Positions 1-64,000 of a stretch of DNA of 64,000 nucleotides are shown one piece after another. Below the pieces are notes generated by a model. That model was not told the DNA's origin and ran no database searches. It saw only the letters and a program-made list of their open reading frames with translations. A program made the translations under genes and the position numbers. The DNA is from Cryptosporangium arvum DSM 44712 (GTDB taxonomy: Bacteria > Actinomycetota > Actinomycetes > Mycobacteriales > Cryptosporangiaceae): NCBI RefSeq assembly GCF_000585375.1, contig NZ_KK073874.1, positions 5,301,251 to 5,365,250 on the forward strand, given 5' to 3'. Every line of letters starts with the position of its first letter. Within the stretch, counting starts at the first letter, position 1.

Positions 1-531
1 CAGGCGGTGCCCGGCCGGAACCGCGAGCACCAGCGCCTCGCGGTGCACCTCCCGGGAGTCGAACAGCGCGGTGTCGAACGGGGGCCGCGCCAGCCCCAGG
101 TCGAGGTCCCCGGCGGCGAGCGCGGCGAGCTGCTCGCGCGTCACCAGCTCGAACAGGTCGATCCGCACCTCGGGCAGCCGCCGCTCCAGGTCGTTGAGCA
201 GCCGGCCGAGGATCCCGAACGTGGACGCCGCGGTGAACCCGAGCCGCACCACGCCCCGGCTCCCCGACGACACCCGCTGCGCCAGGTCGGGCGCGGACTC
301 GACGAGAGCGAGGATGCGCCGGGCCTCGGCCAGGAACGCCGCGCCGGCCGGGGTGAGCAGCACCCGGCGGTTGTCCCGGTCGAGCAGCCGGGCCCCGACC
401 GCAGCCTCCAGCTTCTGGATCTGCCGGCTCAGCGGCGGCTGGGTCATCCGGAGCCGGGCCGCGGCCCGTCCGAAGTGGAGTTCCTCGGCCACGGCGACGA
501 AGCCGCGCAGCTGCTCGAGCGTGTACGTCAT
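1..531 (-). CDS. LysR-family transcriptional regulator (C-terminal part beyond window edge)
   Basis: The minus strand from an ATG at 531 reads without a stop to the window edge, so the gene is partial (177 residues visible). Residues 1-60 form a LysR winged helix (MTYTLEQLRGFVAVAEELHF, then RLRMTQPPLSRQIQKLE), followed by the linker helix and the start of the periplasmic-binding-fold effector domain (SRGVVRLGFTAAS, LERRLPEVRIDL). It diverges from the tctCBA operon across 126 bp that hold repeated GCATCA half-sites, so it most likely regulates that transporter in response to its substrate, as LysR proteins usually do for the divergent neighbour. The effector is unknown. Confidence 0.93.
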   Translation of the reverse strand, partial: MTYTLEQLRGFVAVAEELHFGRAAARLRMTQPPLSRQIQKLEAAVGARLLDRDNRRVLLTPAGAAFLAEARRILALVESAPDLAQRVSSGSRGVVRLGFTAASTFGILGRLLNDLERRLPEVRIDLFELVTREQLAALAAGDLDLGLARPPFDTALFDSREVHREALVLAVPAGHRL

Positions 532-545
532 GGCGCACGTCTACC

Positions 546-595
546 ATGCCGCCACGGCATCACTTGATGCCGTAAGAGATTTAGACACGCATCAA
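546..595. promoter_or_regulatory. Cluster of inverted repeats, likely LysR operator
   Basis: The divergent intergenic region has ATGCCG-CCA-CGGCAT (546-560), GCATCA-CT-TGATGC (557-570) and a further GCATCAA at 589-595, which pairs with TTGATGC at 564-570 across 18 bp. Two or three equivalent half-sites spaced like this are typical of LysR recognition plus activation sites. Assignment to the adjacent LysR protein is an inference from position. Confidence 0.55.
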
Positions 596-657
596 TGGGG
601 CCCCTAGGCTCCCGACCAACCCCGAACGGGAACTCCCCACCGTTGAGGAGCAGACCC

Positions 658-1632
658 ATGAAGCGTGTCGCCGTTCTCGCTCTAGTCGCCGTTCTGGCCG
701 GGTGCGGAGGGAACCTGGGCGAGTCCTCCGACGACGAATCGTCCTATCCCGATCGGGCGATCACGCTGCTCGTCGGCCAGGACGCCGGTGGCTCGACCGA
801 CCTGATCGCCCGGGCACTGGCCGAGCAGGTCAGCGACGACCTCGGCAAACCGGTCACGGTCGTCAACCGGCCCGGCGCCAACGGGGGCGTCGCGGCGAAG
901 GAGCTCGCCGGCACCGAGCCCGACGGGTACACCGTGATGATGTTCGTCGGCTCGCTGGCCTACATCACGCCACTGGCGGTGGCGCCCGGCCAGGCCGTCG
1001 ACATCACGAAGTACGACGTCGTCACCGGCGTCTCCCAGGACGACTACGTCCTGGTCACCACGCCGGCGAAGAAGTTCACCACGGTCAAGGACATCGTCGA
1101 CGCCGGGCGGGCGATCAAGTACGGCACGACCGGTGTGGGCACCGGGAGCCAGCTGAGCTCCGCGCTGCTGTTCGCGCAGGCGAAGGTGAACGCGACCGCG
1201 GTGCCGTTCGACGGCGGCGCACCCACGTTGACCGCGGTGCTCGGCGGCCAGGTCGACGTGGCGTCCGTGCAGCTCGGCGAGGCCCAGGAGCAGATCAAGG
1301 CCGGGAAACTGGTGCCGCTGGTGACGTTCGCGCAGAAGCGTCCGACGTACCTGCCGGACACACCGACGGCGAAGGAAGCCGGGTACAACGCGCCGGTGCA
1401 GCAGTCGCGGGCCGTGGTGGCGCCGGACGGGACGCCCACCGCGGTGGTCGACCGGCTCCGGGGCGCGTTCGGGAAGGCGTTCGACGCCCGGGAGTACCAG
1501 GACTTCAACACCGAGCGCCTGCTGACGCCGAACGAGGTCGACGGGAAGACGCTGCTCGACCAGTGGACCGGTTCGCTCCGGACGTACCGGTCGCTGACCG
1601 AGCAGTACGGCATCGACCTGGCCGGCAAGTGA
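658..1632 (+). CDS. tctC: Tripartite tricarboxylate transporter substrate-binding lipoprotein (TctC/Bug family)
   Basis: 324 residues, normal for the Bug/TctC family. The ATG at 658 is chosen because GAGGAG lies 7 nt upstream and the protein then opens with a lipoprotein signal (LALVAVLAGC, Cys16). The mature part carries family features: YPDRAITLLVGQDAGGSTDL near the N-terminus, VNRPGANGGVAAKELA, GTTGVGTGSQLSS and VPFDGGAPTLTAVLGGQVDV. It would capture a carboxylate or related small acid outside the membrane and pass it to TctA/TctB. First gene of the tctCBA operon. Substrates in this family vary widely, so none is assigned. Confidence 0.93.
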   Translation: MKRVAVLALVAVLAGCGGNLGESSDDESSYPDRAITLLVGQDAGGSTDLIARALAEQVSDDLGKPVTVVNRPGANGGVAAKELAGTEPDGYTVMMFVGSLAYITPLAVAPGQAVDITKYDVVTGVSQDDYVLVTTPAKKFTTVKDIVDAGRAIKYGTTGVGTGSQLSSALLFAQAKVNATAVPFDGGAPTLTAVLGGQVDVASVQLGEAQEQIKAGKLVPLVTFAQKRPTYLPDTPTAKEAGYNAPVQQSRAVVAPDGTPTAVVDRLRGAFGKAFDAREYQDFNTERLLTPNEVDGKTLLDQWTGSLRTYRSLTEQYGIDLAGK

Positions 1633-2189
1633 CCTCGACGTCCGCCGGGGACCGGCCCGAACCCGGCGAGCGACCGGCGGACGGGCCGGTCGTGGAGGAG
1701 CCGGTCGCGCCGACGCCGGTCGCCGGGGAGCCGGTCGCGGAGGGGGTGCCGCCGGCGGGGCCGGTGGCGAACCTCGTCGTGGCGGGGGTGGTGGTGGCGA
1801 TCGGGGTGGCGGCCTTCGTCGGCGCGCTCGGGCTGGGGCTCGGGAGCGCGGCGGCGCCGGGGCCCGGGCTGTGGCCGGCGATCGTCAGCGGGTCGCTGGC
1901 CGTGCTGGGTGGCGTGCTCGCCGCCCGCGCCCGCGGCACCGACGACGCCGAGCGCTTCACCCGCACCGGCCTGCTCGTCGTCGCCGCGGTCGCGACGATG
2001 GTCGTGTTCGTCGCCGTGGTCGGGCTGGTCGGCTTCGAGCTGCCCACCGCGGCGCTCGCGTTCGTTTGGCTGCGCTTCCTCGGTCACGAGTCCTGGCGCG
2101 TGTCGATCGCGGTGAGCCTCGCCGCGACGATCGTCTTCTACGCCCTCTTCGTCGGCGCGCTCGACGTCACCATTCCGCACTTGTTCTAA
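1629..2189 (+). CDS. tctB: Tripartite tricarboxylate transporter small membrane subunit TctB
   Basis: The GTG start at 1629 overlaps the tctC stop (GTGA). 186 residues: a Pro/Glu/Val-rich cytoplasmic N-terminus of about 50 residues (repeats of EPVAPTPVAGEPVAEG type), then four hydrophobic segments. The first ends in the family-typical GSAAAPGPGLWPAIVSG; the last is AATIVFYALFVGALDVTIP. TctB proteins are the poorly conserved small membrane subunit paired with TctA; position between tctC and tctA makes the call firm. The extended acidic/proline N-terminal tail is longer than usual. Confidence 0.9.
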   Translation: MTSTSAGDRPEPGERPADGPVVEEPVAPTPVAGEPVAEGVPPAGPVANLVVAGVVVAIGVAAFVGALGLGLGSAAAPGPGLWPAIVSGSLAVLGGVLAARARGTDDAERFTRTGLLVVAAVATMVVFVAVVGLVGFELPTAALAFVWLRFLGHESWRVSIAVSLAATIVFYALFVGALDVTIPHLF

Positions 2190-2204
2190 CGGGAGCCCAT
2201 CGCG

Positions 2205-3692
2205 ATGGAAGGCGTGCTCGACGGCTTCGCCGTCGTCCTGGAGCCGGGCAACCTGCTGTACTGCCTGCTCGGCGTGGTCATCGGCATGCTCATCGGCGTG
2301 CTGCCCGGCCTCGGTCCCGCGGCGACGATCGCCATCCTGCTGCCGGTCACGTTCGGGCTGGAGCCGGTCACCGCGATCATCATGCTCGCCGGGATCTTCT
2401 ACGGCGCCCAGTACGGCGGCACGATCACCAGCGTGCTGCTGCGCCTGCCGGGCGAGGCGTCGTCGGTGGTCACGGTGTTCGACGGGCACGCGCTGGCCCG
2501 GCAGGGACGGGCCGGCACCGCGCTGGGCATCGCCGCGATCGGCTCGTTCGTCGGCGGCACGGTCTCGATCGTCGCGCTGAGCCTCCTCGCGCCGTTCGTG
2601 GCCTCGTTCGCGCTCGACTTCGGCCCGCCCGAGTACACCGCGCTCGCGCTTCTCGGCATCCTGCTGATCTCGACGATCTCCCAGGGCGGACGGATCAAGG
2701 CGCTGACCGCGGCCGCGCTCGGCCTGCTGCTCGCCGTCGTCGGCCGGGACGGGTTCACCAGCGCCGAGCGGTTCACCTTCGACAACCTCTCGCTCGCCGA
2801 CGGGCTGGACTTCGTCCCGATCGCGATGGGGTTGTTCGGACTCGGGGAGATCCTGCACAACCTGGAGGAACGCCACCGGGCGGCACCGGAACCGGCGCCC
2901 GTGCACAACGTCTGGCCGAGCGTCGCGGATCTCCGGCAGGCGAGCGGGGCGATCGGCCGGGGCGGTGTGCTCGGGTTCGTGCTCGGCGTGCTGCCGGGCG
3001 GTGGGGCCGTGATGTCGTCGCTGGCCGCGTACGCGGTGGAGAAACGCCGCTCCAAGCACCCCGAACGGTTCGGGCACGGCGCGATCGAAGGGGTCGCCGC
3101 TCCGGAGACCGCGAACAACGCGGCCGCGACCTCGTCGTTCATCCCGTTGCTGTCGCTCGGGATCCCGGCCAACGCGACGATGGCGGTCATCTTCGGCGCG
3201 CTGCTCATCCAGGGCATCACGCCGGGCCCGCAGCTGGTCACCGAGCACCCCGAGCTGTTCTGGGGTGTCGTCAACTCGATGTACATCGGCAACGTGCTGC
3301 TGCTGATCATGAGCATCCCGCTGGTCGGGCTGTTCGTGCGCATCCTGCGGGTCCGCCCGGCGATCCTGGCTCCGATCACGACGCTGATCACGCTGATCGG
3401 CGCGTACACGGTGAACAACAGCGTGTTCGACATCGGGCTGGTCGTCGCGTTCGGTGTGCTCGGGTACCTGATGAGGAAGTTCGGGTTCGACCCTGGTCCG
3501 CTGGTGCTCGCGTTCGTGCTCGGCTCGCTGCTCGAGACGTCGCTGCGCCGGTCGTTGCTGCTGTTCGACGGCGACCCGACCGGCTTCCTGACCCGCCCCA
3601 TCTCCGGGACGCTGCTCGCGCTGTTCGTGCTCGTCGCGCTGGCTCCGGTGGCCCGCGCCCGGCTCCGGAAGCGTGATCGAATAGCGGGGTGA
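2205..3692 (+). CDS. tctA: Tripartite tricarboxylate transporter large permease TctA
   Basis: 495 residues with about 11-12 membrane segments, the usual TctA size. The conserved N-terminal block is intact (GVLPGLGPAATIAILLP, then FYGAQYGGTITSVLLRLPGE), and its repeat in the second half is seen as GVLPGGGAVMSSLAAYAVEK and ETANNAAATSSFIPLLSLGI. It forms the ion-driven translocation pathway fed by TctC. Starts 15 bp after tctB, inside the same operon. Confidence 0.96.
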   Translation: MEGVLDGFAVVLEPGNLLYCLLGVVIGMLIGVLPGLGPAATIAILLPVTFGLEPVTAIIMLAGIFYGAQYGGTITSVLLRLPGEASSVVTVFDGHALARQGRAGTALGIAAIGSFVGGTVSIVALSLLAPFVASFALDFGPPEYTALALLGILLISTISQGGRIKALTAAALGLLLAVVGRDGFTSAERFTFDNLSLADGLDFVPIAMGLFGLGEILHNLEERHRAAPEPAPVHNVWPSVADLRQASGAIGRGGVLGFVLGVLPGGGAVMSSLAAYAVEKRRSKHPERFGHGAIEGVAAPETANNAAATSSFIPLLSLGIPANATMAVIFGALLIQGITPGPQLVTEHPELFWGVVNSMYIGNVLLLIMSIPLVGLFVRILRVRPAILAPITTLITLIGAYTVNNSVFDIGLVVAFGVLGYLMRKFGFDPGPLVLAFVLGSLLETSLRRSLLLFDGDPTGFLTRPISGTLLALFVLVALAPVARARLRKRDRIAG

Positions 3693-4831
3693 GCACCCCC
3701 CGGCAGATGTGGCCGCTCTACGCCGCCGGCTTCACGACGGCGTTCGGCGCGCACGGCATCGCCGCGAACCTCGGGGGGTTCTCCGACGACGCGGTCACGT
3801 CGCTGCTGGTGCTCGGCGGCCTGCTGGCGCTCTACGACGGCGCCGAGGTCGTCCTCAAGCCGGTGTTCGGCACGCTGGCCGACCGGATCGGGGCGCGGCC
3901 GGTGCTGCTCGGCGGGCTGGTGGCGTTCGCGCTCGCGTCCGCGGTGTACGTGGTGGCCGACAGCCACGCCTGGCTGTGGGCGGCGCGCCTGGGCCAGGGC
4001 GCGGCCGCCTCGGCGTTCTCGCCGTCGGCGTCGACGCTCGTGGCCCGGCTGAACCCGGCCGCGAAACACGGGAGGGCGTTCGGGTCGTACGGGTTCTACA
4101 AGTCGATCGGGTACACGCTCGGGCCGCTGCTCGGCGGGGTGCTGGTGTGGGCCGGTGGGCTGCGGTTGCTGTTCACGGTGCTCGCGGTGCTCGGCGCGGC
4201 GGTGGCGGTGTGGGCGCTCCTCGCGGTGCCGGTGGTGCCGCCACTGCCCAAGACCCGGCAGACGCTCGTCGACCTGGGCCGGCGGCTGGCCGACCCGGGC
4301 TTCCTGCTCCCGACCGGCGCGCTGGCCGGAGCCACCGCCGCGCTCTCCGCCGGCGTCGGGTTCCTGCCGGTGAGCGGCCGGGTCGCCGGACTGGGCACGA
4401 TCGCGACCGGAGCGGCGGTGTCGCTGCTGGCCGCGTGCGCGGCGGTCGTCCAACCGCGAGCGGGGCGCGCGCTGGACGCCGGGCGCCTGACCGCCCGGGC
4501 CGGTCTCAGCACCGGGCTGGCCGTGACCGCTGCCGGGCTGGCCGCCGCGACGATCCCCGGACCGGCCGGGGTGCTGATCGCGGCCGCGCTGATCGGGGCC
4601 GGCACCGGCGTCATCACACCGTTGGCGTTCGCGGCGCTGGCCGCGAACACACCGGAGGAACGGCTCGGCCAGACGATGGGCAGCGCCGAACTGGGCCGCG
4701 AGATCGGCGACGCCGGTGGTCCGTTGCTGGTGGCGGGGGTGGCGGCGGCGCTGACGCTCACGTTCGGCTTCGCGGCGCTCGCGGTGGTCCTGGCGGTGAT
4801 CGCGGTGGTCGTGGTGCGCGGCCGGTCGTGA
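3689..4831 (+). CDS. MFS transporter
   Basis: GTG start at 3689 overlaps the tctA stop, so it is translationally coupled to the tct operon. 380 residues with 12 predicted membrane spans. The loop between helices 2 and 3 has the MFS motif A in the form KPVFGTLADRIGARPVLLGG, and helix 5 has the motif C-like GFYKSIGYTLGPLLGG. Resembles small-molecule or drug efflux MFS proteins; coupling to a carboxylate importer hints at export or exchange of a related compound, but the substrate is unknown. Confidence 0.88.
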   Translation: MSTPRQMWPLYAAGFTTAFGAHGIAANLGGFSDDAVTSLLVLGGLLALYDGAEVVLKPVFGTLADRIGARPVLLGGLVAFALASAVYVVADSHAWLWAARLGQGAAASAFSPSASTLVARLNPAAKHGRAFGSYGFYKSIGYTLGPLLGGVLVWAGGLRLLFTVLAVLGAAVAVWALLAVPVVPPLPKTRQTLVDLGRRLADPGFLLPTGALAGATAALSAGVGFLPVSGRVAGLGTIATGAAVSLLAACAAVVQPRAGRALDAGRLTARAGLSTGLAVTAAGLAAATIPGPAGVLIAAALIGAGTGVITPLAFAALAANTPEERLGQTMGSAELGREIGDAGGPLLVAGVAAALTLTFGFAALAVVLAVIAVVVVRGRS

Positions 4832-4879
4832 GTGGGTGGTCGTGGTCTGTGGCTGGGGTGGCGCGGCGCGCTCGGGCGC

Positions 4880-5197
4880 GGTGCGGGCATGGGGCGGGCG
4901 CGGCTGGGCGCGGCCAGGCGCGGCGCGGGCGTGGCCGGGCGCGGCGCGGGCGTGGCCGGGCGCGGCGCGGGCGTGGCCAGGCGCGGCGCGGGCGTGGCCG
5001 GGCGCGGCGCGGGCGCGGCGCGGGCGTGGCCAGGCGCGGCGCGGGCGTGGCCAGGCGCGGCGCGGGCGTGGCCAGGCGCGGCGCGGGCGTGGGCGCGACC
5101 AGGCGCGGCGCGTCCCGAGCGTGACCGGGCGCGGCGCGGCGGGCGTGGTGCGGCCGGGCGTGGTGCGGCCGGGCGTGGTGCGGCCGGGCGTGGTGCG
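4880..5197. repeat. GC-only tandem repeats (21-bp then 15-bp units)
   Basis: The 396 bp between the MFS gene and the next gene are almost entirely tandem repeat. Roughly nine copies of a 21-bp unit (GGCGCGGCGCGGGCGTGGCC plus G or A) run from about 4900 to 5110, followed by four copies of a 15-bp unit (GGGCGTGGTGCGGCC) at about 5137-5197. Both periods are multiples of three, so all frames stay open and long spurious ORFs appear on both strands. The sequence would encode only Ala/Gly/Arg runs. I treat it as non-coding minisatellite DNA. Confidence 0.85.
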
Positions 5198-5227
5198 CGG
5201 CCGCTTGCGGGAGGGGGCTCTGGCAGC

Positions 5228-5815
5228 ATGGGGCGCATGGGGAACCCGGGGCTGCTGCGTGAAGCGCGCGCCCTGGTGTTCGTGCTCGTCTGCGTGAGCC
5301 TGTCGGTGGCGTTGCACGGGTGGGCGCACGGGCACCTGCCGACGCCGTTGGCGCTGCTGGCCGGGAGTGGTCTGGTCGTGCCGCCGGCACTGATGCTGAC
5401 CGGTCGCCAGCGTGGTCTCTGGACCATCGCGGGCGCGTTGGCGGTGGCTCAGGGTGGGCTGCACGTGGTGTTCTCGCTGGGGTCGTCCCATTCCATGGCG
5501 GGGGCGTCCCATCTGGTACCGGCGGCGCCCCTCGGCACGGTCGGGTCGGTCCGGCCCGGGGTGATGCTGGCGGCGCACGTGGTCGCCGGGGCGCTGACCG
5601 CGTTGTGGCTGGGTGCCGGCGAGGACGCGGTGTGGCGTCTCGCCCGGTGGTTCGCGCGGCGGCTGGTGCGGTTCGCGCTGATCGTCCGCCGACTGCCGGT
5701 GCTGATCGTGCGCCGGTCGCTGGTGCGGCGGGACGAGCGGGTCGTGCTCGTCACCGAGCCGCGGTGGACGCGCTGCATGGTGCGCCGAGGCCCGCCGGTG
5801 GGGACGGCTGCCTGA
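5228..5815 (+). CDS. Small histidine-containing membrane protein of the copper locus
   Basis: 195 residues. ATG 5228 is preferred over an upstream GTG in the repeat array and over ATG 5237, because GGAGGGGG lies about 10 nt before it and a hydrophobic helix follows at once. Four membrane segments; His residues line helix ends (ALHGWAHGHLP, GGLHVVFSLGSSHSMAGASH, MLAAHVVAGAL), then a basic Arg-rich tail (RRLVRFALIVRRLPVLIVRR). Proteins of this kind are found beside copC/copD in actinobacteria. A role in copper trafficking is inferred from the His content and the neighbours; no catalytic domain is recognised. Confidence 0.72.
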   Translation: MGRMGNPGLLREARALVFVLVCVSLSVALHGWAHGHLPTPLALLAGSGLVVPPALMLTGRQRGLWTIAGALAVAQGGLHVVFSLGSSHSMAGASHLVPAAPLGTVGSVRPGVMLAAHVVAGALTALWLGAGEDAVWRLARWFARRLVRFALIVRRLPVLIVRRSLVRRDERVVLVTEPRWTRCMVRRGPPVGTAA

Positions 5816-6152
5816 GCGGCGGAGTTCGCTGCTCGGGCCGGGCTGGTCGGGCGATGGAGTGAGCTGCTCGGGCGGGCCCCTCGAGCGGCGGCTTTCGCTG
5901 CTCGGGCCGGCTGCGTGAACGGCGGGACCCGCTGCCGGGCCCGCTGCGTGAACGGCGGGACCCGCTGCCGGGCCCGCCGCGTGAGCGGCGAGATCCGCTG
6001 CCCAGGCCAGCTGCCTTAGCGGCGAAATCCGCTGCTTGGACCGGCTGCCTGAACGGCGAAATCCGCTGCTCGGACCGGCTGCGTGAGCGGCGAGATCCGC
6101 TGCTCGGCTGGCTGTGTGAGCGGCAGGATTCGCTGCTCGGGCCGGCTGTTCG
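5807..6152. repeat. Array of about ten 33-34 bp direct repeats upstream of copC
   Basis: About ten imperfect copies of a 33-34 bp unit fill the gap before copC. The core reads GCTGCGTGAGCGGCGAGATC followed by CGCTGCTCGGRCCG. Copies start near 5807, 5843 (degenerate), 5876, 5910, 5944, 5977, 6011, 6045, 6079 and 6112. Unit length alternates between 33 and 34 bp, which breaks any reading frame, so the array is not coding. There are no unique spacers, so it is not CRISPR. The first copy overlaps the stop codon of the preceding gene. Each unit contains GCGGCGAGATCCGC-type dyads that could form small hairpins. Confidence 0.85.
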
Positions 6153-6229
6153 AACTTGTGCGTTCCCCTTTTCCCAGCGTCGCGGGCGTGGTGCCGTCGC
6201 GATGCCCTCATGAGTGTTCAGAGGTAGTC

Positions 6230-7107
<878 letters not shown>

Positions 7108-7111
<4 letters not shown>

Positions 7112-9543
7112 CGGCGACCGCAGCGGCGCGCGGGCGCTCGCGGCGACGGGCGATGACGATCGGGCTCGCGGCGGGGGCGGCGGTCACCGGGTCGGGGGTG
7201 CTCGCCGGCGCGCTGCGGTTCGGCCAGGCGCTGGAGGCGGCGATCCCCGGTCTGCCGACACCGGGCGCGTTCACCTCGTGGGGGCTGCCGCTCGCCACCG
7301 GTCTCGCGACCGCCGCCGGGACCGTCGCGGTCGGCACCGCGTTCGTCGGAGCCTTCCTCGTCCCTGGTGCCCCACCCGCCACCGGCGCCACTTCCGCGCC
7401 GGGCACCGCCCCCGACTCCCCCGACGAGCCCGACGCCCGAACCCCCGCCGAAACCACGGCCGGGAGCGCGGCCAAAAGCGCGGCCAAGAACGCGACGAGG
7501 ATAAGCACCGGCGACACAACCGGTTATGGCACCGGGAACGCAACCGGGAGTAGCGCCGAGAAAAGCACCGGAAGCGCCGCCGGGAAAAGCACCGGAAGCG
7601 CGGCCGGGAGAAGCACCAAAAACGCCGCCGAGAAAAGCACCGGAAGCGCGGCCGGGAGAAGCGTCGAAGGTGCGACCGGTAGAAGCACCGAGAACGCGGC
7701 CGGAGGAGACACCGGGAGCGCGACCGAACGGGCGGCCGGGAACGGCACCGAGAGTGCGGCCGGGAGAAGCACCGGGAGTGCGACTGGGAATGGTGCCGGG
7801 AGTGGGGCCGGCTCGGGGAGCGCGGTCGAGCGTCGGGCCGGGCCCGGGGGGATGATGGGGGCGGCGGGGTACCGGTTGGTGCGGGCCGCGTCCTGGGCGG
7901 CGGTGGCGTGGTTCGTCGCGGTCGGCGCGGCGGTTCTGCTCACCACGTCGGACCTGCTCGGCGTTCCCGCCTCCGGTATCGGCGCGACCGAGACGCTCAG
8001 TTTCGTCAAGGACGTCTCGCAGGGGCGGGCGCTGGCGGTCCAGGGTGGGCTGGCCCTCGTCGTGGCGGTCGGGGGGCGGCTCGTGCTCTCCCGCAACGGT
8101 GCGGCCTGGGTCGCGGTGGCCGCGCTCGCCGGGATCGTGCCGCCGGCGTTCACCGGTCACGCCGCCGGGGCGGGGAACCACGCGGTGGCGGTCACCGGCC
8201 TCGCGTTCCACGTCGTCGGCGCGGCACTGTGGACCGGCGGGCTCGTCGCGCTCCTGCTGATCCGCCGCACCGACGTCCTGGCGCCGGCGGCGCGGGCCTA
8301 CTCGCGGATCGCGCTGTGGTGTTTCGTCGCGGTCGGGCTCTCCGGGGTGCTGAACGCCTGGGTGCGTCTGGGCACGGTGGACGCGCTCCTGCACTCGCGG
8401 TACGGCACGCTCGTCGTCGGCAAGGCGGTCGCGCTCGTCGTGCTCGGGGTGGTCGGCGCGCTGCACCGGGCCCGCACGCTGACGCGGCTGCCCACCGCGT
8501 TCCGGCGGCTCGCGGCGGGTGAGGTGCTCGTCTTCGCGGCCACGACCGGGCTGGCGGTGGCGCTCTCGCGCAGCCCCACGCCGGTGCCCACCGACCCGGT
8601 CGACCCCGACCCGACCACCGACCTCGTCGGCTTCGGGATGCCGCCGGTTCCGACCCTGGGGCGGTTGATCACGCTCTGGTACCCCGACCTGTGGTTCGCC
8701 ACGATCGTCGTCGTCGGCGCGGGGCTCTACCTGGCCGGTGTGCTCCGGCTACGCCGACGGGGCGTCCGCTGGCCCCGGAACCGCACCGCTTTCTGGCTGG
8801 GCGGGCTGCTCCTGCTCGCCGCGGTCACGCTGACCGGCGTCGGCCGGTACAGCTTCGTGCTGTTCAGCGTGCACATGTTCCAGCACATGGTGTTGTCGAT
8901 GGCGGTGCCGATCCTGCTGGTGCTCGGCGCACCGGCCACGCTCGCGCTGCGGGCGCTCGATGCGCGGAGCCCGCGCGCGTGGCTCCTGGCCGTCCTGCAC
9001 TCGCAGGCCCTCACGGTGCTGAGCCACCCCGTCGTCGCGACCGGGCTGTTCGTCGGCAGCCTCTACGGTCTGTACTTCTCCGACCTGTTCGAGGACGCCA
9101 TGCGCTCCCACGAGGGGCACCTGGTCATGCTCACGCACTTCGTGCTCGTCGGGTACCTGTTCTTCTGGGTGGTGATCGGGGTCGATCCGGGGCCGAGGCG
9201 GCTGCCGTACCCGGTGCGGATCCCGGTCCATTTCGCGGGCATGGCGATGCACGCGTTCTTCGGTGTCGCGCTGATGCAGGCGGGCACGGTGATCGCCGAG
9301 CCGTGGTACGCCGGGCTGCACCGTCCGTGGCTCACCGATCTGCTGGCCGACCAGAACCTCGCCGCCGGCATCACCTGGGCGTTCGGCGAGCTCCCGTCGG
9401 CGGCGGTGCTCGCGGCGCTGTTCTGGCAGTGGGTGCGCGCCGACGAACGCGAACAACGCCGCGTCGACCGTGGGCCGGCCGACCGGGACCTCGCCGAGTA
9501 CAACGCGGCGCTGCGGGCGCTGCACCGGGCCGATCCGCCGTGA
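7108..9543 (+). CDS. copD: CopD copper-resistance domain fused to CtaG/caa3-type oxidase assembly domain
   Basis: 811 residues. Residues 1-110 hold two hydrophobic helices. Residues about 112-245 are a Thr/Ser/Ala/Gly/Lys low-complexity stretch of near-identical short units ([24 protein letters not shown]). A CopD-type domain follows (about 250-490: [49 protein letters not shown]), then a CtaG domain (about 515-790: [53 protein letters not shown]). CopD imports Cu; CtaG proteins help metallate cytochrome oxidase. The fusion suggests copper delivery to respiratory oxidase. Coupled to copC. The linker length is likely variable. Confidence 0.9.
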
Positions 9544-9546
9544 CGC

Positions 9547-9807
9547 TCAGAGTGAGCCGGCCGCCAGCAGGATCGTGAGGTCCTGGACCACCTCGTCGCA
9601 GGACTGGTCCGAGGCGGTCGCGAGCAGCGCGACCGCCAGGTCGGCGAGGACGAAGAACGCGCCGGCCTTCGCGGCGTCGTCGGGGAACGACGCCAGCAGC
9701 GCCTCCGCGCCGGTGTCGTCCCCGCGGCGGCGCGCGGCGATCACCCCGGCGGCGCGCTGGGCCGCGTCGGTCGCCGCGCGCACCGCCGCACCCGGCTCGG
9801 CGGTCAC
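9547..9807 (-). CDS. Small helical protein coupled to superoxide dismutase gene
   Basis: 86 residues, alanine-rich and helical ([51 protein letters not shown]). The GTG start at 9807 overlaps the sod stop (GTGA), so it is translated with sod; an upstream start inside sod is less likely. It has one Cys and no recognised domain. It ends 3 bp from the convergent copD-ctaG gene. Function unknown; co-expression with the dismutase is the only clue. Confidence 0.65.
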
Positions 9808-10412
9808 GGCGCGACCGCCGCCGCGTACCGGGACGCCACGTCGGCCCAGTTGACCAGCGACCACAGCTTCTGCACGTAGTCCGGCCGGACGTTGCGGTAC
9901 TGCAGGTAGTAGGCGTGCTCCCAGGCGTCGAAGACCAGCAGCGGGGTGGTGTTGAGCCCGACGTTGCCGTGGTGGTCGTAGACCTGGTGGATCAGCAGCG
10001 TGCCGCTGACCGGCTCGTGTGCGAGCACACCCCAGCCGGAGCCCTGCACGCTCGTCGTGGCCACGGTGAGCTGCTTCTGGAAGGCCTCGAACGAGCCGAA
10101 GTGCTCGGTGATCGCGTCACCGAGGACCCCGTCGGGACGGTCGCCGCCGTCGGGCGTGAGGTTCTGCCAGAACTGGGTGTGCAGCACGTGCCCGGAGAGG
10201 TTGAACGCGAGCGTCTTCTCCAGCCCGACCAGCCCGGTCGGGGTGAAGCCGTCCTTCGCGCGCACCTCCGCGAGCTGCTCCACGGTGTCGTTGGCGCCCT
10301 TCACGTAGGCGGCGTGGTGTTTGGCGTGGTGCAGCTCGAGGATCTCGCCGGTGATCGCGGGCTCGAGCGCCGCGTAGTCGTACGGCAGGTCCGGCAGCGA
10401 GTACGTGGCCAT
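9804..10412 (-). CDS. sodF: Superoxide dismutase, Fe/Mn family
   Basis: 202 residues, full length. Metal ligands can be placed at His28 ([10 protein letters not shown]), His78 ([10 protein letters not shown]), Asp162 and His166 ([14 protein letters not shown]). YDHHGN carries a His where manganese enzymes usually have Gln, as in mycobacterial iron SOD, so iron is the more likely metal, though metal preference is not certain from sequence. It detoxifies cytoplasmic superoxide. A GGAGG lies about 9 nt before the ATG. The Nur-type box upstream implies repression when nickel is plentiful, as known for sodF in Streptomyces, where a nickel SOD takes over; no nickel SOD gene is in this window. The symbol is given by analogy. 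Confidence 0.95.
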
Positions 10413-10475
10413 GGGAGCGGGCCTCCGGGTCGCGGGGCGGTGGACGGCACCGAGCGTCCTCCGTCTAGAGTCTTA

Positions 10476-10492
10476 ATGCAAGTAGCTTGCAA
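10476..10492. promoter_or_regulatory. Nur box (nickel-responsive Fur-family operator)
   Basis: ATGCAA-GTAGC-TTGCAA lies between the divergent sod and importer genes. The Streptomyces Nur consensus is tTGCaa-N5-ttGCAA, so only the first base departs from it. In Streptomyces coelicolor Nur represses sodF and nickel uptake genes when nickel is present. Placement 63 bp from the sod ATG and 29-45 bp from the importer start fits control of both. Confidence 0.82.
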
Positions 10493-10520
10493 GAGCACAA
10501 TGACTGCACCAAGGAGGACC

Positions 10521-11582
10521 GTGGGGCCCGTCGACGCGCTCGGGTTAGCCGCCCGGCGGCGGCGCACGCTGGGATGGCTCACCGCGCTGACGCTCGGCCT
10601 GCTCGCCACCGTGGTCGCCGGGCTCGGCTCCGGCGCGGTCGGGGTCAGCCCGGCCACGGTCGCCGCGATCCTCGGCCACCACCTGGCCGGCTGGCCCGGC
10701 GACGCCACCTGGGACCTCGCCGAGGACGCGATCGTCTGGGACGTCCGCGCGCCCCGGGTGGTGCTCGGCGCGCTGGTCGGCGCGGGGCTGGCGGTCTGCG
10801 GGGTCGCGCTGCAGGCGATGGTGCGCAACGTCCTGGCCGACCCGTACCTGCTCGGCATCAACTCGGGCGCGTCCAGCGGCGCCGCGGCGGCGATCCTGTT
10901 CGGTTTCGGCGCCGGGTTCGGTGAGCACGCGCTGCCGTTCAGCGCGTTCCTCGGTGCGCTCGCCGCGTCGTTCGGCGTGTTCCTGCTGGCCCGCAGCGGC
11001 GGCCGCGTCACGTCGCTGCGGTTGCTGCTCGCGGGCGTCGCGGTCGGCTACGCGCTCTACGCCGCCACCAGCTTCCTGATCTTCGCGTCCGGCTCCGCCG
11101 AGGGCGCCCGCTCGGTGATGTTCTGGCTGCTCGGCTCGCTCGGCCTGGCCCAGTGGAACGCACCGCTGGCGGTGGTGGCGGTCGTCGTCACGCTGACGAC
11201 GGCGCTGCTGACGATCTGGGGACGGCGGACGGACTCGCTGGCCATCGGCGACGAGACCGCGCACACGCTCGGCGCATCCCCCGAACGGTTCCGCGTCCGG
11301 CTCCTGGTCGTCGTCGCGCTGTGCATCGGCGTGCTGGTGTCCGCGTCGGGCTCGATCGGGTTCGTCGGCCTGGTCGTGCCGCACCTGGCGCGGCGGCTGG
11401 TGGGGGCCACCCACGTCCGGGTCGTCCCGGTCGCCGCGCTGCTCGGCGCGCTCCTGCTGATCTGGGCCGACGTGATCGCGCGGACGCTGCTCCAGCCGCA
11501 GGAGATCCCGATCGGGATCATCACGTCCCTGCTCGGCGCCCCCTTCCTGCTCGTGCTGATCCGCCGTTTCCACGCCTCGTGA
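10521..11582 (+). CDS. FecCD/BtuC-type ABC transporter permease, probable nickel or cobalt chelate importer
   Basis: About 353 residues with 9-10 membrane spans. Family features are LAEDAIVWDVRAPRVVLGALVG-like N-terminus, VCGVALQAMVRNVLADPYLLGINSGA and the C-terminal ASGSIGFVGLVVPHLARRLVG. Start choice is open: AAGGAGG at 10511-10517 is only 3 nt before GTG 10521, while ATG 10500 has a weak AAGAG. If translated from ATG 10500 the Shine-Dalgarno would be two rare AGG Arg codons, so I prefer the GTG. A TTA leucine codon sits at 10545. First gene of a five-gene operon; the Nur box suggests nickel (or cobalt) rather than iron as cargo. Cobalamin or a ferric siderophore remain possible. Confidence 0.88.
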   Translation: MGPVDALGLAARRRRTLGWLTALTLGLLATVVAGLGSGAVGVSPATVAAILGHHLAGWPGDATWDLAEDAIVWDVRAPRVVLGALVGAGLAVCGVALQAMVRNVLADPYLLGINSGASSGAAAAILFGFGAGFGEHALPFSAFLGALAASFGVFLLARSGGRVTSLRLLLAGVAVGYALYAATSFLIFASGSAEGARSVMFWLLGSLGLAQWNAPLAVVAVVVTLTTALLTIWGRRTDSLAIGDETAHTLGASPERFRVRLLVVVALCIGVLVSASGSIGFVGLVVPHLARRLVGATHVRVVPVAALLGALLLIWADVIARTLLQPQEIPIGIITSLLGAPFLLVLIRRFHAS

Positions 11583-11590
11583 GGATTCCC

Positions 11591-12544
11591 GTGCGCAGAC
11601 TCGCCCTGGCCACCGTCGTTCTCCTGGTCACCGCCGCCTGCGGCAGCGGCAGCGGGACCACCTCGACCGGCTCCGGCGGCGCCTACCCGGTCACGATCTC
11701 CAACTGCGGCACCGACGTGACGTTCGACGCCGAGCCCGAACGCGTCGTGCTGCTCAAGAGCGCCGCCGTGCCGTTCCTGCACGAACTCGGCGTCCTGGAC
11801 CGCGTCACCGCCCGCGCCGGCCAGTACCCGAAGGCCTACTACGACGCCGGGACGCTCGCCGAGCTCGACCGGATCCCGCTGCTCACCGACAAGACCGACA
11901 CCAGCGGCCACCTGCAGATCTCCCCGGAGGTGGTGATCGCGCAGAAGCCCGACCTGGTGCTGGGCCAGGTCGACAACCTCTCCCGCGAGACGCTGTCGGC
12001 CGTCGACATCCCGCTGATCGAGGAACCGGCGCTCTGCGAGACGACGACGACCGCGCCGACGTTCGACGACGTCTACCGGCAGCTGGAGAACTACGGCAAG
12101 GTCTTCGACGAGCCGTCCGCGGACGCCGTCGCCGCGCTGCGGAAACGCACCGCGGCGGCTACGGCGAAGCAGCCGGGCGGACGCACGGCCGCGGTGCTCT
12201 ACCCCACCGTCGGCGGCGGCACGACCTACGCCTACGGCACGCTGAGCATGGCCGACCCGCAGCTGACCGCGGCCGGGTTCACGAACGTCTTCGGCGACGT
12301 CGACGAACGTGTCTTCGAGGTGACCCGCGAGGAACTGCTCGGCCGCGACCCCGACGTGCTGATCCTGCTCCACAGCGACGGCGACCCGAAGGCCGTCGAG
12401 CAGGCGGTCACCGGCGCACCGGGCGCGGAGCGGCTCACCGCCGTCCGTGACGGCGCCGTGCTGACGCAGCTGTTCAACTTCACCGAACCGCCGTCGCCGC
12501 TGTCGATCACCGGCCTGGAGATGATCCGGAAGCACTTCGGATGA
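11591..12544 (+). CDS. ABC transporter substrate-binding lipoprotein (BtuF/FepB-like fold)
   Basis: 317 residues from GTG 11591, chosen because GAGG lies 6 nt upstream; GTG 11579, overlapping the permease stop, is the alternative. The signal peptide RRLALATVVLLVTAAC gives a lipobox Cys about residue 17. The binding-protein fold shows the standard blocks: NCGTDVTFDAEPERVVLL, ISPEVVIAQKPDLVLGQ, LEEPALC, TAAGFTNVFGDVDERVFEVTREELLGRDPDVLIL, and a C-terminal GLEMIRKHFG. It would deliver a metal chelate or corrinoid to the adjacent permease. Confidence 0.9.
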   Translation: MRRLALATVVLLVTAACGSGSGTTSTGSGGAYPVTISNCGTDVTFDAEPERVVLLKSAAVPFLHELGVLDRVTARAGQYPKAYYDAGTLAELDRIPLLTDKTDTSGHLQISPEVVIAQKPDLVLGQVDNLSRETLSAVDIPLIEEPALCETTTTAPTFDDVYRQLENYGKVFDEPSADAVAALRKRTAAATAKQPGGRTAAVLYPTVGGGTTYAYGTLSMADPQLTAAGFTNVFGDVDERVFEVTREELLGRDPDVLILLHSDGDPKAVEQAVTGAPGAERLTAVRDGAVLTQLFNFTEPPSPLSITGLEMIRKHFG

Positions 12545-13308
12545 TCACCGCCGACGGGGTGTCCTGGTCGTACGGTGCGAAGCTCGTCCTCGACGGCGTC
12601 GACGTGAACGCCGCCGGGAACCGGGTGCTCGGGCTGATCGGCCCGAACGGCAGCGGCAAGACGACGCTGCTGCGCCTGCTCTACGGCGCGCTACGCAGCC
12701 CTACCGGGCAGGTGAGCGTCGACGGCGACGCGCTGGACCGCCTCCCGGGTCGGGAGACCGCGCGCCGGCTCGCGGTCGTGGTGCAGGAGACCGGCGGCGA
12801 GACGTCGCTGACCGTCGGCGAGATGGTGCTGCTCGGCCGGGGCCCGCACCTCTCGACGTTCCAGCGCACGAGCGCCGCCGACCACACGATCGCCGCCCGC
12901 GCGCTGGAACGCGTCGGCGCCGCCCACCTGGGCGGGCGGCCGTTCGCCGAGCTCTCCGGCGGCGAACGCCAGCGGGTGCTGATCGCCAGGGCGCTCACCC
13001 AGCAGGCCACGCACCTGCTGCTCGACGAGCCGACGAACCACCTCGACATCCGCTACCAGCACGAGGTGCTGCGGCTGGTGCGCACGCTCGAGACCTGCTC
13101 GGTCGTCGTGCTGCACGACCTGAACCTGGCCGCCCGCTACTGCGACGACCTGGTGCTGCTCTCCGACGGCGGCGTCGTGGCCGCCGGCCCGACCGGCGAG
13201 GTGCTCGACCCGGCCGTGCTGGAGCCGGTCTACGGCATCGGCATCCACCGGATCGACCTCGACGGCCACCTGCACCTGCTGTTCCGACCCGAGGAGGCGA
13301 TCGTGTGA
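12541..13308 (+). CDS. ABC transporter ATP-binding protein of the metal-chelate importer
   Basis: 255 residues; ATG 12541 overlaps the lipoprotein stop (ATGA). Walker A GPNGSGKT (residues 34-41), Q-loop VVVQET, signature LSGGERQRV, Walker B HLLLDEPTNHLD and H-loop VVLHDLNLA are all intact. The arrangement is that of FecE/BtuD-type importers. It powers the FecCD-type permease just upstream. Confidence 0.95.
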   Translation: MITADGVSWSYGAKLVLDGVDVNAAGNRVLGLIGPNGSGKTTLLRLLYGALRSPTGQVSVDGDALDRLPGRETARRLAVVVQETGGETSLTVGEMVLLGRGPHLSTFQRTSAADHTIAARALERVGAAHLGGRPFAELSGGERQRVLIARALTQQATHLLLDEPTNHLDIRYQHEVLRLVRTLETCSVVVLHDLNLAARYCDDLVLLSDGGVVAAGPTGEVLDPAVLEPVYGIGIHRIDLDGHLHLLFRPEEAIV

Positions 13309-13991
13309 ACGTCCAGGACCGCATCAACGAGTACTGGACCGGGCGGGCCCCGTCCTACGACGACTACCAACAGCAACCCGCTCGTCTCGACGCCGACCGC
13401 GCGGCCTGGGGCGCGATCTGGGCCGCCGCCCTCCCGGCCGCGCCCGCCGACGTGCTCGACGTCGGCACCGGCAGCGGGCAGGTCGCGCACACGATCGCCC
13501 GGCTCGGCCACCGGGTCACCGGCATCGACCTCGCCGAGGGCATGCTGGAGCGGGCCCGCGCCCACGGCGGCGACGCCACGTTCCGCTCCGGCGACGCGGT
13601 CGAGCCGCCGTTCCGACCGGCCCGCTTCGACGCGGTCGTCAGCCGCTACGTCATGTGGACGCTCCGCGAGCCGGCCCGCGCGGTCGCGAACTGGATCCGG
13701 CTGCTGCGTCCCGGCGGGACGATCGCCGTCGTCGACAGCACCTGGTTCCCGGACGGCCTCGACGCCTCCGGCGGGGACTTCAGCCGCTGGTACGACGCGT
13801 CCGTGCGGGCCGCCCTGCCGCTGGCCGCGGCCCCCTCGATCCAGCCCACCGCCGACGTGTTCACCGCCGCCGGGCTCACCGACGTGCGGGTCACGCCGCT
13901 GACCACGATCCTCGAGCTCGACCGGACGTTCGGCGTCGCCCCGGGCCACGAGGTGCAGATGCAGTACCTGATCCGAGGAGCCGTCCGGTGA
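13305..13991 (+). CDS. Class I SAM-dependent methyltransferase (importer operon, first of two)
   Basis: 228 residues from GTG 13305, overlapping the ATPase stop. Motif I is VLDVGTGSGQVAHTIA, motif II VTGIDLAEGMLERAR, and the post-motifs are FDAVVSRYVMWTL and LLRPGGTIAVVDS. The fold is that of the UbiE/small-molecule methyltransferase group. Being locked in the importer operon by stop-start overlap, it may modify the imported ligand or a metallophore. The real substrate is unknown. Confidence 0.85.
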   Translation: MNVQDRINEYWTGRAPSYDDYQQQPARLDADRAAWGAIWAAALPAAPADVLDVGTGSGQVAHTIARLGHRVTGIDLAEGMLERARAHGGDATFRSGDAVEPPFRPARFDAVVSRYVMWTLREPARAVANWIRLLRPGGTIAVVDSTWFPDGLDASGGDFSRWYDASVRAALPLAAAPSIQPTADVFTAAGLTDVRVTPLTTILELDRTFGVAPGHEVQMQYLIRGAVR

Positions 13992-14740
13992 ACGACCTCG
14001 CCGACCTCGTCCGCCGCTGGGACGACCAGCAGGCCGCCTACGTCGCCGGGCGCGAGCAGCGTTTCACCGCGATGCTCGACGTCCTCGAACTCACGGTCGG
14101 GGCCGACCGCACGATCGTCGACCTGGGCTGCGGGCCCGGTTCGCTGAGCCGGCGCATCCTCGACCGTTTCCCGGGCGCGCGGGTGGTGGCGATCGACTAC
14201 GACCCGGTGCTGCTCACGCTGGCCCGGGAGACGCTCGGCGGGCGGGCGACGGTCCTCGACGCCGACCTCACCGACCCCGGCTGGGCGTCGTTCGACGGCG
14301 AGGTCGCGGCGATGGTGTCGACCACCGCGCTGCACTGGCTGCGGCCCGACCAGCTGATCCGGCTCTACACCCAGGTACACGAGCGCCTCTCCCCCGGCGG
14401 GGTGCTGCTCGACGGCGACCACTTCCGCTTCGACGCCCGCGACGCCGCGCTGCGCCGGATCGCCGCCGACCACGACGACACGACGCAACGGGCGGCGTTC
14501 GCGGCCGGCGCCGAGGACTGGACGGCCTGGTGGACCGCCGCGAGCACCCATCCCACGCTGGCCCCGCACGTCCCCGCCCGCGAGCGGCGTTACGCGCAGC
14601 GCGTCAGCGCACCCGAGACCACCGTCGAGTTCCGTCTCGCCGCCCTCCGCCAGTCCGGCTTCGCCGCGGCCGGCCCGGTCTGGCAGTTCCTCGACGACTA
14701 CGTGGTCTGGGCCCAGAAGCAGGGAGAGACCGGGCCTTAG
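13988..14740 (+). CDS. Class I SAM-dependent methyltransferase (importer operon, second of two)
   Basis: 250 residues from GTG 13988, overlapping the preceding stop. SAM-binding motif TIVDLGCGPGSLSRRILDRF, acidic loop RVVAIDYDPVLL, then VSTTALHWLRPDQLIRLY, typical of trans-aconitate-methyltransferase-like enzymes. It is not a copy of the preceding methyltransferase, as motifs and length differ. The stop overlaps by 4 bp the stop of the convergent FhuF-like gene. Substrate unknown. Confidence 0.85.
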   Translation: MNDLADLVRRWDDQQAAYVAGREQRFTAMLDVLELTVGADRTIVDLGCGPGSLSRRILDRFPGARVVAIDYDPVLLTLARETLGGRATVLDADLTDPGWASFDGEVAAMVSTTALHWLRPDQLIRLYTQVHERLSPGGVLLDGDHFRFDARDAALRRIAADHDDTTQRAAFAAGAEDWTAWWTAASTHPTLAPHVPARERRYAQRVSAPETTVEFRLAALRQSGFAAAGPVWQFLDDYVVWAQKQGETGP

Positions 14741-15438
14741 CGCAACACGCAGTCGCCGCACACCGGGCGGGGCGGACCGGGGTCGAGCCGGTAGATCAGG
14801 CAGCAGCTGTTCCGGCGGAAACCGGCACCGACGTCCGGCGCGGCGATGCTCCACGGTGGACGCCGGAGCAGCGCGTCGGCTAACCGCGCTGCCCGGCCGG
14901 CCAGCGCGGGCCGGGCCGCGGCGAGCATCGTCACCGAGCTGTTCAGCGCCGAGGCGCTGTTGTCACGCAGGATCGCGGGCGCGACCGGGTTCGTCCCGGC
15001 CGCCGCCTCGGTCAACCCGGCGACGAGCGGCACCACGGAGTCGGCGAAGGCGTCGACGAGGGAGCCGGGAGCGACCGGCGTCACCGGCGACCCGAACGAC
15101 ACCGGCACCATCCCGCCGGGCACCGGCCGCCACCAGACGTCCGGCGGCGGAACCGCGGAGGACACCACGGCCAGCGCGAACGCCGGTGCGAGCACCCGCG
15201 CCACCACGCCCAGGTGCGCGGTCGCGAACGCCACCCGCTCCTCGACCGGCCGGCCGGCCATCCCTTCCAGCGCCCGCCGGACGGCCGCGGTCCGCGCCCG
15301 CCACGCGTCCCCCGACGCGTCGAGCAGCGTCGACACCGGCTGCCACGGCGCCGGCGGCGGAGCGCCGGCGGCATGGGTGTGGACCGCGAAAGCGGGCCCG
15401 AGCTCGTCGAGCCCGGACCCGCGGTCGCGGTCGGTCAC
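14737..15438 (-). CDS. FhuF-like 2Fe-2S protein behind a cobalamin riboswitch
   Basis: 233 residues. The C-terminus has the FhuF cluster motif: Cys212-Cys213, then Cys227-Gly-Asp-Cys230 (SCCLIYRL ... VCGDCVLR). FhuF proteins reduce ferric iron held in siderophores. Here the GTG start is 2 bp after cbtA, so the gene is the third of cbtB-cbtA-fhuF-like under a B12 riboswitch. That context argues for a role with cobalt or corrinoids, or reduction of the chelate brought in by the neighbouring importer. Iron-siderophore reduction is the alternative. Confidence 0.82.
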   Translation of the reverse strand: MTDRDRGSGLDELGPAFAVHTHAAGAPPPAPWQPVSTLLDASGDAWRARTAAVRRALEGMAGRPVEERVAFATAHLGVVARVLAPAFALAVVSSAVPPPDVWWRPVPGGMVPVSFGSPVTPVAPGSLVDAFADSVVPLVAGLTEAAAGTNPVAPAILRDNSASALNSSVTMLAAARPALAGRAARLADALLRRPPWSIAAPDVGAGFRRNSCCLIYRLDPGPPRPVCGDCVLR

Positions 15439-15440
15439 CG

Positions 15441-16253
15441 TCAGGCGGGCACCGCGTCGCCGGCCGTGGCCGGCGCCGGTTCGCCGAGCAGCACCCGCTC
15501 GGCCAGCGGCCCGAAGACCAGGCCGAACGTGCCCCAGAGGAGGGCCTGCGCGCCCACCGAGTAGAGGCGGAAGGACGCCAGCACGTCGGCGGGGAACGCC
15601 GGGTAGACGATCCGACCGCCCGGGTCACGCAGCGGTTCGGGCATCTCGGCGATCGTCGGGAGCAGCAGCAGCACCACCGTCACCGCCACCACGTACACGC
15701 CGCCGGCGAGCAGGGTCGCGTTCCAGTTGCCGAACCGGGCCGCCAGCCGCTGCCCGAGCCAGACCGACGCACCGAGGATCACCAGCGACGCCAGCACCAG
15801 CGCGAGGTACAGCCCGCCGCGTGTTCCGATCGTGTCGTCGTCGCCGACCGCGGGCGGGTTGGCCGGGTACTTCAGCCACGGCACCAGGAACAGCCCGAGG
15901 AACGCGCCCCCGGCGACCAGCAGCGCGAGCACCCGCGGCCGGACGGTGCCGACCCGGCCCAGACAGATCAGGTAGATCACGGTGGCCAGCAGCCCCATCG
16001 CGACCCCGAACACGATGATGCCGGTGCCGATGCCGACGTTCGCCTGGATCGTGCGGCTGAACACCTCGGCCTCGGCGGCCGGGACGGGAAGGCCCGCCGC
16101 CTTGTCGAGGGCCTCCTGGGCGGCGCCCCGGCCCTCCTCGTAGTCGATCGCCTTCTGGATCTGCGGTTCGGCGAAGATGCGCGCGAACAGGAACGCCAGC
16201 AGGCCACCGGCCCCGCCGGCGAGTGCGCCGCGGAGCAGGAGCTTGAGTTCCAT
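15441..16253 (-). CDS. cbtA: CbtA-type cobalt transporter subunit
   Basis: 270 residues with about six membrane spans, the usual CbtA size. N-terminal LLLRGALAGGAGGLLAFLFARIFAEPQIQKAI matches the family (glycine-rich first helix, then FAEP), followed by EVFSRTIQANVGIGTGIIVFGVA and WLKYPANPPAVGDDDTIGTR. CbtA and CbtB are predicted to take up cobalt for cobalamin synthesis and are typically B12-riboswitch controlled, as here. ATG 16253 overlaps the cbtB stop. Confidence 0.93.
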   Translation of the reverse strand: MELKLLLRGALAGGAGGLLAFLFARIFAEPQIQKAIDYEEGRGAAQEALDKAAGLPVPAAEAEVFSRTIQANVGIGTGIIVFGVAMGLLATVIYLICLGRVGTVRPRVLALLVAGGAFLGLFLVPWLKYPANPPAVGDDDTIGTRGGLYLALVLASLVILGASVWLGQRLAARFGNWNATLLAGGVYVVAVTVVLLLLPTIAEMPEPLRDPGGRIVYPAFPADVLASFRLYSVGAQALLWGTFGLVFGPLAERVLLGEPAPATAGDAVPA

Positions 16254-16465
16254 CAGTGGCAGGGGAAGCCGAGGAAGTGACGCGCGTCGTGGATGTACTC
16301 GTGGACGTGCACGTCGTTGCCGAACACCGAGGTGGCGCCCTGGTCGACGCCGATGAAGTAGTACGCGAGCAGCGCCAGCAGCACGGCCGCACCGAGGTAG
16401 ACGGCACCCCGCGAGCCGGAGATCACCACCGGGGTAGCGGCGGAACGAACGGACGGACTAGTCAC
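16253..16465 (-). CDS. cbtB: CbtB small cobalt transporter subunit
   Basis: 70 residues from GTG 16465, chosen for the GGAGGAGG 6 nt upstream; longer starts would run into the riboswitch. A single membrane helix (AVYLGAAVLLALLAYYFIGV) is followed by a His-rich tail with His53, 55, 59, 63 and 70 plus Cys69 (HVHEYIHDARHFLGFPCH), the known CbtB metal-binding signature. It is too short for most ORF callers. Confidence 0.92.
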   Translation of the reverse strand: MTSPSVRSAATPVVISGSRGAVYLGAAVLLALLAYYFIGVDQGATSVFGNDVHVHEYIHDARHFLGFPCH

Positions 16466-16487
16466 GTAGAGCCTCCTCCGGGGATCG

Positions 16488-16625
16488 TGCGTCCCCTGTT
16501 GCAACGGGCTCGTGACGGCACCAGTATCTGACTCCCCGGCCCGGGACCGGATCACAGTGGCGCGACCGTGCTGGACTTCCACCAGCTTCCTCGCGCCGCC
16601 ACGCTCTGAGAACCGTAGGACCGCG
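16488..16625 (-). promoter_or_regulatory. Cobalamin (B12) riboswitch upstream of cbtBA
   Basis: Read on the minus strand, the leader has GAAGCTGGTGGAAGTCCAGC (within 16570-16590, paired arms of the core), the B12 box GCGCCACTGTG (about 16553-16563) and GAGTCAGATACTGG (16521-16534). These are the standard conserved blocks in the standard order. The element ends about 25-40 nt before the cbtB Shine-Dalgarno. By family behaviour, bound adenosylcobalamin should switch the cbtB-cbtA-fhuF-like operon off. The exact ends are approximate. Confidence 0.93.
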
Positions 16626-16646
16626 TGGGCCCGCGGTCAACGTGAG

Positions 16647-17408
16647 CTAGCGCTCCTTGCGACGGATGAGGTAGGTGTCCATGATCCACCCCTTTTGTGC
16701 ACGCAACTCCGCGCGGGTCGCGGCCACCCGGTCGGCGACGTCGTCCAGCGGCCCCGCGATCAGCACCTCGTCGGGGGCACCGAGGTAGGCGCCCCAGTAG
16801 AGCTCGGCGTCCTCTCCGGTGAACCGGCGGAACGCGAGGCTCGCGTCGAGCATCACGACCAGGTCGGCGTCGCCGTCGTGGTGGCCGTTCGCCACCCGGC
16901 GACCGGTGGTGACGACCACCGCACCGGCCGTGCGGGTCAGCGTGATCCGGTGCCGCGCGGCCAGCACCTGCACGCTGCTGATGCCCGGGAGCACGTCGTA
17001 GCCGCACGCGACCTGCCCGCGGCCGACGATCGTGTCGAGCATCCGGATCGTGCCGTCGTAGAGGGCCGGGTCGCCCCAGACCAGGATCCCGGCGGTGCCG
17101 TCCGCGGCCACCTCGGTGCGCAGCGCGTGCTCCACGGCCGCCGACCGCGCGTCACGCCAGGCCTCGACCGCCCCCGCGTAGTCCTCCGCGGTGCGGTCCC
17201 GGGGCGGGTCGGCGATCGTCACGACCCGGTAGCCGCCGGTTCCGCGGAACCGCTCCAGGATCGCCTGCCGGGCGGCGGTCAGCTCCGCGGTCGTCTCCCC
17301 CTTGTCCAGGACGAGGAACACGTCGACGCCGCGCAGCGCGTCGACCGCTTCGACGGTGAGCAGGCCGGGGTCGCCCGCGCCGATACCGATGACCCGAATG
17401 TGTCGCAC
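16647..17408 (-). CDS. cobF: Precorrin-6A synthase (deacetylating)
   Basis: 253 residues from GTG 17408. N-terminal IRVIGIGAGDPGLLTVEAVDAL and DVFLVLDKGETTAEL are characteristic of CobF, then ILVWGDPALYDGTIRML and GYDVLPGISSVQVLAAR of the tetrapyrrole methylase fold. It methylates precorrin-5 at C-1 with loss of acetate, in the aerobic cobalamin pathway. No other cob biosynthesis gene is visible here. The B12 riboswitch lies downstream of it, so cobF has its own promoter. Confidence 0.93.
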   Translation of the reverse strand: MRHIRVIGIGAGDPGLLTVEAVDALRGVDVFLVLDKGETTAELTAARQAILERFRGTGGYRVVTIADPPRDRTAEDYAGAVEAWRDARSAAVEHALRTEVAADGTAGILVWGDPALYDGTIRMLDTIVGRGQVACGYDVLPGISSVQVLAARHRITLTRTAGAVVVTTGRRVANGHHDGDADLVVMLDASLAFRRFTGEDAELYWGAYLGAPDEVLIAGPLDDVADRVAATRAELRAQKGWIMDTYLIRRKER

Positions 17409-17417
17409 CCGCGGAGC

Positions 17418-17744
17418 CTAACCAGGCTGTTCGTCCACCGCGCAGGTACGGGTCCTGCGCCGGGCCAGACCACCGAGCAGCGCCGCGGTCAGCCCGAGGA
17501 CCAGCGCCACGAACCCGCCGACGATGCCGCTGCCGCTGCCGGGACCGCCGTCCGCGGTGGCGACGACAAACGCGCCGGCCAGGGCACCGGCACCGCCGGT
17601 GGCCAGCGCCGCGGCCGACGCCCGCCGCCCGGCCCTGGCCAGCGCGACGCCGCCGAGGACGACCCCGGCCAGCGCGATCACGGCCGCGGTGCTGGCGACG
17701 AGCCGCCCGGTGGTGAGGCTGTACACCGTGGACTCCAGAACCAT
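17418..17744 (-). CDS. Small membrane protein, DUF6223-like
   Basis: 108 residues. Three hydrophobic segments: after YSLTTGRLVAS (TAAVIALAGVVLGGVALARAG), ALATGGAGALAGAFVVATA, and GGFVALVLGLTAALLGGLARRR. The YxLTxGR opening and alternating Gly/Ala helices resemble the DUF6223 family of actinobacterial membrane proteins. Function unknown. It sits 9 bp upstream of cobF on the same strand but shows no link to cobalamin. Confidence 0.7.
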   Translation of the reverse strand: MVLESTVYSLTTGRLVASTAAVIALAGVVLGGVALARAGRRASAAALATGGAGALAGAFVVATADGGPGSGSGIVGGFVALVLGLTAALLGGLARRRTRTCAVDEQPG

Positions 17745-17898
17745 GGGAACTCCTCCGTCGTTGGTGACCTGATCGTGTCCCGCCGGCGGCCGGTCGCGCG
17801 TCGTGCGGACGCGGGCGCTTCGCGCTGCTGCGAACGTGGTAGCCGGGTCCTCCTCGCGCAGGACCCGCGCGGCCGGGGAGCCGGTTTACAGTGCCCGC

Positions 17899-18969
17899 AT
17901 GGGCCGTGTCCGGGACGCCGCGATCGCCCTCGGGCTCGCGGCCGTCCTGGTTCTCGCCGGGCTCTCCGAGGGCACCGGGGCGTCGATCGGGTACGTGTTC
18001 CTGGCCGGGGGCGGGCTGGTGCTGGCGGCACGCGGCCGGGCGCCCGTCGTCGTGCTCGTCGTCGCCGGGCTGTGCGCGATCGGCCACCGCGCGGCCGGGT
18101 TCGACGTGCTCGCGGTCGGCTACCTGGTGGCGGTGTACGGGGCAGTGCGGGCCGGGCACCGCCGGGTCACCGCCGGGGTGAGCCTCCTCGTGCTCGTCGC
18201 GCTGCCGGTGGCCACGTCGCTCTCCGGGGTGCACGGCGCCGGAGCGGCGCTGACGCAGGCCCGGGGGGTGCTCGAGCTGGCCTGGCTGATCGCGGCCGGA
18301 GCGGCCGGGGAAGCGCTGCGCCAGGCCGAGCGGCGGGCCGACGAGGCCGAGCGCACCCGCGAGGAGATCGCCCGGCGCCGGGCCGACGAGGAGCGGCTGC
18401 ACATCGCGCGCGAGCTGCACGACTCGCTGACCCACCAGATCTCGGTGATCACCGTGCAGTCCGAGGCCGCCGTCCACCTCGCGAAGAAGCGCGGCGAGCC
18501 GGTGCCGGCACCGATGCTGGCGATCCGGGACGCCGGCCGCGAGGCCTCCCGCGAACTGCGCGCGACGCTGGAGGCGCTGCGTGACGACGCGCGCACCCCG
18601 CCGCGCGGGATCGACGACATCCCGGACCTGGTGCGCCAGGTCACGGTCGACGCGTCGCTGACCGTGGAGGGCGACCGCGGCGACGTCCCCGCCGCGGTGG
18701 ACCGCACCGCGTTCCGGATCGTGCAGGAGTCGCTGACCAACGTCGCCCGGCACGCCGGGGCCACGTCGGCGTCGGTCCGGATCGCCTACCGCCCCGAGGT
18801 GGTGACGATCCAGGTCGACGACGACGGCCGGGCGCGACCGGCCGCACCGCCGGTGCCGGGGGTCGGCCTGGCCGGCATGCGTGAGCGGGTGACCGCGCTG
18901 GGCGGAACACTGCGTGCCGGTGCGCGCGACTCCGGTGGGTTCACCGTCCACGCCGAGCTGCCGCGGTGA
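17899..18969 (+). CDS. Sensor histidine kinase (HisKA_3)
   Basis: 356 residues. ATG 17899 is chosen because membrane segments begin directly after it (AIALGLAAVLVLAGLSEG). About five membrane helices span residues 8-145, with no large extracellular domain, then a coiled region (ALRQAERRADEAERTREEIARR) and the HisKA_3 H-box RLHIARELHDSLTHQISVI. The ATPase part shows FRIVQESLTNVARHAGA and GVGLAGMRERVTALGG. It phosphorylates the response regulator whose GTG overlaps its stop. Signal unknown, probably membrane-associated. Confidence 0.93.
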   Translation: MGRVRDAAIALGLAAVLVLAGLSEGTGASIGYVFLAGGGLVLAARGRAPVVVLVVAGLCAIGHRAAGFDVLAVGYLVAVYGAVRAGHRRVTAGVSLLVLVALPVATSLSGVHGAGAALTQARGVLELAWLIAAGAAGEALRQAERRADEAERTREEIARRRADEERLHIARELHDSLTHQISVITVQSEAAVHLAKKRGEPVPAPMLAIRDAGREASRELRATLEALRDDARTPPRGIDDIPDLVRQVTVDASLTVEGDRGDVPAAVDRTAFRIVQESLTNVARHAGATSASVRIAYRPEVVTIQVDDDGRARPAAPPVPGVGLAGMRERVTALGGTLRAGARDSGGFTVHAELPR

Positions 18970-19628
18970 TCCGGGTCCTGCTCGTCGACGACCAGCCGCT
19001 GATCCGCAGCGGGTTCCGGGCGCTGCTCGAGGCCGAGGACGACCTGGAGGTGGTCGGCGAGGCCGGCGACGGGCACGAGGGCGTCGCGCTGGCCCGGCAG
19101 CACCGGCCCGACGTCGCGCTCGTCGACGTCCGGATGCCGGTCACCGACGGCATCGAGACGACCAGGCGGATCGCCGGTGACCCCGCGCTGGCCGGGGTGC
19201 ACGTCGTCATCCTCACCAACTACGGCCTCGACGAGTACGTGTTCCACGCGCTGCGGGCGGGGGCCGCCGGTTTCCTGGTGAAGGACATCCAGCCGGAGGA
19301 CTTCCTGCACGCGGTGCGCGTCGCCGCGCGGGGTGACGCGCTGCTCGCCCCGTCGATCACCCGCCGGCTGATCGACCGGTACGTGACCCGGCCGGTGCGG
19401 GTGGACACGACCGCGCTGGCCGGGTTGACGCAGCGCGAGCGGGACGCGGTCGCGCTCGTCGCGCAGGGGTACTCGAACGAGCAGATCGCCGGGCTCTGGG
19501 TGATCAGCCCGGTGACCGCCAAGACCCACGTGAACCGGGCGATGACCAAGCTTGGCGCCAGGGACCGTGCGCAGCTCGTCGTCCTCGCCTACGAGTCGGG
19601 CCTGGTCCGGGGCCCGGACCGCGGCTAA
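18966..19628 (+). CDS. NarL/FixJ-family response regulator
   Basis: 220 residues. Receiver domain with acidic pair Asp8-Asp9, phospho-acceptor Asp54 (ALVDVRMP) and conserved Lys in FLVKDI; LuxR-type helix-turn-helix at about 148-205 (LTQRERDAVALVAQGYSNEQIA, VTAKTHVNRAMTKLG). Coupled to the kinase by GTGA overlap. Targets not evident. Confidence 0.95.
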   Translation: MIRVLLVDDQPLIRSGFRALLEAEDDLEVVGEAGDGHEGVALARQHRPDVALVDVRMPVTDGIETTRRIAGDPALAGVHVVILTNYGLDEYVFHALRAGAAGFLVKDIQPEDFLHAVRVAARGDALLAPSITRRLIDRYVTRPVRVDTTALAGLTQRERDAVALVAQGYSNEQIAGLWVISPVTAKTHVNRAMTKLGARDRAQLVVLAYESGLVRGPDRG

Positions 19629-19638
19629 CGTCAGCCGC
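19621..19638. terminator. Hairpin between convergent genes
   Basis: GCGGCT-AACGTC-AGCCGC is a perfect 6-bp stem covering both facing stop codons. There is no T tract on either side. It may act as a weak bidirectional terminator. Confidence 0.4.
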
Positions 19639-20017
19639 TCGACCTCGGTCGGAGCGTGGTGAGCGCCGCCCACACGGACTTCCCGTCCGGCACCGGGCAC
19701 ACGCCCCAGCCGCTCGCGAACGTGTCGACGAGTCGCAGTCCGCACGGTCCGCGCCCGACCGGGATCGTCGACGGGGTGACCGAGCGGTCGGCCACCGACA
19801 GGTGCAGGGAGGAGCCCCGGTAGGCCATCGTGACGAGCATGTCGGTGCGCGCGTGCCGCACCGCGTTGTCGACCAGTTCGGTGACCACCACCGCCGCCGC
19901 CTCGCCGACGTGCTCGAGGGACCAGGCCGCGCAGGCCGCCGCCAGCATCCGGCGGGCCTCCGGCGCCGCGTCCGCGGTGGGCCGGAGGTACAGCCGCAGA
20001 CGGGCGACGTCCGGCAT
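19631..20017 (-). CDS. ATP-binding protein of the anti-sigma factor (RsbW/SpoIIAB-like) type
   Basis: 128 residues from ATG 20017, which has GGAGGAGG 6-8 nt upstream; longer starts lack a ribosome site. GHKL ATPase features: ATP-lid N-box TELVDNAVRHARTDMLVTMAY and GRGPCGLRLVDTFASGWGV. In actinobacteria such proteins bind sigma factors or STAS antagonists. A STAS protein is encoded divergently 145 bp away, so the two are a likely partner-switch pair, with no sigma gene in the window. Confidence 0.88.
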   Translation of the reverse strand: MPDVARLRLYLRPTADAAPEARRMLAAACAAWSLEHVGEAAAVVVTELVDNAVRHARTDMLVTMAYRGSSLHLSVADRSVTPSTIPVGRGPCGLRLVDTFASGWGVCPVPDGKSVWAALTTLRPRSSG

Positions 20018-20161
20018 GTGAGCCTCCTCCGACCCGGGCGGCCCGGTGGTACCCCCGCTACGGAGGCGGAACCGCCGGACCGGGTTAGACTTCTGATCGG
20101 GTTCGGCCCAGAGCCCGGTCATGCACGCGCGCCCGCCACGGCGCCCTGACCGGAGGTCTCC

Positions 20162-20521
20162 GTGACCGATTCGTACTTCGCCGAGCCCGACCTCCCTCTC
20201 ACCGTCACCGTGCGCCGCCACCAGGCCGGTATTCGCCTCGAGCTGACCGGTGAACTCGACCTCCGGACCGAGCCGCTGCTGCTCGGCGCGATCGATTCGC
20301 TGCTGCCGCGGCCCGGCGGCCCGGTCATGGTGGACTGCACCGCGTTGCGGTTCATCGACGCGCGCGGGCTCGCGACGCTGCTGCGCGCCCAGGCCACGCT
20401 CACCGACGCCGGTTACGGCCTCGCCGTGACCAACCCCTCCGCGGCGCTGCGCCGCATCCTGTCCGCGACCGGTCTGTCCGGCACGCTGCCCGAGCGCTCC
20501 CGCCCGAAGCTCGACCGTTAG
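20162..20521 (+). CDS. STAS-domain anti-sigma factor antagonist
   Basis: 119 residues from GTG 20162 with GGAGG 7 nt upstream. STAS fold: RLELTGELDLRTEPLLLGAID, then VMVDCTALRFIDARGLATLLRAQ and RRILSATGLSGTLP. The position of the regulatory phosphoserine in SpoIIAA-type proteins (DxSGI) is here DARGLAT, so the Ser is replaced by Arg and control by phosphorylation is doubtful. The divergent ATPase is the candidate partner. Stop overlaps folD stop by 4 bp. Confidence 0.9.
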   Translation: MTDSYFAEPDLPLTVTVRRHQAGIRLELTGELDLRTEPLLLGAIDSLLPRPGGPVMVDCTALRFIDARGLATLLRAQATLTDAGYGLAVTNPSAALRRILSATGLSGTLPERSRPKLDR

Positions 20522-21375
20522 GCGGTGGCCCGCTCGGCCGCGGCCACCGCGTTGCGGAACAGCATCGCGACGGTCGTCGGTCCGACGCCGCCGACCCGCG
20601 GCGTGATGGCCGAGGCCACCTGCTCACACGCTTCGTCGACGTCGGGCAGGAGCCGCCGGCCCGCGTACCGGACCCCGGCGCCGATCACGACCGCGCCCGG
20701 GCGCACGTGCTCGGGCCGGACGATGCCCGGCACGCCGGCCGCGGCGACCAGGATCTCCGCGCGGCGGGTGTAGCGCTCCCAGTCCGGGACGCCGGTGTGC
20801 ACGACGGTGACCGCGGCGTTCGCGGTCGGCCGCTTCTGCGCGAGCAGCATGGCCAGCGGCCGGCCGAGCGTCGCGCCCCGCCCCAGGATCACGACCTCGC
20901 GCCCGGACACCGGGATCTCGTAGTGCGCGAGCAGCGCCTCGATACCGGCCGGGGTGCACGGCAGCGGCCCGGGAAGGCCCACCGCGAGCCGCCCCATGTT
21001 CGTCGGGTGCATGCCGTCGACGTCCTTGTCGGGCTCGAGGGCCTGCAGGGCGGCGTCGTAGTCGAGGTGGCCCGGGATCGGGTACTGCACGAGCACGCCG
21101 TGCACGGTCTCGTCGGTGTTGAACTCGCTGACGACCTCGAGCAGGTCGGCCTGGGTCGCGTCGGCGGGCAGGTGCCGGTGCGGCGAGTCGAAGCCCAGAT
21201 CGGCGGCCTGCTTCTGCTTGATGCGGATGTAGCCGGCGCTGGCCTCGTCGTCGCCGACCAGGACGGTCGCGAGGCCGGGCCGCACGCCCCGGGCGCGGAG
21301 CGCGTCGGCGCGCCGGGCGACGTCGGCGAGTACGGACGCGGCCACCGGGCCGCCGGGCAGGAGTCGAGCCGTCAT
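20518..21375 (-). CDS. folD: Bifunctional methylenetetrahydrofolate dehydrogenase/cyclohydrolase
   Basis: 285 residues, full length. Conserved blocks: LATVLVGDDEASAGYIRIKQKQA (substrate site with YxxxK), VHGVLVQYPIPGHLD, PDKDVDGMHPTNMGRLA, PCTPAGIEALL, VILGRGATLGRPLAMLL (NADP site) and the C-terminal GVGPTTVAML. It interconverts 5,10-methylene- and 10-formyl-tetrahydrofolate for purine and formyl-Met synthesis in the cytoplasm. The leader contains a ZTP riboswitch, matching induction when 10-formyl-THF runs short. Confidence 0.97.
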   Translation of the reverse strand: MTARLLPGGPVAASVLADVARRADALRARGVRPGLATVLVGDDEASAGYIRIKQKQAADLGFDSPHRHLPADATQADLLEVVSEFNTDETVHGVLVQYPIPGHLDYDAALQALEPDKDVDGMHPTNMGRLAVGLPGPLPCTPAGIEALLAHYEIPVSGREVVILGRGATLGRPLAMLLAQKRPTANAAVTVVHTGVPDWERYTRRAEILVAAAGVPGIVRPEHVRPGAVVIGAGVRYAGRRLLPDVDEACEQVASAITPRVGGVGPTTVAMLFRNAVAAAERATA

Positions 21376-21395
21376 CGACGCTCCTCGAGGTGCGG

Positions 21396-21475
21396 AAGCC
21401 CAGGCGGTCGACTCCCGCGGAGAGGCTCCCCGATGGTTCGGACCATCCCAGTGCCGCCAGTCGCGTCTACCGGTC
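21396..21475 (-). promoter_or_regulatory. ZTP riboswitch (pfl motif) in the folD leader
   Basis: On the minus strand the leader reads GCGACTGGCGG, then ACTGGGATGGTCC-GAACCATCGGGGAGCC, a variable stem, and CCGCCTGGGC (complement of 21398-21407). The 5' CTGGCGG pairs with CCGCC and the last block is the hallmark of the pfl motif. ZTP/ZMP binding is known to turn on folate one-carbon genes, folD among the commonest targets. The element lies about 20 nt before the start codon, so control of translation or termination near the start is likely. Its 5' end meets the stop of the upstream gene. Confidence 0.9.
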
Positions 21476-22013
21476 AGGATACCGGGGCCGGGACGAGCGC
21501 GGCGCGTGCCGTCGCCCGTGCGCCCAGCGCCGCGACGAGCACGACGTTCACGGTGACGGCGAGCCAGCCGACGTTCGCGATGTGCGCCACCGGCCAGCCG
21601 AGCGCGGCGACCGCCACCCCGAGCGCGACCCAGGTGTGCTCGCGGCGCAGACCCACCGCGATCAGGAGCAGCGTCAGCGGGAAGCCGAGGCCGAGGACCT
21701 TGATCAGCGTCGCGGCGCCGCCGGCGTCGTTGAGGTCGGTGTCGCCCAGCGCGACGTGCAGCGTGTTGAAGCCGTAGCCGATGTTCCCGGCCGCACCGAG
21801 CACCCCGACGACCAGCAGTGCGACGGCGAACGCGCCCCGCTGGGTGCCGGCCGCCCAGAACACCACGAGCACGTACCCGGCGGCGCCGAGCACGTGCAGC
21901 ACGCCCGCGGCCGGGTCGTCCCAGCCGCGGAGCGCGTAGAGCAGGTCGGCGGCGAGGTAGATCAGCGGGGCCACGAGCAGTGACCCGGTCAGCAGGCGGT
22001 CGGTGGGTGTCAC
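21474..22013 (-). CDS. Hypothetical membrane protein upstream of folD
   Basis: 179 residues from GTG 22013 with a GGGAG about 8 nt upstream. Six hydrophobic segments (LLTGSLLVAPLIYLAADLLYAL, HVLGAAGYVLVVFWAAG, VALLVVGVLGAAGNIGYG, LIKVLGLGFPLTLLLIAVGL, ALGVAVAALGWPVAHIAN, LAVTVNVVLVAALGARA). No family recognised. Its stop codon coincides with the 5' edge of the folD riboswitch, so both may share a transcript. Confidence 0.72.
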   Translation of the reverse strand: MTPTDRLLTGSLLVAPLIYLAADLLYALRGWDDPAAGVLHVLGAAGYVLVVFWAAGTQRGAFAVALLVVGVLGAAGNIGYGFNTLHVALGDTDLNDAGGAATLIKVLGLGFPLTLLLIAVGLRREHTWVALGVAVAALGWPVAHIANVGWLAVTVNVVLVAALGARATARAALVPAPVS

Positions 22014-22146
22014 GGGACGCTCCCTCGGTCGGCGGGTTGCGCTCCACGATCGGGGCTCCGGCGGCCCGGGACATCGGGGCCGGCCCCCGGGGGTCCTAGG
22101 GCCAGCCCTGATCCATCCGGCCCCGCGGCTCTGCGACGATGCCGCC

Positions 22147-24081
22147 ATGACCAGCACGGTTCGCGCGGCGGGCACGGGCGTGGCCGCGTTCGTCGTCGCG
22201 GGCGCGGGGGCGGGCGTGGCCGCGCTCGTCGTCGCCGGGTTCGTGCTGGGCCCGCACCTGGGCAACCTGCACAACGGTCTGATCGGGGCGTCGTTCGGCG
22301 CGGTCGGTCTCTACGTCGTGCACCGCCGGCCGGCGGTCCGCGAGGGCTGGTTGTTCGTCGCGACCGGGGCCGCCCACGCGTGGATGTTCGCCGCGCGGGA
22401 GTACGGCCTGCACCCCGGCCCGCTGCCGGGCGCGTCCTGGGTCGGCTGGCTCGGGGTGTGGCCGCTGCCGCTGGTGCTGGTGCTGGTCGGCGTCACGATC
22501 ATGGGTTTCCCGGACGGGCGGCTGCCGTCGCCGGGATGGCGGCCGGTGGTCGGAGGGCTGGCCGCGGTCGGTCTGGTCCTCTCGGCCGTGTCGGCGTTGT
22601 GGCCGGTGGAGTACGCCCGCACCGGGCTGGTCGCCCCGCACCCGCTGCACCTGCCGGGGCGGGCGGACGCGTTCTACGAGATCGCCCGGGGCGTCGGCTA
22701 CCTGCTGTTCCAGCTGACGTGGGTGGTGTGCGTGGTCGTGCGGCTGCGCCGGGCCCGCGGCGACGAGGCGCGTCAGCTGCGGGTGTTCGTGTTCGCCGCG
22801 GTCGGGTCGGGCGCGGCGATGGTGACCGGCCTGCTGATCTGGGGCAGCCCGCTGGCCGGGGTGCTGGCCGTTCCGCTGGTGGCGGTCGCGGCCGGTGCCG
22901 CGATCCTCAAGTACCGGCTGTACGACATCGACCCGGTGCTCAACAAGGCGTTCGTGTTCGCGGTGATGGCCGGCCTGGTGACGCTGGGTTACGCGGTGCT
23001 GGTGACGAGCATCGGGCAGCTGGTGTCCGGCTACGCCTCGCTGGTGGCGACCGGGGTGGTCGCGGTGGCGTTCGAACCGTTGCGCCGGCGGGTGCAGCGG
23101 CTGGCCGACCGGCTGGTGTACGGGCACCGCGCGACCGCGTACGAGGCGCTGGCCCGCCTGTCCGCGCACCTGGCGACGCCGGCCGGCCGGCCGCTGGACG
23201 GGATCTGCGCCACGGTCGCCGACGGGGTCGGGGCACGCGAGGTCGTGCTCTGGGCCGGGACCGCCGACGAGCTGCGTGCGGTGTCGGCCTGGCCGGAGAG
23301 CGCCCGGCCCGGCGGCGTGTGCGCGCTGGGCGACGTACCGGGGGTGCCGATCGTCCACGACGGGCGGTTGCGTGGGGTGCTCACCGTGGTCAAGGCCGAC
23401 CCGCTGTCGGCCGCCGAACGTCGCCTGGTGGGTGAGGTCGCGGCCCAGGCCGGTCTGATCCTCGAACTGCAGGGCACCGCGCAGCGCCTGGTGGCCGCCG
23501 GGGACGCGGCCCGCCGCCGGTTGGAGCGCGACCTGCACGACGGCGCCCAGCAGCACCTGGTGACCGCGTCGTTCGAGCTGGGGAGCCTGGTGCGGCTGGC
23601 CGAGGCGTCCGGCGACGCCGACCTGGCCGCGCGGGCGGAGTCGGCGCGGGCACGGGTGCTCGCCGCGACCGCGGAACTGCGTGAGCTGGCCCGGGGCCTG
23701 CACCCGGCGGTGTTGACCGACGACGGGCTCGGCGCGGCCGTGGAGCAGCTCGCCGACCGGTCGGCGATCCCGGTGCGGGTGGCGTTCGACGTGGAGTCCC
23801 GGCCGCCCGCCGAGGTCGAGGCGACCGCGTACTTCTTCGTCAGCGAAGGGCTGGCGAACGCGGCGAAACACTCGGGGGCCTCGGTGGTGCGGGTCGGGCT
23901 GACCCGGCGCGGCGACCGGCTCGCGATCGACGTGATCGACGACGGGGGCGGCGGCGCCGAGGTCCGCACCGGCAGCGGGCTGGAAGGGCTGGCCGACCGG
24001 CTGGCGACACTCGGCGCGCGGCTGGAGGTCGACAGTGGCCCGTCGGGGACCCGGATCGCGACGGTGATCCCGTGCGCGTGA
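22147..24081 (+). CDS. Multi-span sensor histidine kinase with GAF-like region (HisKA_3)
   Basis: 644 residues from ATG 22147. About eight membrane helices lie in residues 8-290 (starting GVAAFVVAGAGAGVAALVVAG), a GAF-like segment around 330-435 (EALARLSAHLATPAGRPLDG), the H-box at about 458 (RRRLERDLHDGAQQHLVTAS) and a GHKL ATPase (YFFVSEGLANAAKHSGAS, GSGLEGLADRLATLGA). DGAQQHL is the form seen in LiaS/NarX-like kinases that sense envelope or redox state. Its response regulator starts 10 bp inside its 3' end. Confidence 0.93.
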   Translation: MTSTVRAAGTGVAAFVVAGAGAGVAALVVAGFVLGPHLGNLHNGLIGASFGAVGLYVVHRRPAVREGWLFVATGAAHAWMFAAREYGLHPGPLPGASWVGWLGVWPLPLVLVLVGVTIMGFPDGRLPSPGWRPVVGGLAAVGLVLSAVSALWPVEYARTGLVAPHPLHLPGRADAFYEIARGVGYLLFQLTWVVCVVVRLRRARGDEARQLRVFVFAAVGSGAAMVTGLLIWGSPLAGVLAVPLVAVAAGAAILKYRLYDIDPVLNKAFVFAVMAGLVTLGYAVLVTSIGQLVSGYASLVATGVVAVAFEPLRRRVQRLADRLVYGHRATAYEALARLSAHLATPAGRPLDGICATVADGVGAREVVLWAGTADELRAVSAWPESARPGGVCALGDVPGVPIVHDGRLRGVLTVVKADPLSAAERRLVGEVAAQAGLILELQGTAQRLVAAGDAARRRLERDLHDGAQQHLVTASFELGSLVRLAEASGDADLAARAESARARVLAATAELRELARGLHPAVLTDDGLGAAVEQLADRSAIPVRVAFDVESRPPAEVEATAYFFVSEGLANAAKHSGASVVRVGLTRRGDRLAIDVIDDGGGGAEVRTGSGLEGLADRLATLGARLEVDSGPSGTRIATVIPCA

Positions 24082-24716
24082 TGCTCGCCGACGACTCGGT
24101 ACTGCTGCGCGAGGGCGTCGCCCGGATCCTCGCCGAGACCGGTTTCGTGGTGACCGGCCAGGCCTCCGACGGCCCGGGGCTGCTGGCGATGGTGCGCCGG
24201 GATCCGCCCGACGTCGCGGTGATCGACCTGCGGATGCCGCCGGGCTTCTCGGCCGAGGGCATCGACGCCGCGGCCGCGATCCGGGCCACCGCGCCGGGGG
24301 TCGGGCTGCTGATCCTGTCGCAGTACGTCGAGGTGCACCACGCGCTGCGCCTGATGACGCAGTTCGACGGCGGCGTCGGCTATCTGTTGAAGGACCGGGT
24401 GTCCGACCTGACGGCGTTCGCCGGTGACGTGCGCCGGATCGGCGGCGGCCAGACCGTGATCGACCCCGAACTCGTGTCCCAGCTGGTACGCCGGCGGCGG
24501 GAGCAGGATCCGCTCGAGGAGCTCACCGCTCGGGAACGGTCCGTGCTCGGGTTGATGGCGCAGGGACTGTCGAACGCGGCGGTCGCGGCCGAGCTCCACC
24601 TGTCGGTGAAGACCGTGGAGGCACACATCGGGGCGATCTTCGCCAAGCTCGGCCTGGCCCCCGACGACCGCGAGCACCGCCGCGTGCGGGCCGTGCTCAC
24701 GTTCCTGCGGGCGTGA
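24072..24716 (+). CDS. NarL-family response regulator
   Basis: 214 residues; GTG 24072 overlaps the kinase by 10 bp. Asp7-Asp8 and phospho-Asp52 (VAVIDLRMPP), Lys in YLLKDR, and LuxR helix-turn-helix (LTARERSVLGLMAQGLSNAAVA, KTVEAHIGAIFAKLG). Cognate of the kinase just upstream. Confidence 0.95.
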   Translation: MRVMLADDSVLLREGVARILAETGFVVTGQASDGPGLLAMVRRDPPDVAVIDLRMPPGFSAEGIDAAAAIRATAPGVGLLILSQYVEVHHALRLMTQFDGGVGYLLKDRVSDLTAFAGDVRRIGGGQTVIDPELVSQLVRRRREQDPLEELTARERSVLGLMAQGLSNAAVAAELHLSVKTVEAHIGAIFAKLGLAPDDREHRRVRAVLTFLRA

Positions 24717-24817
24717 CCGGCGGCGTCCGGTGCACGTTGCCCGGCGCGAAGCCGGCGAACAGGTTGTGCGGGAACATCTGCGGCACCACGACGCTGGCGC
24801 GGTCCAGGTCGGCCAGT

Positions 24818-24983
24818 TGCCACCGAGGTCGAGGTAGCGGTGCAGGATCCGGCCGGCGGTCCCGGCACCGGCGTGCCAGCCGGCGTCGCCGAACGTCATC
24901 GTGCCCAGGCCCAGGCGCGCGACGCGCAGCCCGGTGCGGCCAAGGCGCGCGTGCTGGAGCGGATCGACCGCCTGCACGATCAT
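24818..24983 (-). pseudogene. Aldo/keto reductase, N-terminal remnant
   Basis: On the minus strand about 45 residues match the start of aldo/keto reductases (LGRTGLRVARLGLGTMTFGD, then ILHRYLDLGGN), after which the reading continues out of frame and the expected FIDTAD motif and the rest of the barrel are absent. The stretch before it (MIVQAVDPLQHA) is not AKR. This gap between 24717 and 25095 holds no intact gene. Confidence 0.6.
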
Positions 24984-25067
24984 CTCGGGCAGATCCGGGC
25001 CAAGATCGACGTGTACTCGTCCGGCCGCACCTGGTCGCCGGTGGGTTGGGGCGGCGGAATCGGGTAA
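24930..25067 (+). pseudogene. Possible MerR-regulator C-terminal remnant
   Basis: On the plus strand the last 45 residues of an open frame (AAKARVLERIDRLHDHLGQI, then RAKIDVYSSG) look like the C-terminal dimerisation helix of MerR regulators, where a Leu/Ile heptad ends in KIxxY. There is no winged-helix domain upstream. MerR genes often lie beside aldo/keto reductases, and a fragment of one is on the other strand here, so an ancestral pair may have collapsed by deletion. Confidence 0.4.
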
Positions 25068-25095
25068 CCGGGGGCACCACTACCGAGGGAGCTCC

Positions 25096-25578
25096 ATGGC
25101 TGACGACGACGCCCGTACGGTTTCCGAGCTGATCAAGAGCAGCGGCCGGATCGGCATGCTGACGACCACCGCGCCCGACGGGACGCTCACCAGCCGCCCG
25201 ATGGCGCTGCAGGAGGTCGAGTTCGACGGTGATCTGTGGTTCTTCGCCGAGCGGGTGTCGCGCAAGGTGGCGCACCTGGCCGCCCACCCGGGCGTGAACG
25301 TGACCGTGGGGTCGGGCACCACCTGGGTGTCGCTGGCCGGCACCGCGACGCTTGAGGACGACCCGGCGAAGAAGAAGGAACTGTGGAACGCGGGCGTCGA
25401 GGCGTGGTTCCCGAACGGGGCCGACGAGCCCGGGGTGGCGCTGATCAAGGTCACCGGCGAGTCGGCCGAGTACTGGGACACCCCGGGCGGCCGGGTCGCG
25501 AGCCTGTTGAGCTTCGCCAAGGCCAAGGTCACCGGCAAGCCGTACGAAGGCGGCGAGAACGAGACCGTGCAGTTGTAA
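25096..25578 (+). CDS. Pyridoxamine 5'-phosphate oxidase-fold protein (general stress protein 26 type)
   Basis: 160 residues from ATG 25096. Flavin-binding split barrel: GMLTTTAPDGTLTSRPMALQ, FDGDLWFFAERVSRKVAHLA, VNVTVGSGTTWVSLAGTATL, and the C-terminal VTGESAEYWDTPGGRVASLL, a signature of the GSP26 group. These proteins bind FMN or related cofactors and are stress-induced; the reaction is generally unknown. Stands alone after the degraded region. Confidence 0.9.
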   Translation: MADDDARTVSELIKSSGRIGMLTTTAPDGTLTSRPMALQEVEFDGDLWFFAERVSRKVAHLAAHPGVNVTVGSGTTWVSLAGTATLEDDPAKKKELWNAGVEAWFPNGADEPGVALIKVTGESAEYWDTPGGRVASLLSFAKAKVTGKPYEGGENETVQL

Positions 25579-25608
25579 ATTCCGCCCGCACTGGGTAACG
25601 GCATCGGC

Positions 25609-26082
25609 ATGACCGACCTCGGGTTCCTGCTGCTGCCGATCGTCGTCGCCGCCGTGCTGGTGCTGTTCCTGCGGGGACGCAGCCCGGGCCTGCCGGAGGG
25701 CACCGACGGCCTCGACCGGGCGGCGAGCTCGGAGGTGCGCCGGTCCGTGCGTGCCGGGACGCCGGTCACCCGCCCCGAGCTCGCCGACGCCGCCGCGTCC
25801 CACGCGCTCTACGTGCTCGCGGCGAACGAGCACGCGGTGCGCCGGATGCGCTCGATGCGGTGGATGTTCGGCCTGGTCGGCGCCGGGCTGATCGTCGCCG
25901 GGGTGCTCAGTTACCTCGACGACCCGACGCTCCGCAACGCGCTGACGCCGCTGGTGGGGGTGCTCGGGTGCGCGATGCCGTTCGTCAACCCGATGATCAA
26001 CCGGCGCCGGATCGCCCGCGCCGAGGCCGCCCTGGCCGCCGACCGCGCTCTCGGCGCCCCGTCACACCAGGCGGTGAGCTGA
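25609..26082 (+). CDS. Hypothetical membrane protein
   Basis: 157 residues. One N-terminal helix (GFLLLPIVVAAVLVLFL), a soluble stretch with RASSEVRRSVRAGTPVTRPELADAA-type helix, then two helices (FGLVGAGLIVAGVLSYL and LTPLVGVLGCAMPFVNPM) and a basic tail. No family recognised. It is 30 bp after the PPOX-fold gene and may be read with it. Confidence 0.7.
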   Translation: MTDLGFLLLPIVVAAVLVLFLRGRSPGLPEGTDGLDRAASSEVRRSVRAGTPVTRPELADAAASHALYVLAANEHAVRRMRSMRWMFGLVGAGLIVAGVLSYLDDPTLRNALTPLVGVLGCAMPFVNPMINRRRIARAEAALAADRALGAPSHQAVS

Positions 26083-26137
26083 CCCGGGCGCACCGCGCTC
26101 CGCGCGCGGCTGGCGGGCCGGGGTACCTTCCGTACTC

Positions 26138-27013
26138 ATGACGTACCCTAACGACCCGCAGCAGCCGTACGGAAGCGGTCCGCAGCCGCCTCACGGCTCG
26201 GGGCCGCCGTACAACCCCGGCCCGCAGCAACCGTACGGCGATCCGTCGTCGCTTCCGCAGCCGCCGTCGTACGGCGACCCCGCCGCAGGTCAGCCCTACG
26301 GTCAGCCCGCTTACGGGCAACAGCCGTACGGGCAGCAGCCGCCGTACGGGCAGCCGGCCTACGGCCAGCCGGGCCCGCCGCCGTACGGTCAGGTTCCGCC
26401 GCCGAAGAAGTCCAACGGCGGCAAGATCGCCGCGATCATCGGTGGCGTTTTTGTCGCGTTATGCCTTGTCTGCGGCGTTGTCGGCTTCTTTCTGTACAAC
26501 GGCGCCAAGGACGCGGCGAACGATGCGTCCGAGCGCTACAGCTTCTCCCCTCCCGCGATCACCAGCGGCGAGCCCGAGAGCGGCACCAGCGAGGCTCCGT
26601 CCGGCGGCCAGGACGGCGCGCTGAACCAGCCGGCCCGCGACGGCGACGCCGAGTTCACGGTCACGTCGGTGAAGTGCGGCATCAACGAGATCGGCCAGTA
26701 CGCCAAGTACAACCCCAAGGGTCAGTACTGCCAGATGAAGGCCACCGTGAAGAACGTCGGCAGCGGTGAGGTCTCGCTGGTCGCGGCGTCGAAGTACGCG
26801 GCGACGACCGACGCGGGCACGTCCGTCGACGCCGACATCACCGCCACGGTCGCGTCGAACCCCGACGACACCAGCAAGTTCCTCGGCGACGTCGCCCCCG
26901 GCGGCAGCGAGGACATGGTCGTCGCGTGGGACATCCCGAAGGGGCAGAAGATCACCAAGATCACGCTCTTCGGCTCGTTCGGAAGCTCGGGCGTCGCCGT
27001 CGCCGTGTCCTGA
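26138..27013 (+). CDS. Membrane-anchored DUF4352-type protein with Pro/Tyr/Gln-rich N-terminus
   Basis: 291 residues. Residues 1-90 are PYGQP-type repeats, a cytoplasmic tail common in actinobacterial membrane proteins. One membrane helix (IAAIIGGVFVALCLVCGVVGFFLY) follows, then a Ser/Glu linker and an extracellular Ig-like DUF4352 domain from about residue 165 (DGDAEFTVTSVKCGINEIGQ, GQYCQMKATVKNVGSG, VAPGGSEDMVVAWDIPKGQK). Two Cys in the domain probably form a disulfide. Function unknown, probably envelope-associated. Confidence 0.85.
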   Translation: MTYPNDPQQPYGSGPQPPHGSGPPYNPGPQQPYGDPSSLPQPPSYGDPAAGQPYGQPAYGQQPYGQQPPYGQPAYGQPGPPPYGQVPPPKKSNGGKIAAIIGGVFVALCLVCGVVGFFLYNGAKDAANDASERYSFSPPAITSGEPESGTSEAPSGGQDGALNQPARDGDAEFTVTSVKCGINEIGQYAKYNPKGQYCQMKATVKNVGSGEVSLVAASKYAATTDAGTSVDADITATVASNPDDTSKFLGDVAPGGSEDMVVAWDIPKGQKITKITLFGSFGSSGVAVAVS

Positions 27014-27047
27014 CCGCGCGGTCACGGGCCGGCGCACCGGCCGGCCC
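27011..27047. terminator. GC-rich bidirectional terminator
   Basis: Between the convergent genes are the perfect palindrome TGACCGCGCGGTCA (27011-27024) and the stem GGCCGG-CGCA-CCGGCC (27027-27042). They sit directly after the forward stop and before the reverse stop at 27059. Confidence 0.65.
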
Positions 27048-27058
27048 GCCGCGCGGCG

Positions 27059-27274
27059 TCAGACGTAGTCGCCCGCGTACAGCTCCAGGCGCCCGCACCC
27101 GCGGCAGCGCAACGCGCGGATCTCGCGCCGCGGTTTGCCCATCGTCCGGGCCCCGCCGAAGAGGCCCCGCTGGAGCGAACCCTCGATCCAGCGGGTGTAG
27201 CCCCGCGCCGACTGGCCGCTGTCCTCCAGGAAGCCGTCGTCGAACTCCTGCGCACCACACCCCGTGCACGTCAT
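27059..27274 (-). CDS. Small zinc-ribbon protein
   Basis: 71 residues from ATG 27274. Two CxxC knuckles (CTGCGAQEF near the N-terminus and LRCRGCGRLELYA near the C-terminus) bracket a charged middle (GFLEDSGQSARGYTRWIEGS). This is a four-cysteine zinc ribbon; small proteins of this kind bind nucleic acids or proteins. No further assignment. It starts 14 bp from the end of the amylase gene on the same strand. Confidence 0.75.
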   Translation of the reverse strand: MTCTGCGAQEFDDGFLEDSGQSARGYTRWIEGSLQRGLFGGARTMGKPRREIRALRCRGCGRLELYAGDYV

Positions 27275-27288
27275 GAGGCGAGTATCGC

Positions 27289-28503
27289 TCAGCTGTGCCA
27301 GAGCGTCCCGCCGTCCGCGTCGAGGACGCGCACGTCGGTGCCGGTCAGCGCGACGTCGAGGTGGTCGGTGCCGTCGCTGACCCGGTAGGTGTACTCGGTG
27401 TTGGTGAGCGTGAGCGCCTCGGTCGTCGCCGCGTGCAGCCACGGGTGGCGCCGCCGCAGGCCGATCAGGTCCTGGTGGGCGCGGTGCAGGCGCTCGCCCC
27501 ACGGCGCGAGCTCCCCCGGCTCGTCGGGGAAGGCCGGCCGGACCGCGTCGTCGCCGCCGAGCCGTTCCTCTTTGACGCCGGTGAAGCCCTGCTCGTCGCC
27601 GTAGTAGATCGACGGCACCCCGCCGACCGTGAGCAGCACCGCGAGCGCCACCAGCGCGCCGTCCTCGCCGACGGTGGACGCGATGCGGGTCACGTCGTGG
27701 TTGCCCACGAACGTGTTCAGCCCGACGCTACGCAGGTGCTCGCGGTGGCGTTGCAACGACCAGTCGAGCTCGTAGAAGTTCCGGTCGGCGAGGCTGGACC
27801 AGATCGCCTTCCAGAGCTCGTACTGGGTGACCGCGTCCACCCCGGACGCCGCCGCGAACGCGACGTAGTCGCCGTGGATCACCTCGGCCAGGAACCAGGC
27901 GCCGGGGTGGCGCTCGCGGGTGCGCCCCAGCACCTCGTGCCAGAACGCCGGGTCCACCGAGTAGGCCGCGTCCAGGCGCCAGCCGTCGATGCCGCGGTCC
28001 AGCCAGTGCGTCAGCACGCGGGTGGTGTAATCGAGCGCGGCGGGGCTGCGGTGGTCCAGCCGCGCCAGCCCGTCGTGGCCCTCGAAGACCCGCGGCTCAC
28101 GCCGCTCCCAGTCGATGTCGAAGAGCCCCGCGCCCGGCGCGTCCGGGCCCTCGCGCAGCACGCGGACCAGGTCGGGGTGGGAGCGCCCGACGTGGCTGAA
28201 CACGCCGTCGAGGACGACGCGCAGGCCGCGGGCCCGGCAGGCGGCGATCAGCGCGTCGAAATCGTCGGCGTCACCGAGCCGCGGATCGATCGCGAAATGG
28301 TCGAGGGTGTCGTACCCGTGGGTGCTCGCGGTGAACACCGGCCCCAGCAGCAGCCCGTTGGTGCCCAGCTCGATCGCGTAGTCGAGCCAGTGGAGCAGGC
28401 GCCGCAGCCGGGGCGCCGGGGCCGGGTCCGGGTCGCGGATCGGCGCGCCGCAGAACCCCAGCGGATACACGTGCCACCAGACGGCGTGCTGGACCCACTC
28501 CAT
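27289..28503 (-). CDS. GH13-family alpha-amylase/glycosidase
   Basis: 404 residues from ATG 28503, preferred to GTG 28515 because GAGGAG is then 4-9 nt upstream. TIM-barrel catalytic regions: VVLDGVFSHVG (region I), GWRLDAAYSVD (nucleophile Asp), WFLAEVIHG (acid/base Glu) and FVGNHDVTRIAS (transition-state Asp). No signal peptide, so cytoplasmic. It probably acts on maltodextrins or trehalose-related glucans. Short C-terminal beta-domain. Confidence 0.92.
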   Translation of the reverse strand: MEWVQHAVWWHVYPLGFCGAPIRDPDPAPAPRLRRLLHWLDYAIELGTNGLLLGPVFTASTHGYDTLDHFAIDPRLGDADDFDALIAACRARGLRVVLDGVFSHVGRSHPDLVRVLREGPDAPGAGLFDIDWERREPRVFEGHDGLARLDHRSPAALDYTTRVLTHWLDRGIDGWRLDAAYSVDPAFWHEVLGRTRERHPGAWFLAEVIHGDYVAFAAASGVDAVTQYELWKAIWSSLADRNFYELDWSLQRHREHLRSVGLNTFVGNHDVTRIASTVGEDGALVALAVLLTVGGVPSIYYGDEQGFTGVKEERLGGDDAVRPAFPDEPGELAPWGERLHRAHQDLIGLRRRHPWLHAATTEALTLTNTEYTYRVSDGTDHLDVALTGTDVRVLDADGGTLWHS

Positions 28504-28584
28504 ACCGCTCCTCACCGAGCCGGGTCCATCACGGTACTTCGCCGGTGAGGACCGGCCGGGCCCGGCTCCGGGTTCTGCCCGCGA

Positions 28585-29253
28585 TCAGCCGGCCGCCCGG
28601 GCGGCGGCCACGGCGCGGCCCTGGGCGGTGTCGGGGTAGCGGGCGAGCAGGGCGCGGACGGACGCGGCGTCGACGTTGGCGCCGAACAGCTCCGCGCCCG
28701 GCTGCAGCCGCACCCCCTCGGCGAGCGGGCCGGCGACGACCGGGTCGAAACCCAGCGCGTCGACGAGGCCGGCGACCGTCGCCACGGCCGCGTCGTCGTC
28801 GCCGGCGATCGCGATCGCCTTGCGGTCGGCCGCCCCCGCTTCGCCGTCGAGGTCGTGGTAGCCCATATGGTTGAACGCCTTCACCACGTGCGACTCCGGC
28901 AGGTACGCCTGCACGATCTCGCTCGACGAGGTGCGCGGATCGGTCAGGTCGTCGCGGACCCCGTCGATCTCCCACCAGTAGTTCATCGCGTCGACGACGA
29001 CCTTGCCGCGCAGCGGCTCCACCGGTACGGCGCGGTACTTGCCGAGCGGCAACGCCAGCACGACGAGGTCCGCGCCCGCGGCGGCGTCGGCGGCCGACAC
29101 CGCCCGGGCTCCGGGCACCAGCACGTCGACGATCAGCGCGATCTTCGCCGGGTCGCCGGAGCCGGCGATCAGCACGTCGTAGCCGGCCGCCACCGCGAGC
29201 CGGGCCAGTACCGTGCCGACCTTGCCGGCTCCGAGAATTCCGAGGGTGGTCAC
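28585..29253 (-). CDS. NADP-binding oxidoreductase, F420H2:NADP oxidoreductase family
   Basis: 222 residues. Rossmann motif [20 protein letters not shown] at the start, with IAGSGDP following beta2, which is the family phosphate-binding signature; then [30 protein letters not shown] and [13 protein letters not shown]. Whether it uses F420 or only NADP(H) is not decided. The ATG overlaps the stop of the LLM oxidoreductase, so the two are translated together and could share a flavin/F420 electron path. Confidence 0.88.
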
Positions 29254-30281
29254 TGCGCCACCATGTCACGGACCAGCGGCGCGACCTTCGCGCCGAACAG
29301 CTCCACGGCCCGGGTGCGGGCGCCGACCGACTGCGCGCCGACGGTGTAGATCAGGTCGAACCGTCCCACGCCGAGCGTCTTCACCGACTCCGCGATGCGC
29401 CGGGCGACGGTCTCCGGCGCGCCGACGTAGAGCGAGCCGCCCTCGACCTCGGCGTCGAACTCCGCGCGGCGCAGCGGGGGCCACCCGCGCAGTGCGCCGA
29501 TGCGGTCACGCTGCACCTTGTACGCCGGGTAGAACGCCTCCCTGGCCTCCTCGTCGGTGTCGGCGACGAAGCCGGGCGAGTGAATGCCGACCGGGTGCGC
29601 TTCGGTGCCGAGCTGCTCGGCGGCCCGCCGGTACAGGTCGACGTAGGGCGCGAACCGTCCGGCGGGGCCGCCGATGATCGCGAGCATCAACGGCAGGCCG
29701 TAGCGCGCGGTACGCACGACCGACTGCGGGGAGCCCCCGACGCCGACCCAGGTGTCGAGGTGGCCCGACTCGGTCTTCGGGAACACGTCGGCGTCGACGA
29801 GCGCGGCGCGGGTCGTGCCCTCCCAGGTCACCGGCTGCTCCTTCAGGAGCTCGGCGAACAGGTCGAGCTTCTCCTCGAACAGCACGTCGTAGTCGCTCAG
29901 GTCGTAGCCGAAGAGCGGGAACGACTCGGTGAACGAGCCGCGTCCCAGGATCACCTGCGCCCGGCCGTTCGAGATCGCGTCCACGGTCGCGAACCGCTGG
30001 AACACCCGCACCGGGTCGTCCGAGCTGAGCACGGTGACGCCGGACGCGAGCTTGATCCGCCGGGTGCGTGACGCGATGCCGGCCAGCACGGTCTCCGGGG
30101 TGGAGATCGAGTACTCCGGCCGGTGGTGCTCGCCCAGCGCGATGACGTCGACGCCGAGCTCGTCGGCGAGCACGGCCTCGTCGATCACCTGGCGGATCGC
30201 GGCGGCGTGCGAGACGGGCGCGCCGGTGTCGTCGGCCGGCACGTCGCCGAAGGTGTCGAGGCCCAGCTCGAGCTCTGTCAT
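29250..30281 (-). CDS. LLM-class flavin-dependent oxidoreductase
   Basis: 343 residues from ATG 30281 with GGAGGGAG 5-9 nt upstream. Luciferase-like barrel: [73 protein letters not shown] and [20 protein letters not shown]. It oxidises a small substrate with FMN or F420. Operon: this gene then the NADP-binding protein. A palindromic operator and a divergent MarR gene lie upstream, so it is likely MarR-repressed and inducible. Confidence 0.93.
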
Positions 30282-30300
30282 GACGGCTCCCTCCAGTATC

Positions 30301-30314
30301 ATTGACACGTCAAT
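30301..30314. promoter_or_regulatory. MarR-type palindromic operator
   Basis: ATTGAC-AC-GTCAAT lies midway between the divergent LLM oxidoreductase and MarR genes. TTGAC/GTCAA palindromes of this size are typical of MarR-family sites. Confidence 0.7.
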
Positions 30315-30323
30315 CACTTGGAG

Positions 30324-30830
30324 GTGGCCGCTATTCCCCGGACCCGAAGGCTGCCGACGCGCGACGAGCTCACCGTCTGGCGGGACTTCCTCGAAACCAC
30401 CGACGCGCTGAAGGCGACGCTGGCCGCGCGGCTGGCCGCCGACACCGGGCTCTCCCCCGGCGACTACGCGGTCCTGCTGGCGCTGAGCGAGGCCGAGGGG
30501 CAGCGCCTGCGCTCGTCCGTGCTGGCCGAGGCGGTGGGCTGGGAGCGCAGCCGGTTGTCGCACCACCTCGGGCGGATGGAGCGACGGGGACTGATCCGGC
30601 GGGAGAACTGCACCGGGGACAACCGGGGGCAGGAGGCGGTGCTCTCCCCGGCCGGGTCGCGCGCGTTCCGGGCCGCGACCGTGCCGCACCTCACCGCGGT
30701 CCGCGAACTGTTCGTCGACGCGCTCACGCCGGAGCAGCTGGCCGCGGCCGGGGAGATCGCCGCCGCCCTGGACGCGCACCGGAGCCGTTCGCGCCGCCCG
30801 GCCTCCTCCGGGCCGGGCGAACCGCACTAG
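30324..30830 (+). CDS. MarR-family transcriptional regulator
   Basis: About 168 residues. Winged helix: LAADTGLSPGDYAVLLALSEAE, RLRSSVLAEAVGWERSRLSHHLGRME and the wing LIRRENCTGDNRGQEAVLSP. Start is unclear: TTG 30318 and GTG 30324 are in frame, but the only Shine-Dalgarno (GGAGG, 30320-30324) is 8 nt before an ATT codon at 30333 that would give IPRTRRLPTRDEL. It probably represses itself and the LLM oxidoreductase through the palindrome; the ligand is unknown. Confidence 0.9.
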   Translation: MAAIPRTRRLPTRDELTVWRDFLETTDALKATLAARLAADTGLSPGDYAVLLALSEAEGQRLRSSVLAEAVGWERSRLSHHLGRMERRGLIRRENCTGDNRGQEAVLSPAGSRAFRAATVPHLTAVRELFVDALTPEQLAAAGEIAAALDAHRSRSRRPASSGPGEPH

Positions 30831-30839
30831 GCTGGGGCG

Positions 30840-31364
30840 ATGCCCGCGCTCCCCGCGCTGTCCCTGCCGGAGTGGATCGTGCTCACGCTCGTCGACGAGC
30901 ACCCCACCCACGGCTTCGCGATCGCGACGCTGACCGCGGAACAGCACGACGTCGGGCGCGCCTGGCACGTACCGCGCCCGATCGTCTACCGCTGCATCGA
31001 CCGCCTCGTCGACCTCGGCCTGGTCCGGCGCGAAGCGACCGAGGCGGGTGACCGCGGCCCGCGGCGATCGATCCTGAGCAGCACCGCCGACGGCGGGTCG
31101 GCGGTGCGCGCGTGGCTGCGCCAGCCCGTGGCGCACGTCCGTGACCTGCGCTCGGAGCTGCTGGTCAAGCTCGCGCTGCGGCTCCGTCGCGACCTGCCGC
31201 CGGACGAGCTGGTGGCCGCGCAGCAGCGGACGCTCGCGCCGGTCCGCGACGCGCTGGAGAGCCAGCGCGACCACGCCGAGGGCTTCGGCGCGATCCTGGC
31301 CGGCTGGCGGGTCGAGAACGTCAACGCCGCACTGCGTTTTCTGGACTCCTTGGCCGCTCGCTGA
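30840..31364 (+). CDS. PadR-family transcriptional regulator
   Basis: 174 residues. PadR winged helix: LPEWIVLTLVDEHPTHGFAIATLT, VPRPIVYRCIDRLVDLGLVRRE and GPRRSILSST wing, then a C-terminal dimerisation helix (LALRLRRDLPPDELVAAQQR). The last 44 bp overlap the 3' end of the convergent FAD oxidoreductase. Starts 9 bp after marR, on the same transcript. Confidence 0.9.
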   Translation: MPALPALSLPEWIVLTLVDEHPTHGFAIATLTAEQHDVGRAWHVPRPIVYRCIDRLVDLGLVRREATEAGDRGPRRSILSSTADGGSAVRAWLRQPVAHVRDLRSELLVKLALRLRRDLPPDELVAAQQRTLAPVRDALESQRDHAEGFGAILAGWRVENVNAALRFLDSLAAR

Positions 31365-32484
31365 CGTCGTCCCTCATCGCGTCGCTCATCGCCCGGACCA
31401 GCGCGCGGATCTCGGTGGCGTCCCAGCGGTAGCCGGCGACCCGGTCGGCGAGGTCGAGCAGCGGCCGGGTGCGCCGGTCCCGCTCGGCCTCGAAGTCACC
31501 GAGCGCGTCCGCGACGACCGCGCCGGCCAGCAGCTCGGCGTCGCGCAGCGCGTCGGAGAGGCCGGAGGAGCTGATCGGGTCCTTCCAGGATCCGGCGTCA
31601 CCGACCAGGGCCCAGCCCGGCCCGCACGCCTGGCGCAGGTGACCCGGGCGCCCGGTGAACGTCCGCACGACCCCGTGCACCGTCCCGGCCGCGACCCGGG
31701 CCGCGAAGCCGGGTGACGCCTCGGCGAGCAGCGCGCCGATCACCTCGCGCCCGCCGCGCCCCACCCGCGCCGGGCTCGACCCGGCGAACACGCAGACCCG
31801 TCCGTCGTTGGTGGGGATCAGCCCCGCGGCGGCGGAGGGTCGATAGGCCCACTCGTAGCCCCGCGTGGTCACCCCCGACCAGTAGCCGTAGACGTAGGCG
31901 CCGGTGTTCCGGGCCCGGTGACGGACCACCGAACCGGCCAGCCGCGCGACCGCCGAGCGCACCCCGTCGGCCCCGATCACGAGGCCGGCGCGCACCGCGA
32001 CGTCCGGGCCCCGCCGGGACCGGGCCCGCACCCCCGCGACGCGCCCTTCGACGTCGATGTCCAGCGCGGTGACCTCGAAGCCGTAGCGCACCTCGGCGCC
32101 GGACCGCACGGCCGCGTCGACCAGGGCCGGGTCGAGCACGGTGCGCCGCGGGGCGCAGAGCGCGTCGACCCCGTCGCCCGGGCGGACGTCGACGCTCACG
32201 GCGTCGGCCTCGTAGTGGAACGTCACCGACGAGATCGGTGGCGTTCCCGCCGCCCGGAGTGCGGGCAGCACGCCCCAGCGGGCGAGCCGGGCGACGCCGC
32301 CGCGCATGAGCGCGTGCGTCGAGAGCGTGTCCAGACCGTACCGGCCGCGGTCGAGCACGAGCACGGACAGCCCGGCGCGGGCCAGCAGCATCGCGGTCGA
32401 CGCGCCGGCCGCCCTGGCGCCGACCACGACCACGTCGTACGCCGAGTACAACGGGCGCGAGTAGAGCGGGAGGTTCACAGCCAC
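31321..32484 (-). CDS. FAD-dependent oxidoreductase (geranylgeranyl-reductase/hydroxylase type)
   Basis: 387 residues. N-terminal FAD motif VVVVGARAAGASTAMLLARAG, with a second site in VIGADGVRSAVARLAG and the C-terminal FAD motif LVGDAGSWKDPISSSGLSDALRDAELLA. GTG 32484 is the likely start; GTG 32478 is an alternative. A general NAD(P)/FAD oxidoreductase; the substrate is unknown. Overlaps the end of padR on the other strand. Confidence 0.9.
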   Translation of the reverse strand: MAVNLPLYSRPLYSAYDVVVVGARAAGASTAMLLARAGLSVLVLDRGRYGLDTLSTHALMRGGVARLARWGVLPALRAAGTPPISSVTFHYEADAVSVDVRPGDGVDALCAPRRTVLDPALVDAAVRSGAEVRYGFEVTALDIDVEGRVAGVRARSRRGPDVAVRAGLVIGADGVRSAVARLAGSVVRHRARNTGAYVYGYWSGVTTRGYEWAYRPSAAAGLIPTNDGRVCVFAGSSPARVGRGGREVIGALLAEASPGFAARVAAGTVHGVVRTFTGRPGHLRQACGPGWALVGDAGSWKDPISSSGLSDALRDAELLAGAVVADALGDFEAERDRRTRPLLDLADRVAGYRWDATEIRALVRAMSDAMRDDVSERPRSPENAVRR

Positions 32485-32529
32485 GGTGCTCCGTTCGGAT
32501 CAGGTCGGATGGCGGTGCGCGGTGGCGGC

Positions 32530-33084
32530 TCAGCCGCCGTCGACGTCGATCCGGACCGCGACACCGTGCGTGAGCACGTCGAGCACGGCCGAGCGGGCGG
32601 CGGAGCGCTCGACGACGTCGCGCAGTTTCGCCGGATCGTCGCCGCGCAGGTGGAAGCTGATCCGCAGCTGCGAGAAACCGTTGCGGACGCGCTCGTCGAG
32701 GCCGAGGATGCCGCGCAGGTCGATGTCGCCCTCCACGGTGGACGACACCTCGGTCAGCGTGACGCCCCGCGCGGCCGCGACGTTCGCGATGCCGCCGGTC
32801 AGGCAGGCCGCGAGCGCGTGCAGCAGGAACTCCGGCCCGGTCGGGCCCTGGTCGGCGCCCACCAGCACCGCGGGGTGGTCGGAGTCGTAGGTGCGCGGCT
32901 CGGCGTGGTTGAGCTCCTGGCCGGCGCCGTAGAAGCCGTCGATCGTCGAGCGGTTGTGGGTGCCGCTGACCCAGGTGTTGGTCGCGCGGAAACGGAACTC
33001 CGCGATCCGGGGATCGGCCGTGACCGCGTCGATCGTGGCGAACAGGGCACCGGTGTCCACGCCGTTGGCGAGTGCAGTTGTCAT
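32530..33084 (-). CDS. OsmC/Ohr-family peroxiredoxin-like protein
   Basis: 184 residues from ATG 33084. OsmC fold with the catalytic Cys in FLLHALAACLTGGIANVA (family xxxxCxxxT form); the second Cys of the Ohr motif is not evident, so the partner residue must be confirmed. Helical strand RISFHLRGDDPAKLRDVVERSAARSAV is typical. It would reduce organic hydroperoxides or bind a hydrophobic ligand. Starts 46 bp after the FAD oxidoreductase start, same direction. Confidence 0.85.
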   Translation of the reverse strand: MTTALANGVDTGALFATIDAVTADPRIAEFRFRATNTWVSGTHNRSTIDGFYGAGQELNHAEPRTYDSDHPAVLVGADQGPTGPEFLLHALAACLTGGIANVAAARGVTLTEVSSTVEGDIDLRGILGLDERVRNGFSQLRISFHLRGDDPAKLRDVVERSAARSAVLDVLTHGVAVRIDVDGG

Positions 33085-33173
33085 GCGTTCCACTGTCGGC
33101 TCGCCGGTCGTCGGGGACATCCGTGCGCGCCACGGAGGTTGTTCGTCCGTGGCCACCACGCAAGACTGGGTCC

Positions 33174-35873
33174 GTGGCCGAGACGCTGACCGCCCGCGAG
33201 GCCGAGGTGCTGGCGCTGCTCGCGGAGCGGCTCACGAACGTCGAGATCGCCGCGCGGCTGGTCGTGTCGGTGCGCACGGTGGAGAGCCACGTGTCGGCGC
33301 TGCTGCGCAAGCTCGCGGTCGCCGACCGGCGGGAGCTGGCCCGGCTGGCGCCGACGGCGGGTGCGCGGCCTACGCTGCCGTCCCCGCTCACGTCGTTCGT
33401 CGGACGTGTACGCGAGCTCGACGCACTCGTCGACGCCGTGTCGCGCGACCGCCTCGTCACGGCGACCGGGCCCGGCGGCGTCGGGAAGACCCGGCTGGCG
33501 CTGGCGGCCGCGCACCGGGTGAGCGGCGACTACCCCGACGGCGCGACGTTCGTCGACCTGGTGCGGATCGTGGACCCGGCGATGGTCGTGGCCGCGGTCG
33601 CCGACGCGGTGGGCGTGCCGGAGCGGGCCGGGACGAACCGGGAGCAGGCACTGCTGGCCGCGCTCGCCGCGCGCGACGGGGTGGTGGTGCTCGACAACTG
33701 CGAACACGTCGTCGACGGGGTGCGCCCGTGCGTGGAGCGGCTGCTGACCGGCTGCCCGCGGCTGCGGGTGCTGGCCACGAGCCGGATCCGGCTGATGCTG
33801 CCGTACGAGAGCGTGTTCGCGGTACCGGGGCTGTCGGTGGACGCCGGGGACGCGGGGGCGTTGTTCGCGGCGCGGATGGTGGCCGGTGGGGCGCCGGCTC
33901 CGTCGGGCGGCGACGAGGAGATCATCCGGGGCATCTGCCGGGGGCTGGACGGGATGGCGCTGGCGATCGAGCTGGCCGCCGCCCGGGTCCCGGCGATCGG
34001 GCTGGACGGGTTGCTCGGTGCCGATCTGCCGCTGCTGACCGCCGGGTACCGCGCGGAGCACCGGCACGGTTCGCTGCGGGCGACGATCGACTGGAGCTAC
34101 GCGCTGCTCGGACCGGACGAGCGGGCGGCGCTGCGTGCGGCGTCGGTGTTCGCGGCCCGGTTCGACGCCGAGTCGCTGGCCGCCGTGCTGGGGTGGTCGC
34201 GGACGGCGACGCTGGACGCGCTGGGGCGGCTCGTCGACTGGAACCTGGTGGCGCCGCGACGGGGGGCGGTGACGCGGTACCGGATGCTGGAGACGATTCG
34301 CCAGTACGCCGCGGACCTGTCCCCGGACTACCGGGAGGCGCACGTGCGCTGGGCGCGAGAACGCCTGACGTCGCTGCTCGCGGACGCGGTCGGCCCGGCG
34401 CCGCGCGTGGCCCCGACGGCTGCGGGCGCCGGGGAGGACGGGGCCGCAGAGCGGTCGGTGTGGTGCGCGGCGGTGGACGCGGTGCTCGACGACGGGCGGG
34501 CCGCGTTGCCGTGGCTCGGGGCCCAGCCGGGGCGCGGAGCGGAGGCGGCGCGGCTGGCCGGCCTCGTCGCCGCGGTCTCGTTCCAGCGGGGGCGCCCCGG
34601 CGAGGCCCAGCTGCGCTACACCCAGGCCGCCGACCGCGCCGACGACCCGGCCGAGCGCCACCGCTACCTGCGGTACGCCGCCGGGGCGGCGGCGGTGCGC
34701 AACCTCGGCTCGGACGCCGTCGACCTCCTCGAGCGGGCCGCGGCGGGCGCCGCCGACCCCGACGCCGCCGCCGAGGACCTCGCGCTGGCCGCGATGTACG
34801 AGCACCGGTGCCGCGGCATCATGGGCCGCACCGTGACCGCGGAGCAGACCGAGGAGCGCCTGGCCCGGGCCCGGGCCGTCTCGGCCGGCGGGCCGCGGGC
34901 CCTGGCCGCGATCGCGATGGCCGAGGGCTGGGCGCCGGGCGCGACCGCACGCTCGCGGCAGCGCACCCTCCGCGCGTTGGAGCTCGCCCGCGCCGCCGGC
35001 GACCCGCTGCTGGAGAACATGGTGCTCGACCAGCTCATCGTCGTCGAGCTCGCCGACCGGGACGTCGCGGCCGCGCTGGACGCCGTCCGCGGACGCCTGC
35101 CGGTGCTGGCCGGCGAACCGGTCGACGCCCGCACCGGGTTCGAGTTCTTCGACGCCGCCCAGATGGGCAGCAACCTCTTCCTCGCCGCCGGTGACCTCGC
35201 CGAGGCCCGGCGGCACGCCGACCTCGTCGCCGCGCTGCCGTTCTACCGCGAGGAGGAACACATCGGACTGGCCCGCCGGATCGACGTCGACGCGCTGGCC
35301 GGCGAGTTCGGCGCGGTCGTCGAGGCCGGCGAGCGGATGGAGCGGGACTGGGTACGGGCCGGCCGTCCGGTCGCCAGCAACCTGGCCGTGAGCGCGTACA
35401 GCGTCGCCGCGGTACACGGCCTGCTCGGGGACGACGACGCCCGCCGGCACTGGACCGGGATCACCACGGCGCTGCTCGGCGCGTACCCCGAGGTGATCCG
35501 GCAGCGGGCGGGCTGGGTGCCGGTGCTCGACGCGCTCGTCGACCTGCACCGGGGCGACGCGGCCGCGGCGTTCGCCCGGCTGGCGGCCGAGCCCGAGGAC
35601 GGCGCGGACTGGGCGAACGCCAACCTGGTGACCTGGCAGGCGTGGTACGCGGCGCTGTGGGCGGAGGCGTCCGTCCTGGCCGGACACCCCTCGGCCGCCG
35701 ACCGGCTGCCGGTGGCCCGCGGCGTGGCCCGCACGAACCCGATCGCGCTGACGATCATCGACCGCAGCGCCGCGCTGCTGCGGGGAGACCGGGCGGAACT
35801 GCCCGCGCTGGCCGAGCGGTTCGCGCGTGCCGGTTGCCCGTACCAGCGCGACCGGACATATTCGCTGGCATGA
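33174..35873 (+). CDS. Large regulator: N-terminal LuxR helix-turn-helix fused to NB-ARC-type ATPase and TPR-like repeats
   Basis: 899 residues from GTG 33174. The HTH comes first, at residues 4-60 (LTAREAEVLALLAERLTNVE, VVSVRTVESHVSALLRKLAV). P-loop ATPase from about 80: VTATGPGGVGKTRLALAAAH (Walker A), GVVVLDNCEHVVDGVRP, LRVLATSRIRLMLP and GLDGMALAIELAAARVP. Helical repeats fill 430-899. Such STAND-like ATPases often sense and assemble on a signal, here driving the DNA-binding head. The next gene is coupled by ATGA. Reversed order from MalT/LAL proteins, whose HTH is C-terminal. Confidence 0.88.
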   Translation: MAETLTAREAEVLALLAERLTNVEIAARLVVSVRTVESHVSALLRKLAVADRRELARLAPTAGARPTLPSPLTSFVGRVRELDALVDAVSRDRLVTATGPGGVGKTRLALAAAHRVSGDYPDGATFVDLVRIVDPAMVVAAVADAVGVPERAGTNREQALLAALAARDGVVVLDNCEHVVDGVRPCVERLLTGCPRLRVLATSRIRLMLPYESVFAVPGLSVDAGDAGALFAARMVAGGAPAPSGGDEEIIRGICRGLDGMALAIELAAARVPAIGLDGLLGADLPLLTAGYRAEHRHGSLRATIDWSYALLGPDERAALRAASVFAARFDAESLAAVLGWSRTATLDALGRLVDWNLVAPRRGAVTRYRMLETIRQYAADLSPDYREAHVRWARERLTSLLADAVGPAPRVAPTAAGAGEDGAAERSVWCAAVDAVLDDGRAALPWLGAQPGRGAEAARLAGLVAAVSFQRGRPGEAQLRYTQAADRADDPAERHRYLRYAAGAAAVRNLGSDAVDLLERAAAGAADPDAAAEDLALAAMYEHRCRGIMGRTVTAEQTEERLARARAVSAGGPRALAAIAMAEGWAPGATARSRQRTLRALELARAAGDPLLENMVLDQLIVVELADRDVAAALDAVRGRLPVLAGEPVDARTGFEFFDAAQMGSNLFLAAGDLAEARRHADLVAALPFYREEEHIGLARRIDVDALAGEFGAVVEAGERMERDWVRAGRPVASNLAVSAYSVAAVHGLLGDDDARRHWTGITTALLGAYPEVIRQRAGWVPVLDALVDLHRGDAAAAFARLAAEPEDGADWANANLVTWQAWYAALWAEASVLAGHPSAADRLPVARGVARTNPIALTIIDRSAALLRGDRAELPALAERFARAGCPYQRDRTYSLA

Positions 35874-36649
35874 CGACGACCTGGAACGGGTGGGTCGAGG
35901 CGGCCACCGTGCTCGACGTGCTCTACCGCCCCCTCGCCGACGCCCTGCTCGACACGATCCCGCCCGGTGGCGCCCGCCGGATCCTCGACGTCGGCTGCGG
36001 AACGGGAGCCACGACGATCGCCGCGACCCGCCACGGCCACTGCGTGGGCGTCGACATCTCCGACCCGATGGTGACCGCCGCACGGAAGCGGGCCGGGGCC
36101 GGGGCCGAGTTCGTTCTCGCGGACGCGCAGACCCATCCGTTCCCGGAAGCCGGGTTCGACACCGTGATCTCGCGGTTCGGCGTCATGTTCTTCGACGACC
36201 CGCTGGCCGCGTTCGCGAACCTGCGCCGCGCCTGCGTCCAGGGCGCGGCGCTGCGGTTCGTCGTGTGGCGGACCGCCGAGGAGAACCCCTTCCTGCGCGC
36301 GGCCGTGCCGGCGGCCCGGGCGGTGCTTCCGGACCTCGAGGAGCGTCCGACGACCGGACCGGGCCCGTACGGCCTCGCCGATCCGGACGCCACCCGGGCC
36401 GGGCTCGAGGCCACGGGGTGGGCGGACGTCGACATCCGTCCGCTCGACATCGAGTGCCGGATGCCCGAGCCGGACCTCGAGGTGTACCTCACCCGGATCG
36501 GGCCGCTCGCCTCCGCGCTGGCCGACGCGGACGCGGAGACCTCCACCCGGGTGTACGACACGATCCGCCCCGCCTACGACCGCTGGGTGCACGACGGCGA
36601 GGTGCGCCTGCCCACCGCGTGCTGGCTGATCGAAGCGGAGGCCCGCTAG
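35870..36649 (+). CDS. SAM-dependent methyltransferase coupled to the LuxR/NB-ARC regulator
   Basis: 259 residues; ATG 35870 overlaps the regulator stop. Motif I RRILDVGCGTGATTIAATRH, acidic loop CVGVDISDPMVTAAR, then FPEAGFDTVISRFGVMFFDDP and WRTAEENPFLRAAVPAARAVLP, as in UbiE-like small-molecule methyltransferases. Substrate unknown; it is probably the regulator's effector or target. The stop codon lies in the tetranucleotide CTAG where an IS remnant begins. Confidence 0.88.
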   Translation: MTTTWNGWVEAATVLDVLYRPLADALLDTIPPGGARRILDVGCGTGATTIAATRHGHCVGVDISDPMVTAARKRAGAGAEFVLADAQTHPFPEAGFDTVISRFGVMFFDDPLAAFANLRRACVQGAALRFVVWRTAEENPFLRAAVPAARAVLPDLEERPTTGPGPYGLADPDATRAGLEATGWADVDIRPLDIECRMPEPDLEVYLTRIGPLASALADADAETSTRVYDTIRPAYDRWVHDGEVRLPTACWLIEAEAR

Positions 36650-36650
36650 G

Positions 36651-36745
36651 GCTGTTCGAGAGGGCGGTTCGCTGGTAGTCGCCCGGTTCGCGGTGGCCGG
36701 GGCCTACCCGAGTGACCTGACCGACGCGCAGTGGGCGCTGATTGG
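36651..36745 (+). mobile_element. IS5-family transposase 5' fragment
   Basis: Starts directly after the methyltransferase stop with GGCTGTTCGAGAGGGCGG. Translation of 36700-36745 gives AYPSDLTDAQWALI, the conserved transposase N-terminus (DUF4096 type), and then the reading degrades. No catalytic region follows. The 332 bp up to 36981 contain no other recognisable gene. Confidence 0.7.
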
Positions 36746-36981
36746 GACCGCCGGCTGGTCCGCGGATGCGAGTCCCGGCCGGAGACCAGCGTCTCGCGCA
36801 CGTCATGGGCCTCGACGGTCAACATGGTCCGCCGGCTGACCGGCACCAGCACCCCGACCTGGCGAGGAGCCTGCCCACGACGAACGCAGATCCAAACGCC
36901 TGGTCAGACGGCACGTCCTGACCGAAGCCCAACCAGGCCTGTTCGCTCTCGACCCGACCGGAGGAGATCGAGTGGCTTGCG

Positions 36982-37548
36982 GTGCATTCCCAGAGCGCCG
37001 AGGCTGTAGCTGCGGCGTTGGGGCTCGGTCGACTTTCGCAGGCGCCGTGGGAAGACGCGGTGACCGCCGCCTACGCCGGCCAGTGGATGGTGACGCCGCC
37101 CATCGATGGTTGGACCCTCGCGGCATCGAGGAGTGTGCCGGCTCCGGACGACAGCCGGTTCGCGTCGTGGCTGGCCGGCCTCAGCGCGTCACTCGGACAA
37201 GTCCAATACTTCGGGTCGATCCGCAGCGCGGATTACTACGCGTGGGGGAGGGCGAGCGGCGGCGTCGTCGAGCGGGCCTTCGGATACCTCGGCGAGCGCG
37301 AGGAAGCGCTCTTCGACATCGGTGAGCGCACAGCCGAGGAACACGCGCTGGGCGTCGGTTTCCTCCCGGACAGCTGGCCGGAATGGCCGGAGGAGCCGGA
37401 GCCGGACGATGACGAGGACGCCGGCCCCTGGCCGGACGAAGAAACCGCGCTCACACTCGCCGGGTTCTGGAGTGTCGATCCACGAAGTCTGGAAGGCGCG
37501 CCCATGGCAGGCTTGCCGTGGATCACGGAGAGCCATGCGGACGGCTAG
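36982..37548 (+). CDS. Hypothetical protein among IS remnants
   Basis: 188 residues from GTG 36982. The frame stays open upstream (…EIEWLAV) with GGAGGAG at 36960-36966, so the true start may be earlier or may have been lost to the insertion. Sequence features: AVAAALGLGRLSQAPWEDAVTAAY, VTPPIDGWTLAASR, SLGQVQYFGSIRSADYYAWGR, a strongly acidic DEDAGPWPDEE stretch. It resembles small actinobacterial proteins of unknown role. Stop TAG lies in CTAG at 37545. Confidence 0.62.
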   Translation: MHSQSAEAVAAALGLGRLSQAPWEDAVTAAYAGQWMVTPPIDGWTLAASRSVPAPDDSRFASWLAGLSASLGQVQYFGSIRSADYYAWGRASGGVVERAFGYLGEREEALFDIGERTAEEHALGVGFLPDSWPEWPEEPEPDDDEDAGPWPDEETALTLAGFWSVDPRSLEGAPMAGLPWITESHADG

Positions 37549-37568
37549 AGCACGCATCCGAACCAGGC

Positions 37569-37741
37569 CGTGTCCTGCGAATCCGTGCTCGGCCGCGGCT
37601 CCGCTCAGCCGCCGCCAGGCCGCGGTGTCGGACCATCCGGATACAACAGCTGCCCACTACCCAGCGGCAGCCGGATAGTCCTCCGCCTTGCCCGACGGCG
37701 CCCGAGCGGTGCCTCGCTGCGAGCGAGATCCGCAGGACACG
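37569..37741. mobile_element. MITE-like element with inverted ends
   Basis: 173 bp bounded by CGTGTCCTGCG (37569-37579) and its exact complement CGCAGGACACG (37731-37741), with near matching of the next bases (ATCCGTGCTCG versus ATCTCGCTCG). There is no coding sequence inside. The ends share GTGTCCTGC with the IS that starts 3 bp further right, so it may be a non-autonomous relative. Confidence 0.55.
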
Positions 37742-37743
37742 AC

Positions 37744-38562
37744 CTAGCGAGTGTCCTGCAAGTCATCGGAGCCAGAGCACGATCGCGGCGAGGATGGGGT
37801 CTGACTGGTGGTAGGCCGTCCATCTGGCGTAGCGGGTCGCCAGGTCACGGAACTGTTTGAAGCGGTTGAAGCAGCGTTCCACGACGTTGCGCTGCTTGTA
37901 GGCCCGCGGCTCGAGGCCGGGGGGCGGCCACCAGTCGAGCCTTTGGCCGCCCGATCCGGGCGACCCGGATCCCGTCGAGCAGAGGCAGCAGTTGCGGGTT
38001 GTCACCGGCCTGACCAGGCGTGTACACGATCTGCATCGGCGGGCCGCGCCCGTCGACAGCGAGGTGGATCTTGGTGCTCAGCCCCCCCGCGGGACCGTCC
38101 GAGTCCTTCGCCCTCGACCGCGAGGTCCTCGACGTCGATCCCGCCGCCCGACCCGGCTCCGCAGCCCCTTTTGTGCGGGCACCGGCCGCATGTTGATGCG
38201 CCCGGACCACGGAGGAGTCGATGCTGATGATCCATTCGACCTCACCGACGGAGTCGTCTTCGACGATCACGTGATCGAGGATTTTCTGCCAGGTGCCATC
38301 GGCGGTCCACAGCCGCAGCCGTTCGTGCGCGGTCTTCCACGGTCGTTACCGTTCAGGCAGGTCACGCCACGGCGCACCCGTCCGCGTCTTCCACAGAATG
38401 GCGTTGATGACCTGCCGGTGATCACGCCACCGACGACCACGCCCAGACGTCGGTAACAACGGCTCGATCACCGCCCACGCCCGATCAGTCAGGTCTCCCC
38501 GACCTACCACGCCACAGGATTACCAGACGTCGCAGCTCGACCACTTACAGGACACTCGCTAG
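37744..38562 (-). mobile_element. IS5-family insertion sequence, degraded
   Basis: 819 bp ending in inverted repeats CTAGCGAGTGTCCTGCAAG (37744-37762) and CTTACAGGACACTCGCTAG (38544-38562), a 19-bp repeat with one mismatch. CTAG at each end could be the target duplication or part of the ends. Contains one minus-strand transposase pseudogene. The C-terminal catalytic region shows AYKQRNVVERCFNRFKQFRDLATRYA, typical of the IS5 DDE group. Confidence 0.85.
37763..38510 (-). pseudogene. Transposase pseudogene of the 819-bp IS
   Basis: From GTG 38510: LTDRAWAVIEPLLPTSGRGR, ILWKTRTGAPWRDLPER then a premature TAA at 38346-38348 (expected ERYGPW). Later blocks are VEWIISIDSSVVRAHQHAAG (first Asp), LSTKIHLAVDGRG, and AYKQRNVVERCFNRF. 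A G7 tract near 38091-38097 shifts the frame of GRSRGGLSTK, and the central DKAYSS block with the second Asp is missing. It cannot make active transposase. Confidence 0.85.
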
Positions 38563-38799
38563 ACGCCTGATCCCTCGTCGAACCGATCCGGACAAGCGTT
38601 CACGGAACGCCCTCTGAGGCGGTTGATCCCGCACTCGACTACGTGGCGCTGCTCGTAGGTTTCGGGATGGAGAGCCGGTGGCCGCCCGCCGTGGCGTTTG
38701 CGGTGGCTGATCCGGTCTGCCAGGAGGGTGGGCGCGGATCCCGCGGCGGCGCCGGTAGACGCGGTGGGCGCGGGATCCGTAGGCCTTGTCGGCCAGGAC

Positions 38800-38869
38800 C
38801 CGGGCCGGCCGGGCGCGGGCCGGCCGGGCGCGGGCCGGCCGGGTGTGGGACCGGCCGGGTGTGGGACCG
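38800..38869. repeat. 15-16 bp GC-rich tandem repeats inside the second IS remnant
   Basis: Three copies of a 15-bp GCGGGCCGGCCGGGC unit followed by two of a 16-bp GTGTGGGACCGGCCGG unit. They expand the RPARARPARA segment in the degenerate transposase, indicating slippage after the gene lost function. Confidence 0.7.
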
Positions 38870-39140
38870 GTGACGCGGATGGCGTCCAGGGCGGGTGGGA
38901 ATTGGGGCGGCGCGGGCCTGTCCGCGGTGATCAGCAGCGGCCGCTGCCCGGCCTCGGCTGCGAGCTGGATCGTGGTGCCCAACCCGCCGCGTGACCGCCC
39001 AGACCCTGGTCGTTGGGCTCTGCGGTGCACCTCCCGGCGGGTGTGTCTGCCCTTGCCCCCGTTACGAGCTCGGGCAGCGGGCTGGTGGGCCCGGGCCACG
39101 GTCGAGTCGACCGACACATCCCCGGTGATCAGCGCTTTCA

Positions 39141-39187
39141 CCGGCACCGGCACCGGCACCGGCGCCCGCGCCCGCGCCCGCGCCCGC
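39141..39187. repeat. Short tandem repeat CCGGCA then CGCCCG
   Basis: A run of 6-bp units: CCGGCA three times and CGCCCG about four times. It lies between the N-terminal and catalytic blocks of the second transposase remnant and encodes low-complexity Gly/Arg/Cys residues in every frame. Confidence 0.65.
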
Positions 39188-39377
39188 AGATCAGACCCGA
39201 CCCGCGACCCGGTCGCGCCCGGCGCTCCGGTGCGGACCCGCCACCGGATCCCGTCGATGACCTGCCACTACGAACGCAGCGGCAGGTCACCTGGCTTTTG
39301 CCGGCAGCAACACCCCAGCGAGGACCCACTCCGCGTTCGTCAGATCACCCCACGAACGACGAGGCTTCACGCACGCG

Positions 39378-39749
39378 CTAGCCGTTCGGGCGTGACTCCA
39401 GGCCCTGCAGCGACCACGAGTTGCCGTCGGGGTCGGTGAAGTAGACGAAGTTGCCCCACGGCTGCGGGTCGACCTCGCTCGCGTCGACCCCGGCCTCGGT
39501 CAGCTGCGCGCGGGCCGCTCCGGCGTCGGCGACGACGACCTGGATCTCCTGGGTGCCGGGGGCCTTCTCGGTGATGCCCTCACCGAGGACGATCGAGCAT
39601 GCGGAGCCGGGCGGGGTGAGCTGCACGAACCGCAGGCCCTCACGCACCCGGTGGTCGTGGTCGGCGTGGAAGCCGACCCTCTCGTAGAAGGCCTTGGCGC
39701 GGTCGACGTCGGTGACCGGCACGGGAATCAGCTCGATCTTCCAGTCCAT
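39378..39749 (-). CDS. VOC/glyoxalase-fold protein
   Basis: 123 residues from ATG 39749. One VOC domain: KIELIPVPVTDVDRAKAFYERVGF, GLRFVQLTPPGSACSIVLGEG and VYFTDPDGNSWSLQGLE. Likely metal-ion ligands are His- or Glu-based in the usual positions but cannot be fixed by eye. Such small proteins act on lactoylglutathione-like, antibiotic or aromatic substrates. Intact despite its stop marking the IS boundary. Confidence 0.88.
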   Translation of the reverse strand: MDWKIELIPVPVTDVDRAKAFYERVGFHADHDHRVREGLRFVQLTPPGSACSIVLGEGITEKAPGTQEIQVVVADAGAARAQLTEAGVDASEVDPQPWGNFVYFTDPDGNSWSLQGLESRPNG

Positions 39750-39798
39750 GGCAGGCACTCTAGGGAACCGGTACGACACTTTCCGGAGTGGAGAGATC

Positions 39799-40581
39799 GT
39801 GGACGCACGCGACATCGACCAGTTCGAACGCGACGGCTACGTGGTGGTGCGTGGCGCCCTCACGCCGGAGACGGCGGCGGCCTGCCGGGACGCGATCTGG
39901 GACGCGCTCGCCGGCCACGGCGTGACCCGTGACCGGGCGACCTGGACGCGACCGATGGTCCCGGTCCCCTGCCCGGAAGGTGGTCCGTTCGTCGAGGCCG
40001 GGACGTCACCGGCGCTGCGGGCGGCGTACGACGCGCTGATCGGGCCCGGCCGCTGGCGGCGCCGCCGGGGGGTCGGGGGCCTCGTGCCGGTGCGCTTCCC
40101 CTCGGAGGAGTTCCCCGGCGACGTCGGCTGGCACATCGAGGGCAGCTACCGGGGCACCGGCGGGTACTGGGCCAACGTGCGGTCGCGAGCCCGCGGGCTG
40201 CTGGCGTTGTTCCTGTTCACCGACGTGGGTGAGCACGACGCGCCGACGCGGCTGGCGATCGGGTCGCACCGGTGGGTGCCGCGGTTGCTGGCCGGGGCCG
40301 GGGAGGCCGGTATGCATCCCGACGACGCGTTGGGGCGGCTGCGGCCCTCGGTGCTGTGCCGCACGGTCGTGCACGCCACCGGGCGCGCCGGTGACGTGTT
40401 CCTCGGCCATCCGTTCCTGGTGCACACCGCGACCTGGCCCCATCGGGGCGTGACGCCGCGGATGGTCGCGCAGCCCGCGGTGCACGCCGGCGGGTTCGCG
40501 CTCGACGGGTCGGACCCGTCGCCGGTCGCGCGGGCGATCGTGACCGGGTTGCGCGAGGAGGCCTACGCGCCGAGGAAGTGA
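39799..40581 (+). CDS. Phytanoyl-CoA dioxygenase (PhyH)-family Fe(II)/2-oxoglutarate oxygenase
   Basis: 260 residues from GTG 39799. DQFERDGYVVVRGALTPETAAA is the family opening. The facial triad is probably in DVGWHIEGSYRG (HxE rather than the usual HxD) and VHTATWPHRGVTPRM (His plus the Arg for 2-oxoglutarate). GDVFLGHPFLVHTATW matches the distal block. Substrate unknown. The 3' end overlaps the convergent hydrolase by 19 bp. Confidence 0.82.
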   Translation: MDARDIDQFERDGYVVVRGALTPETAAACRDAIWDALAGHGVTRDRATWTRPMVPVPCPEGGPFVEAGTSPALRAAYDALIGPGRWRRRRGVGGLVPVRFPSEEFPGDVGWHIEGSYRGTGGYWANVRSRARGLLALFLFTDVGEHDAPTRLAIGSHRWVPRLLAGAGEAGMHPDDALGRLRPSVLCRTVVHATGRAGDVFLGHPFLVHTATWPHRGVTPRMVAQPAVHAGGFALDGSDPSPVARAIVTGLREEAYAPRK

Positions 40582-41339
40582 CGCACGGCGCCGGCGAAGA
40601 GCTCCGGGGCGGTGTGGGTCGCGAAGTGCATTTGGCCGGGGAACACGACCCGTTCGGATGCCGGGAGCACCGCGGCCAGGGCATCCATGGTGGACGGAAG
40701 GGGATCCCAGCTCTCCCCGCCCTGCAGCAGCAGCACCCTGGCGTGGATCGCCCGCCAGCGTTCGACGTCGCCCGAGTCGGCGGCCAGAGCCTCCAGGTCG
40801 TGCGACGACCCGACCGCCTCGGCCGGGTCCGGGCTCGACGCCGCCAGGGCGGAGAGGAGGGGTTCCGGTACGCGGGCCACCTTCTCGGCGAACAGGTGAT
40901 TGGCGGCGGCCAGGTCCCCGGCCGCCACCAGCGTCCGGTACTCCTCGGCCACCCCCGCCGTCCCCGCCGCGAACAACGGCGGCTCGAACAGGACGAGCGA
41001 CTCGATCCCACCCGCCCGCGCCGCGTGCAGGCCCACGATCGCGCCGTACGACGCGCCCACCACCGCGGCCGATCCGGCGCCGCCCCCCGCGGCCGCGGCC
41101 ACGGCACGGAGATCACTCACGTCGTCGGCGAAGGACTTCGGGCGGGTGGGCCTGCCGCTCGGCGCGTAGCCGCGCCGCGCGTACGTCCAGAGCTCGAACG
41201 TGTCCTCGAGGTACGGCGCCACCGGCGCCCACGAGTCGAGCCCGCCCGCCGTGCCGTGCACCAGCACGACCGGGGCACCCCGCCCACTGCGCCGCGCCGC
41301 GATGCGCGTCCCGTCGTCCGCGTGCAGAGAGATGTCCAC
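40563..41339 (-). CDS. Alpha/beta-hydrolase
   Basis: 258 residues from GTG 41339. GAPVVLVHGTAGGLDSWAPV (oxyanion loop HGTAGG), AAVVGASYGAIVGLHAARAG (nucleophile elbow G-A-S-Y-G, Ser), and the catalytic His near FPGQMHFATHTAPEL. Asp of the triad is probably in LLLQGGESWDPLPSTM. Substrate unknown. Convergent with the PhyH-like gene. Confidence 0.88.
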   Translation of the reverse strand: MDISLHADDGTRIAARRSGRGAPVVLVHGTAGGLDSWAPVAPYLEDTFELWTYARRGYAPSGRPTRPKSFADDVSDLRAVAAAAGGGAGSAAVVGASYGAIVGLHAARAGGIESLVLFEPPLFAAGTAGVAEEYRTLVAAGDLAAANHLFAEKVARVPEPLLSALAASSPDPAEAVGSSHDLEALAADSGDVERWRAIHARVLLLQGGESWDPLPSTMDALAAVLPASERVVFPGQMHFATHTAPELFAGAVRHFLGA

Positions 41340-41452
41340 GGGGCGGAGCCTCGCACGCCCCGTGCCGGCACCGCACGCGAGATTCGCCGGCTCTGAGAAC
41401 TCACTCAGAACTTCTGCCGGGACACCTAACCCGGCCCAGCAGTGTGCCGCCC

Positions 41453-42631
41453 ATGACACCCATCCTCCGCGGCGCGGCGGCCGCCCTCGCCGCCCTGGCC
41501 GTGACGGCGGGCCTCGCCGTGACCGCGCTGGCCCTCCTCGACCTGCCGATGACGCTGGTCCCCGCGGTCCTCTCCGCGGCCGCCGGCGCGCCCGCCGAGC
41601 TGAGCGGCGAGGTCGCGACGCCGCTGGTCCCGATCGCGCTGCGCGGCACCGTCGACGTGGTGCCGCTCGGCATCACCGCGCCCGGCGTCGTCGTCCTCGC
41701 GCTGGTGTCGTGGGGTTCGGCGCGGACGCCGCTCCGGACGCTCGCGCTGCGCGCGGCCGGGACCGCCGGAACGGCGGTGGTCGCTCTGGCGGTGCTCTCG
41801 CGCGCGGGGAGCACCGTGGTCGACGTCCCGCTGCCGGCCGGGCGGGTGCCGCTGCCGACGAGCGCGGCACTCATGGTCGAGCCCGGGTCCGCGGTGCTCA
41901 GCGGTCTGCTGGCGGTGCTGGGGCTGGCGGCCGCCGGCGCGCTGCTCACGCGTGTGCCGTACCGCCGGGTCGTGATGGTGACGGTGCTGGCCGGGGCGGT
42001 CGTGCCGGTGCTGATCGGGCTGGTGGCGGCCGTGGTCCTGGTGGGGCGGCAGCCCGCGCTCGCCGGGGCGGCGCTGCTGTTCGGCGCGAACGCGGTGCTC
42101 GCCGCGGTCGGAGCGTCCTCGCTGACGGGGCCCGGCGGGCCGTCGGCGCAACTGGTGGACGCCGCGGTGAGCCGCGCCGACTGGCTGCCCGGCGCCTGGG
42201 CTCCCGCCACGGCCGTCTTCGTCCTGCTCGCCACCGCGGCCCTGGCCCTCACCGCACCCCGCCCGCACGCGACCCCGCCCCTGCGGGCGCGCCGACCGGG
42301 CCCGCACCCCCGTCCGTTCCCGGCCACCCCGCGGACCACGGCCGACGGACGGTGGCGGCGCGCCGGGACCGAGGCGGTGGTGGCGGGGGCCGCCCTCGGG
42401 CTCATCCTCGCGCTCACCGCCCTCCTCACCGCCGGCGGGCTCGACCTCGCGATCTCCCTCGCGGTCTTCCGCACCCCGCTGCTCGCGCTGCGGCTGGAAC
42501 CCGCCCCCGGCTGGGCCCTGCTCGCCGGCGCGCTCGCCGGCGCCCTGGCGGGTGGCGTCGGCAGCTTGACCGCCGACGTACGGTGGCGGGCTCAGCAGCG
42601 CCTCCTCCGGCGCATCCGCGCCTACGGGTGA
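41453..42631 (+). CDS. Polytopic membrane protein, streptophobe-like
   Basis: 392 residues. About nine membrane segments separated by short loops (ILRGAAAALAALAVTAGLAV, LVPAVLSAAAGAPAELSG, PGVVVLALVSWGSA, VLLATAALALTAP and others), with a cytoplasmic Pro/Arg loop near 280-310. Resembles the streptophobe family of actinobacterial membrane proteins. It precedes the OmpR/HK pair by 8 bp and probably forms one operon with it; the pair may control or sense through it. Confidence 0.7.
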   Translation: MTPILRGAAAALAALAVTAGLAVTALALLDLPMTLVPAVLSAAAGAPAELSGEVATPLVPIALRGTVDVVPLGITAPGVVVLALVSWGSARTPLRTLALRAAGTAGTAVVALAVLSRAGSTVVDVPLPAGRVPLPTSAALMVEPGSAVLSGLLAVLGLAAAGALLTRVPYRRVVMVTVLAGAVVPVLIGLVAAVVLVGRQPALAGAALLFGANAVLAAVGASSLTGPGGPSAQLVDAAVSRADWLPGAWAPATAVFVLLATAALALTAPRPHATPPLRARRPGPHPRPFPATPRTTADGRWRRAGTEAVVAGAALGLILALTALLTAGGLDLAISLAVFRTPLLALRLEPAPGWALLAGALAGALAGGVGSLTADVRWRAQQRLLRRIRAYG

Positions 42632-42639
42632 GGTCAGCA

Positions 42640-43320
42640 ATGCAGCGCTTGCTCGTGGTCGACGACGACGACACGGTCCGCGGCCTCCTCGCCGACGCGC
42701 TGCGTTACGTCGGGTACGACGTCACCGCGGTCGCCACCGGAGCGGACGCGCTCGACGCGGCCCGGCACGACCCGCCCGACCTGGTCGTGCTCGACGTGAT
42801 GCTGCCGGGCCTGGACGGCTTCGACGTGATCCGCCGCCTGCGCGCGGCCACCGAACACGTTCCGGTGCTCTTCCTCAGCGCCCGCGACGACTACGCCGAC
42901 AAGGTCAACGGCCTCACGCTGGGCGGCGACGACTACGTCACCAAGCCGTTCCACCTGCCGGAGCTCATCGCGCGGATCGAGGCGATCCTGCGCCGCGCCG
43001 GCGGCGGGCCCGGCGACGGCACGCTGAGCGTCGCCGACCTGACGCTCGACCCGACGACCCGCGAGGTGACCCGCGGCGGCCGGCCGGTCCGGCTCTCGCC
43101 CACCGAGTTCCGGCTGCTGCGGTACCTGATGGAGCGCGCCGGTCAGGTCGTCTCCAAACCGCAGATCCTGGAGGACGTCTGGCACTACGACTTCGCGGGC
43201 GACACGAGCATCGTCGACACCTACGTCAGTTACCTGCGGCGCAAGGTCGACGCCGGGGAGCCGAAGCTGATCCACACCCTGCACCGCGTCGGCTTCGTGC
43301 TGCGGGGGCCACGGCGATGA
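42640..43320 (+). CDS. OmpR/PhoB-family response regulator
   Basis: 226 residues. Receiver with Asp8-Asp9, phospho-Asp52 (LVVLDVMLPG) and Lys in YVTKPF; winged helix at about 125-225 (RLSPTEFRLLRYLMERAGQV, SIVDTYVSYLRRKVD, IHTLHRVGFVLRG). Coupled to its kinase by ATGA. Confidence 0.96.
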   Translation: MQRLLVVDDDDTVRGLLADALRYVGYDVTAVATGADALDAARHDPPDLVVLDVMLPGLDGFDVIRRLRAATEHVPVLFLSARDDYADKVNGLTLGGDDYVTKPFHLPELIARIEAILRRAGGGPGDGTLSVADLTLDPTTREVTRGGRPVRLSPTEFRLLRYLMERAGQVVSKPQILEDVWHYDFAGDTSIVDTYVSYLRRKVDAGEPKLIHTLHRVGFVLRGPRR

Positions 43321-44729
43321 TCCCCCGCTCGCTGCGGGCCCGGTTGCTGCTGATCACCGCGGCGCTGCTGGTCGTCGGCCTGCTCGTCAGCGACGCGGTG
43401 GTGACCTCGGCGCTGCGCACCCGCCTGGTGGACCGGGTCGACCACCAGCTCGTGCCGATCACACTGGTGCTGGCGCGGCTGGAGCCCGGGGTCGTGAACC
43501 TGGACGGCGCGGCGACGGTCGTCCGCGCGCTGGACCTGATCAGCGCGGTGTCGGTGGCGTACGTGGGAGCCGACGGCAGCGTGGCGCACGTCGACAGCAC
43601 CGGCGCACCGCCGCCGCGCTTCGACGGGTCGCTGCTCGGCGCGCCGCCCGGCGAGGCGTTCACGCTCGGCGGGTCCTGGCGCGCGGTCGTCGCCCCACGG
43701 CCGGGCGGCGGTGTCGTGGTGGTCGCGGCCTCGCTGAGCACGATCGACGCCACGATCCGGCAGCTGCGCCTGGTGTGCCTGGTGACCGGCCTGATCGTGG
43801 TCGCGCTGCTGACCGGCGTCGGCTGGATCGCGATCCGGGCCGGGCTGCGCCCGCTCCGCACGATCGAGGACTCCGCGGCCGCGATCGCCGGCGGCGACCT
43901 GACCCACCGCATCCCCGAGGCCGGCCCTCCCGGCACCGAGGTGGCCCGGCTCACGCTCGTGCTCAACACCATGCTGACGCAGATCGAGCGGGCGTTCGCG
44001 GCGCGGGCGGAGTCCGAGGCCCGGATGCGCCGGTTCGTCGCCGACGTCAGTCACGAGCTGCGCACACCGCTGTCCGGCATCAAAGGTTCGGCCGAGCTGC
44101 ACCTGATGCGCGGCGGCGCCGACGAGACCGTGCGGCGCATCGACCGGGAGGCCGGGCGGCTCGCCGCGCTGGTGGAGGACCTGTTGCTGCTGGCGCGGCT
44201 GGACGAGCCGGCGGCCGGGCCGGTGCTGGAACCGGCCCCGATGGACCTGCGCACGCTGGCCGCGGACGCCCGGCACGATCTGCTGGCGCTGGACGCCGCC
44301 CGTCCGGTCTCGCTCACCGGCCTGTCCGACGCCGACCCGCCGGGCGCCGCCCTGGTGCTCGGCGACGAGGCCCGGCTGCGTCAGGTCGTCAGCAACCTGG
44401 TGGGAAACGTGCACGCGCACACCCCCGCCGACGCTCCGGTGCGCATCGGCGTCGGCCGCCTCGGCGACGAGGCCGTCCTGGACCTCGCCGACACCGGCCC
44501 CGGGGTGGCCGACGACGACGCCGAGCGTGTGTTCGACCGCTTCCACCGGGCCGACGATTCGCGTACCCGGGCGGCGCCCGGCCGCCGGGGCTCACCCGCG
44601 GGGGCCGGGCTGGGGCTGGCGATCGTGCAGTCGTTGGTGGTCGCGCACGGGGGGCGGGTCGAGGTGCGGCCGACACCCGGCGGCGGCGCGACGTTCCGGA
44701 TCGCGCTGCCGTGGCTGGCCGACGGCTGA
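43317..44729 (+). CDS. Sensor histidine kinase with HAMP domain
   Basis: 470 residues. N-terminal helix, an extracellular domain of about 110 residues, second helix (LVTGLIVVALLTGVGWIAI), HAMP region, then H-box ADVSHELRTPLSGIKGSAEL with His246 and ATPase blocks QVVSNLVGNVHAHTPA, VLDLADTGPGVADDDAERVF and GLGLAIVQSLVVAHGG. The extracellular loop has no recognised fold. Pairs with the OmpR-type regulator. Confidence 0.95.
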   Translation: MIPRSLRARLLLITAALLVVGLLVSDAVVTSALRTRLVDRVDHQLVPITLVLARLEPGVVNLDGAATVVRALDLISAVSVAYVGADGSVAHVDSTGAPPPRFDGSLLGAPPGEAFTLGGSWRAVVAPRPGGGVVVVAASLSTIDATIRQLRLVCLVTGLIVVALLTGVGWIAIRAGLRPLRTIEDSAAAIAGGDLTHRIPEAGPPGTEVARLTLVLNTMLTQIERAFAARAESEARMRRFVADVSHELRTPLSGIKGSAELHLMRGGADETVRRIDREAGRLAALVEDLLLLARLDEPAAGPVLEPAPMDLRTLAADARHDLLALDAARPVSLTGLSDADPPGAALVLGDEARLRQVVSNLVGNVHAHTPADAPVRIGVGRLGDEAVLDLADTGPGVADDDAERVFDRFHRADDSRTRAAPGRRGSPAGAGLGLAIVQSLVVAHGGRVEVRPTPGGGATFRIALPWLADG

Positions 44730-44735
44730 GCGAGC

Positions 44736-45404
44736 TCATCCCCGCCGGGTCGGCAGCTCACGCACCCGGGAGGCGAACGCGGCCACCAGGAGGACGACGA
44801 AGATCGCCAGGTTCACGATCCACCGCGGATCGTCCACGTGGAGTCCACGCGCGAACTCGGCCCGCTCGGCCGCCGTGAGACGCGCGGTGGAGTGCTCCGC
44901 GCCCGCGAAGTCCAGCCGGGCGCCCGCGAACACGAGGTACGTCCAGACTCGGAGGCCGAAGTAGAGCCCGGCCGCGACCAGGATCAGCACCCGCCGGAGC
45001 CCCGGGCGCCACCCCACGATCAGCAGCATCGGCATCACCACGAGCTCGGTGGGCGCGTTGGCCAGGATCGCGATCGGGATGCTCGGGAGGAACATCGCGA
45101 TCACCACCTCGCCGGTGACCGATCCGGTGTCCAGCGCGGTGCTCAGCATGAGCAGCCCGACCGCCCCGCCGAACGCGAACAGCGCCATCGCGGTGGCGCC
45201 GAACGCCACCAGCACGTCCTCGGTCCAGGCGCTGCGGACGGGACCGCGCCGCACCCACCGCGCGAGGATCGCGACGAGAGCGGCCCAGACCGCGGCGAGC
45301 CCGACCGCCACCGGGGCGGGCAGGAACTCGACGAGCGAGAGACCGTGAACGACGAGCGTGAAGATCGTGGCGAGCACAACGCTGACTTTCGAGCCGGATT
45401 CCAT
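44736..45404 (-). CDS. Hypothetical membrane protein
   Basis: 222 residues with six membrane segments, beginning VSVVLATIFTLVVHGLSLVEFLPA. Many charged loops (WVRRGPVRSAW, GLHVDDPRW). No family recognised. It is next to, and same strand as, the frameshifted LuxR gene, so they were probably read together. Confidence 0.72.
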   Translation of the reverse strand: MESGSKVSVVLATIFTLVVHGLSLVEFLPAPVAVGLAAVWAALVAILARWVRRGPVRSAWTEDVLVAFGATAMALFAFGGAVGLLMLSTALDTGSVTGEVVIAMFLPSIPIAILANAPTELVVMPMLLIVGWRPGLRRVLILVAAGLYFGLRVWTYLVFAGARLDFAGAEHSTARLTAAERAEFARGLHVDDPRWIVNLAIFVVLLVAAFASRVRELPTRRG

Positions 45405-45464
45405 GCCGGCCGACGGTAGGAAGCCGGACCGTTCCCGGCATCTGCCGAACGGCCTAGACCGGGT

Positions 45465-45946
45465 TCAATCCAGCAGACCGGCGTCGCGGGCCGCGCCACG
45501 GCCTGCAGGCGGCTCGTCGCGCCGAGCTTGCGGAAGATGTGGTTGAGGTGCGCTTTCACGGTGCCCCGCGCGACGAACAGCGCCGCCGCGATCTCCGCGT
45601 TCGAACGCCCGGCCGCGAGCTCACGCAACACCTCGACCTCCCGGGCGCTCAGCGCCTCTCCCCTCCACCCACCGCCCACGCCGCGCCCGGACGCGGCGAC
45701 GTCCGGGGGCCGCTCGTCGGCGGACCGCTCGGCGGCGGGCGGCTCGTCGGCGGGCGGGGGTGGGGCGAGGACCGAGCGGACGGCGAGGACCGTGATGAGG
45801 AGGACGGCGGCGCCGAACGGGGGGACGATCCACCACTCGTCGAGACCGCGTTCGACCATCGCGAACGACAGGCCGACGACCACCATCACCCAGGTGAAGC
45901 AGCCGCCGACCACGGCGGCGACGAGTGCTGCTCGGCGGACTCGCAT
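45465..45946 (-). pseudogene. Membrane-anchored LuxR-type regulator with an apparent frameshift
   Basis: N-terminus has two membrane segments (ALVAAVVGGCFTWVMVVVGL, WWIVPPFGAAVLLITVLAV), a Pro/Ala linker and a LuxR helix-turn-helix (LSAREVEVLRELAAGRSNAE, ARGTVKAHLNHIFRKLGATS). After RLQAVAR the frame runs on into the next gene. Restoring one base at about 45488-45494 gives RARDAGLLD and a stop at 45465, the usual C-terminus of such proteins. Either a real 1-bp deletion or a sequencing error. Without it, the DNA-binding domain is complete in either reading. Confidence 0.75.
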
Positions 45947-45953
45947 CTTTCGC

Positions 45954-46748
45954 CTAGGCGGGTGGGCCGGCGTGCAGGGTGAGCCTGGTCCAGGCGCCGA
46001 CGTTCACGGTGGCGCCGTCGGGCAGGGGCACGGGACGCTCGGCTTCGATCGGGTCGGCGCTGCCGTTGAGGTAGGTGCGGTTCGTGGAGCGCAGGTCGAT
46101 GATCGCCCAGGTGCCGTCGGGCTGGGGCACGAGCAGCGCGTGGGTGGCGGAGACGGCGGCGTCCTCGGGGGGTCCGGTCAGGTCGATGTCCGGGTAGATC
46201 CCGCGGGAGCGGCTGCGGCGCCCGATCAGCAGCTGGCGGGGGCCGAGCGGGAAGCGTCGCTCGGGGACGAAGGCCGGGAAGTCGACGTCGGCGGCGTCGG
46301 GTCCGTCGAGCGACTGCATGCGGTCGAAGTAGGCGCGGTCGGCGGTGACGCTCACCCACCACGTCCCGCTCGCCCGCTCCTCCGCCGGAGCCGCGAGGTC
46401 ACCCCAGCCCGGTGCGGGCGTGGCCGGTGCCGGGCCCGGCGGGGCCGAGGACGGCAGGGGCGAAGTCGGCGGGCCCGAAGCCGGAGGGGCCGAAGCCGGA
46501 GGGATCGAAGCCGGAGGGGCCAGGGAATCCGCTCCGCACTCCTCGCAGAACCGACCGGCGAGACCCGTACCGCACTCCGGACACACCGCGGCGCCCCCGG
46601 GCCGCTCCCCCGCAGGCTCACTCGCCGCCGAGCCCGCCCCGGAACCCGCCCCGGAATCCCGCCCGGAGCCCGCCCCGTCCAGCCGGACCCCGCATTCGTC
46701 GCAATAGTCCGTCGCCTCGGACGCATGCCCCTTCGGACACACCACCAT
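45954..46748 (-). CDS. FHA-domain protein with N-terminal zinc ribbons
   Basis: 264 residues. Two zinc-ribbon modules in residues 1-75: CPKGHASEATDYCDECGVRL and CPECGTGLAGRFCEECGADS. A Pro/Ala/Ser linker leads to an FHA domain about residues 165-262 (RQLLIGRRSRSRGIYPDIDL, VSATHALLVPQ, IIDLRSTNRTYLNG), with the phosphothreonine-binding Arg and Ser/Asn in place. It reads phosphorylation, probably by PknG or the soluble kinase. Compared with GarA it lacks the phosphorylatable N-terminal ETT motif. Last gene of the leftward operon. Confidence 0.9.
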   Translation of the reverse strand: MVVCPKGHASEATDYCDECGVRLDGAGSGRDSGAGSGAGSAASEPAGERPGGAAVCPECGTGLAGRFCEECGADSLAPPASIPPASAPPASGPPTSPLPSSAPPGPAPATPAPGWGDLAAPAEERASGTWWVSVTADRAYFDRMQSLDGPDAADVDFPAFVPERRFPLGPRQLLIGRRSRSRGIYPDIDLTGPPEDAAVSATHALLVPQPDGTWAIIDLRSTNRTYLNGSADPIEAERPVPLPDGATVNVGAWTRLTLHAGPPA

Positions 46749-46760
46749 GCCGAAGCCCTC

Positions 46761-48047
46761 TCAGTCGGTCTGCCGCGGCCGGACCTGCTGCGTCTTCCGG
46801 GACGCCACCGCCGCCATCTCGGCGTCGATACTCGCAGCCACCTTCCGCAGCCGCACCGTCCCGGTCCGCTCGTCGACCACGTCCACGACCTTCGCCAGCA
46901 GCTTCGCGGTGTCCTCCCGGCCCGACTCGGCCGCCAGCTGCACCGCCCGCCCGAGCTTCAGCGTCGCCCGGTCCAGGTCACCGGCCTTCTGCGCCTCGGT
47001 CCCCTCCAGGATGGCCTCGGCCAGCTCGGTCTCGTCGGTGTAGTGCGCGACCTGGCGGTTGATCGCCGTCGTCGAGGTCAGGTCGTCCGTCCACACCGCA
47101 CGTACGAGCGACTGCCCGAGCACGTCGTCGCCGTGGACGACCGAGACCCGCGCGGCGAGCACCTCCTCACCGATCGGGTTGGGCTCCAGGTCGATCTTCA
47201 GGTGGTAGTCGCGGCTCTCCGCCCCCCAGGCGCCGATCGGGTACTCGCCCGCACGCTTGCCGGCGTCCCGGCGCCGCCCGGTCAGGTCGATGATCTCCGG
47301 GTGGACCTGCTTGACGAAGCGGATCGTCGCCCCGGCCGGTGTCCACACCCGGAGCAGCACGTCGGCCCGGGTCTTGCCCATCGCCGCCTGCGTCATCGCG
47401 ACGAACTCCGCCGCCAGCGCACCCGGGTCGGTGATGCCCGACGCGGTCCCCAGCAGCTGTTCGGCGACCTTGATCAGGTCACGCGCCATCCAGCCGTCGC
47501 CGACGCCCCGGCTGTCGCAGACGAACAGACCGGCGCAGCGCTCGAGCGCCCGGTCGAACGTCTGCTCGGACTCGCCGTTGGCGCCGTCGGTCAGCAGGAT
47601 GCCGTGGTTGATCGCGGCTCCGTGGCGCCGGAACAGGTCGGCGGCGAGCGTGAGCCAGGTGCCGATCGCGGTGCCGCCGCGCGTCCGCAGGTGCTGGACG
47701 GCCTCGCGGGCCTCGGACCGGTTGGCCGGCGAGGACGTCGCGAGCCGGGTCCGGCCGGGGTAGACCGTCCAGGCCTCGGTGTCGCCGGCCACGATCGCGA
47801 ACGCGACGCCGTCCGGGATCACGTCGATCGCGGCGATCGCGGCCGCCTTCGCGGCGCGGAGCTTCGCACCGCTCATCGAGGCGGAGACGTCGATCATGAT
47901 GACTTCGGCCGCACCGGCCGCGCGGGGAGGAGCCGCGGACACCTCGCCGGACTGCGTGACGGTGACGACCGCGTCCACGGTGCGGCCGCCGGCCGGGAGG
48001 AACTCGTTCTGGTGGGTCTCCACGGTGACCTGCGGTGTGCTGCTCAT
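46761..48047 (-). CDS. VWA-domain (TerY-like) protein
   Basis: 428 residues from ATG 48047. VWA metal site: IMIDVSASMSGAKLRAAKAA with D53-x-S-x-S, then TRGGTAIGTWLTLAADLF (Thr) and HGILLTDGANGESE (Asp). A beta-rich region follows from about 240 (AGATIRFVKQVHPEIIDLTG, LKIDLEPNPIGEEVLAARVS), then helices. VWA plus PP2C plus kinase is the order of the TerY-P triad known from tellurite-resistance systems. It probably binds a partner through the metal site. Coupled to the PP2C by ATGA. Confidence 0.9.
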   Translation of the reverse strand: MSSTPQVTVETHQNEFLPAGGRTVDAVVTVTQSGEVSAAPPRAAGAAEVIMIDVSASMSGAKLRAAKAAAIAAIDVIPDGVAFAIVAGDTEAWTVYPGRTRLATSSPANRSEAREAVQHLRTRGGTAIGTWLTLAADLFRRHGAAINHGILLTDGANGESEQTFDRALERCAGLFVCDSRGVGDGWMARDLIKVAEQLLGTASGITDPGALAAEFVAMTQAAMGKTRADVLLRVWTPAGATIRFVKQVHPEIIDLTGRRRDAGKRAGEYPIGAWGAESRDYHLKIDLEPNPIGEEVLAARVSVVHGDDVLGQSLVRAVWTDDLTSTTAINRQVAHYTDETELAEAILEGTEAQKAGDLDRATLKLGRAVQLAAESGREDTAKLLAKVVDVVDERTGTVRLRKVAASIDAEMAAVASRKTQQVRPRQTD

Positions 48048-48997
48048 GGCAACTCCCCTCCCGGGATGCTGGGTACCGCCAGCAGGGCGACGGCGATGTT
48101 GTCGGCGCCACCCGCGTCCAGCGCGAGCCCGACGAGCTCCCGCGCGGCGGCGGCGGGCGGCGACCCGGCGACGCGGGCGAGGTCGGCCGGGCCGGCCAGG
48201 TAACGGGACAGGCCGTCGGTGCAGAGGAGCAGGAGGCCGGGTCCGTCCGCGGGAACGGCGACGACGTGCGGGCCGACGCCGGGCGCGTCGGCGCCGAGCC
48301 AGCGGGTGAGCGGCGCACCCGGGGTGTCGGGCCGGGCGTCGTCCTCGGTGAGGCACCGCGCCGCGCCGCGGTCGGGGATCCAGTACGCCCGGGAGTCACC
48401 GGCCCAGCTCACGGCCATCCCCTCGCCCGTGACGACGCCGGACACGTAGGTGCAGCTGGGCGCGTCGGCCGGCACCGTGTCGACGAGCGCGTCCACCGCG
48501 GCGAGCGCGTCGTCGAACGCCTCGAGCGAGGCCGCGCCGGGGTCGCCGCCGCCGGTGAGCGCGCGGAGCAGGGCGGGCAGCGCGGCCTCGCAGGCGGCCA
48601 CGGCGGCCGCGTCGGCGCGGGGCGAGCTGGAGACGCCGTCGCAGACGACCGCGACGGGCCCGGCGGGGGTACGCCCGATCGCGACCGCGTCCTCGTTGTG
48701 GTGGCGGTGGGTGCCCCGGTCGGTCAGCGCGGCGACCCCCGGCAACTCCAGCGCGGCCCGGTCCCGCCCGGCTCCGCGGCGGCGCCCGCACTCACCGCAG
48801 TAGCCACCGATCGACGCGTCCGCTCCGCAGTGCGCACACCGCCCGGCCGCCGCCCCCGACCCCAACCAGCCGCCGACGGCGTCCGACCCTCCCGGGGCCG
48901 CCGGGGGTCGCCCGGGCAGATCGGCGCCGCAGGCCTCGCAGAAGACGTCGGTGGGGGCGGCGGGGGCCGCGCAGCGGGTGCAGGTCATCCGGGTCAC
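48044..48997 (-). CDS. PP2C-family Ser/Thr phosphatase with zinc ribbons
   Basis: 317 residues. N-terminal zinc ribbons CTRCAAPAAPTDVFCEACGA and CAHCGADASIGGYCGECGRRR, then the PP2C fold (GTHRHHNEDAVAIGRT, VAVVCDGVSSSPRAD, VSWAGDSRAYWIPD, LLLCTDGLSRYL, GGADNIAVALL). Metal-binding Asp residues of the fold are present. Counteracts the kinases of the cluster. GTG start overlaps the pknG stop. Confidence 0.93.
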   Translation of the reverse strand: MTRMTCTRCAAPAAPTDVFCEACGADLPGRPPAAPGGSDAVGGWLGSGAAAGRCAHCGADASIGGYCGECGRRRGAGRDRAALELPGVAALTDRGTHRHHNEDAVAIGRTPAGPVAVVCDGVSSSPRADAAAVAACEAALPALLRALTGGGDPGAASLEAFDDALAAVDALVDTVPADAPSCTYVSGVVTGEGMAVSWAGDSRAYWIPDRGAARCLTEDDARPDTPGAPLTRWLGADAPGVGPHVVAVPADGPGLLLLCTDGLSRYLAGPADLARVAGSPPAAAARELVGLALDAGGADNIAVALLAVPSIPGGELP

Positions 48998-51237
48998 ACC
49001 AGCGTCCGGGGGCGCACCCGGTTGGCCCGGTCGACGAACGTGATGCGCCGCTCGGCGTCCGGGGCCAGTTTGGCCAGCGTGCGGTACACCGTCTCCAGTC
49101 CGAGCCGGACGTCCCGCTCGGCCAGCCGGCAGCCGAGCACCGTCCCACCGGGAAGCGCCCCACCGCCGGACCGCGCTCCGGTGGTCAGCCAGGTCAGCAC
49201 CGCGGTGAGCACCTCGGCCGACAGCCGGGCCCGCGGCTCGCCGTCGAGCGGCAGCCGTTCGATCCGGGCCGACACGTCGAGGAACCCGGCGGCCGACGGC
49301 GGCGACTCCAGCCGCGCCCGCACCGCCGCGACCTGCGCGGTCAGGTGATGGCTGGACGCGGCCGGGACCTCCTCGAGCACCTCGATCGCGCCCGCGTGGT
49401 CACCCCCGGCGCGCCGGACGCGGGCCAGGCCGAACGCGGCGCTGACGTACGCGTGGTCGCCGGACCACACGCGCTGGTAGCGGGCGAGCGCCGCCTCCGG
49501 TTCCCCGGCCCACTCGGCGGCGACGGCGAGCGCGAGCTGGGGTGCGAGCTCGCCGGGCAGCGCGCCGTACACCGCGTCGAACGAAGCCAGGGCCGCGCGC
49601 GGGTCACCGTCGGTCAGTGCCGCGAGCCCGCGGAGCCAGTCGACGCGCCAGTCCAGCGGCTCGTCGCGCGCCCGCTCGTCGATCAGGGCCCGGGCGGCGG
49701 TGGTCTCGCCGGCCAGGAGGCGCGCGCGGGCCACCGCGATCGGCACCTCGACGCTGTCCGGCGGCGCGCCCCGTGCCGCGGTCGCCAGGTCGGCCGCGCC
49801 CAGGTCCCGGGTGGCGAGCAGGAACGCCGCGCCGGGGTCGGCCGCGTCCACCTGCGGCACCGGTAACGCCGCCGCGATCGCCGGCCCGTCGAAGGCCTCG
49901 GCTCCGGTCGTCGTGGCGAAGGCGGCGCCCTCGTGGGTGAAGCGGGTCGAGGCCGCGGGGCGGGGGGTGCCGTCGGCGGCGCAGAGCACCTGCCGGAGGA
50001 CGCCGAGCAGCTGGTCGGACAGGTCGGCGGCGGAGTCGAAGCGGCGGTCGGGGTCGGGGTCGGTGGCCCGCAGCAGGAGCCGGTGGTAGGACTCCTGCTC
50101 GGCCAGCAGCGGCTGCTCGGCGGGGTCCGGCAACCGGTCGGCGTACCGGCCGGAGAAGCCGCGGAAGTCGAAGCTGAGCACGGCCATCGTGCGCGCGACC
50201 GTGTACAGGTCGGAGCTGATCGACGGCCCGTCGGTGGACACCTCGGGCGCCTGGTACCCGACCGTTCCCCACACCACGCTCACCGCGTCGTCGAGGCGGC
50301 GGACCGCACCGAGGTCGACGAGTTTGAGCCGGTCGTCGCCGTGGATGGCGTTGTCGGGTTTGAAGTCGCAGTACAGCAGCCCGCGCTCGTGCAGGTACCC
50401 GAACGCGGGGAGGATCTCCAGCCCGTAGGCGAGCACCTGGTCGAGCGGCAGGGGTCGGGCGCCGCGGGCCGGGTCGGTGCGGAGTTCACGCAGGGAGCGG
50501 CCGCCGACGTACTCCATCACGAGGTAACCGACGTCGGCGTGCGTCCTCGGGTCGGGGTGCAGCGCGAAGTCGTGGATCGTGACGATCGTCGGGTGGTCGA
50601 CCGAGACGAGGAAGCGGCGTTCGGACACCGCGGCGGCCACGGCGTCGGGGTCGCCGGCGTCGATCAGGCCTTTCAGGACGACCCAGCGGTCGCTGACGTC
50701 GTCGCCGACGTTCTTGTCGCGGGCCAGGTAGATCCAGCCGAGGCCGCCGTAGGCCAGGCAGCCCAGCACCTCGTAGCGTCCGCCGACGAGCGTGCCCGGG
50801 GCCAGACCGGGCACGAACGAGAACGGCGTGCGGCAGGCCGGGCAGAAACCCGCGACGCGGCCGGGCCGGTCGTCCCGGTCGCGCCCGACCGGCCGTCCGC
50901 AGTCGGGGTTGCCGCAGAAGCGACGGTCCTGGGCCACCTGGGGGTCGGCGAGCACGGCGGTCGCCGGATCGCGCAGCGGCACCCGCGGCAGATCGAGCAG
51001 ACCACCACCGAGCCGCGCCCGCGAGGAGCCGGTCCGCCGCGACGCACCGGTCCCCCGCGAGGAACCGGTCCCGCGCGAGGACCCGGTCCCGCGCGACGCA
51101 CCGGTCGCCACGGGCGACGGCCCGCTCGCGCCGGAGGTTCCGACCCCCGCCGCCGGGGCCTTCCGGCCGCACTCGTCGCAGTACCCGTCCGCGTCGTACG
51201 TACCGGGGCATCCCGGCCGCCGGCAGGATCCGCTCAC
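48994..51237 (-). CDS. pknG: PknG-type Ser/Thr protein kinase
   Basis: 747 residues, almost the length of mycobacterial PknG (750). Residues 5-24 form an added zinc-ribbon-like module (CRRPGCPGTYDADGYCDECG), then an SRGTG-repeat linker. Rubredoxin-like part with two CxxC-type knuckles (RFCGNPDCGRP, GFCPACRTPF) precedes the kinase domain: VVLKGL, VMEYVGG, YCDFKPDN and VDLGAVRRL (DLG for DFG). The C-terminal half is TPR-like. It regulates carbon/nitrogen metabolism by phosphorylating FHA-domain partners in mycobacteria. GTG start overlaps the preceding stop. Confidence 0.94.
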   Translation of the reverse strand: MSGSCRRPGCPGTYDADGYCDECGRKAPAAGVGTSGASGPSPVATGASRGTGSSRGTGSSRGTGASRRTGSSRARLGGGLLDLPRVPLRDPATAVLADPQVAQDRRFCGNPDCGRPVGRDRDDRPGRVAGFCPACRTPFSFVPGLAPGTLVGGRYEVLGCLAYGGLGWIYLARDKNVGDDVSDRWVVLKGLIDAGDPDAVAAAVSERRFLVSVDHPTIVTIHDFALHPDPRTHADVGYLVMEYVGGRSLRELRTDPARGARPLPLDQVLAYGLEILPAFGYLHERGLLYCDFKPDNAIHGDDRLKLVDLGAVRRLDDAVSVVWGTVGYQAPEVSTDGPSISSDLYTVARTMAVLSFDFRGFSGRYADRLPDPAEQPLLAEQESYHRLLLRATDPDPDRRFDSAADLSDQLLGVLRQVLCAADGTPRPAASTRFTHEGAAFATTTGAEAFDGPAIAAALPVPQVDAADPGAAFLLATRDLGAADLATAARGAPPDSVEVPIAVARARLLAGETTAARALIDERARDEPLDWRVDWLRGLAALTDGDPRAALASFDAVYGALPGELAPQLALAVAAEWAGEPEAALARYQRVWSGDHAYVSAAFGLARVRRAGGDHAGAIEVLEEVPAASSHHLTAQVAAVRARLESPPSAAGFLDVSARIERLPLDGEPRARLSAEVLTAVLTWLTTGARSGGGALPGGTVLGCRLAERDVRLGLETVYRTLAKLAPDAERRITFVDRANRVRPRTLV

Positions 51238-52361
51238 GCCGCACCCCCTCCCGGCCCGGCGAGGGACCGCTGATACGCCACGACCGCGCGGGTCGACGCG
51301 GCCAGATCGCACGGCGCCGTCCACAGCAGCGCCCGCGCCGCCTCGTACGCCGCCAGCACCGCGGGATGCTCGCCCACCCCGGTGCGCACCGCTTTCGCCC
51401 GGTAGGAGTCCAGCCGTCCGCGCAGTTCCTCCCGCCGGGCCAGCAGCCCGTCGGCGAACTCACGGCGCTGCGCCACCGCGTTCAGCGCGGCGCCGACCGC
51501 CTCCTCCAGGGCCGGGAGCGCCTGGTCGAGCGCGGCCGCGTCGAGCCGCTCGAGCGTGTCGAGCCGCCGCCGCAGGCCGGCCGACGCGACCCCGTCCGGA
51601 GGCAACCGCGGGTCGTGGATCCTGGCCAGGGCCCGTGCGTTCGCGTCGCGCACGCCGTGCTCGTCGGACTCCAGCCGGGTCAGCGCCCCGGCCAGCGCGG
51701 CCCGCCGGGCGCCGTACCCGGCTCGCCTGGTCGCCAGGGCACGCAGCCGCTCGACCGTCGCTTCGGTCGTCGCGATCAGCGAGGCCGCCGCGGTGGCGTG
51801 CAGATCGATGCCGAGCGGGTCGGCCGCGGCCCGCCCGGCCAGGTCACGCAGGGCCGCCGCGACCGAGGCCTCGCCCGTCCCGGCGGCGCGCGACGCGTCG
51901 TCCAGCGCGGCGTCGAGCCGACGCAGCGTGTCGACGGTCGCGAGCCGTTCGCCGACGTCGGCGAGCGCGGCCCGGACCTCCCGGCATTCCTGTTCGAGCC
52001 ACTCGCCGACCCGCGCCACCGGCACCCCACGCACGGCGTCGGGGACGTCCGGGCCGGTGAGGGGGCCGAGCAGCCGCGCGGAGAGCGACGTCAGCTGGGT
52101 ACGGCTCCACCGGTCGCCCGGCGGACGGGCGGTGTCCAGGGCTTCGCCGAACGCGGCGAAGGACGCCCAGAGCACGTCGATGCGCAGGCGCAGGCGCTCC
52201 CAGAACTCCCGGGTCACACCGTCCAGCGACGTCACCCGCAGGTACGCGAGCCCACCGTCGGAGCCGTCCATCGCCAGCAGCGCCTCGGCGATGCGGCTGC
52301 GTTCGTCGGCCAGCTCGGTCAGCAGCCGGGTGATCGACGCCCGGTTCGGCGCGGTGACCAC
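51234..52361 (-). CDS. Alpha-helical protein between glnH and pknG
   Basis: 375 residues from GTG 52361. Almost wholly helical with long Ala/Arg/Leu/Glu heptads (ALLAMDGSDGGLAYLRVTSL, EQECREVRAALADVGERLAT, RLRALATRRAGYGARRAALA), no membrane segment and no recognised domain. Between the sensor genes glnX/glnH and pknG, so it could be an adaptor. Coupled to pknG by GTGA. Confidence 0.72.
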   Translation of the reverse strand: MVTAPNRASITRLLTELADERSRIAEALLAMDGSDGGLAYLRVTSLDGVTREFWERLRLRIDVLWASFAAFGEALDTARPPGDRWSRTQLTSLSARLLGPLTGPDVPDAVRGVPVARVGEWLEQECREVRAALADVGERLATVDTLRRLDAALDDASRAAGTGEASVAAALRDLAGRAAADPLGIDLHATAAASLIATTEATVERLRALATRRAGYGARRAALAGALTRLESDEHGVRDANARALARIHDPRLPPDGVASAGLRRRLDTLERLDAAALDQALPALEEAVGAALNAVAQRREFADGLLARREELRGRLDSYRAKAVRTGVGEHPAVLAAYEAARALLWTAPCDLAASTRAVVAYQRSLAGPGGGAA

Positions 52362-52366
52362 GGCCG

Positions 52367-53338
52367 TCAGTCCCGGTAGACCGCGGCCGGCGTGGGCGCG
52401 GGGCCCAGCGCGTTCAGCCAGCGCCGGTAGCTGCGCGCCAGTGCGCCGCCGGACCGCAGCCGCTCGAGGACCCCGTTGGTGAACCGCACCAGGTCGACGT
52501 TCTCCTTCGGGATGGCGACGCCGGACGGCTCGCTGCTCAGCGGCGGCCCGACCATCTCGGTGCCCGGGTCCTGGGCGACGAGCCCGAGCAGAATCGTGTC
52601 GTTCGTGGAGACCGCGTCGACCTGGCCCTGCTGGAGCAGCACGAGGCAGTCGATCGTGCTGTCGGTGGTCACCGGCCCGATCCCGGGGATCGTGGCGATC
52701 TTGGCGATGCTCGTGCTGCCCTTGGTGGCGCAGACCTTGCCCCGCCGCGCGGCGACGTCGTCGAGCGAGGTGATCCCGGACCCGCGGTCGACCACGATTC
52801 GCTGCCGGGCGCGCAGGTACTCGGTCGAGAAGTTGACCTGCTGCCACCGGGAGCAGTTCATCGTGACGGTGCGGATCACCATGTCCACTTCGCCCCGCTG
52901 CAGCACCGGGATGCGGTCCTGCGTGGTGATGTGCCGGAACTGCACCTTGGCCGGGTCGCCGAAGAGCGCCCTGGCGATCTCCCGGGCCAGGTCGATCTCG
53001 AACCCGGCCAGGTCACCGGTGGTCCGGTCGCGGTAGGCCAGCAGGTAGGCGTTCTGGTCGATGCCGACGACCAGCCGGCCGCGCTGCACGATCCGCGCCA
53101 TCGTGCTGCCGGCCGGCATCCGGCCCGGCGCCGGCATCGACGCCGGCGGCCGGTAGCTGGCCAGCGGGTCGCACCCGGGCTGCGGCGACGGGCTCGGCAC
53201 CACGGCCGGGTCGGCGACGTTCTGCGGCCGGGGCCGGAGCGGCGCGGGGTCGTCGGTCCCGGCCCCGGGCCGCGCGGAGGAGCAGGCGGTGCAGGCGGTC
53301 AGCACGAGCACGGCCAGCGCGAGCAGGAGGCGCCTCAT
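52367..53338 (-). CDS. glnH: GlnH-type extracellular amino-acid-binding lipoprotein
   Basis: 323 residues. Lipoprotein signal RRLLLALAVLVLTAC. Substrate-binding fold: RLVVGIDQNAYLLAYRDRTT, GFEIDLAREIARALFGDP, RGEVDMVIRTVTMNCSRW, KVCATKGSTSIAKIATIPG. In Mycobacterium GlnH binds aspartate/glutamate and signals through GlnX to PknG; here the same three genes lie together. The usual transport permease is absent. ATG overlaps the glnX stop. Confidence 0.9.
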   Translation of the reverse strand: MRRLLLALAVLVLTACTACSSARPGAGTDDPAPLRPRPQNVADPAVVPSPSPQPGCDPLASYRPPASMPAPGRMPAGSTMARIVQRGRLVVGIDQNAYLLAYRDRTTGDLAGFEIDLAREIARALFGDPAKVQFRHITTQDRIPVLQRGEVDMVIRTVTMNCSRWQQVNFSTEYLRARQRIVVDRGSGITSLDDVAARRGKVCATKGSTSIAKIATIPGIGPVTTDSTIDCLVLLQQGQVDAVSTNDTILLGLVAQDPGTEMVGPPLSSEPSGVAIPKENVDLVRFTNGVLERLRSGGALARSYRRWLNALGPAPTPAAVYRD

Positions 53339-54642
53339 CGGTACTCCCCGATCCGGTTGCGGGTGCCGAGCACCACCGCGGCGAGAGCGATCAGACCGAG
53401 CGCGAGCACGGCCACCCGGGCGCCGGCCAGGTCGGCGGCAGCGTCGTCGGCGCGGGCGTCGAACCAGCGGCCGGCGGCGTCGGCGTACTCGTCGAGCGCG
53501 CGGTCGAGCTGCTCGAACGTCGCGGACGGCGGCCCCGCCGCGAGCCGGACGGCCTCGGCGTACCGGCCGCTGTCGTCGAGCGCGCGGACGTCGGCGTGGA
53601 GCGTGCGCCACCGTGCGGCCAGGCCGGCGATGCGCCGGACCTGGTCGCGGTCGGCGCCGGGTGCGGCCGCCGCGTCGCCGAGGAGCCCGGTGCGGCCGTC
53701 GTTTCCGATCAACCCGTTCAGCATCTCGGCGTAATGGCGCTCGTTGGCCGCGCCGTCACCGCGTGCGATCAACGTCAGCGACTCGTCCGCGCGGGCCTGC
53801 AGCACCACGACCCGGGCCTCGGCCAGCCGGATGAACTGCTCCGACCCGGTTTCCCGGCCGATGTTCACGTTCCCGACCGCCGACCCCACCGCCACGACGA
53901 ACCACACCAGCGCGACGACGGTCGCCGCCGACGCCACCGCCAGGCCCGGGTTGACCAGCCGGTTCGTGCGCCGGGTGAGGAACACCTGGGCACCGGCCAG
54001 CGCGAGCAGCAGCGCGAGCCCGACGATGAGCACGAGCACCGGGAAGTCGGCGCCGCTGCGCTGGGCGTCGGCCAGCCGGCCGGTCTCCAGCGTGAACAGC
54101 CGCTGCGCGGCCGGGAGCAGCGTGTCGCGCATCAACCCGGAGGCTTCACGCAGGTAGGCGGCGCCGAGCGGCAGCTGCTGGCGGTCGTAGGCCCGTGCGG
54201 TCTCGACCAGTCCGGTGTAGACCGGTAGCCCGGTGGACAGCGCCCGGAGCTGGTTCTCGCTGGCGCGGCCGGGGTCGCTCGCGCTGCTGGTGGCCCGCAG
54301 CGCCGACGCGATCGCCGACCCGGCCGTGGCGACGTCGTCGAGGTAGCGGGTACGCAGCGCGGACGTCTCGGCGCCGGTGCCGAGGAACGCCGCCGCGGCG
54401 GTGGCGTCGGCATCGGAGAGCGAGCGGTAGATGTCCAGCGCGTGCACCGACAGCGGCCCGCTGACCACGCGCACGTCGTCGACCAGGGCGGCGCGCCCGC
54501 CGACCGCGAGCAGCCCCGCGACGCTCCACACCAGGCCGAGACCGACGAGCGCGACCGTGATCGTCACCAGCAGACCCGGCGTGGTACGCGCGCGCCGGGC
54601 CGCCGGTGAGGCCGAGATCCGAGTGGGTATTTCCAGCCGCAC
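53335..54642 (-). CDS. glnX: GlnX-like sensor membrane protein
   Basis: 435 residues from GTG 54642. Three or four membrane segments; a first helix at about residues 25-50 (LVTITVALVGLGLVWSVAG), a helical extracellular domain (about 50-200), a helix pair (FPVLVLIVGLALLLALAGAQ, LAVASAATVVALVWFVVAVG), a second helical extracellular domain, and a last helix (VAVLALGLIALAAVVLG). In mycobacteria GlnX transmits GlnH state to PknG. There is no kinase domain in it. Assignment relies on gene order and topology. Confidence 0.8.
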   Translation of the reverse strand: MRLEIPTRISASPAARRARTTPGLLVTITVALVGLGLVWSVAGLLAVGGRAALVDDVRVVSGPLSVHALDIYRSLSDADATAAAAFLGTGAETSALRTRYLDDVATAGSAIASALRATSSASDPGRASENQLRALSTGLPVYTGLVETARAYDRQQLPLGAAYLREASGLMRDTLLPAAQRLFTLETGRLADAQRSGADFPVLVLIVGLALLLALAGAQVFLTRRTNRLVNPGLAVASAATVVALVWFVVAVGSAVGNVNIGRETGSEQFIRLAEARVVVLQARADESLTLIARGDGAANERHYAEMLNGLIGNDGRTGLLGDAAAAPGADRDQVRRIAGLAARWRTLHADVRALDDSGRYAEAVRLAAGPPSATFEQLDRALDEYADAAGRWFDARADDAAADLAGARVAVLALGLIALAAVVLGTRNRIGEYR

Positions 54643-54720
54643 GACCGCCCCCGTTCCACGGGCCGAGCACCGAGTACGCCTCAGGTTAGGGACCGGGTCA
54701 ACCGGTGGGCGGGCACGACT

Positions 54721-54741
54721 GTCGGTAACGCGACAACCGAC
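54721..54741. promoter_or_regulatory. Inverted repeat in the divergent glnX / J-like promoter region
   Basis: GTCGGT-N9-ACCGAC (54721-54741) sits in the 173-bp region that drives both operons. Candidate binding site for a shared regulator; no recognised consensus. Confidence 0.4.
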
Positions 54742-54818
54742 CGTGGTGTGTAGGTGACGTGTAGCGGCGCCGAACACTCTGGACGCTCACGGCCGGCACG
54801 CGGCGACGGGGCGCGGTG

Positions 54819-55970
54819 ATGGACTCAGTGCTAGCGGCGTTACGGGAGAGCGCGACACCCGCTCTCTACCGGCGGAACATGTTCCGCCTGACCGGGCTGC
54901 CCACCGGCGCCGACCGGCGCACCGTCCGGCAGCGACGGCAGCGGGTCCTCACGCTGCTCGAGGTCGGAGCCGATCCGGGTGGGGAGGGCGGTGACCCGCA
55001 GGACGTCGCCCGCGCGTTCGACCTGATCCTCGGCGACCCGCGCCGGCGCCTGGTCGACGAGCTGTTCTGGTACTGGGACGCCGACACCACCGCCTGCTCC
55101 TGCCCCAGCACCCTGCACCGCGACCACGACGAGGCGGTGCTCTCCCACTGCGAGGTGCTCGAGCGGGAGGCGCGCAGCGCGCAGCTGTCCCCCGGCGAGC
55201 TGCGCGAGCTCGACGAGGACTGGGCCGACGCCGCCGAGGAGTGGGCGTCGGTGCTGCGCCGCGTCGCGTTCTGGGACCACGTCCGCCACCGGATCGAGGC
55301 GCTCGACGACAAGCAGCTCGACGAGTCCGCGATCGACGTGATCCGCGACGAGCTCCCGCTCGTGCTGGTCAAGCCGCTGGTCCTGCTCGCGGCCGGCTCA
55401 CCGGCCCGCCCGGCGACCCTCCGCGGCGCGGCCCTCGGCTGGCCCGCGCCCCGCGACCAGGTGCTCGACCTGCTCGAACAGTCGGCCGAGCCGCTCTACG
55501 ACGAGGTCAGCGCCGCCCTGCGGGAGGCGCGGGAAGCGCTCGAGGGCAGCAGGCCGCTCGCCGCCGCGACCGCGCTGACGAGGTCCGCGGTGCCGCGGCT
55601 CGAACGCCTGGACGCCCTGGCCCCGGCGGCCGACCACCGCCGCACCAGCCGCACCCGCAACGACGTCGCGATCGCGTTCAACAACTGTGCCGTCCAGGAC
55701 ATCGACACCCGCGGCGCGCCCGCGGAGCAGTCCGCACGCCAGTGGCTCACCACCGCGAAGGGCCTCGCGACCGACGCCGGCACCCGCACCGCGATCGCGC
55801 AGAACACCGAGTACGTGGGTCAGGTGGTGCTCGCCGCCCGGCTGCGCGGCGTCGGCCGCGAGTTCCAGCGGGCACCGGCTCCGCAGCCCCGGACCTCCGG
55901 CGCCGGATGTGTGCTGTGGCTGGTGGTGGTCGCGCTGGTCGTGATCTTCCTGATCGCGGTGAACCGCTGA
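54819..55970 (+). CDS. J-like-domain membrane-anchored protein
   Basis: 383 residues from ATG 54819 (GTG 54816 also possible). The N-terminus (PALYRRNMFRLTGLPTGADR, then VARAFDLILGDPRRRLVDEL) has the helix order of J-domain-like proteins, but no HPD motif is visible. A long helical middle is followed by a C-terminal membrane helix (GCVLWLVVVALVVIFLIAVN). As first gene of an operon with Hsp70 and a GrpE-like protein, it likely recruits Hsp70 to the membrane, though loss of HPD makes classical ATPase stimulation doubtful. Confidence 0.68.
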   Translation: MDSVLAALRESATPALYRRNMFRLTGLPTGADRRTVRQRRQRVLTLLEVGADPGGEGGDPQDVARAFDLILGDPRRRLVDELFWYWDADTTACSCPSTLHRDHDEAVLSHCEVLEREARSAQLSPGELRELDEDWADAAEEWASVLRRVAFWDHVRHRIEALDDKQLDESAIDVIRDELPLVLVKPLVLLAAGSPARPATLRGAALGWPAPRDQVLDLLEQSAEPLYDEVSAALREAREALEGSRPLAAATALTRSAVPRLERLDALAPAADHRRTSRTRNDVAIAFNNCAVQDIDTRGAPAEQSARQWLTTAKGLATDAGTRTAIAQNTEYVGQVVLAARLRGVGREFQRAPAPQPRTSGAGCVLWLVVVALVVIFLIAVNR

Positions 55971-57013
55971 TGGCGCTGGTCCGCAGCGGTGAGCGGATCG
56001 GCGACTCGCTCGTCGTCGACCGGATGCTCGGGGAGGGCGCCTTCGCCGAGGTGCACCGCGTCGAGCACCGCTACCTCGGCTGGCAGGCGATGAAGGTGTT
56101 CAAGCGGGTCGCGTCCGAGGCCGAGACCCGCGAGCTGCTCGACGAGGCGCGTCTGCTCTCGACGCTCGGGCACCGGCACGTCATCCGGCTCTTCGACGTC
56201 GGCACGCTGCCGACCGCCGAAGGCCGGCGCGGGTACTTCACGATGGAGTACGTGCCCGGCGGCACGCTCGAGCGGTTCGTCGCCGCGCACCGCCCGGCGG
56301 TGCCGACGGACGTGGCCGCCGAGGTGATGACGCAGATCGCGGCCGGTCTCGCGGTGGCGCACGGCCAGGACCCTCCGGTGCTGCACCGCGACCTGACGAC
56401 GGCGAACATCCTGGTCGGCTACGACGGCGCCGGCCTGCGGATCCGGATCAGCGACTTCGGGCTGGCCAAGCGGGCCGACCCGTTCACGCGGCTGGCCAGC
56501 GCCCAGGGCACGTACGCGTTCATGGCGCCCGAGGTGATGCGCTCCGGCGGGTACTCCTGCGCCGGGGACGTCTGGTCGGTGGGCGTCCTCGCGTACCTCA
56601 TGCTCACCGACCACCTGCCCTACGACGACGGGGCGCCGTTCGCGCCGCACCACGCGCGGTTCACGCGACCGCTGCTGCCGCCGAGCCGGTACAACGAGAC
56701 CGTCGACGAGGAGCTGGACCGGATCGTCACCGGGGCGCTCACCGTCGACCCGTGGCTGCGCACCCCGACCGCCCGGGAGCTCGGCGACGCCCTGGCCGCG
56801 CGCCGCGTGCGGGCTCCGGTGCCCGCGGTCACGACGGCCGAACCGAGCCCGCGGGCCCGGCGGCTGGTCGGCGACGCACACGAGCTGGCGCGCACCCCGG
56901 GCGGGCTGCAGCGCGCCGCGGATCTCCTGGAGGAAGCCATCGGTCTCTCCCCGCGCCTGGCCGGAGAACACGCCCACACGCTGATCCGCTGGCGGCGAGG
57001 AGTGGTGATGTGA
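55970..57013 (+). CDS. Soluble Ser/Thr protein kinase
   Basis: 347 residues from ATG 55970. Kinase domain residues 8-275: glycine loop LGEGAFAEVHRVEH, AMKVFKR (Lys), MEYVPGG, catalytic HRDLTTANILV, DFGLAK, APEVMRSGGYSCAGDVWSVG. A short helical C-terminus; no membrane segment. HRDLTTAN has Thr in place of the usual Lys, which may reduce phosphate transfer. It is encoded within the Hsp70 operon, so Hsp70, J-like or GrpE-like proteins are candidate substrates. Confidence 0.93.
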   Translation: MALVRSGERIGDSLVVDRMLGEGAFAEVHRVEHRYLGWQAMKVFKRVASEAETRELLDEARLLSTLGHRHVIRLFDVGTLPTAEGRRGYFTMEYVPGGTLERFVAAHRPAVPTDVAAEVMTQIAAGLAVAHGQDPPVLHRDLTTANILVGYDGAGLRIRISDFGLAKRADPFTRLASAQGTYAFMAPEVMRSGGYSCAGDVWSVGVLAYLMLTDHLPYDDGAPFAPHHARFTRPLLPPSRYNETVDEELDRIVTGALTVDPWLRTPTARELGDALAARRVRAPVPAVTTAEPSPRARRLVGDAHELARTPGGLQRAADLLEEAIGLSPRLAGEHAHTLIRWRRGVVM

Positions 57014-57541
57014 AGCCCCTGATCCGTCTGCGGGCCGGGCTGCGGCAGCGCAGACAAACCCGCGAGCTTCCGCATCGCGCCGCCGGACGACGACGAGGTC
57101 ATCGCGCTCCTGACCCGGCTCGTCGGGACGGTCCCCGACGAGCCGGCGCCCGACGAGCCGGCGCCCGGGAACGATCCACCGGACGACAAGGCGCTCGCCG
57201 ACGCGGCCACGAACCTCTGGCGGGCCCAGCGGCGGCTGGCCCGCGACGCCCGGACCGCCCGCGACCGGCAGACCGGCCGCTACCTGCGCTCGTGCCGCGA
57301 CGCGCTGAGCGACGCCGGCCTGGTCATCCAGGAACACGACGGCGACGCGTTCCACTCCGGCCGGTCGATCGAGGTGCTGGCCGTCCAGGAAGAGGAGGGC
57401 CGGACCACCGAGGTCGTCCTCGAGACCGTCCGCCCGACCGTGTACCTGCACGACCGCCGCATCCAGATGGGCCAGGTCATCGTCGCCGGCCCGGCCGTGA
57501 CGACAACGAGGAGCGACCATGCCGGCCAGCAGCACGATTGA
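57010..57541 (+). pseudogene. GrpE-like nucleotide exchange factor, apparent frameshift
   Basis: The GTG at 57010 gives KPLIRLRAGLRQR, then the frame is wrong. One extra A at about 57052 would place DKPASFRIAPPDDDEVIALL in frame, followed by WRAQRRLARDARTARDRQTG, LRSCRDALSDAGLVIQEHDG, SIEVLAVQEEEGRTTEVVLE and PTVYLHDRRIQMGQVIVA, the GrpE-type end. The other frame closes at 57541, overlapping hsp70 by 23 bp. Either a real inactivation or a base error. GrpE releases ADP from Hsp70. Confidence 0.62.
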
Positions 57542-60002
57542 CGTCGGGATCGACCTGGGCACCACGAACAGCGCCATCGCGGTCGTCACGAACGGCGAGG
57601 CCGTCATCGTGAAGAACAACGACGGCTGGGACACCACGCCCTCCGCGGTATGGATGCCGAAGGCCGACGTCGTGCACGTCGGGCGTCGCGCCCGGGAGCG
57701 GGTCGAGTCCGACCCGGACAACACGGCGGCCGAGTTCAAGCAGGAGATGGGGCTCGCCGACGCGCGCCACCCGTTCGCCCGGGCCGGGCGGGAGCTCACG
57801 CCCCCGCAGCTGTCGGCCGAGGTGCTCACCTCGCTGCGCGCCGACTTCGCGCAGCGGCTCGACACCGCTCCCCCGCCGTTCGCGGTGATCACCGTGCCGG
57901 CCGCGTTCACGCTGAACCAGAACCAGGCGACGGTCGAGGCCGCGACGCTGGCCGGGTTCGAGCCCGGCTGCCCGCTGGTGCAGGAACCGACGGCGGCCGC
58001 GTTCGCGTACGGCTTCCAGGACGCGGCCGACCGCGGGTACTGGCTGGTGTTCGACTTCGGCGGCGGCACGTTCGACGCGGCGATCGTCAACAAGCGCGAC
58101 GGTGACCTGCGCGTGCTCAACCACGCCGGCGACTCGTTCCTGGGCGGCAAGCTCATCGACTGGGCGATCGTCGAGAAGGTACTGGCGCCGGCGGCGGGCC
58201 GCGCGCTCGGCTTCGCCGACTTCCGGCGGGACAACGCGGCCTGGCGCGCGAACTTCGCGAAGCTCAAGCTCGCCGCCGAGGAGGCGAAGATCCAGCTCTC
58301 CCGCACCGACCGCGTCGACGTGGACGCGGTGCTGCGCGGCCCGAACGGCGAGGAGGAGGAGTTCGAGTACGCGCTGCGCCGGGACGAGCTGGACTCGATC
58401 GCGGAGCCGTACTACGTCCGCGCGATCAACCTGTGCCGCTCCGCGCTGCGTGAGGCCTCGCTGGAGCCCGCGGACGTCGACCGGCTCCTGCTCGTCGGCG
58501 GCGTCACGCTCTCGCCCGGGCTGCGTGAGCGGCTGGCCGACCCGCGGCACGGCATCGGCATCGCGCTGGACACCAGCCTCGACCCGAGCACCGTCGTCGC
58601 GCGCGGCGCCGCGATCTTCGCCAGCACGATCCGCCGCCCGGCCACGACGCCGACCCGCGCCGCGTCCCCGGGCGAGTTCCTGGTCGAGCTGGCGTTCGAG
58701 CCCAGCGTCACGACGACGACGCCCACGGTCGGCGGGCGGCTGCGCGGCGCGGGCACGCCCGACTGGACGTCCTACGGCGTCACGCTGACCAACCCGGACG
58801 GACACCCGCCGTTCCGGTCCGGTCTCATCCGCCTGAACGCCAACGGCGCGTTCGCCACCGAGGTCGACCTCGACCCGCACACGACCTCGCACTTCACCGT
58901 CGCGCTGACCGACTCCGGCGGCACCCGCCGGCCACTGACCCCGGACACGTTCTCGATCACCCACCGGGACGTGGAGTTCGGCGGCGTGCGGCTGGCGCAC
59001 TCGCTCGGCATCCAGCTCGCCGACCGCGCGTTCGCCGCGATCCTGCGGAAAGGCGAGACGCTGCCGGCGCGGGCCCGCGAGGTGTTCCACACGTCCGGGG
59101 CGCTGCAGCGCGATCAGGCCGACGCGGTGATCCGGATCCCGATCGTCCAGGGTGAACGCCCGCGCGGCGACCGCAACCGGGAGGTCGGGGTGCTCGAGAT
59201 CCGCCCGCGCGACGTGCGGATCGACCTGGCGGCGGGCACCGAGGTGGAGGTGACGTTCGAGGTCGACGCGTCCAGCCTGGTCACCGTCGTCGCCGACGTG
59301 CCGCTGGTGCAGGCGCAGTTCGAGGCCGAGATCAACCTCGACGAGGTGCGCACGGCCAGCGTCCAGAGCCTCCAGGAGCAGCTCGCCGAGGTCGACCGGC
59401 GCCTCGAGCGGCTCCGCGAGGCCGCGCCGGCCGGCGGTGGCCGCGAGCAGCTGGACCGGCTGGACGACGAGAGCGCGCTGGACACCGTCCGCGACCAGGT
59501 CGGGGCCGCCCGCGTCGACCGGGGCGCGGCGGCGGCCGCCGAGGAACGCCTGCGCGACCTGCAGGCCGATCTGGACGACATCGAGGAGAAAGCGCAGCTG
59601 CCGGAACTCGTCCGTCAGCTGCGCGGGGTGCTCGACGAGGCCGCCGGGACCGTGGACGCCGCCGGCGACGCCGCCGACCGCCGGGAGCTCGCCGACCTGC
59701 GCCGCCGGGCCGACACCGCGATCGACGCCGGGGACGTCGCGGCGGTGCGCGCGGCGATCGATCGCACGTCGTCGTTCGTGATCGAGCTCGAACGGCGCCG
59801 GCCGGACTGGCCGGTCCAGCTGTTCTTCGCGCTGGAGGCGATGGTGCCGCGCTCGGCGGCCGCCGAGGGGTTGCTCTCCGAGGGGCGCCTGGCGATCGCG
59901 AACCAGGACGCGACCGCGCTCACCGCGGTCAACCAGCGCCTGGTGCGGCTGCTGCCGAAGGAGGCGCAGGACCAGGTCATCGGCTTGCGGTCGGCGTCGT
60001 GA
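57519..60002 (+). CDS. Hsp70 (DnaK-family) protein with long C-terminus
   Basis: 827 residues, about 200 longer than DnaK. Nucleotide-binding domain: IDVGIDLGTTNSAIAVV, VPAAFTLNQNQATVEAATLA, YWLVFDFGGGTFDAAIV, LLLVGGVTLSPGLRERLADP. Linker near 375, then a beta-rich SBD-like region (400-600) and a long Ala/Arg/Asp-rich helical C-terminus (HLRQLRGVLDEAAGTVDAA-like helices) instead of the DnaK lid. It is not the housekeeping DnaK. In an operon with kinase, J-like, GrpE-like and TPR proteins, it probably serves a specialised assembly. Confidence 0.93.
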   Translation: MPASSTIDVGIDLGTTNSAIAVVTNGEAVIVKNNDGWDTTPSAVWMPKADVVHVGRRARERVESDPDNTAAEFKQEMGLADARHPFARAGRELTPPQLSAEVLTSLRADFAQRLDTAPPPFAVITVPAAFTLNQNQATVEAATLAGFEPGCPLVQEPTAAAFAYGFQDAADRGYWLVFDFGGGTFDAAIVNKRDGDLRVLNHAGDSFLGGKLIDWAIVEKVLAPAAGRALGFADFRRDNAAWRANFAKLKLAAEEAKIQLSRTDRVDVDAVLRGPNGEEEEFEYALRRDELDSIAEPYYVRAINLCRSALREASLEPADVDRLLLVGGVTLSPGLRERLADPRHGIGIALDTSLDPSTVVARGAAIFASTIRRPATTPTRAASPGEFLVELAFEPSVTTTTPTVGGRLRGAGTPDWTSYGVTLTNPDGHPPFRSGLIRLNANGAFATEVDLDPHTTSHFTVALTDSGGTRRPLTPDTFSITHRDVEFGGVRLAHSLGIQLADRAFAAILRKGETLPARAREVFHTSGALQRDQADAVIRIPIVQGERPRGDRNREVGVLEIRPRDVRIDLAAGTEVEVTFEVDASSLVTVVADVPLVQAQFEAEINLDEVRTASVQSLQEQLAEVDRRLERLREAAPAGGGREQLDRLDDESALDTVRDQVGAARVDRGAAAAAEERLRDLQADLDDIEEKAQLPELVRQLRGVLDEAAGTVDAAGDAADRRELADLRRRADTAIDAGDVAAVRAAIDRTSSFVIELERRRPDWPVQLFFALEAMVPRSAAAEGLLSEGRLAIANQDATALTAVNQRLVRLLPKEAQDQVIGLRSAS

Positions 60003-60940
60003 CCGCGACCGCGCGCGCCACGCCGGAGCACCGGCTCACGCTGCACCGGGCCCGCTCCGCGGCGTACGTCGGCGACCTGGAGACCGCGTCGGCGCTCCTG
60101 GCCGAGCTGGACCCGGGCGGGGACGGGCCGCACCCCGGCGAACCGGGTGCGGACGCGTTCGATCTGCGCGCCCGGGTGCGTGCCCAGCGGGGTGAGTACG
60201 GCGCGGCCGACGAGGACTGGGCGCGGGTGCTCGCGCTCCGGCCCGGCGACCCGGACGCGGTGGCCGGGCGGGCCACGCTGGCCCGGCTCGCCGCCGGGCG
60301 GCGGGTCCGTCCGGTGTACACGCCGGCCCGTGCGGTGGCGCTGCTCGCGGCCGCGCTACTCGTGGCGTCGACGACGGCAGTGGTGTGGGTGGGGACCGAC
60401 CGCGGGGAGGCGACCGGCGACCCGGCCGCGGCGGGGTTGCGGCGCGAGGTCGCGACGCTGCGGGCGGAGCGGGACGCGCGCGCGGCCGCGGAGGCGCGGC
60501 AGCGGGAGGCGGGCGCGGCGGCCGCGGCGCGGCACCGGGAGCGGCTGACCGCTGTGGCCTCGGCGTTCGCGGGACTGCCCGGGGTGCGGGTGGAGCAGCG
60601 GTCCGCCGACGTGCGGCTGGTGTTCACCTCGGGGGTGTTCGCTTCCTCGACCGAGCTGACCCCGGCGGCCGGGCCGGTGCTGGCCGCGGTCGGCCGCCGG
60701 CTGAGGACGCTGGAGGTGGTGACGACGGTCGTCGGGCACACGGTCGCGGTGCCGGGCGGGCGCACCAGCGGCGGGTCGGTGGTCGGGTACGGGCGGGCGC
60801 AGGTGGCGGCGCGGGAGCTGGCGGTGGCGTCCGGACGGCCGCTGGCGCAGTTCGCGCTGGTGAGCGCGGAACAGTCGGAGGGCCCGTTCCCGGACGCCCG
60901 TCGCAACCGGACGGTGACGATCCTGCTGCGCCCGGAGTGA
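59999..60940 (+). CDS. TPR protein with membrane helix and OmpA-like C-terminal domain
   Basis: 313 residues; GTG 59999 overlaps the hsp70 stop. Residues 1-95 TPR-like (LRARVRAQRGEYGAADEDWARVLAL), then a helix (AVALLAAALLVASTTAVVWVG), a charged coiled coil (REVATLRAERDARAAAEARQRE), and an OmpA/MotB-like domain (VFASSTELTPAAGPVLAAVG, VVGHTVAVPG, ARELAVASGRP, NRTVTILLRP). The OmpA-like part could contact peptidoglycan, tying the chaperone system to the envelope. Confidence 0.8.
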   Translation: MTATARATPEHRLTLHRARSAAYVGDLETASALLAELDPGGDGPHPGEPGADAFDLRARVRAQRGEYGAADEDWARVLALRPGDPDAVAGRATLARLAAGRRVRPVYTPARAVALLAAALLVASTTAVVWVGTDRGEATGDPAAAGLRREVATLRAERDARAAAEARQREAGAAAAARHRERLTAVASAFAGLPGVRVEQRSADVRLVFTSGVFASSTELTPAAGPVLAAVGRRLRTLEVVTTVVGHTVAVPGGRTSGGSVVGYGRAQVAARELAVASGRPLAQFALVSAEQSEGPFPDARRNRTVTILLRPE

Positions 60941-61602
60941 TTCCCGGTGAACCCCGGCGTGTCACCCACCCGCCTGCCACGCTGATCGGAGAAGTGCGGC
61001 GATCAGCGGACCCGGCGGCGGACGGACCGGAGGTGGGTGTGGTCGGCGAGGACGGGCTGGTGGAGTTCCGGGCGGCGGCCCGGGCGGCCGCGTCGGCGCG
61101 GGCGGCGATGACGAACGTGGCCCGGCAGCGTGAGGTGGCGCAGGCCGCGGTCGCGCAGGCGGCCGGATCCGCGCGGCACTACCGCGAGATCGATCTGCTC
61201 CGCACCGAGGACGCCCGGCTGACCCGGGAACTCGACGCCGCGCGCACCGAGCTCGTCGCGGCCGAGCAGGCGGCGGCCACGGCACGCGACGCCGCCGACC
61301 GGCTTCCGCTGACCGCGCGGACGCGACGCCGGGAGGCCAGGGCGGACGCGTCCCGGGCCGCCGCGGACGCGGACGCCGCCCGGGCCCGCCTGGCCGTGGC
61401 CGAGGAGAAGGCCGGGCAGCAGCGCGCGCTCACCGACGCCCGGGTGGCCGGCGAGCACGCGGCCGTCCGGTTCTCCCGGGCCGAGGTCCACGCCCGCCTC
61501 GAACGTCTCCGCGACGCCGACGAGCGCCTGCTCGCGGCCCGGGCCGCAGCCGAGGACGCGGCCGCGATCGAACACGCCGCCGCCGCCCGCCGCCGCTCCT
61601 GA
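60937..61602 (+). CDS. Coiled-coil protein ending the Hsp70 operon
   Basis: 221 residues from GTG 60937 (GTGA overlap). Almost entirely Ala/Arg/Glu heptad helices (FRAAARAAASARAAM, RQREVAQAAVAQAAGS, SRAEVHARLERLRDADERLL); no membrane segment. Compositionally extreme, so long coiled coil. Possible partner or adaptor of Hsp70. No family recognised. Confidence 0.68.
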   Translation: MIPGEPRRVTHPPATLIGEVRRSADPAADGPEVGVVGEDGLVEFRAAARAAASARAAMTNVARQREVAQAAVAQAAGSARHYREIDLLRTEDARLTRELDAARTELVAAEQAAATARDAADRLPLTARTRRREARADASRAAADADAARARLAVAEEKAGQQRALTDARVAGEHAAVRFSRAEVHARLERLRDADERLLAARAAAEDAAAIEHAAAARRRS

Positions 61603-61628
61603 CCGGCGGCGCGCACCGATCCGGTCAG
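61599..61628. terminator. Bidirectional terminator hairpin
   Basis: CTGACCGG at 61599-61606 and CCGGTCAG at 61621-61628 form a perfect 8-bp stem with a 14-nt loop, covering both convergent stop codons. No T tract. Confidence 0.6.
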
Positions 61629-61933
61629 TCCCCGGGCACGGCCTGCCCGGGGAAGAGTCTGCGCCACAGATCGCGCTGCGCCGCGACCGCGGAGCCGCCG
61701 AACTCCCCGATGGACTCCTGCCACCAGCCGGCGGCTCCGGTGGGTTCGGCGGGTTCGGCCATCGCGCCGGCCAGCTCGTCGCGCAGCCACGCGTAGTGGC
61801 CGTCGGCCAGGCTCGCGCGGAGGTCGGCGATGCCGCTGGGGTCGAAGTTCCAGCAGTAGGTGCGCAAGATTTGGCGTAACCGCAGTGACGGAACGGAGCG
61901 ATCCTGCGTGCCTGATATCGAAGGAGCCTGCAT
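61625..61933 (-). CDS. Small hypothetical protein
   Basis: 102 residues from ATG 61933, which has GGAGGAAC 8 nt upstream; the further GTG 61963 is less likely. The tail LRLRQILRTYCWNFDPSGIADLRASLADGHYAWLRDEL is Trp/Tyr rich and helical. A family of small actinobacterial proteins with this pattern exists but its function is not known to me. The 130-bp gap beyond it is AT-richer than the window average. Confidence 0.68.
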   Translation of the reverse strand: MQAPSISGTQDRSVPSLRLRQILRTYCWNFDPSGIADLRASLADGHYAWLRDELAGAMAEPAEPTGAAGWWQESIGEFGGSAVAAQRDLWRRLFPGQAVPGD

Positions 61934-62095
61934 GGCGTGTTCCTCCCGCAACGGCGTGTTCACCCGAGCGTCAGGCTAGCGATACGCAACGCACATGAAC
62001 ACAGTCCGACGGGCTCGAATTTGTGAGAACCAATCTGTGATTCGCAGATCTGCAATTCCCACCGGCGAGCGCGGCTGCCGGCGCCCCCGTGCGCG

Positions 62096-63223
62096 TCACG
62101 CGTAGCTGGGCAGCGCCGGGTCGGCGGCGAAGTTGTCGGTGCTCTTCAGCAGCGCGCTGCGCACGACGGCCTGGCTGAACAGGGCGTTGCGCAGCCAGAG
62201 GCCGTGGCGGGTACGCGGCGCGAGGAAGCGGCCCGGGTCGGCACGCTTCTGCCAGCGGCCGGCGTACCGGCGCAGGTGCTCCTCGTACGCGGCGAGCGGA
62301 CGGCCGTTCGCCACCTCGCCCGCGAGCACGTGCGCCCCGACGATCCCGGTGCCGACGCCCATCCCGCCCAGCGTGACGCCCCAGGCGGCGTCGCCGAGCA
62401 ACGCGACCCGCTCGCTCGTCCACCGCGGGACGCGCACCCGGCTGATCGCGTCGAAGTAGATCTCCGGGGCGTCGGCCAGGCCGGCGAGCAGCTCCGGGAC
62501 GCGCCACCCGAGGCCGCGGAACGTCGAGGTGATCAGTTCTTTCTGGGGTGCGGCGTCGTGGAAGTCGACCGGGAGCTCGGGCGCGGCGAACACGACCATC
62601 GCCGAGCGCGGGCCGAGCGCGGCGAGCCGGCCCGGCACCCCGTAGTGCAGCACGTCGGAGCCGGCGCCGGACACGTCCCAGCCGGCGACGTAGTAGTTCA
62701 GATGGCGCACGAACTGCTGCTCCGGCCCGAAGCGCAGGCGCCGGACGCCGGAGTGCATGCCGTCGGCGCCGACGACGAGGTCGAACGTGCGGTCGGGCGC
62801 GTGCCGGAACCGCACCTCGACGCCGTCGGGGGTCTCGGTGAGGCCGGTGATCGCGTCGCCGAAGACGTATTCGGTGCTCGGGGCGCTGTGGCGGACCAGC
62901 GTCGCGGACAGGTCGCTGCGCCGCACTTCGAGCTCACCGCCGGTGAACTCGGGCGGCAACCGGAAGATCTCGCTCCCGTCCTCGGCCACGAACGTCATCG
63001 CGCTGCCGTGCGTCTGCTGCTCACGCAGCTCGTCGAGGACGCCGAGGCGGTCGAGGACACCCAGCTGCGCGGGGCCCCGGACGTCGACGGCGAAGCCGCT
63101 GGTGCGCAACCGCGGCGCGACCTCGACGACGGTCACGTCGGCGCGGGCGCCGGCGCGGCGGAACGCGAGGGCAAGGGCCGGGCCGGCCACACCGGCCCCG
63201 GAGATCAGTACGCGAAGGGTCAT
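62096..63223 (-). CDS. FAD-dependent monooxygenase (PHBH/Tet(X)-like)
   Basis: 375 residues from ATG 63223. FAD motifs: VLISGAGVAGPALALAFRRAG, DLVVGADGMHSGVRRLRFG, RVALLGDAAWGVTLGGMGVGTGIVG. No Shine-Dalgarno near the ATG, and the operator ends just upstream, so leaderless translation is possible. Hydroxylates a small aromatic or antibiotic-like molecule. Diverges from a TetR gene sharing its operator, so expression is likely substrate-induced. Confidence 0.92.
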   Translation of the reverse strand: MTLRVLISGAGVAGPALALAFRRAGARADVTVVEVAPRLRTSGFAVDVRGPAQLGVLDRLGVLDELREQQTHGSAMTFVAEDGSEIFRLPPEFTGGELEVRRSDLSATLVRHSAPSTEYVFGDAITGLTETPDGVEVRFRHAPDRTFDLVVGADGMHSGVRRLRFGPEQQFVRHLNYYVAGWDVSGAGSDVLHYGVPGRLAALGPRSAMVVFAAPELPVDFHDAAPQKELITSTFRGLGWRVPELLAGLADAPEIYFDAISRVRVPRWTSERVALLGDAAWGVTLGGMGVGTGIVGAHVLAGEVANGRPLAAYEEHLRRYAGRWQKRADPGRFLAPRTRHGLWLRNALFSQAVVRSALLKSTDNFAADPALPSYA

Positions 63224-63231
63224 GGCAAAAA

Positions 63232-63250
63232 CTGTATCCCTCGGATACAG
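63232..63250. promoter_or_regulatory. TetR-type operator
   Basis: CTGTATCC-CTC-GGATACAG is a perfect 8-bp inverted repeat with a 3-nt spacer, 8 bp from the monooxygenase start codon and 43 bp from the TetR start. Confidence 0.82.
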
Positions 63251-63293
63251 ATTACGCTAGACGCAGTTGACGACGACGACGCGAGGAGAGCGA

Positions 63294-63974
63294 GTGGACG
63301 TCCTGTGGGGAGAGCGACCCGCACCCCGGCGGGGCCCCCGCCCCGCGTTCGACCGCGAGCGCATCGCCAGGGCCGGTATCGAGATCGCCGACCGGGAGGG
63401 CCTCGCCGCGGTGACGATGCAGCGGGTGGCCGAGAGCCTCGGTGTGACGAAGATGGCGCTCTACCGCTACCTGCCGGGCAAGGCCGAGCTGGTGGCGCTG
63501 ATGGTCGACATCGGAATCGGCGCGCCCCCGGCCCCGGGCGGTGCGGGCTGGCGCGAGGCGCTCGCGCTCTGGGCACGTGAACTGTTCGTGCGCTTCCACC
63601 AGCACCCGTGGACGCTCGAGGCCACCCGCGGCGCCCGTCCCGTCGGGCCGAACGAGCTGGGCTGGATGGAGGTCGCGGTCGCCGCGCTGGCCGGCTCGGG
63701 GCTCGACGGCGCCGAGACGCTCGACACGGTCGTGGTGCTGACCGGCCACGTCCGGGCGCTCGGCGAGCAGACCGTGGCGTTCGGCACGGTGTCGGCCGAG
63801 GACCCGCTGACCACGGGGGTCCAGGCGATCCTGGCCGGGCGCGAGGACCGCTTCCCGGCCGTGAGCGCCGCGTTCGCCTCGGCGGCGGCGAGCGGGAACC
63901 AGAACCAGGCCCTCGACTACGGCGTCGATCGCATCCTGGACGGCGTGGCGGCCCTGATCGCGTCCCGCCGATAG
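63294..63974 (+). CDS. TetR-family transcriptional regulator
   Basis: 226 residues from GTG 63294 with GAGGAGAG just upstream (TTG 63267 is less supported). N-terminal HTH: FDRERIARAGIEIADREGLA, VTMQRVAESLGVTKMALYRYL; the rest is the ligand-binding TetR_C domain ([20 protein letters not shown]). It very likely represses itself and the divergent monooxygenase through the shared operator. Confidence 0.93.
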   Translation: MDVLWGERPAPRRGPRPAFDRERIARAGIEIADREGLAAVTMQRVAESLGVTKMALYRYLPGKAELVALMVDIGIGAPPAPGGAGWREALALWARELFVRFHQHPWTLEATRGARPVGPNELGWMEVAVAALAGSGLDGAETLDTVVVLTGHVRALGEQTVAFGTVSAEDPLTTGVQAILAGREDRFPAVSAAFASAAASGNQNQALDYGVDRILDGVAALIASRR

Positions 63975-64000
63975 GGTCCGCCACGGACACCGGGGTCTGA

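Follow-up and report, generated by a model that had tools for sequence, protein, structure and literature searches.

The pknG gene of Cryptosporangium arvum DSM 44712 lies in a run of seven genes, glnX-glnH-X-pknG-PP2C-VWA-FHA, and this seven-gene operon is common in actinobacteria. The bacterial Ser/Thr kinase PknG has been studied in depth and is known chiefly from mycobacteria and corynebacteria. In the 64,000-nucleotide stretch that we analysed (hereafter the window), the seven genes fill positions 45954-54642 of the minus strand as one tight run. Their junctions consist of four 4-bp overlaps and gaps of only 5 and 12 bp, sizes that depend on the start codon chosen for each gene, so the run is most likely a single operon. 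A 4-bp overlap links glnX (53335..54642) to glnH (52367..53338), which is joined to pknG (48994..51237) through gene X (51234..52361), first by a 5-bp gap and then by a 4-bp overlap. The PP2C phosphatase (48044..48997), the VWA protein (46761..48047), and the FHA protein (45954..46748) complete the run. A sequence-only reading of the window had already joined glnX, glnH, and pknG to the PP2C, VWA, and FHA genes in one operon, with exact coordinates. It overlooked the seventh gene, gene X.

Gene order and content recur across many genera. Our census comprised 107 best PknG loci (18 of them incomplete; two genomes matching PknG_TPR below the family cut-off were excluded), of which 80 fell outside and 27 inside the mycobacterial-type family. 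Among the 80 outside, PP2C was found in 69, VWA in 64, FHA in 66, gene X in 68, glnX in 72, and glnH in 74. The sequence-only reading made its combined locus depend on the two halves being found together elsewhere; both PP2C and VWA are present in 59 of these 80 loci, and the halves also co-occur in most of 80 named loci seeded with the VWA protein, so the reading is not refuted on this point. The exact gene order of the window appears in 56 of the 80 VWA-seeded loci. All seven genes are present in three of three congeners, with the PP2C of one (L103) split over two frames. Outside the class, PknG was found in one genome of another class (296 genomes of the phylum searched). There FHA-VWA-PP2C-PknG-X lie together, and glnH and a partial glnX are adjacent on the opposite strand.

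Individual loci lack one or more of the added genes. PP2C and FHA are kept without VWA in three (G061, G168, and G176), PP2C is kept without VWA, FHA, and X in G075, VWA is present without PP2C in five f18 loci, and all four are missing from G194 and G227. Thus, no added part is strictly required. No eighth gene recurred in more than 5 of 31 representative loci, and only the seven families exceed this number in a neighbour clustering of limited sensitivity, which joined only 17 PP2Cs. One unlabelled cluster, the sole one above three loci, occurred in 5 of the 31 and was considered as an eighth gene, but it looks like a shadow frame.

None of the 27 best loci inside the mycobacterial-type family has PP2C, VWA, FHA, or gene X. 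In the PknG tree, these reduced PknGs form one clade (support 100) beside the Nocardia PknGs of the long operon, and the two group together, again with support 100. Because the mycobacterial-type clade nests beside long-operon sequences, the textbook three-gene operon of mycobacteria looks like a secondarily reduced descendant of the seven-gene form. The seven-gene form is not described in the literature that we surveyed (titles, abstract openings, and some passages, mostly without subscription papers). If that form is ancestral, several partners of PknG have so far been overlooked: a phosphatase dedicated to the pathway, a VWA protein, an FHA reader, and a helical protein that belongs to no family. 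Laboratory strains of Streptomyces would then offer safe ground for learning how a Ser/Thr kinase is driven by a binding protein outside the cell.

The kinase, phosphatase, MIDAS, and FHA motifs of the window proteins are intact. PknG has PF16919 (PknG_rubred), PF00069 (Pkinase), and PF16918 (PknG_TPR), all over cut-off, and matches PDB 2pzi with 506.7 bits. From its N-terminus it carries a zinc-ribbon-like motif, a Ser/Thr/Gly/Arg-rich linker, the rubredoxin and kinase domains, and a C-terminal TPR, with the metal motifs at the N-terminal end. K189, D291, N296, and D308 are each the most frequent residue at their position, in at least 95% of 106 sequences. The phosphatase matches PF13672 (PP2C_2; E 3.9e-15) after an N-terminal double zinc ribbon (PF12773), and its D93, E102, D103, D120, and G121 are kept in at least 95% of 88 sequences. 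The MIDAS-type VWA protein has PF13768 and PF18571 (VWA_3 and VWA_3_C); D52, S54, S56, T125, and D153, together with S415 and T418 of its tail, are invariant in 16 sequences (numbered along sequence A1, which itself starts at the second residue of the protein). The FHA protein, a candidate phospho-Thr reader, has N-terminal zinc-ribbon-like motifs and matches PF00498 (E 3.5e-11), with G176, R177, S200, H203, and N223 conserved in 90-95% of 110 sequences.

Gene X ('Mid', 375 aa) matches no NCBIfam family and, above cut-off, no Pfam family either. Among 37 homologues (36 less redundant sequences plus that of the window, taken from 66 rows above 150 bits in the named loci), any given Pfam family matches nine at most, and matches to coiled-coil families are scattered. 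Its AlphaFold2 model is all-helical with a pLDDT of 94.2, and the protein is a candidate scaffold. A Foldseek search with the model returned nothing at E 0.001 or better, the best match being EzrA at E 1.2. Kinship to EzrA (VIA-align Z 11.3) or to the DnaK lid (Z 7.7) was also considered and set aside, as both scores fall within the range reached by helical models that have no known kinship.

The C-terminal tail of the VWA protein carries an S-x-x-T motif (third position K, R, Q, V, or A), which was found in 134 of 139 VWAs from loci with PP2C versus 3 of 14 from loci without; this set of 153 rows leaves out identical copies and incomplete 3' ends, and since most VWAs from loci lacking PP2C are divergent paralogues, the association rests on few events. 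Shuffled tails bear the motif at 10.6%. The position three after the Thr is V, I, L, or M in 117 of the 134. PknG itself also differs with the presence of the phosphatase. The N-terminal zinc-ribbon-like motif occurs in 131 of 139 PknGs from loci with PP2C versus 9 of 46 without, and two or more TQ occur in 2 of 139 versus 25 of 46 (rows not made non-redundant). The window-type kinase departs from that of the known GlnX-GlnH-PknG pathway in having this motif and the Ser/Thr/Gly/Arg linker, mostly without repeated TQ.

We suggest, tentatively and with slightly less than even confidence, that the operon encodes a self-contained actinobacterial phospho-signalling module of seven components. The lipoprotein GlnH would bind a small extracellular ligand, and GlnX would carry the signal through the membrane to the PknG TPR domain. 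The kinase would then phosphorylate the VWA protein on its near-invariant S-x-x-T tail, the FHA protein would bind the resulting phospho-Thr (with its Val, Ile, Leu, or Met at +3 in most cases), and PP2C would remove the phosphate, while gene X would serve as a scaffold of elongated helical shape. The MIDAS of the VWA protein may then hold or free a protein partner, so that the module would set assembly of a VWA-FHA complex by nutrient supply. The tail is a directly testable candidate substrate. Other conserved residues adjoin it, however, so the tail may serve for docking or have a structural role.

GarA could be the main PknG substrate. The window resembles the GlnX-GlnH-PknG(-GarA/OdhI) pathway described in passages on mycobacteria and corynebacteria (PMC6069109, PMC9769921, PMC8546545) in its GlnX family protein, its 6h1u-related sensor, its rubredoxin-kinase-TPR PknG, the placement of these genes in one operon, and the presence of a GarA family member in the genome; it adds the four genes X, PP2C, VWA, and FHA. 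Under a conventional version of that pathway, GarA would be the only important substrate, PP2C would reset GarA or PknG, and the VWA protein, FHA protein, and gene X would be scaffolds or localisers. In line with this, PknG is described as acting on OdhI in C. glutamicum (passages of PMC9769921), and a GarA/OdhI family FHA protein is encoded elsewhere in the window's genome (G000:C1:5871202; 203.7 versus a cut-off of 200). With a limit of E 1e-25, 291 of 296 class genomes have a member of the family (34 exceed the curated cut-off), and none of the five genomes lacking it is PknG-positive. Yet GarA does not follow PknG, which is found in only 110 of the 296, whereas PP2C, VWA, FHA, and gene X do accompany PknG outside the mycobacterial type, and mycobacterial-type loci manage without them. 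The link between tail and PP2C and the different PknG N-termini of the long and reduced forms also count against the conventional version, which we consider rather unlikely. Because a GarA family protein is encoded in the genome, the proposed module would probably work beside the known GarA/2-oxoglutarate dehydrogenase branch.

A broader proposal, which we regard as possible but speculative, is that the textbook PknG pathway is the remnant of an ancestral module that senses, writes, reads, and erases. An exchangeable extracellular binding protein would control phosphorylation of the VWA tail via GlnX and the helical scaffold, FHA would read the mark, and the dedicated PP2C would erase it, with lineages having re-tuned GlnH to different ligands.

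The sequence-only reading likened the gene order to TerY-P. TerY carries a TerY_C domain. The operon shares with that triad a PP2C gene beside VWA and kinase genes, and zinc ribbons on several of the partners. This likeness would fit a stress or defence switch that responds to metal: PknG, PP2C, and the FHA protein, all with zinc ribbons, would detect metal or the redox state, and the VWA protein would act on an effector. Passages of PMC11090510 describe TerY-P as a hypothetical metal-sensing phosphorylation switch made up of VWA, PP2C, and a kinase with a C-terminal zinc ribbon, and do not include FHA. The window differs in that its VWA protein is of the VWA_3/VWA_3_C type, its kinase is a PknG with N-terminal metal motifs, and its operon adds FHA, gene X, GlnX, and GlnH. 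TerY_C (PF15616) was absent from 16 of 16 VWAs at E up to 0.1; a genome-wide search also gave no match, and its controls were silent too. We reject membership in TerY-P, and the TerY-P model fits only loosely. Kinase (often with a zinc ribbon), PP2C, and stand-alone vWA genes also stand side by side in the third theme of the actinobacterial GAP1-N2 GTPase systems (PMC7159879, section 29), but that section names no GlnX/GlnH, FHA, or PknG. The neighbour clustering, of limited sensitivity and run without a GTPase profile, revealed no extra gene common to more than 5 of the 31 representative loci and so lends no support to membership in these systems. A defence system was rejected: among nine proteins of the window, a set without GlnX, GlnH, and the GrpE-like stretch, PADLOC matched only kinase models for the two kinases, plus one weak PP2C match, none of them defence-specific. 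We therefore regard a metal-sensing stress or defence switch as improbable.

Divergent from the operon, as the sequence-only reading noted, lies an Hsp70 operon on the plus strand. It contains J-like and GrpE-like genes (both labels only), a Ser/Thr kinase, Hsp70, and a gene at 59999-60940; its first gene starts 173 bp from the glnX start. That reading took the PknG locus to control an Hsp70-dependent process, and the short distance and the Hsp70 operon's own kinase would suit such control. However, no J-like, GrpE-like, Hsp70, or OmpA-like gene was found in any of the 107 PknG loci (Kin2, a generic kinase to which one of these loci, L080, has a match of 71 bits, did not serve as a marker), and genes of the Hsp70 module were absent from the PknG loci of the three congeners and from all 80 named loci. 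None of the other four family genomes has a match to the J-like gene at E 1e-6, the PknG operon is missing from nine of nine other J-like loci, and the GrpE-like gene has a broken frame in the window. Control of the Hsp70 module is therefore very improbable, though with starts 173 bp apart co-regulation of the two is possible in this one strain.

The sensor half departs from its model-species counterpart, where the GlnH-GlnX and GlnX-PknG contacts are themselves proposals (passages of PMC8546545 and PMC9769921). The membrane transducer GlnX scores 380.6 bits against NF058618 (NCBIfam; cut-off 250) but only 179.8 against the equivalog NF041460, far under its cut-off of 780. GlnH, a lipoprotein-type solute-binding sensor, matches PF00497 (SBP_bac_3; E 1.2e-26), and its top PDB match is M. 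tuberculosis GlnH (6h1u, E 1.8e-70). At the seven Asp-contact positions (R147, K161, T162, S164, R169, W232, and D250), M. tuberculosis has RKTSRWD and the window RRTTRTN; two contacts are altered in kind (W232 and D250) and two conservatively. The window GlnH thus lacks the Asp/Glu-specific set at these positions. The pocket in this genus differs from that of an Asp/Glu-specific GlnH, and Asp or Glu as the ligand, whose binding the sequence-only reading had proposed to check, is doubtful here. T232 and N250 are also present in the GlnH of all three congeners. The variation among GlnH pockets suggests that the nutrient sensed may differ between lineages, while R147 is retained in 52 of 52 aligned rows (a subset of loci that includes the window and the yardstick, with hits below 150 bits or 180 aa left out).

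The seven genes glnX (53335-54642), glnH (52367-53338), a gene of no known family that we call X (51234-52361), pknG (48994-51237), PP2C (48044-48997), VWA (46761-48047), and FHA (45954-46748) lie contiguously on the minus strand, from 54642 down to 45954. With the chosen start codons, the junctions from glnX to FHA measure -4, +5, -4, -4, -4, and +12 bp, and a single transcript would cover all seven genes. The sequence-only reading had placed an operon at the same coordinates, 45954-54642, and the six genes that it named are present, but gene X was missing from its title and its reasoning. The operon is real and conserved in gene order and in its motifs, and the mycobacterial type carries a reduced form, glnX-glnH-pknG.

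To survey PknG loci, PF16918 was searched in 296 genomes of the class, of which 110 were positive and 108 (including the window's own) scored over the cut-off. Up to 20 kb was fetched around the best PknG match of the other 107 genomes and scored with profiles built on the proteins of the window, counting matches of at least 50 bits; 18 of the 107 loci were shorter than 15 kb, ended by contig ends. In family f2, presumably Mycobacteriaceae, the best loci carry glnX and glnH in 26 of 27 cases each, and PP2C, VWA, FHA, and X in none of the 27. The 80 best loci outside f2 include PP2C in 69, VWA in 64, FHA in 66, X in 68, glnX in 72, and glnH in 74. PP2C and VWA occur together in 59 of these 80, so the two halves joined in the earlier reading (glnX-glnH-pknG and PP2C-VWA-FHA) are indeed found together elsewhere. 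Exceptions among loci of at least 15 kb include G194 and G227, with glnX-glnH-pknG alone; G061, G168, and G176, which keep PP2C and FHA without VWA; G075, with PP2C present and VWA, FHA, and X absent; G033, near a contig end, without VWA, FHA, glnX, or glnH; and five f18 genomes (G049, G245, G277, G285, G293) with PknG and VWA without PP2C.

Genome contigs were also scanned with a VWA alignment, which covers VWA-bearing loci only. Streptomyces makes up over half of the best 80 of 152 relatives, which also come from Dactylosporangium, Actinoplanes, Phytohabitans, Nocardia, Actinomadura, Nonomuraea, Kibdelosporangium, Saccharothrix, and others. These best 80 include PP2C in 78, FHA in 76, PknG in 74, glnX in 69, X in 67, and glnH in 66; the window's exact gene order is found in 56, and glnX lies downstream of FHA, with or without glnH, in nine. 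The seven-gene operon is ordinary within its group. As far as our literature search goes, it is undescribed as a whole: no title or abstract opening on PP2C, VWA, and FHA with pknG was found, and the main text of Bhattacharyya et al. (PMC6069109) contains none of the terms phosphatase, PP2C, vWA, and von Willebrand. A trio of kinase, PP2C, and vWA has been described in GTPase systems by Kaur et al. 2020 (PMC7159879).

A divergent PknG paralogue group without PP2C (L065, L070, L073, L080, L081, L082, L232) has VWA and FHA in five of its seven loci and an oppositely oriented glnX-glnH pair in each; a second glnX-glnH pair lies on the other side in L065, L081, and L082, where two sensors may serve one kinase. 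Second, distant PknG-like kinases occur in Streptomyces-type genomes (L087-L091, L093, L261, L262), adjoined by a VWA gene in L091, L093, L261, and L262; profile scoring of these eight loci found no glnH or PP2C, and glnX only as traces of at most 30 bits.

The GlnX protein scores over the cut-off of the broad GlnX model, not over that of the equivalog. PknG has rubredoxin, kinase, and TPR domains, and its residues 75-745 align with PDB 2pzi. The catalytic residues expected for the family are conserved across 106 PknGs from PP2C/VWA loci, the expected metal site likewise in 88 PP2Cs, and the expected phospho-Thr pocket is kept at 90-95% among 110 FHA proteins. In 16 diverse VWA proteins the MIDAS residues are invariant, as are S415 and T418 near the C-terminus.

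This C-terminal motif was sought among the final 45 residues in 153 different VWAs whose ends are complete. An S-x-[KRQVA]-T tail is found in 134 of 139 VWAs from loci with PP2C, in three of 14 from loci without it (L200, L230, and L188, whose contig starts at VWA), and in 10.6% of shuffled tails. Of the five VWAs from PP2C loci that lack this tail, four have S-T-L-T or S-T-M-T instead, and the fifth, L128, has a shifted motif. The T+3 residue of the 134 is V in 102, T in 12, I in seven, M in five, A in five, and L in three; at this position an aliphatic residue is favoured by some FHA domains. Like the VWA tail, the PknG N-terminus tracks operon form. By regular expressions, which give approximate counts over redundant rows with some cut contigs among the loci without PP2C, a zinc-ribbon-like motif occurs in 131/139 with PP2C versus 9/46 without, and at least two TQ in 2/139 versus 25/46.

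PMC12189002 describes the phosphorylated N-terminus of mycobacterial PknG as the presumed recruitment site for GarA, an FHA protein, and the FHA recruitment proposed here is modelled on that case. The VWA tail would be a PknG substrate and the FHA protein the reader of the phosphorylated tail, with the signal flowing through the operon's proteins and gene X as a putative scaffold. The window's genome also encodes a member of the GarA/OdhI family, scoring above the cut-off, with DVTSTMI in its N-terminal part.

AlphaFold2 on 37 gene X sequences gave an all-helical model (pLDDT 94.2, pTM 0.75), for which structure comparison found no significant fold match. Many invariant residues are C-terminal (R310, E312-G315, L346, P350-L353), a possible contact site. 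Residues 307-375 of model m9c87527b3d05, the conserved C-terminal bundle, weakly resemble the DnaK lid (Z 7.7, rmsd 2.7, 65 residues), which likely reflects a generic helical bundle.

At the seven Asp-contacting positions of M. tuberculosis GlnH (PMC6069109), the window's GlnH reads R R T T R T N versus R K T S R W D. All 52 aligned rows keep R147; W232 appears in eight of them (five f2 loci, L043, L100, and the M. tuberculosis yardstick itself), and T232 with N250 in 4/4 GlnHs of the window's genus. Since contact positions have changed, ligand specificity here likely differs from that of the Asp-binding GlnH, though the retention of R147 and R169 leaves an amino acid or a dicarboxylate plausible as ligand. 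The same 2018 paper predicts Asp/Glu for PknG-linked GlnH within Actinomycetales.

The Hsp70 operon that the sequence-only reading set divergent from the PknG operon, which it took to control an Hsp70-dependent process, is present in the window, but this linkage does not recur in the loci surveyed. On the plus strand lie genes labelled J-like (54816-55970; no Pfam family), a Ser/Thr kinase, Kin2 (55970-57013), a GrpE-like stretch (about 57010-57541), Hsp70 (57519-60002), and OmpA-like (59999-60940; without Pfam or NCBIfam hit). The J-like, GrpE-like, Hsp70, and OmpA-like genes are found in 0/107 PknG loci, and the module's proteins had no match at E 1e-8 in the best 80 of 152 VWA-seeded loci, which mostly cover ~1-3 kb beyond glnX. 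All three congeners have the seven operon genes (PP2C of L103 in two frames) and lack the module at these loci, where tblastn returned a single weak match to Kin2, within pknG of L104; the fourth other family genome has five of the seven genes, with X as a fragment only, on a 5.7-kb contig. The J-like protein was matched in 10/249 genomes of the order, the window's own included, and in 0/4 other family genomes. Each of the nine fetched J-like loci contains Hsp70 together with a GrpE-like gene; the PknG operon is absent from all nine, PknG profile matches there being weak kinase matches. Having the Hsp70 genes as neighbours of the operon is a local feature of this genome.

A stand-alone, patchy module made up of J-like, GrpE-like, and Hsp70 genes recurs around J-like genes (window 54816-60940; L116; L107-L115), with a Ser/Thr kinase in 5/9 and an OmpA-like gene in 4/9 J-like loci. 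In the window, the GrpE-like gene that separates the second kinase from Hsp70 lacks a listed start in frame with its conserved body, and its frame is broken near the beginning relative to homologues in L107-L111, which may be mutation or sequencing error. A second Hsp70, 44% identical, lies at G000:C1:4075855 of the same genome.

A quick tree of 71 PknGs (SH-aLRT supports, midpoint root for drawing only, some inner branches weak) places the 13 reduced f2 PknGs in one clade (100). Their sister (together 100) comprises L100 and five PknGs from Nocardia loci with PP2C, VWA, and FHA, of which four show all seven genes; most other rows come from long operons. Because both the sister and most other rows come from such operons, the tree favours loss of genes in the mycobacterial-type line, although transfer into Nocardia may be an alternative. 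Loss would also have occurred separately in G194, since its reduced locus, L057, pairs with the seven-gene L054 (99). L100 itself (G259:C144, a 25.7-kb contig) is an extra seven-gene copy in an f2 genome with its own three-gene operon, and may reflect transfer, a plasmid, or contamination. FHA, VWA, PP2C, PknG, and X also stand together in L236, from another class of the phylum.
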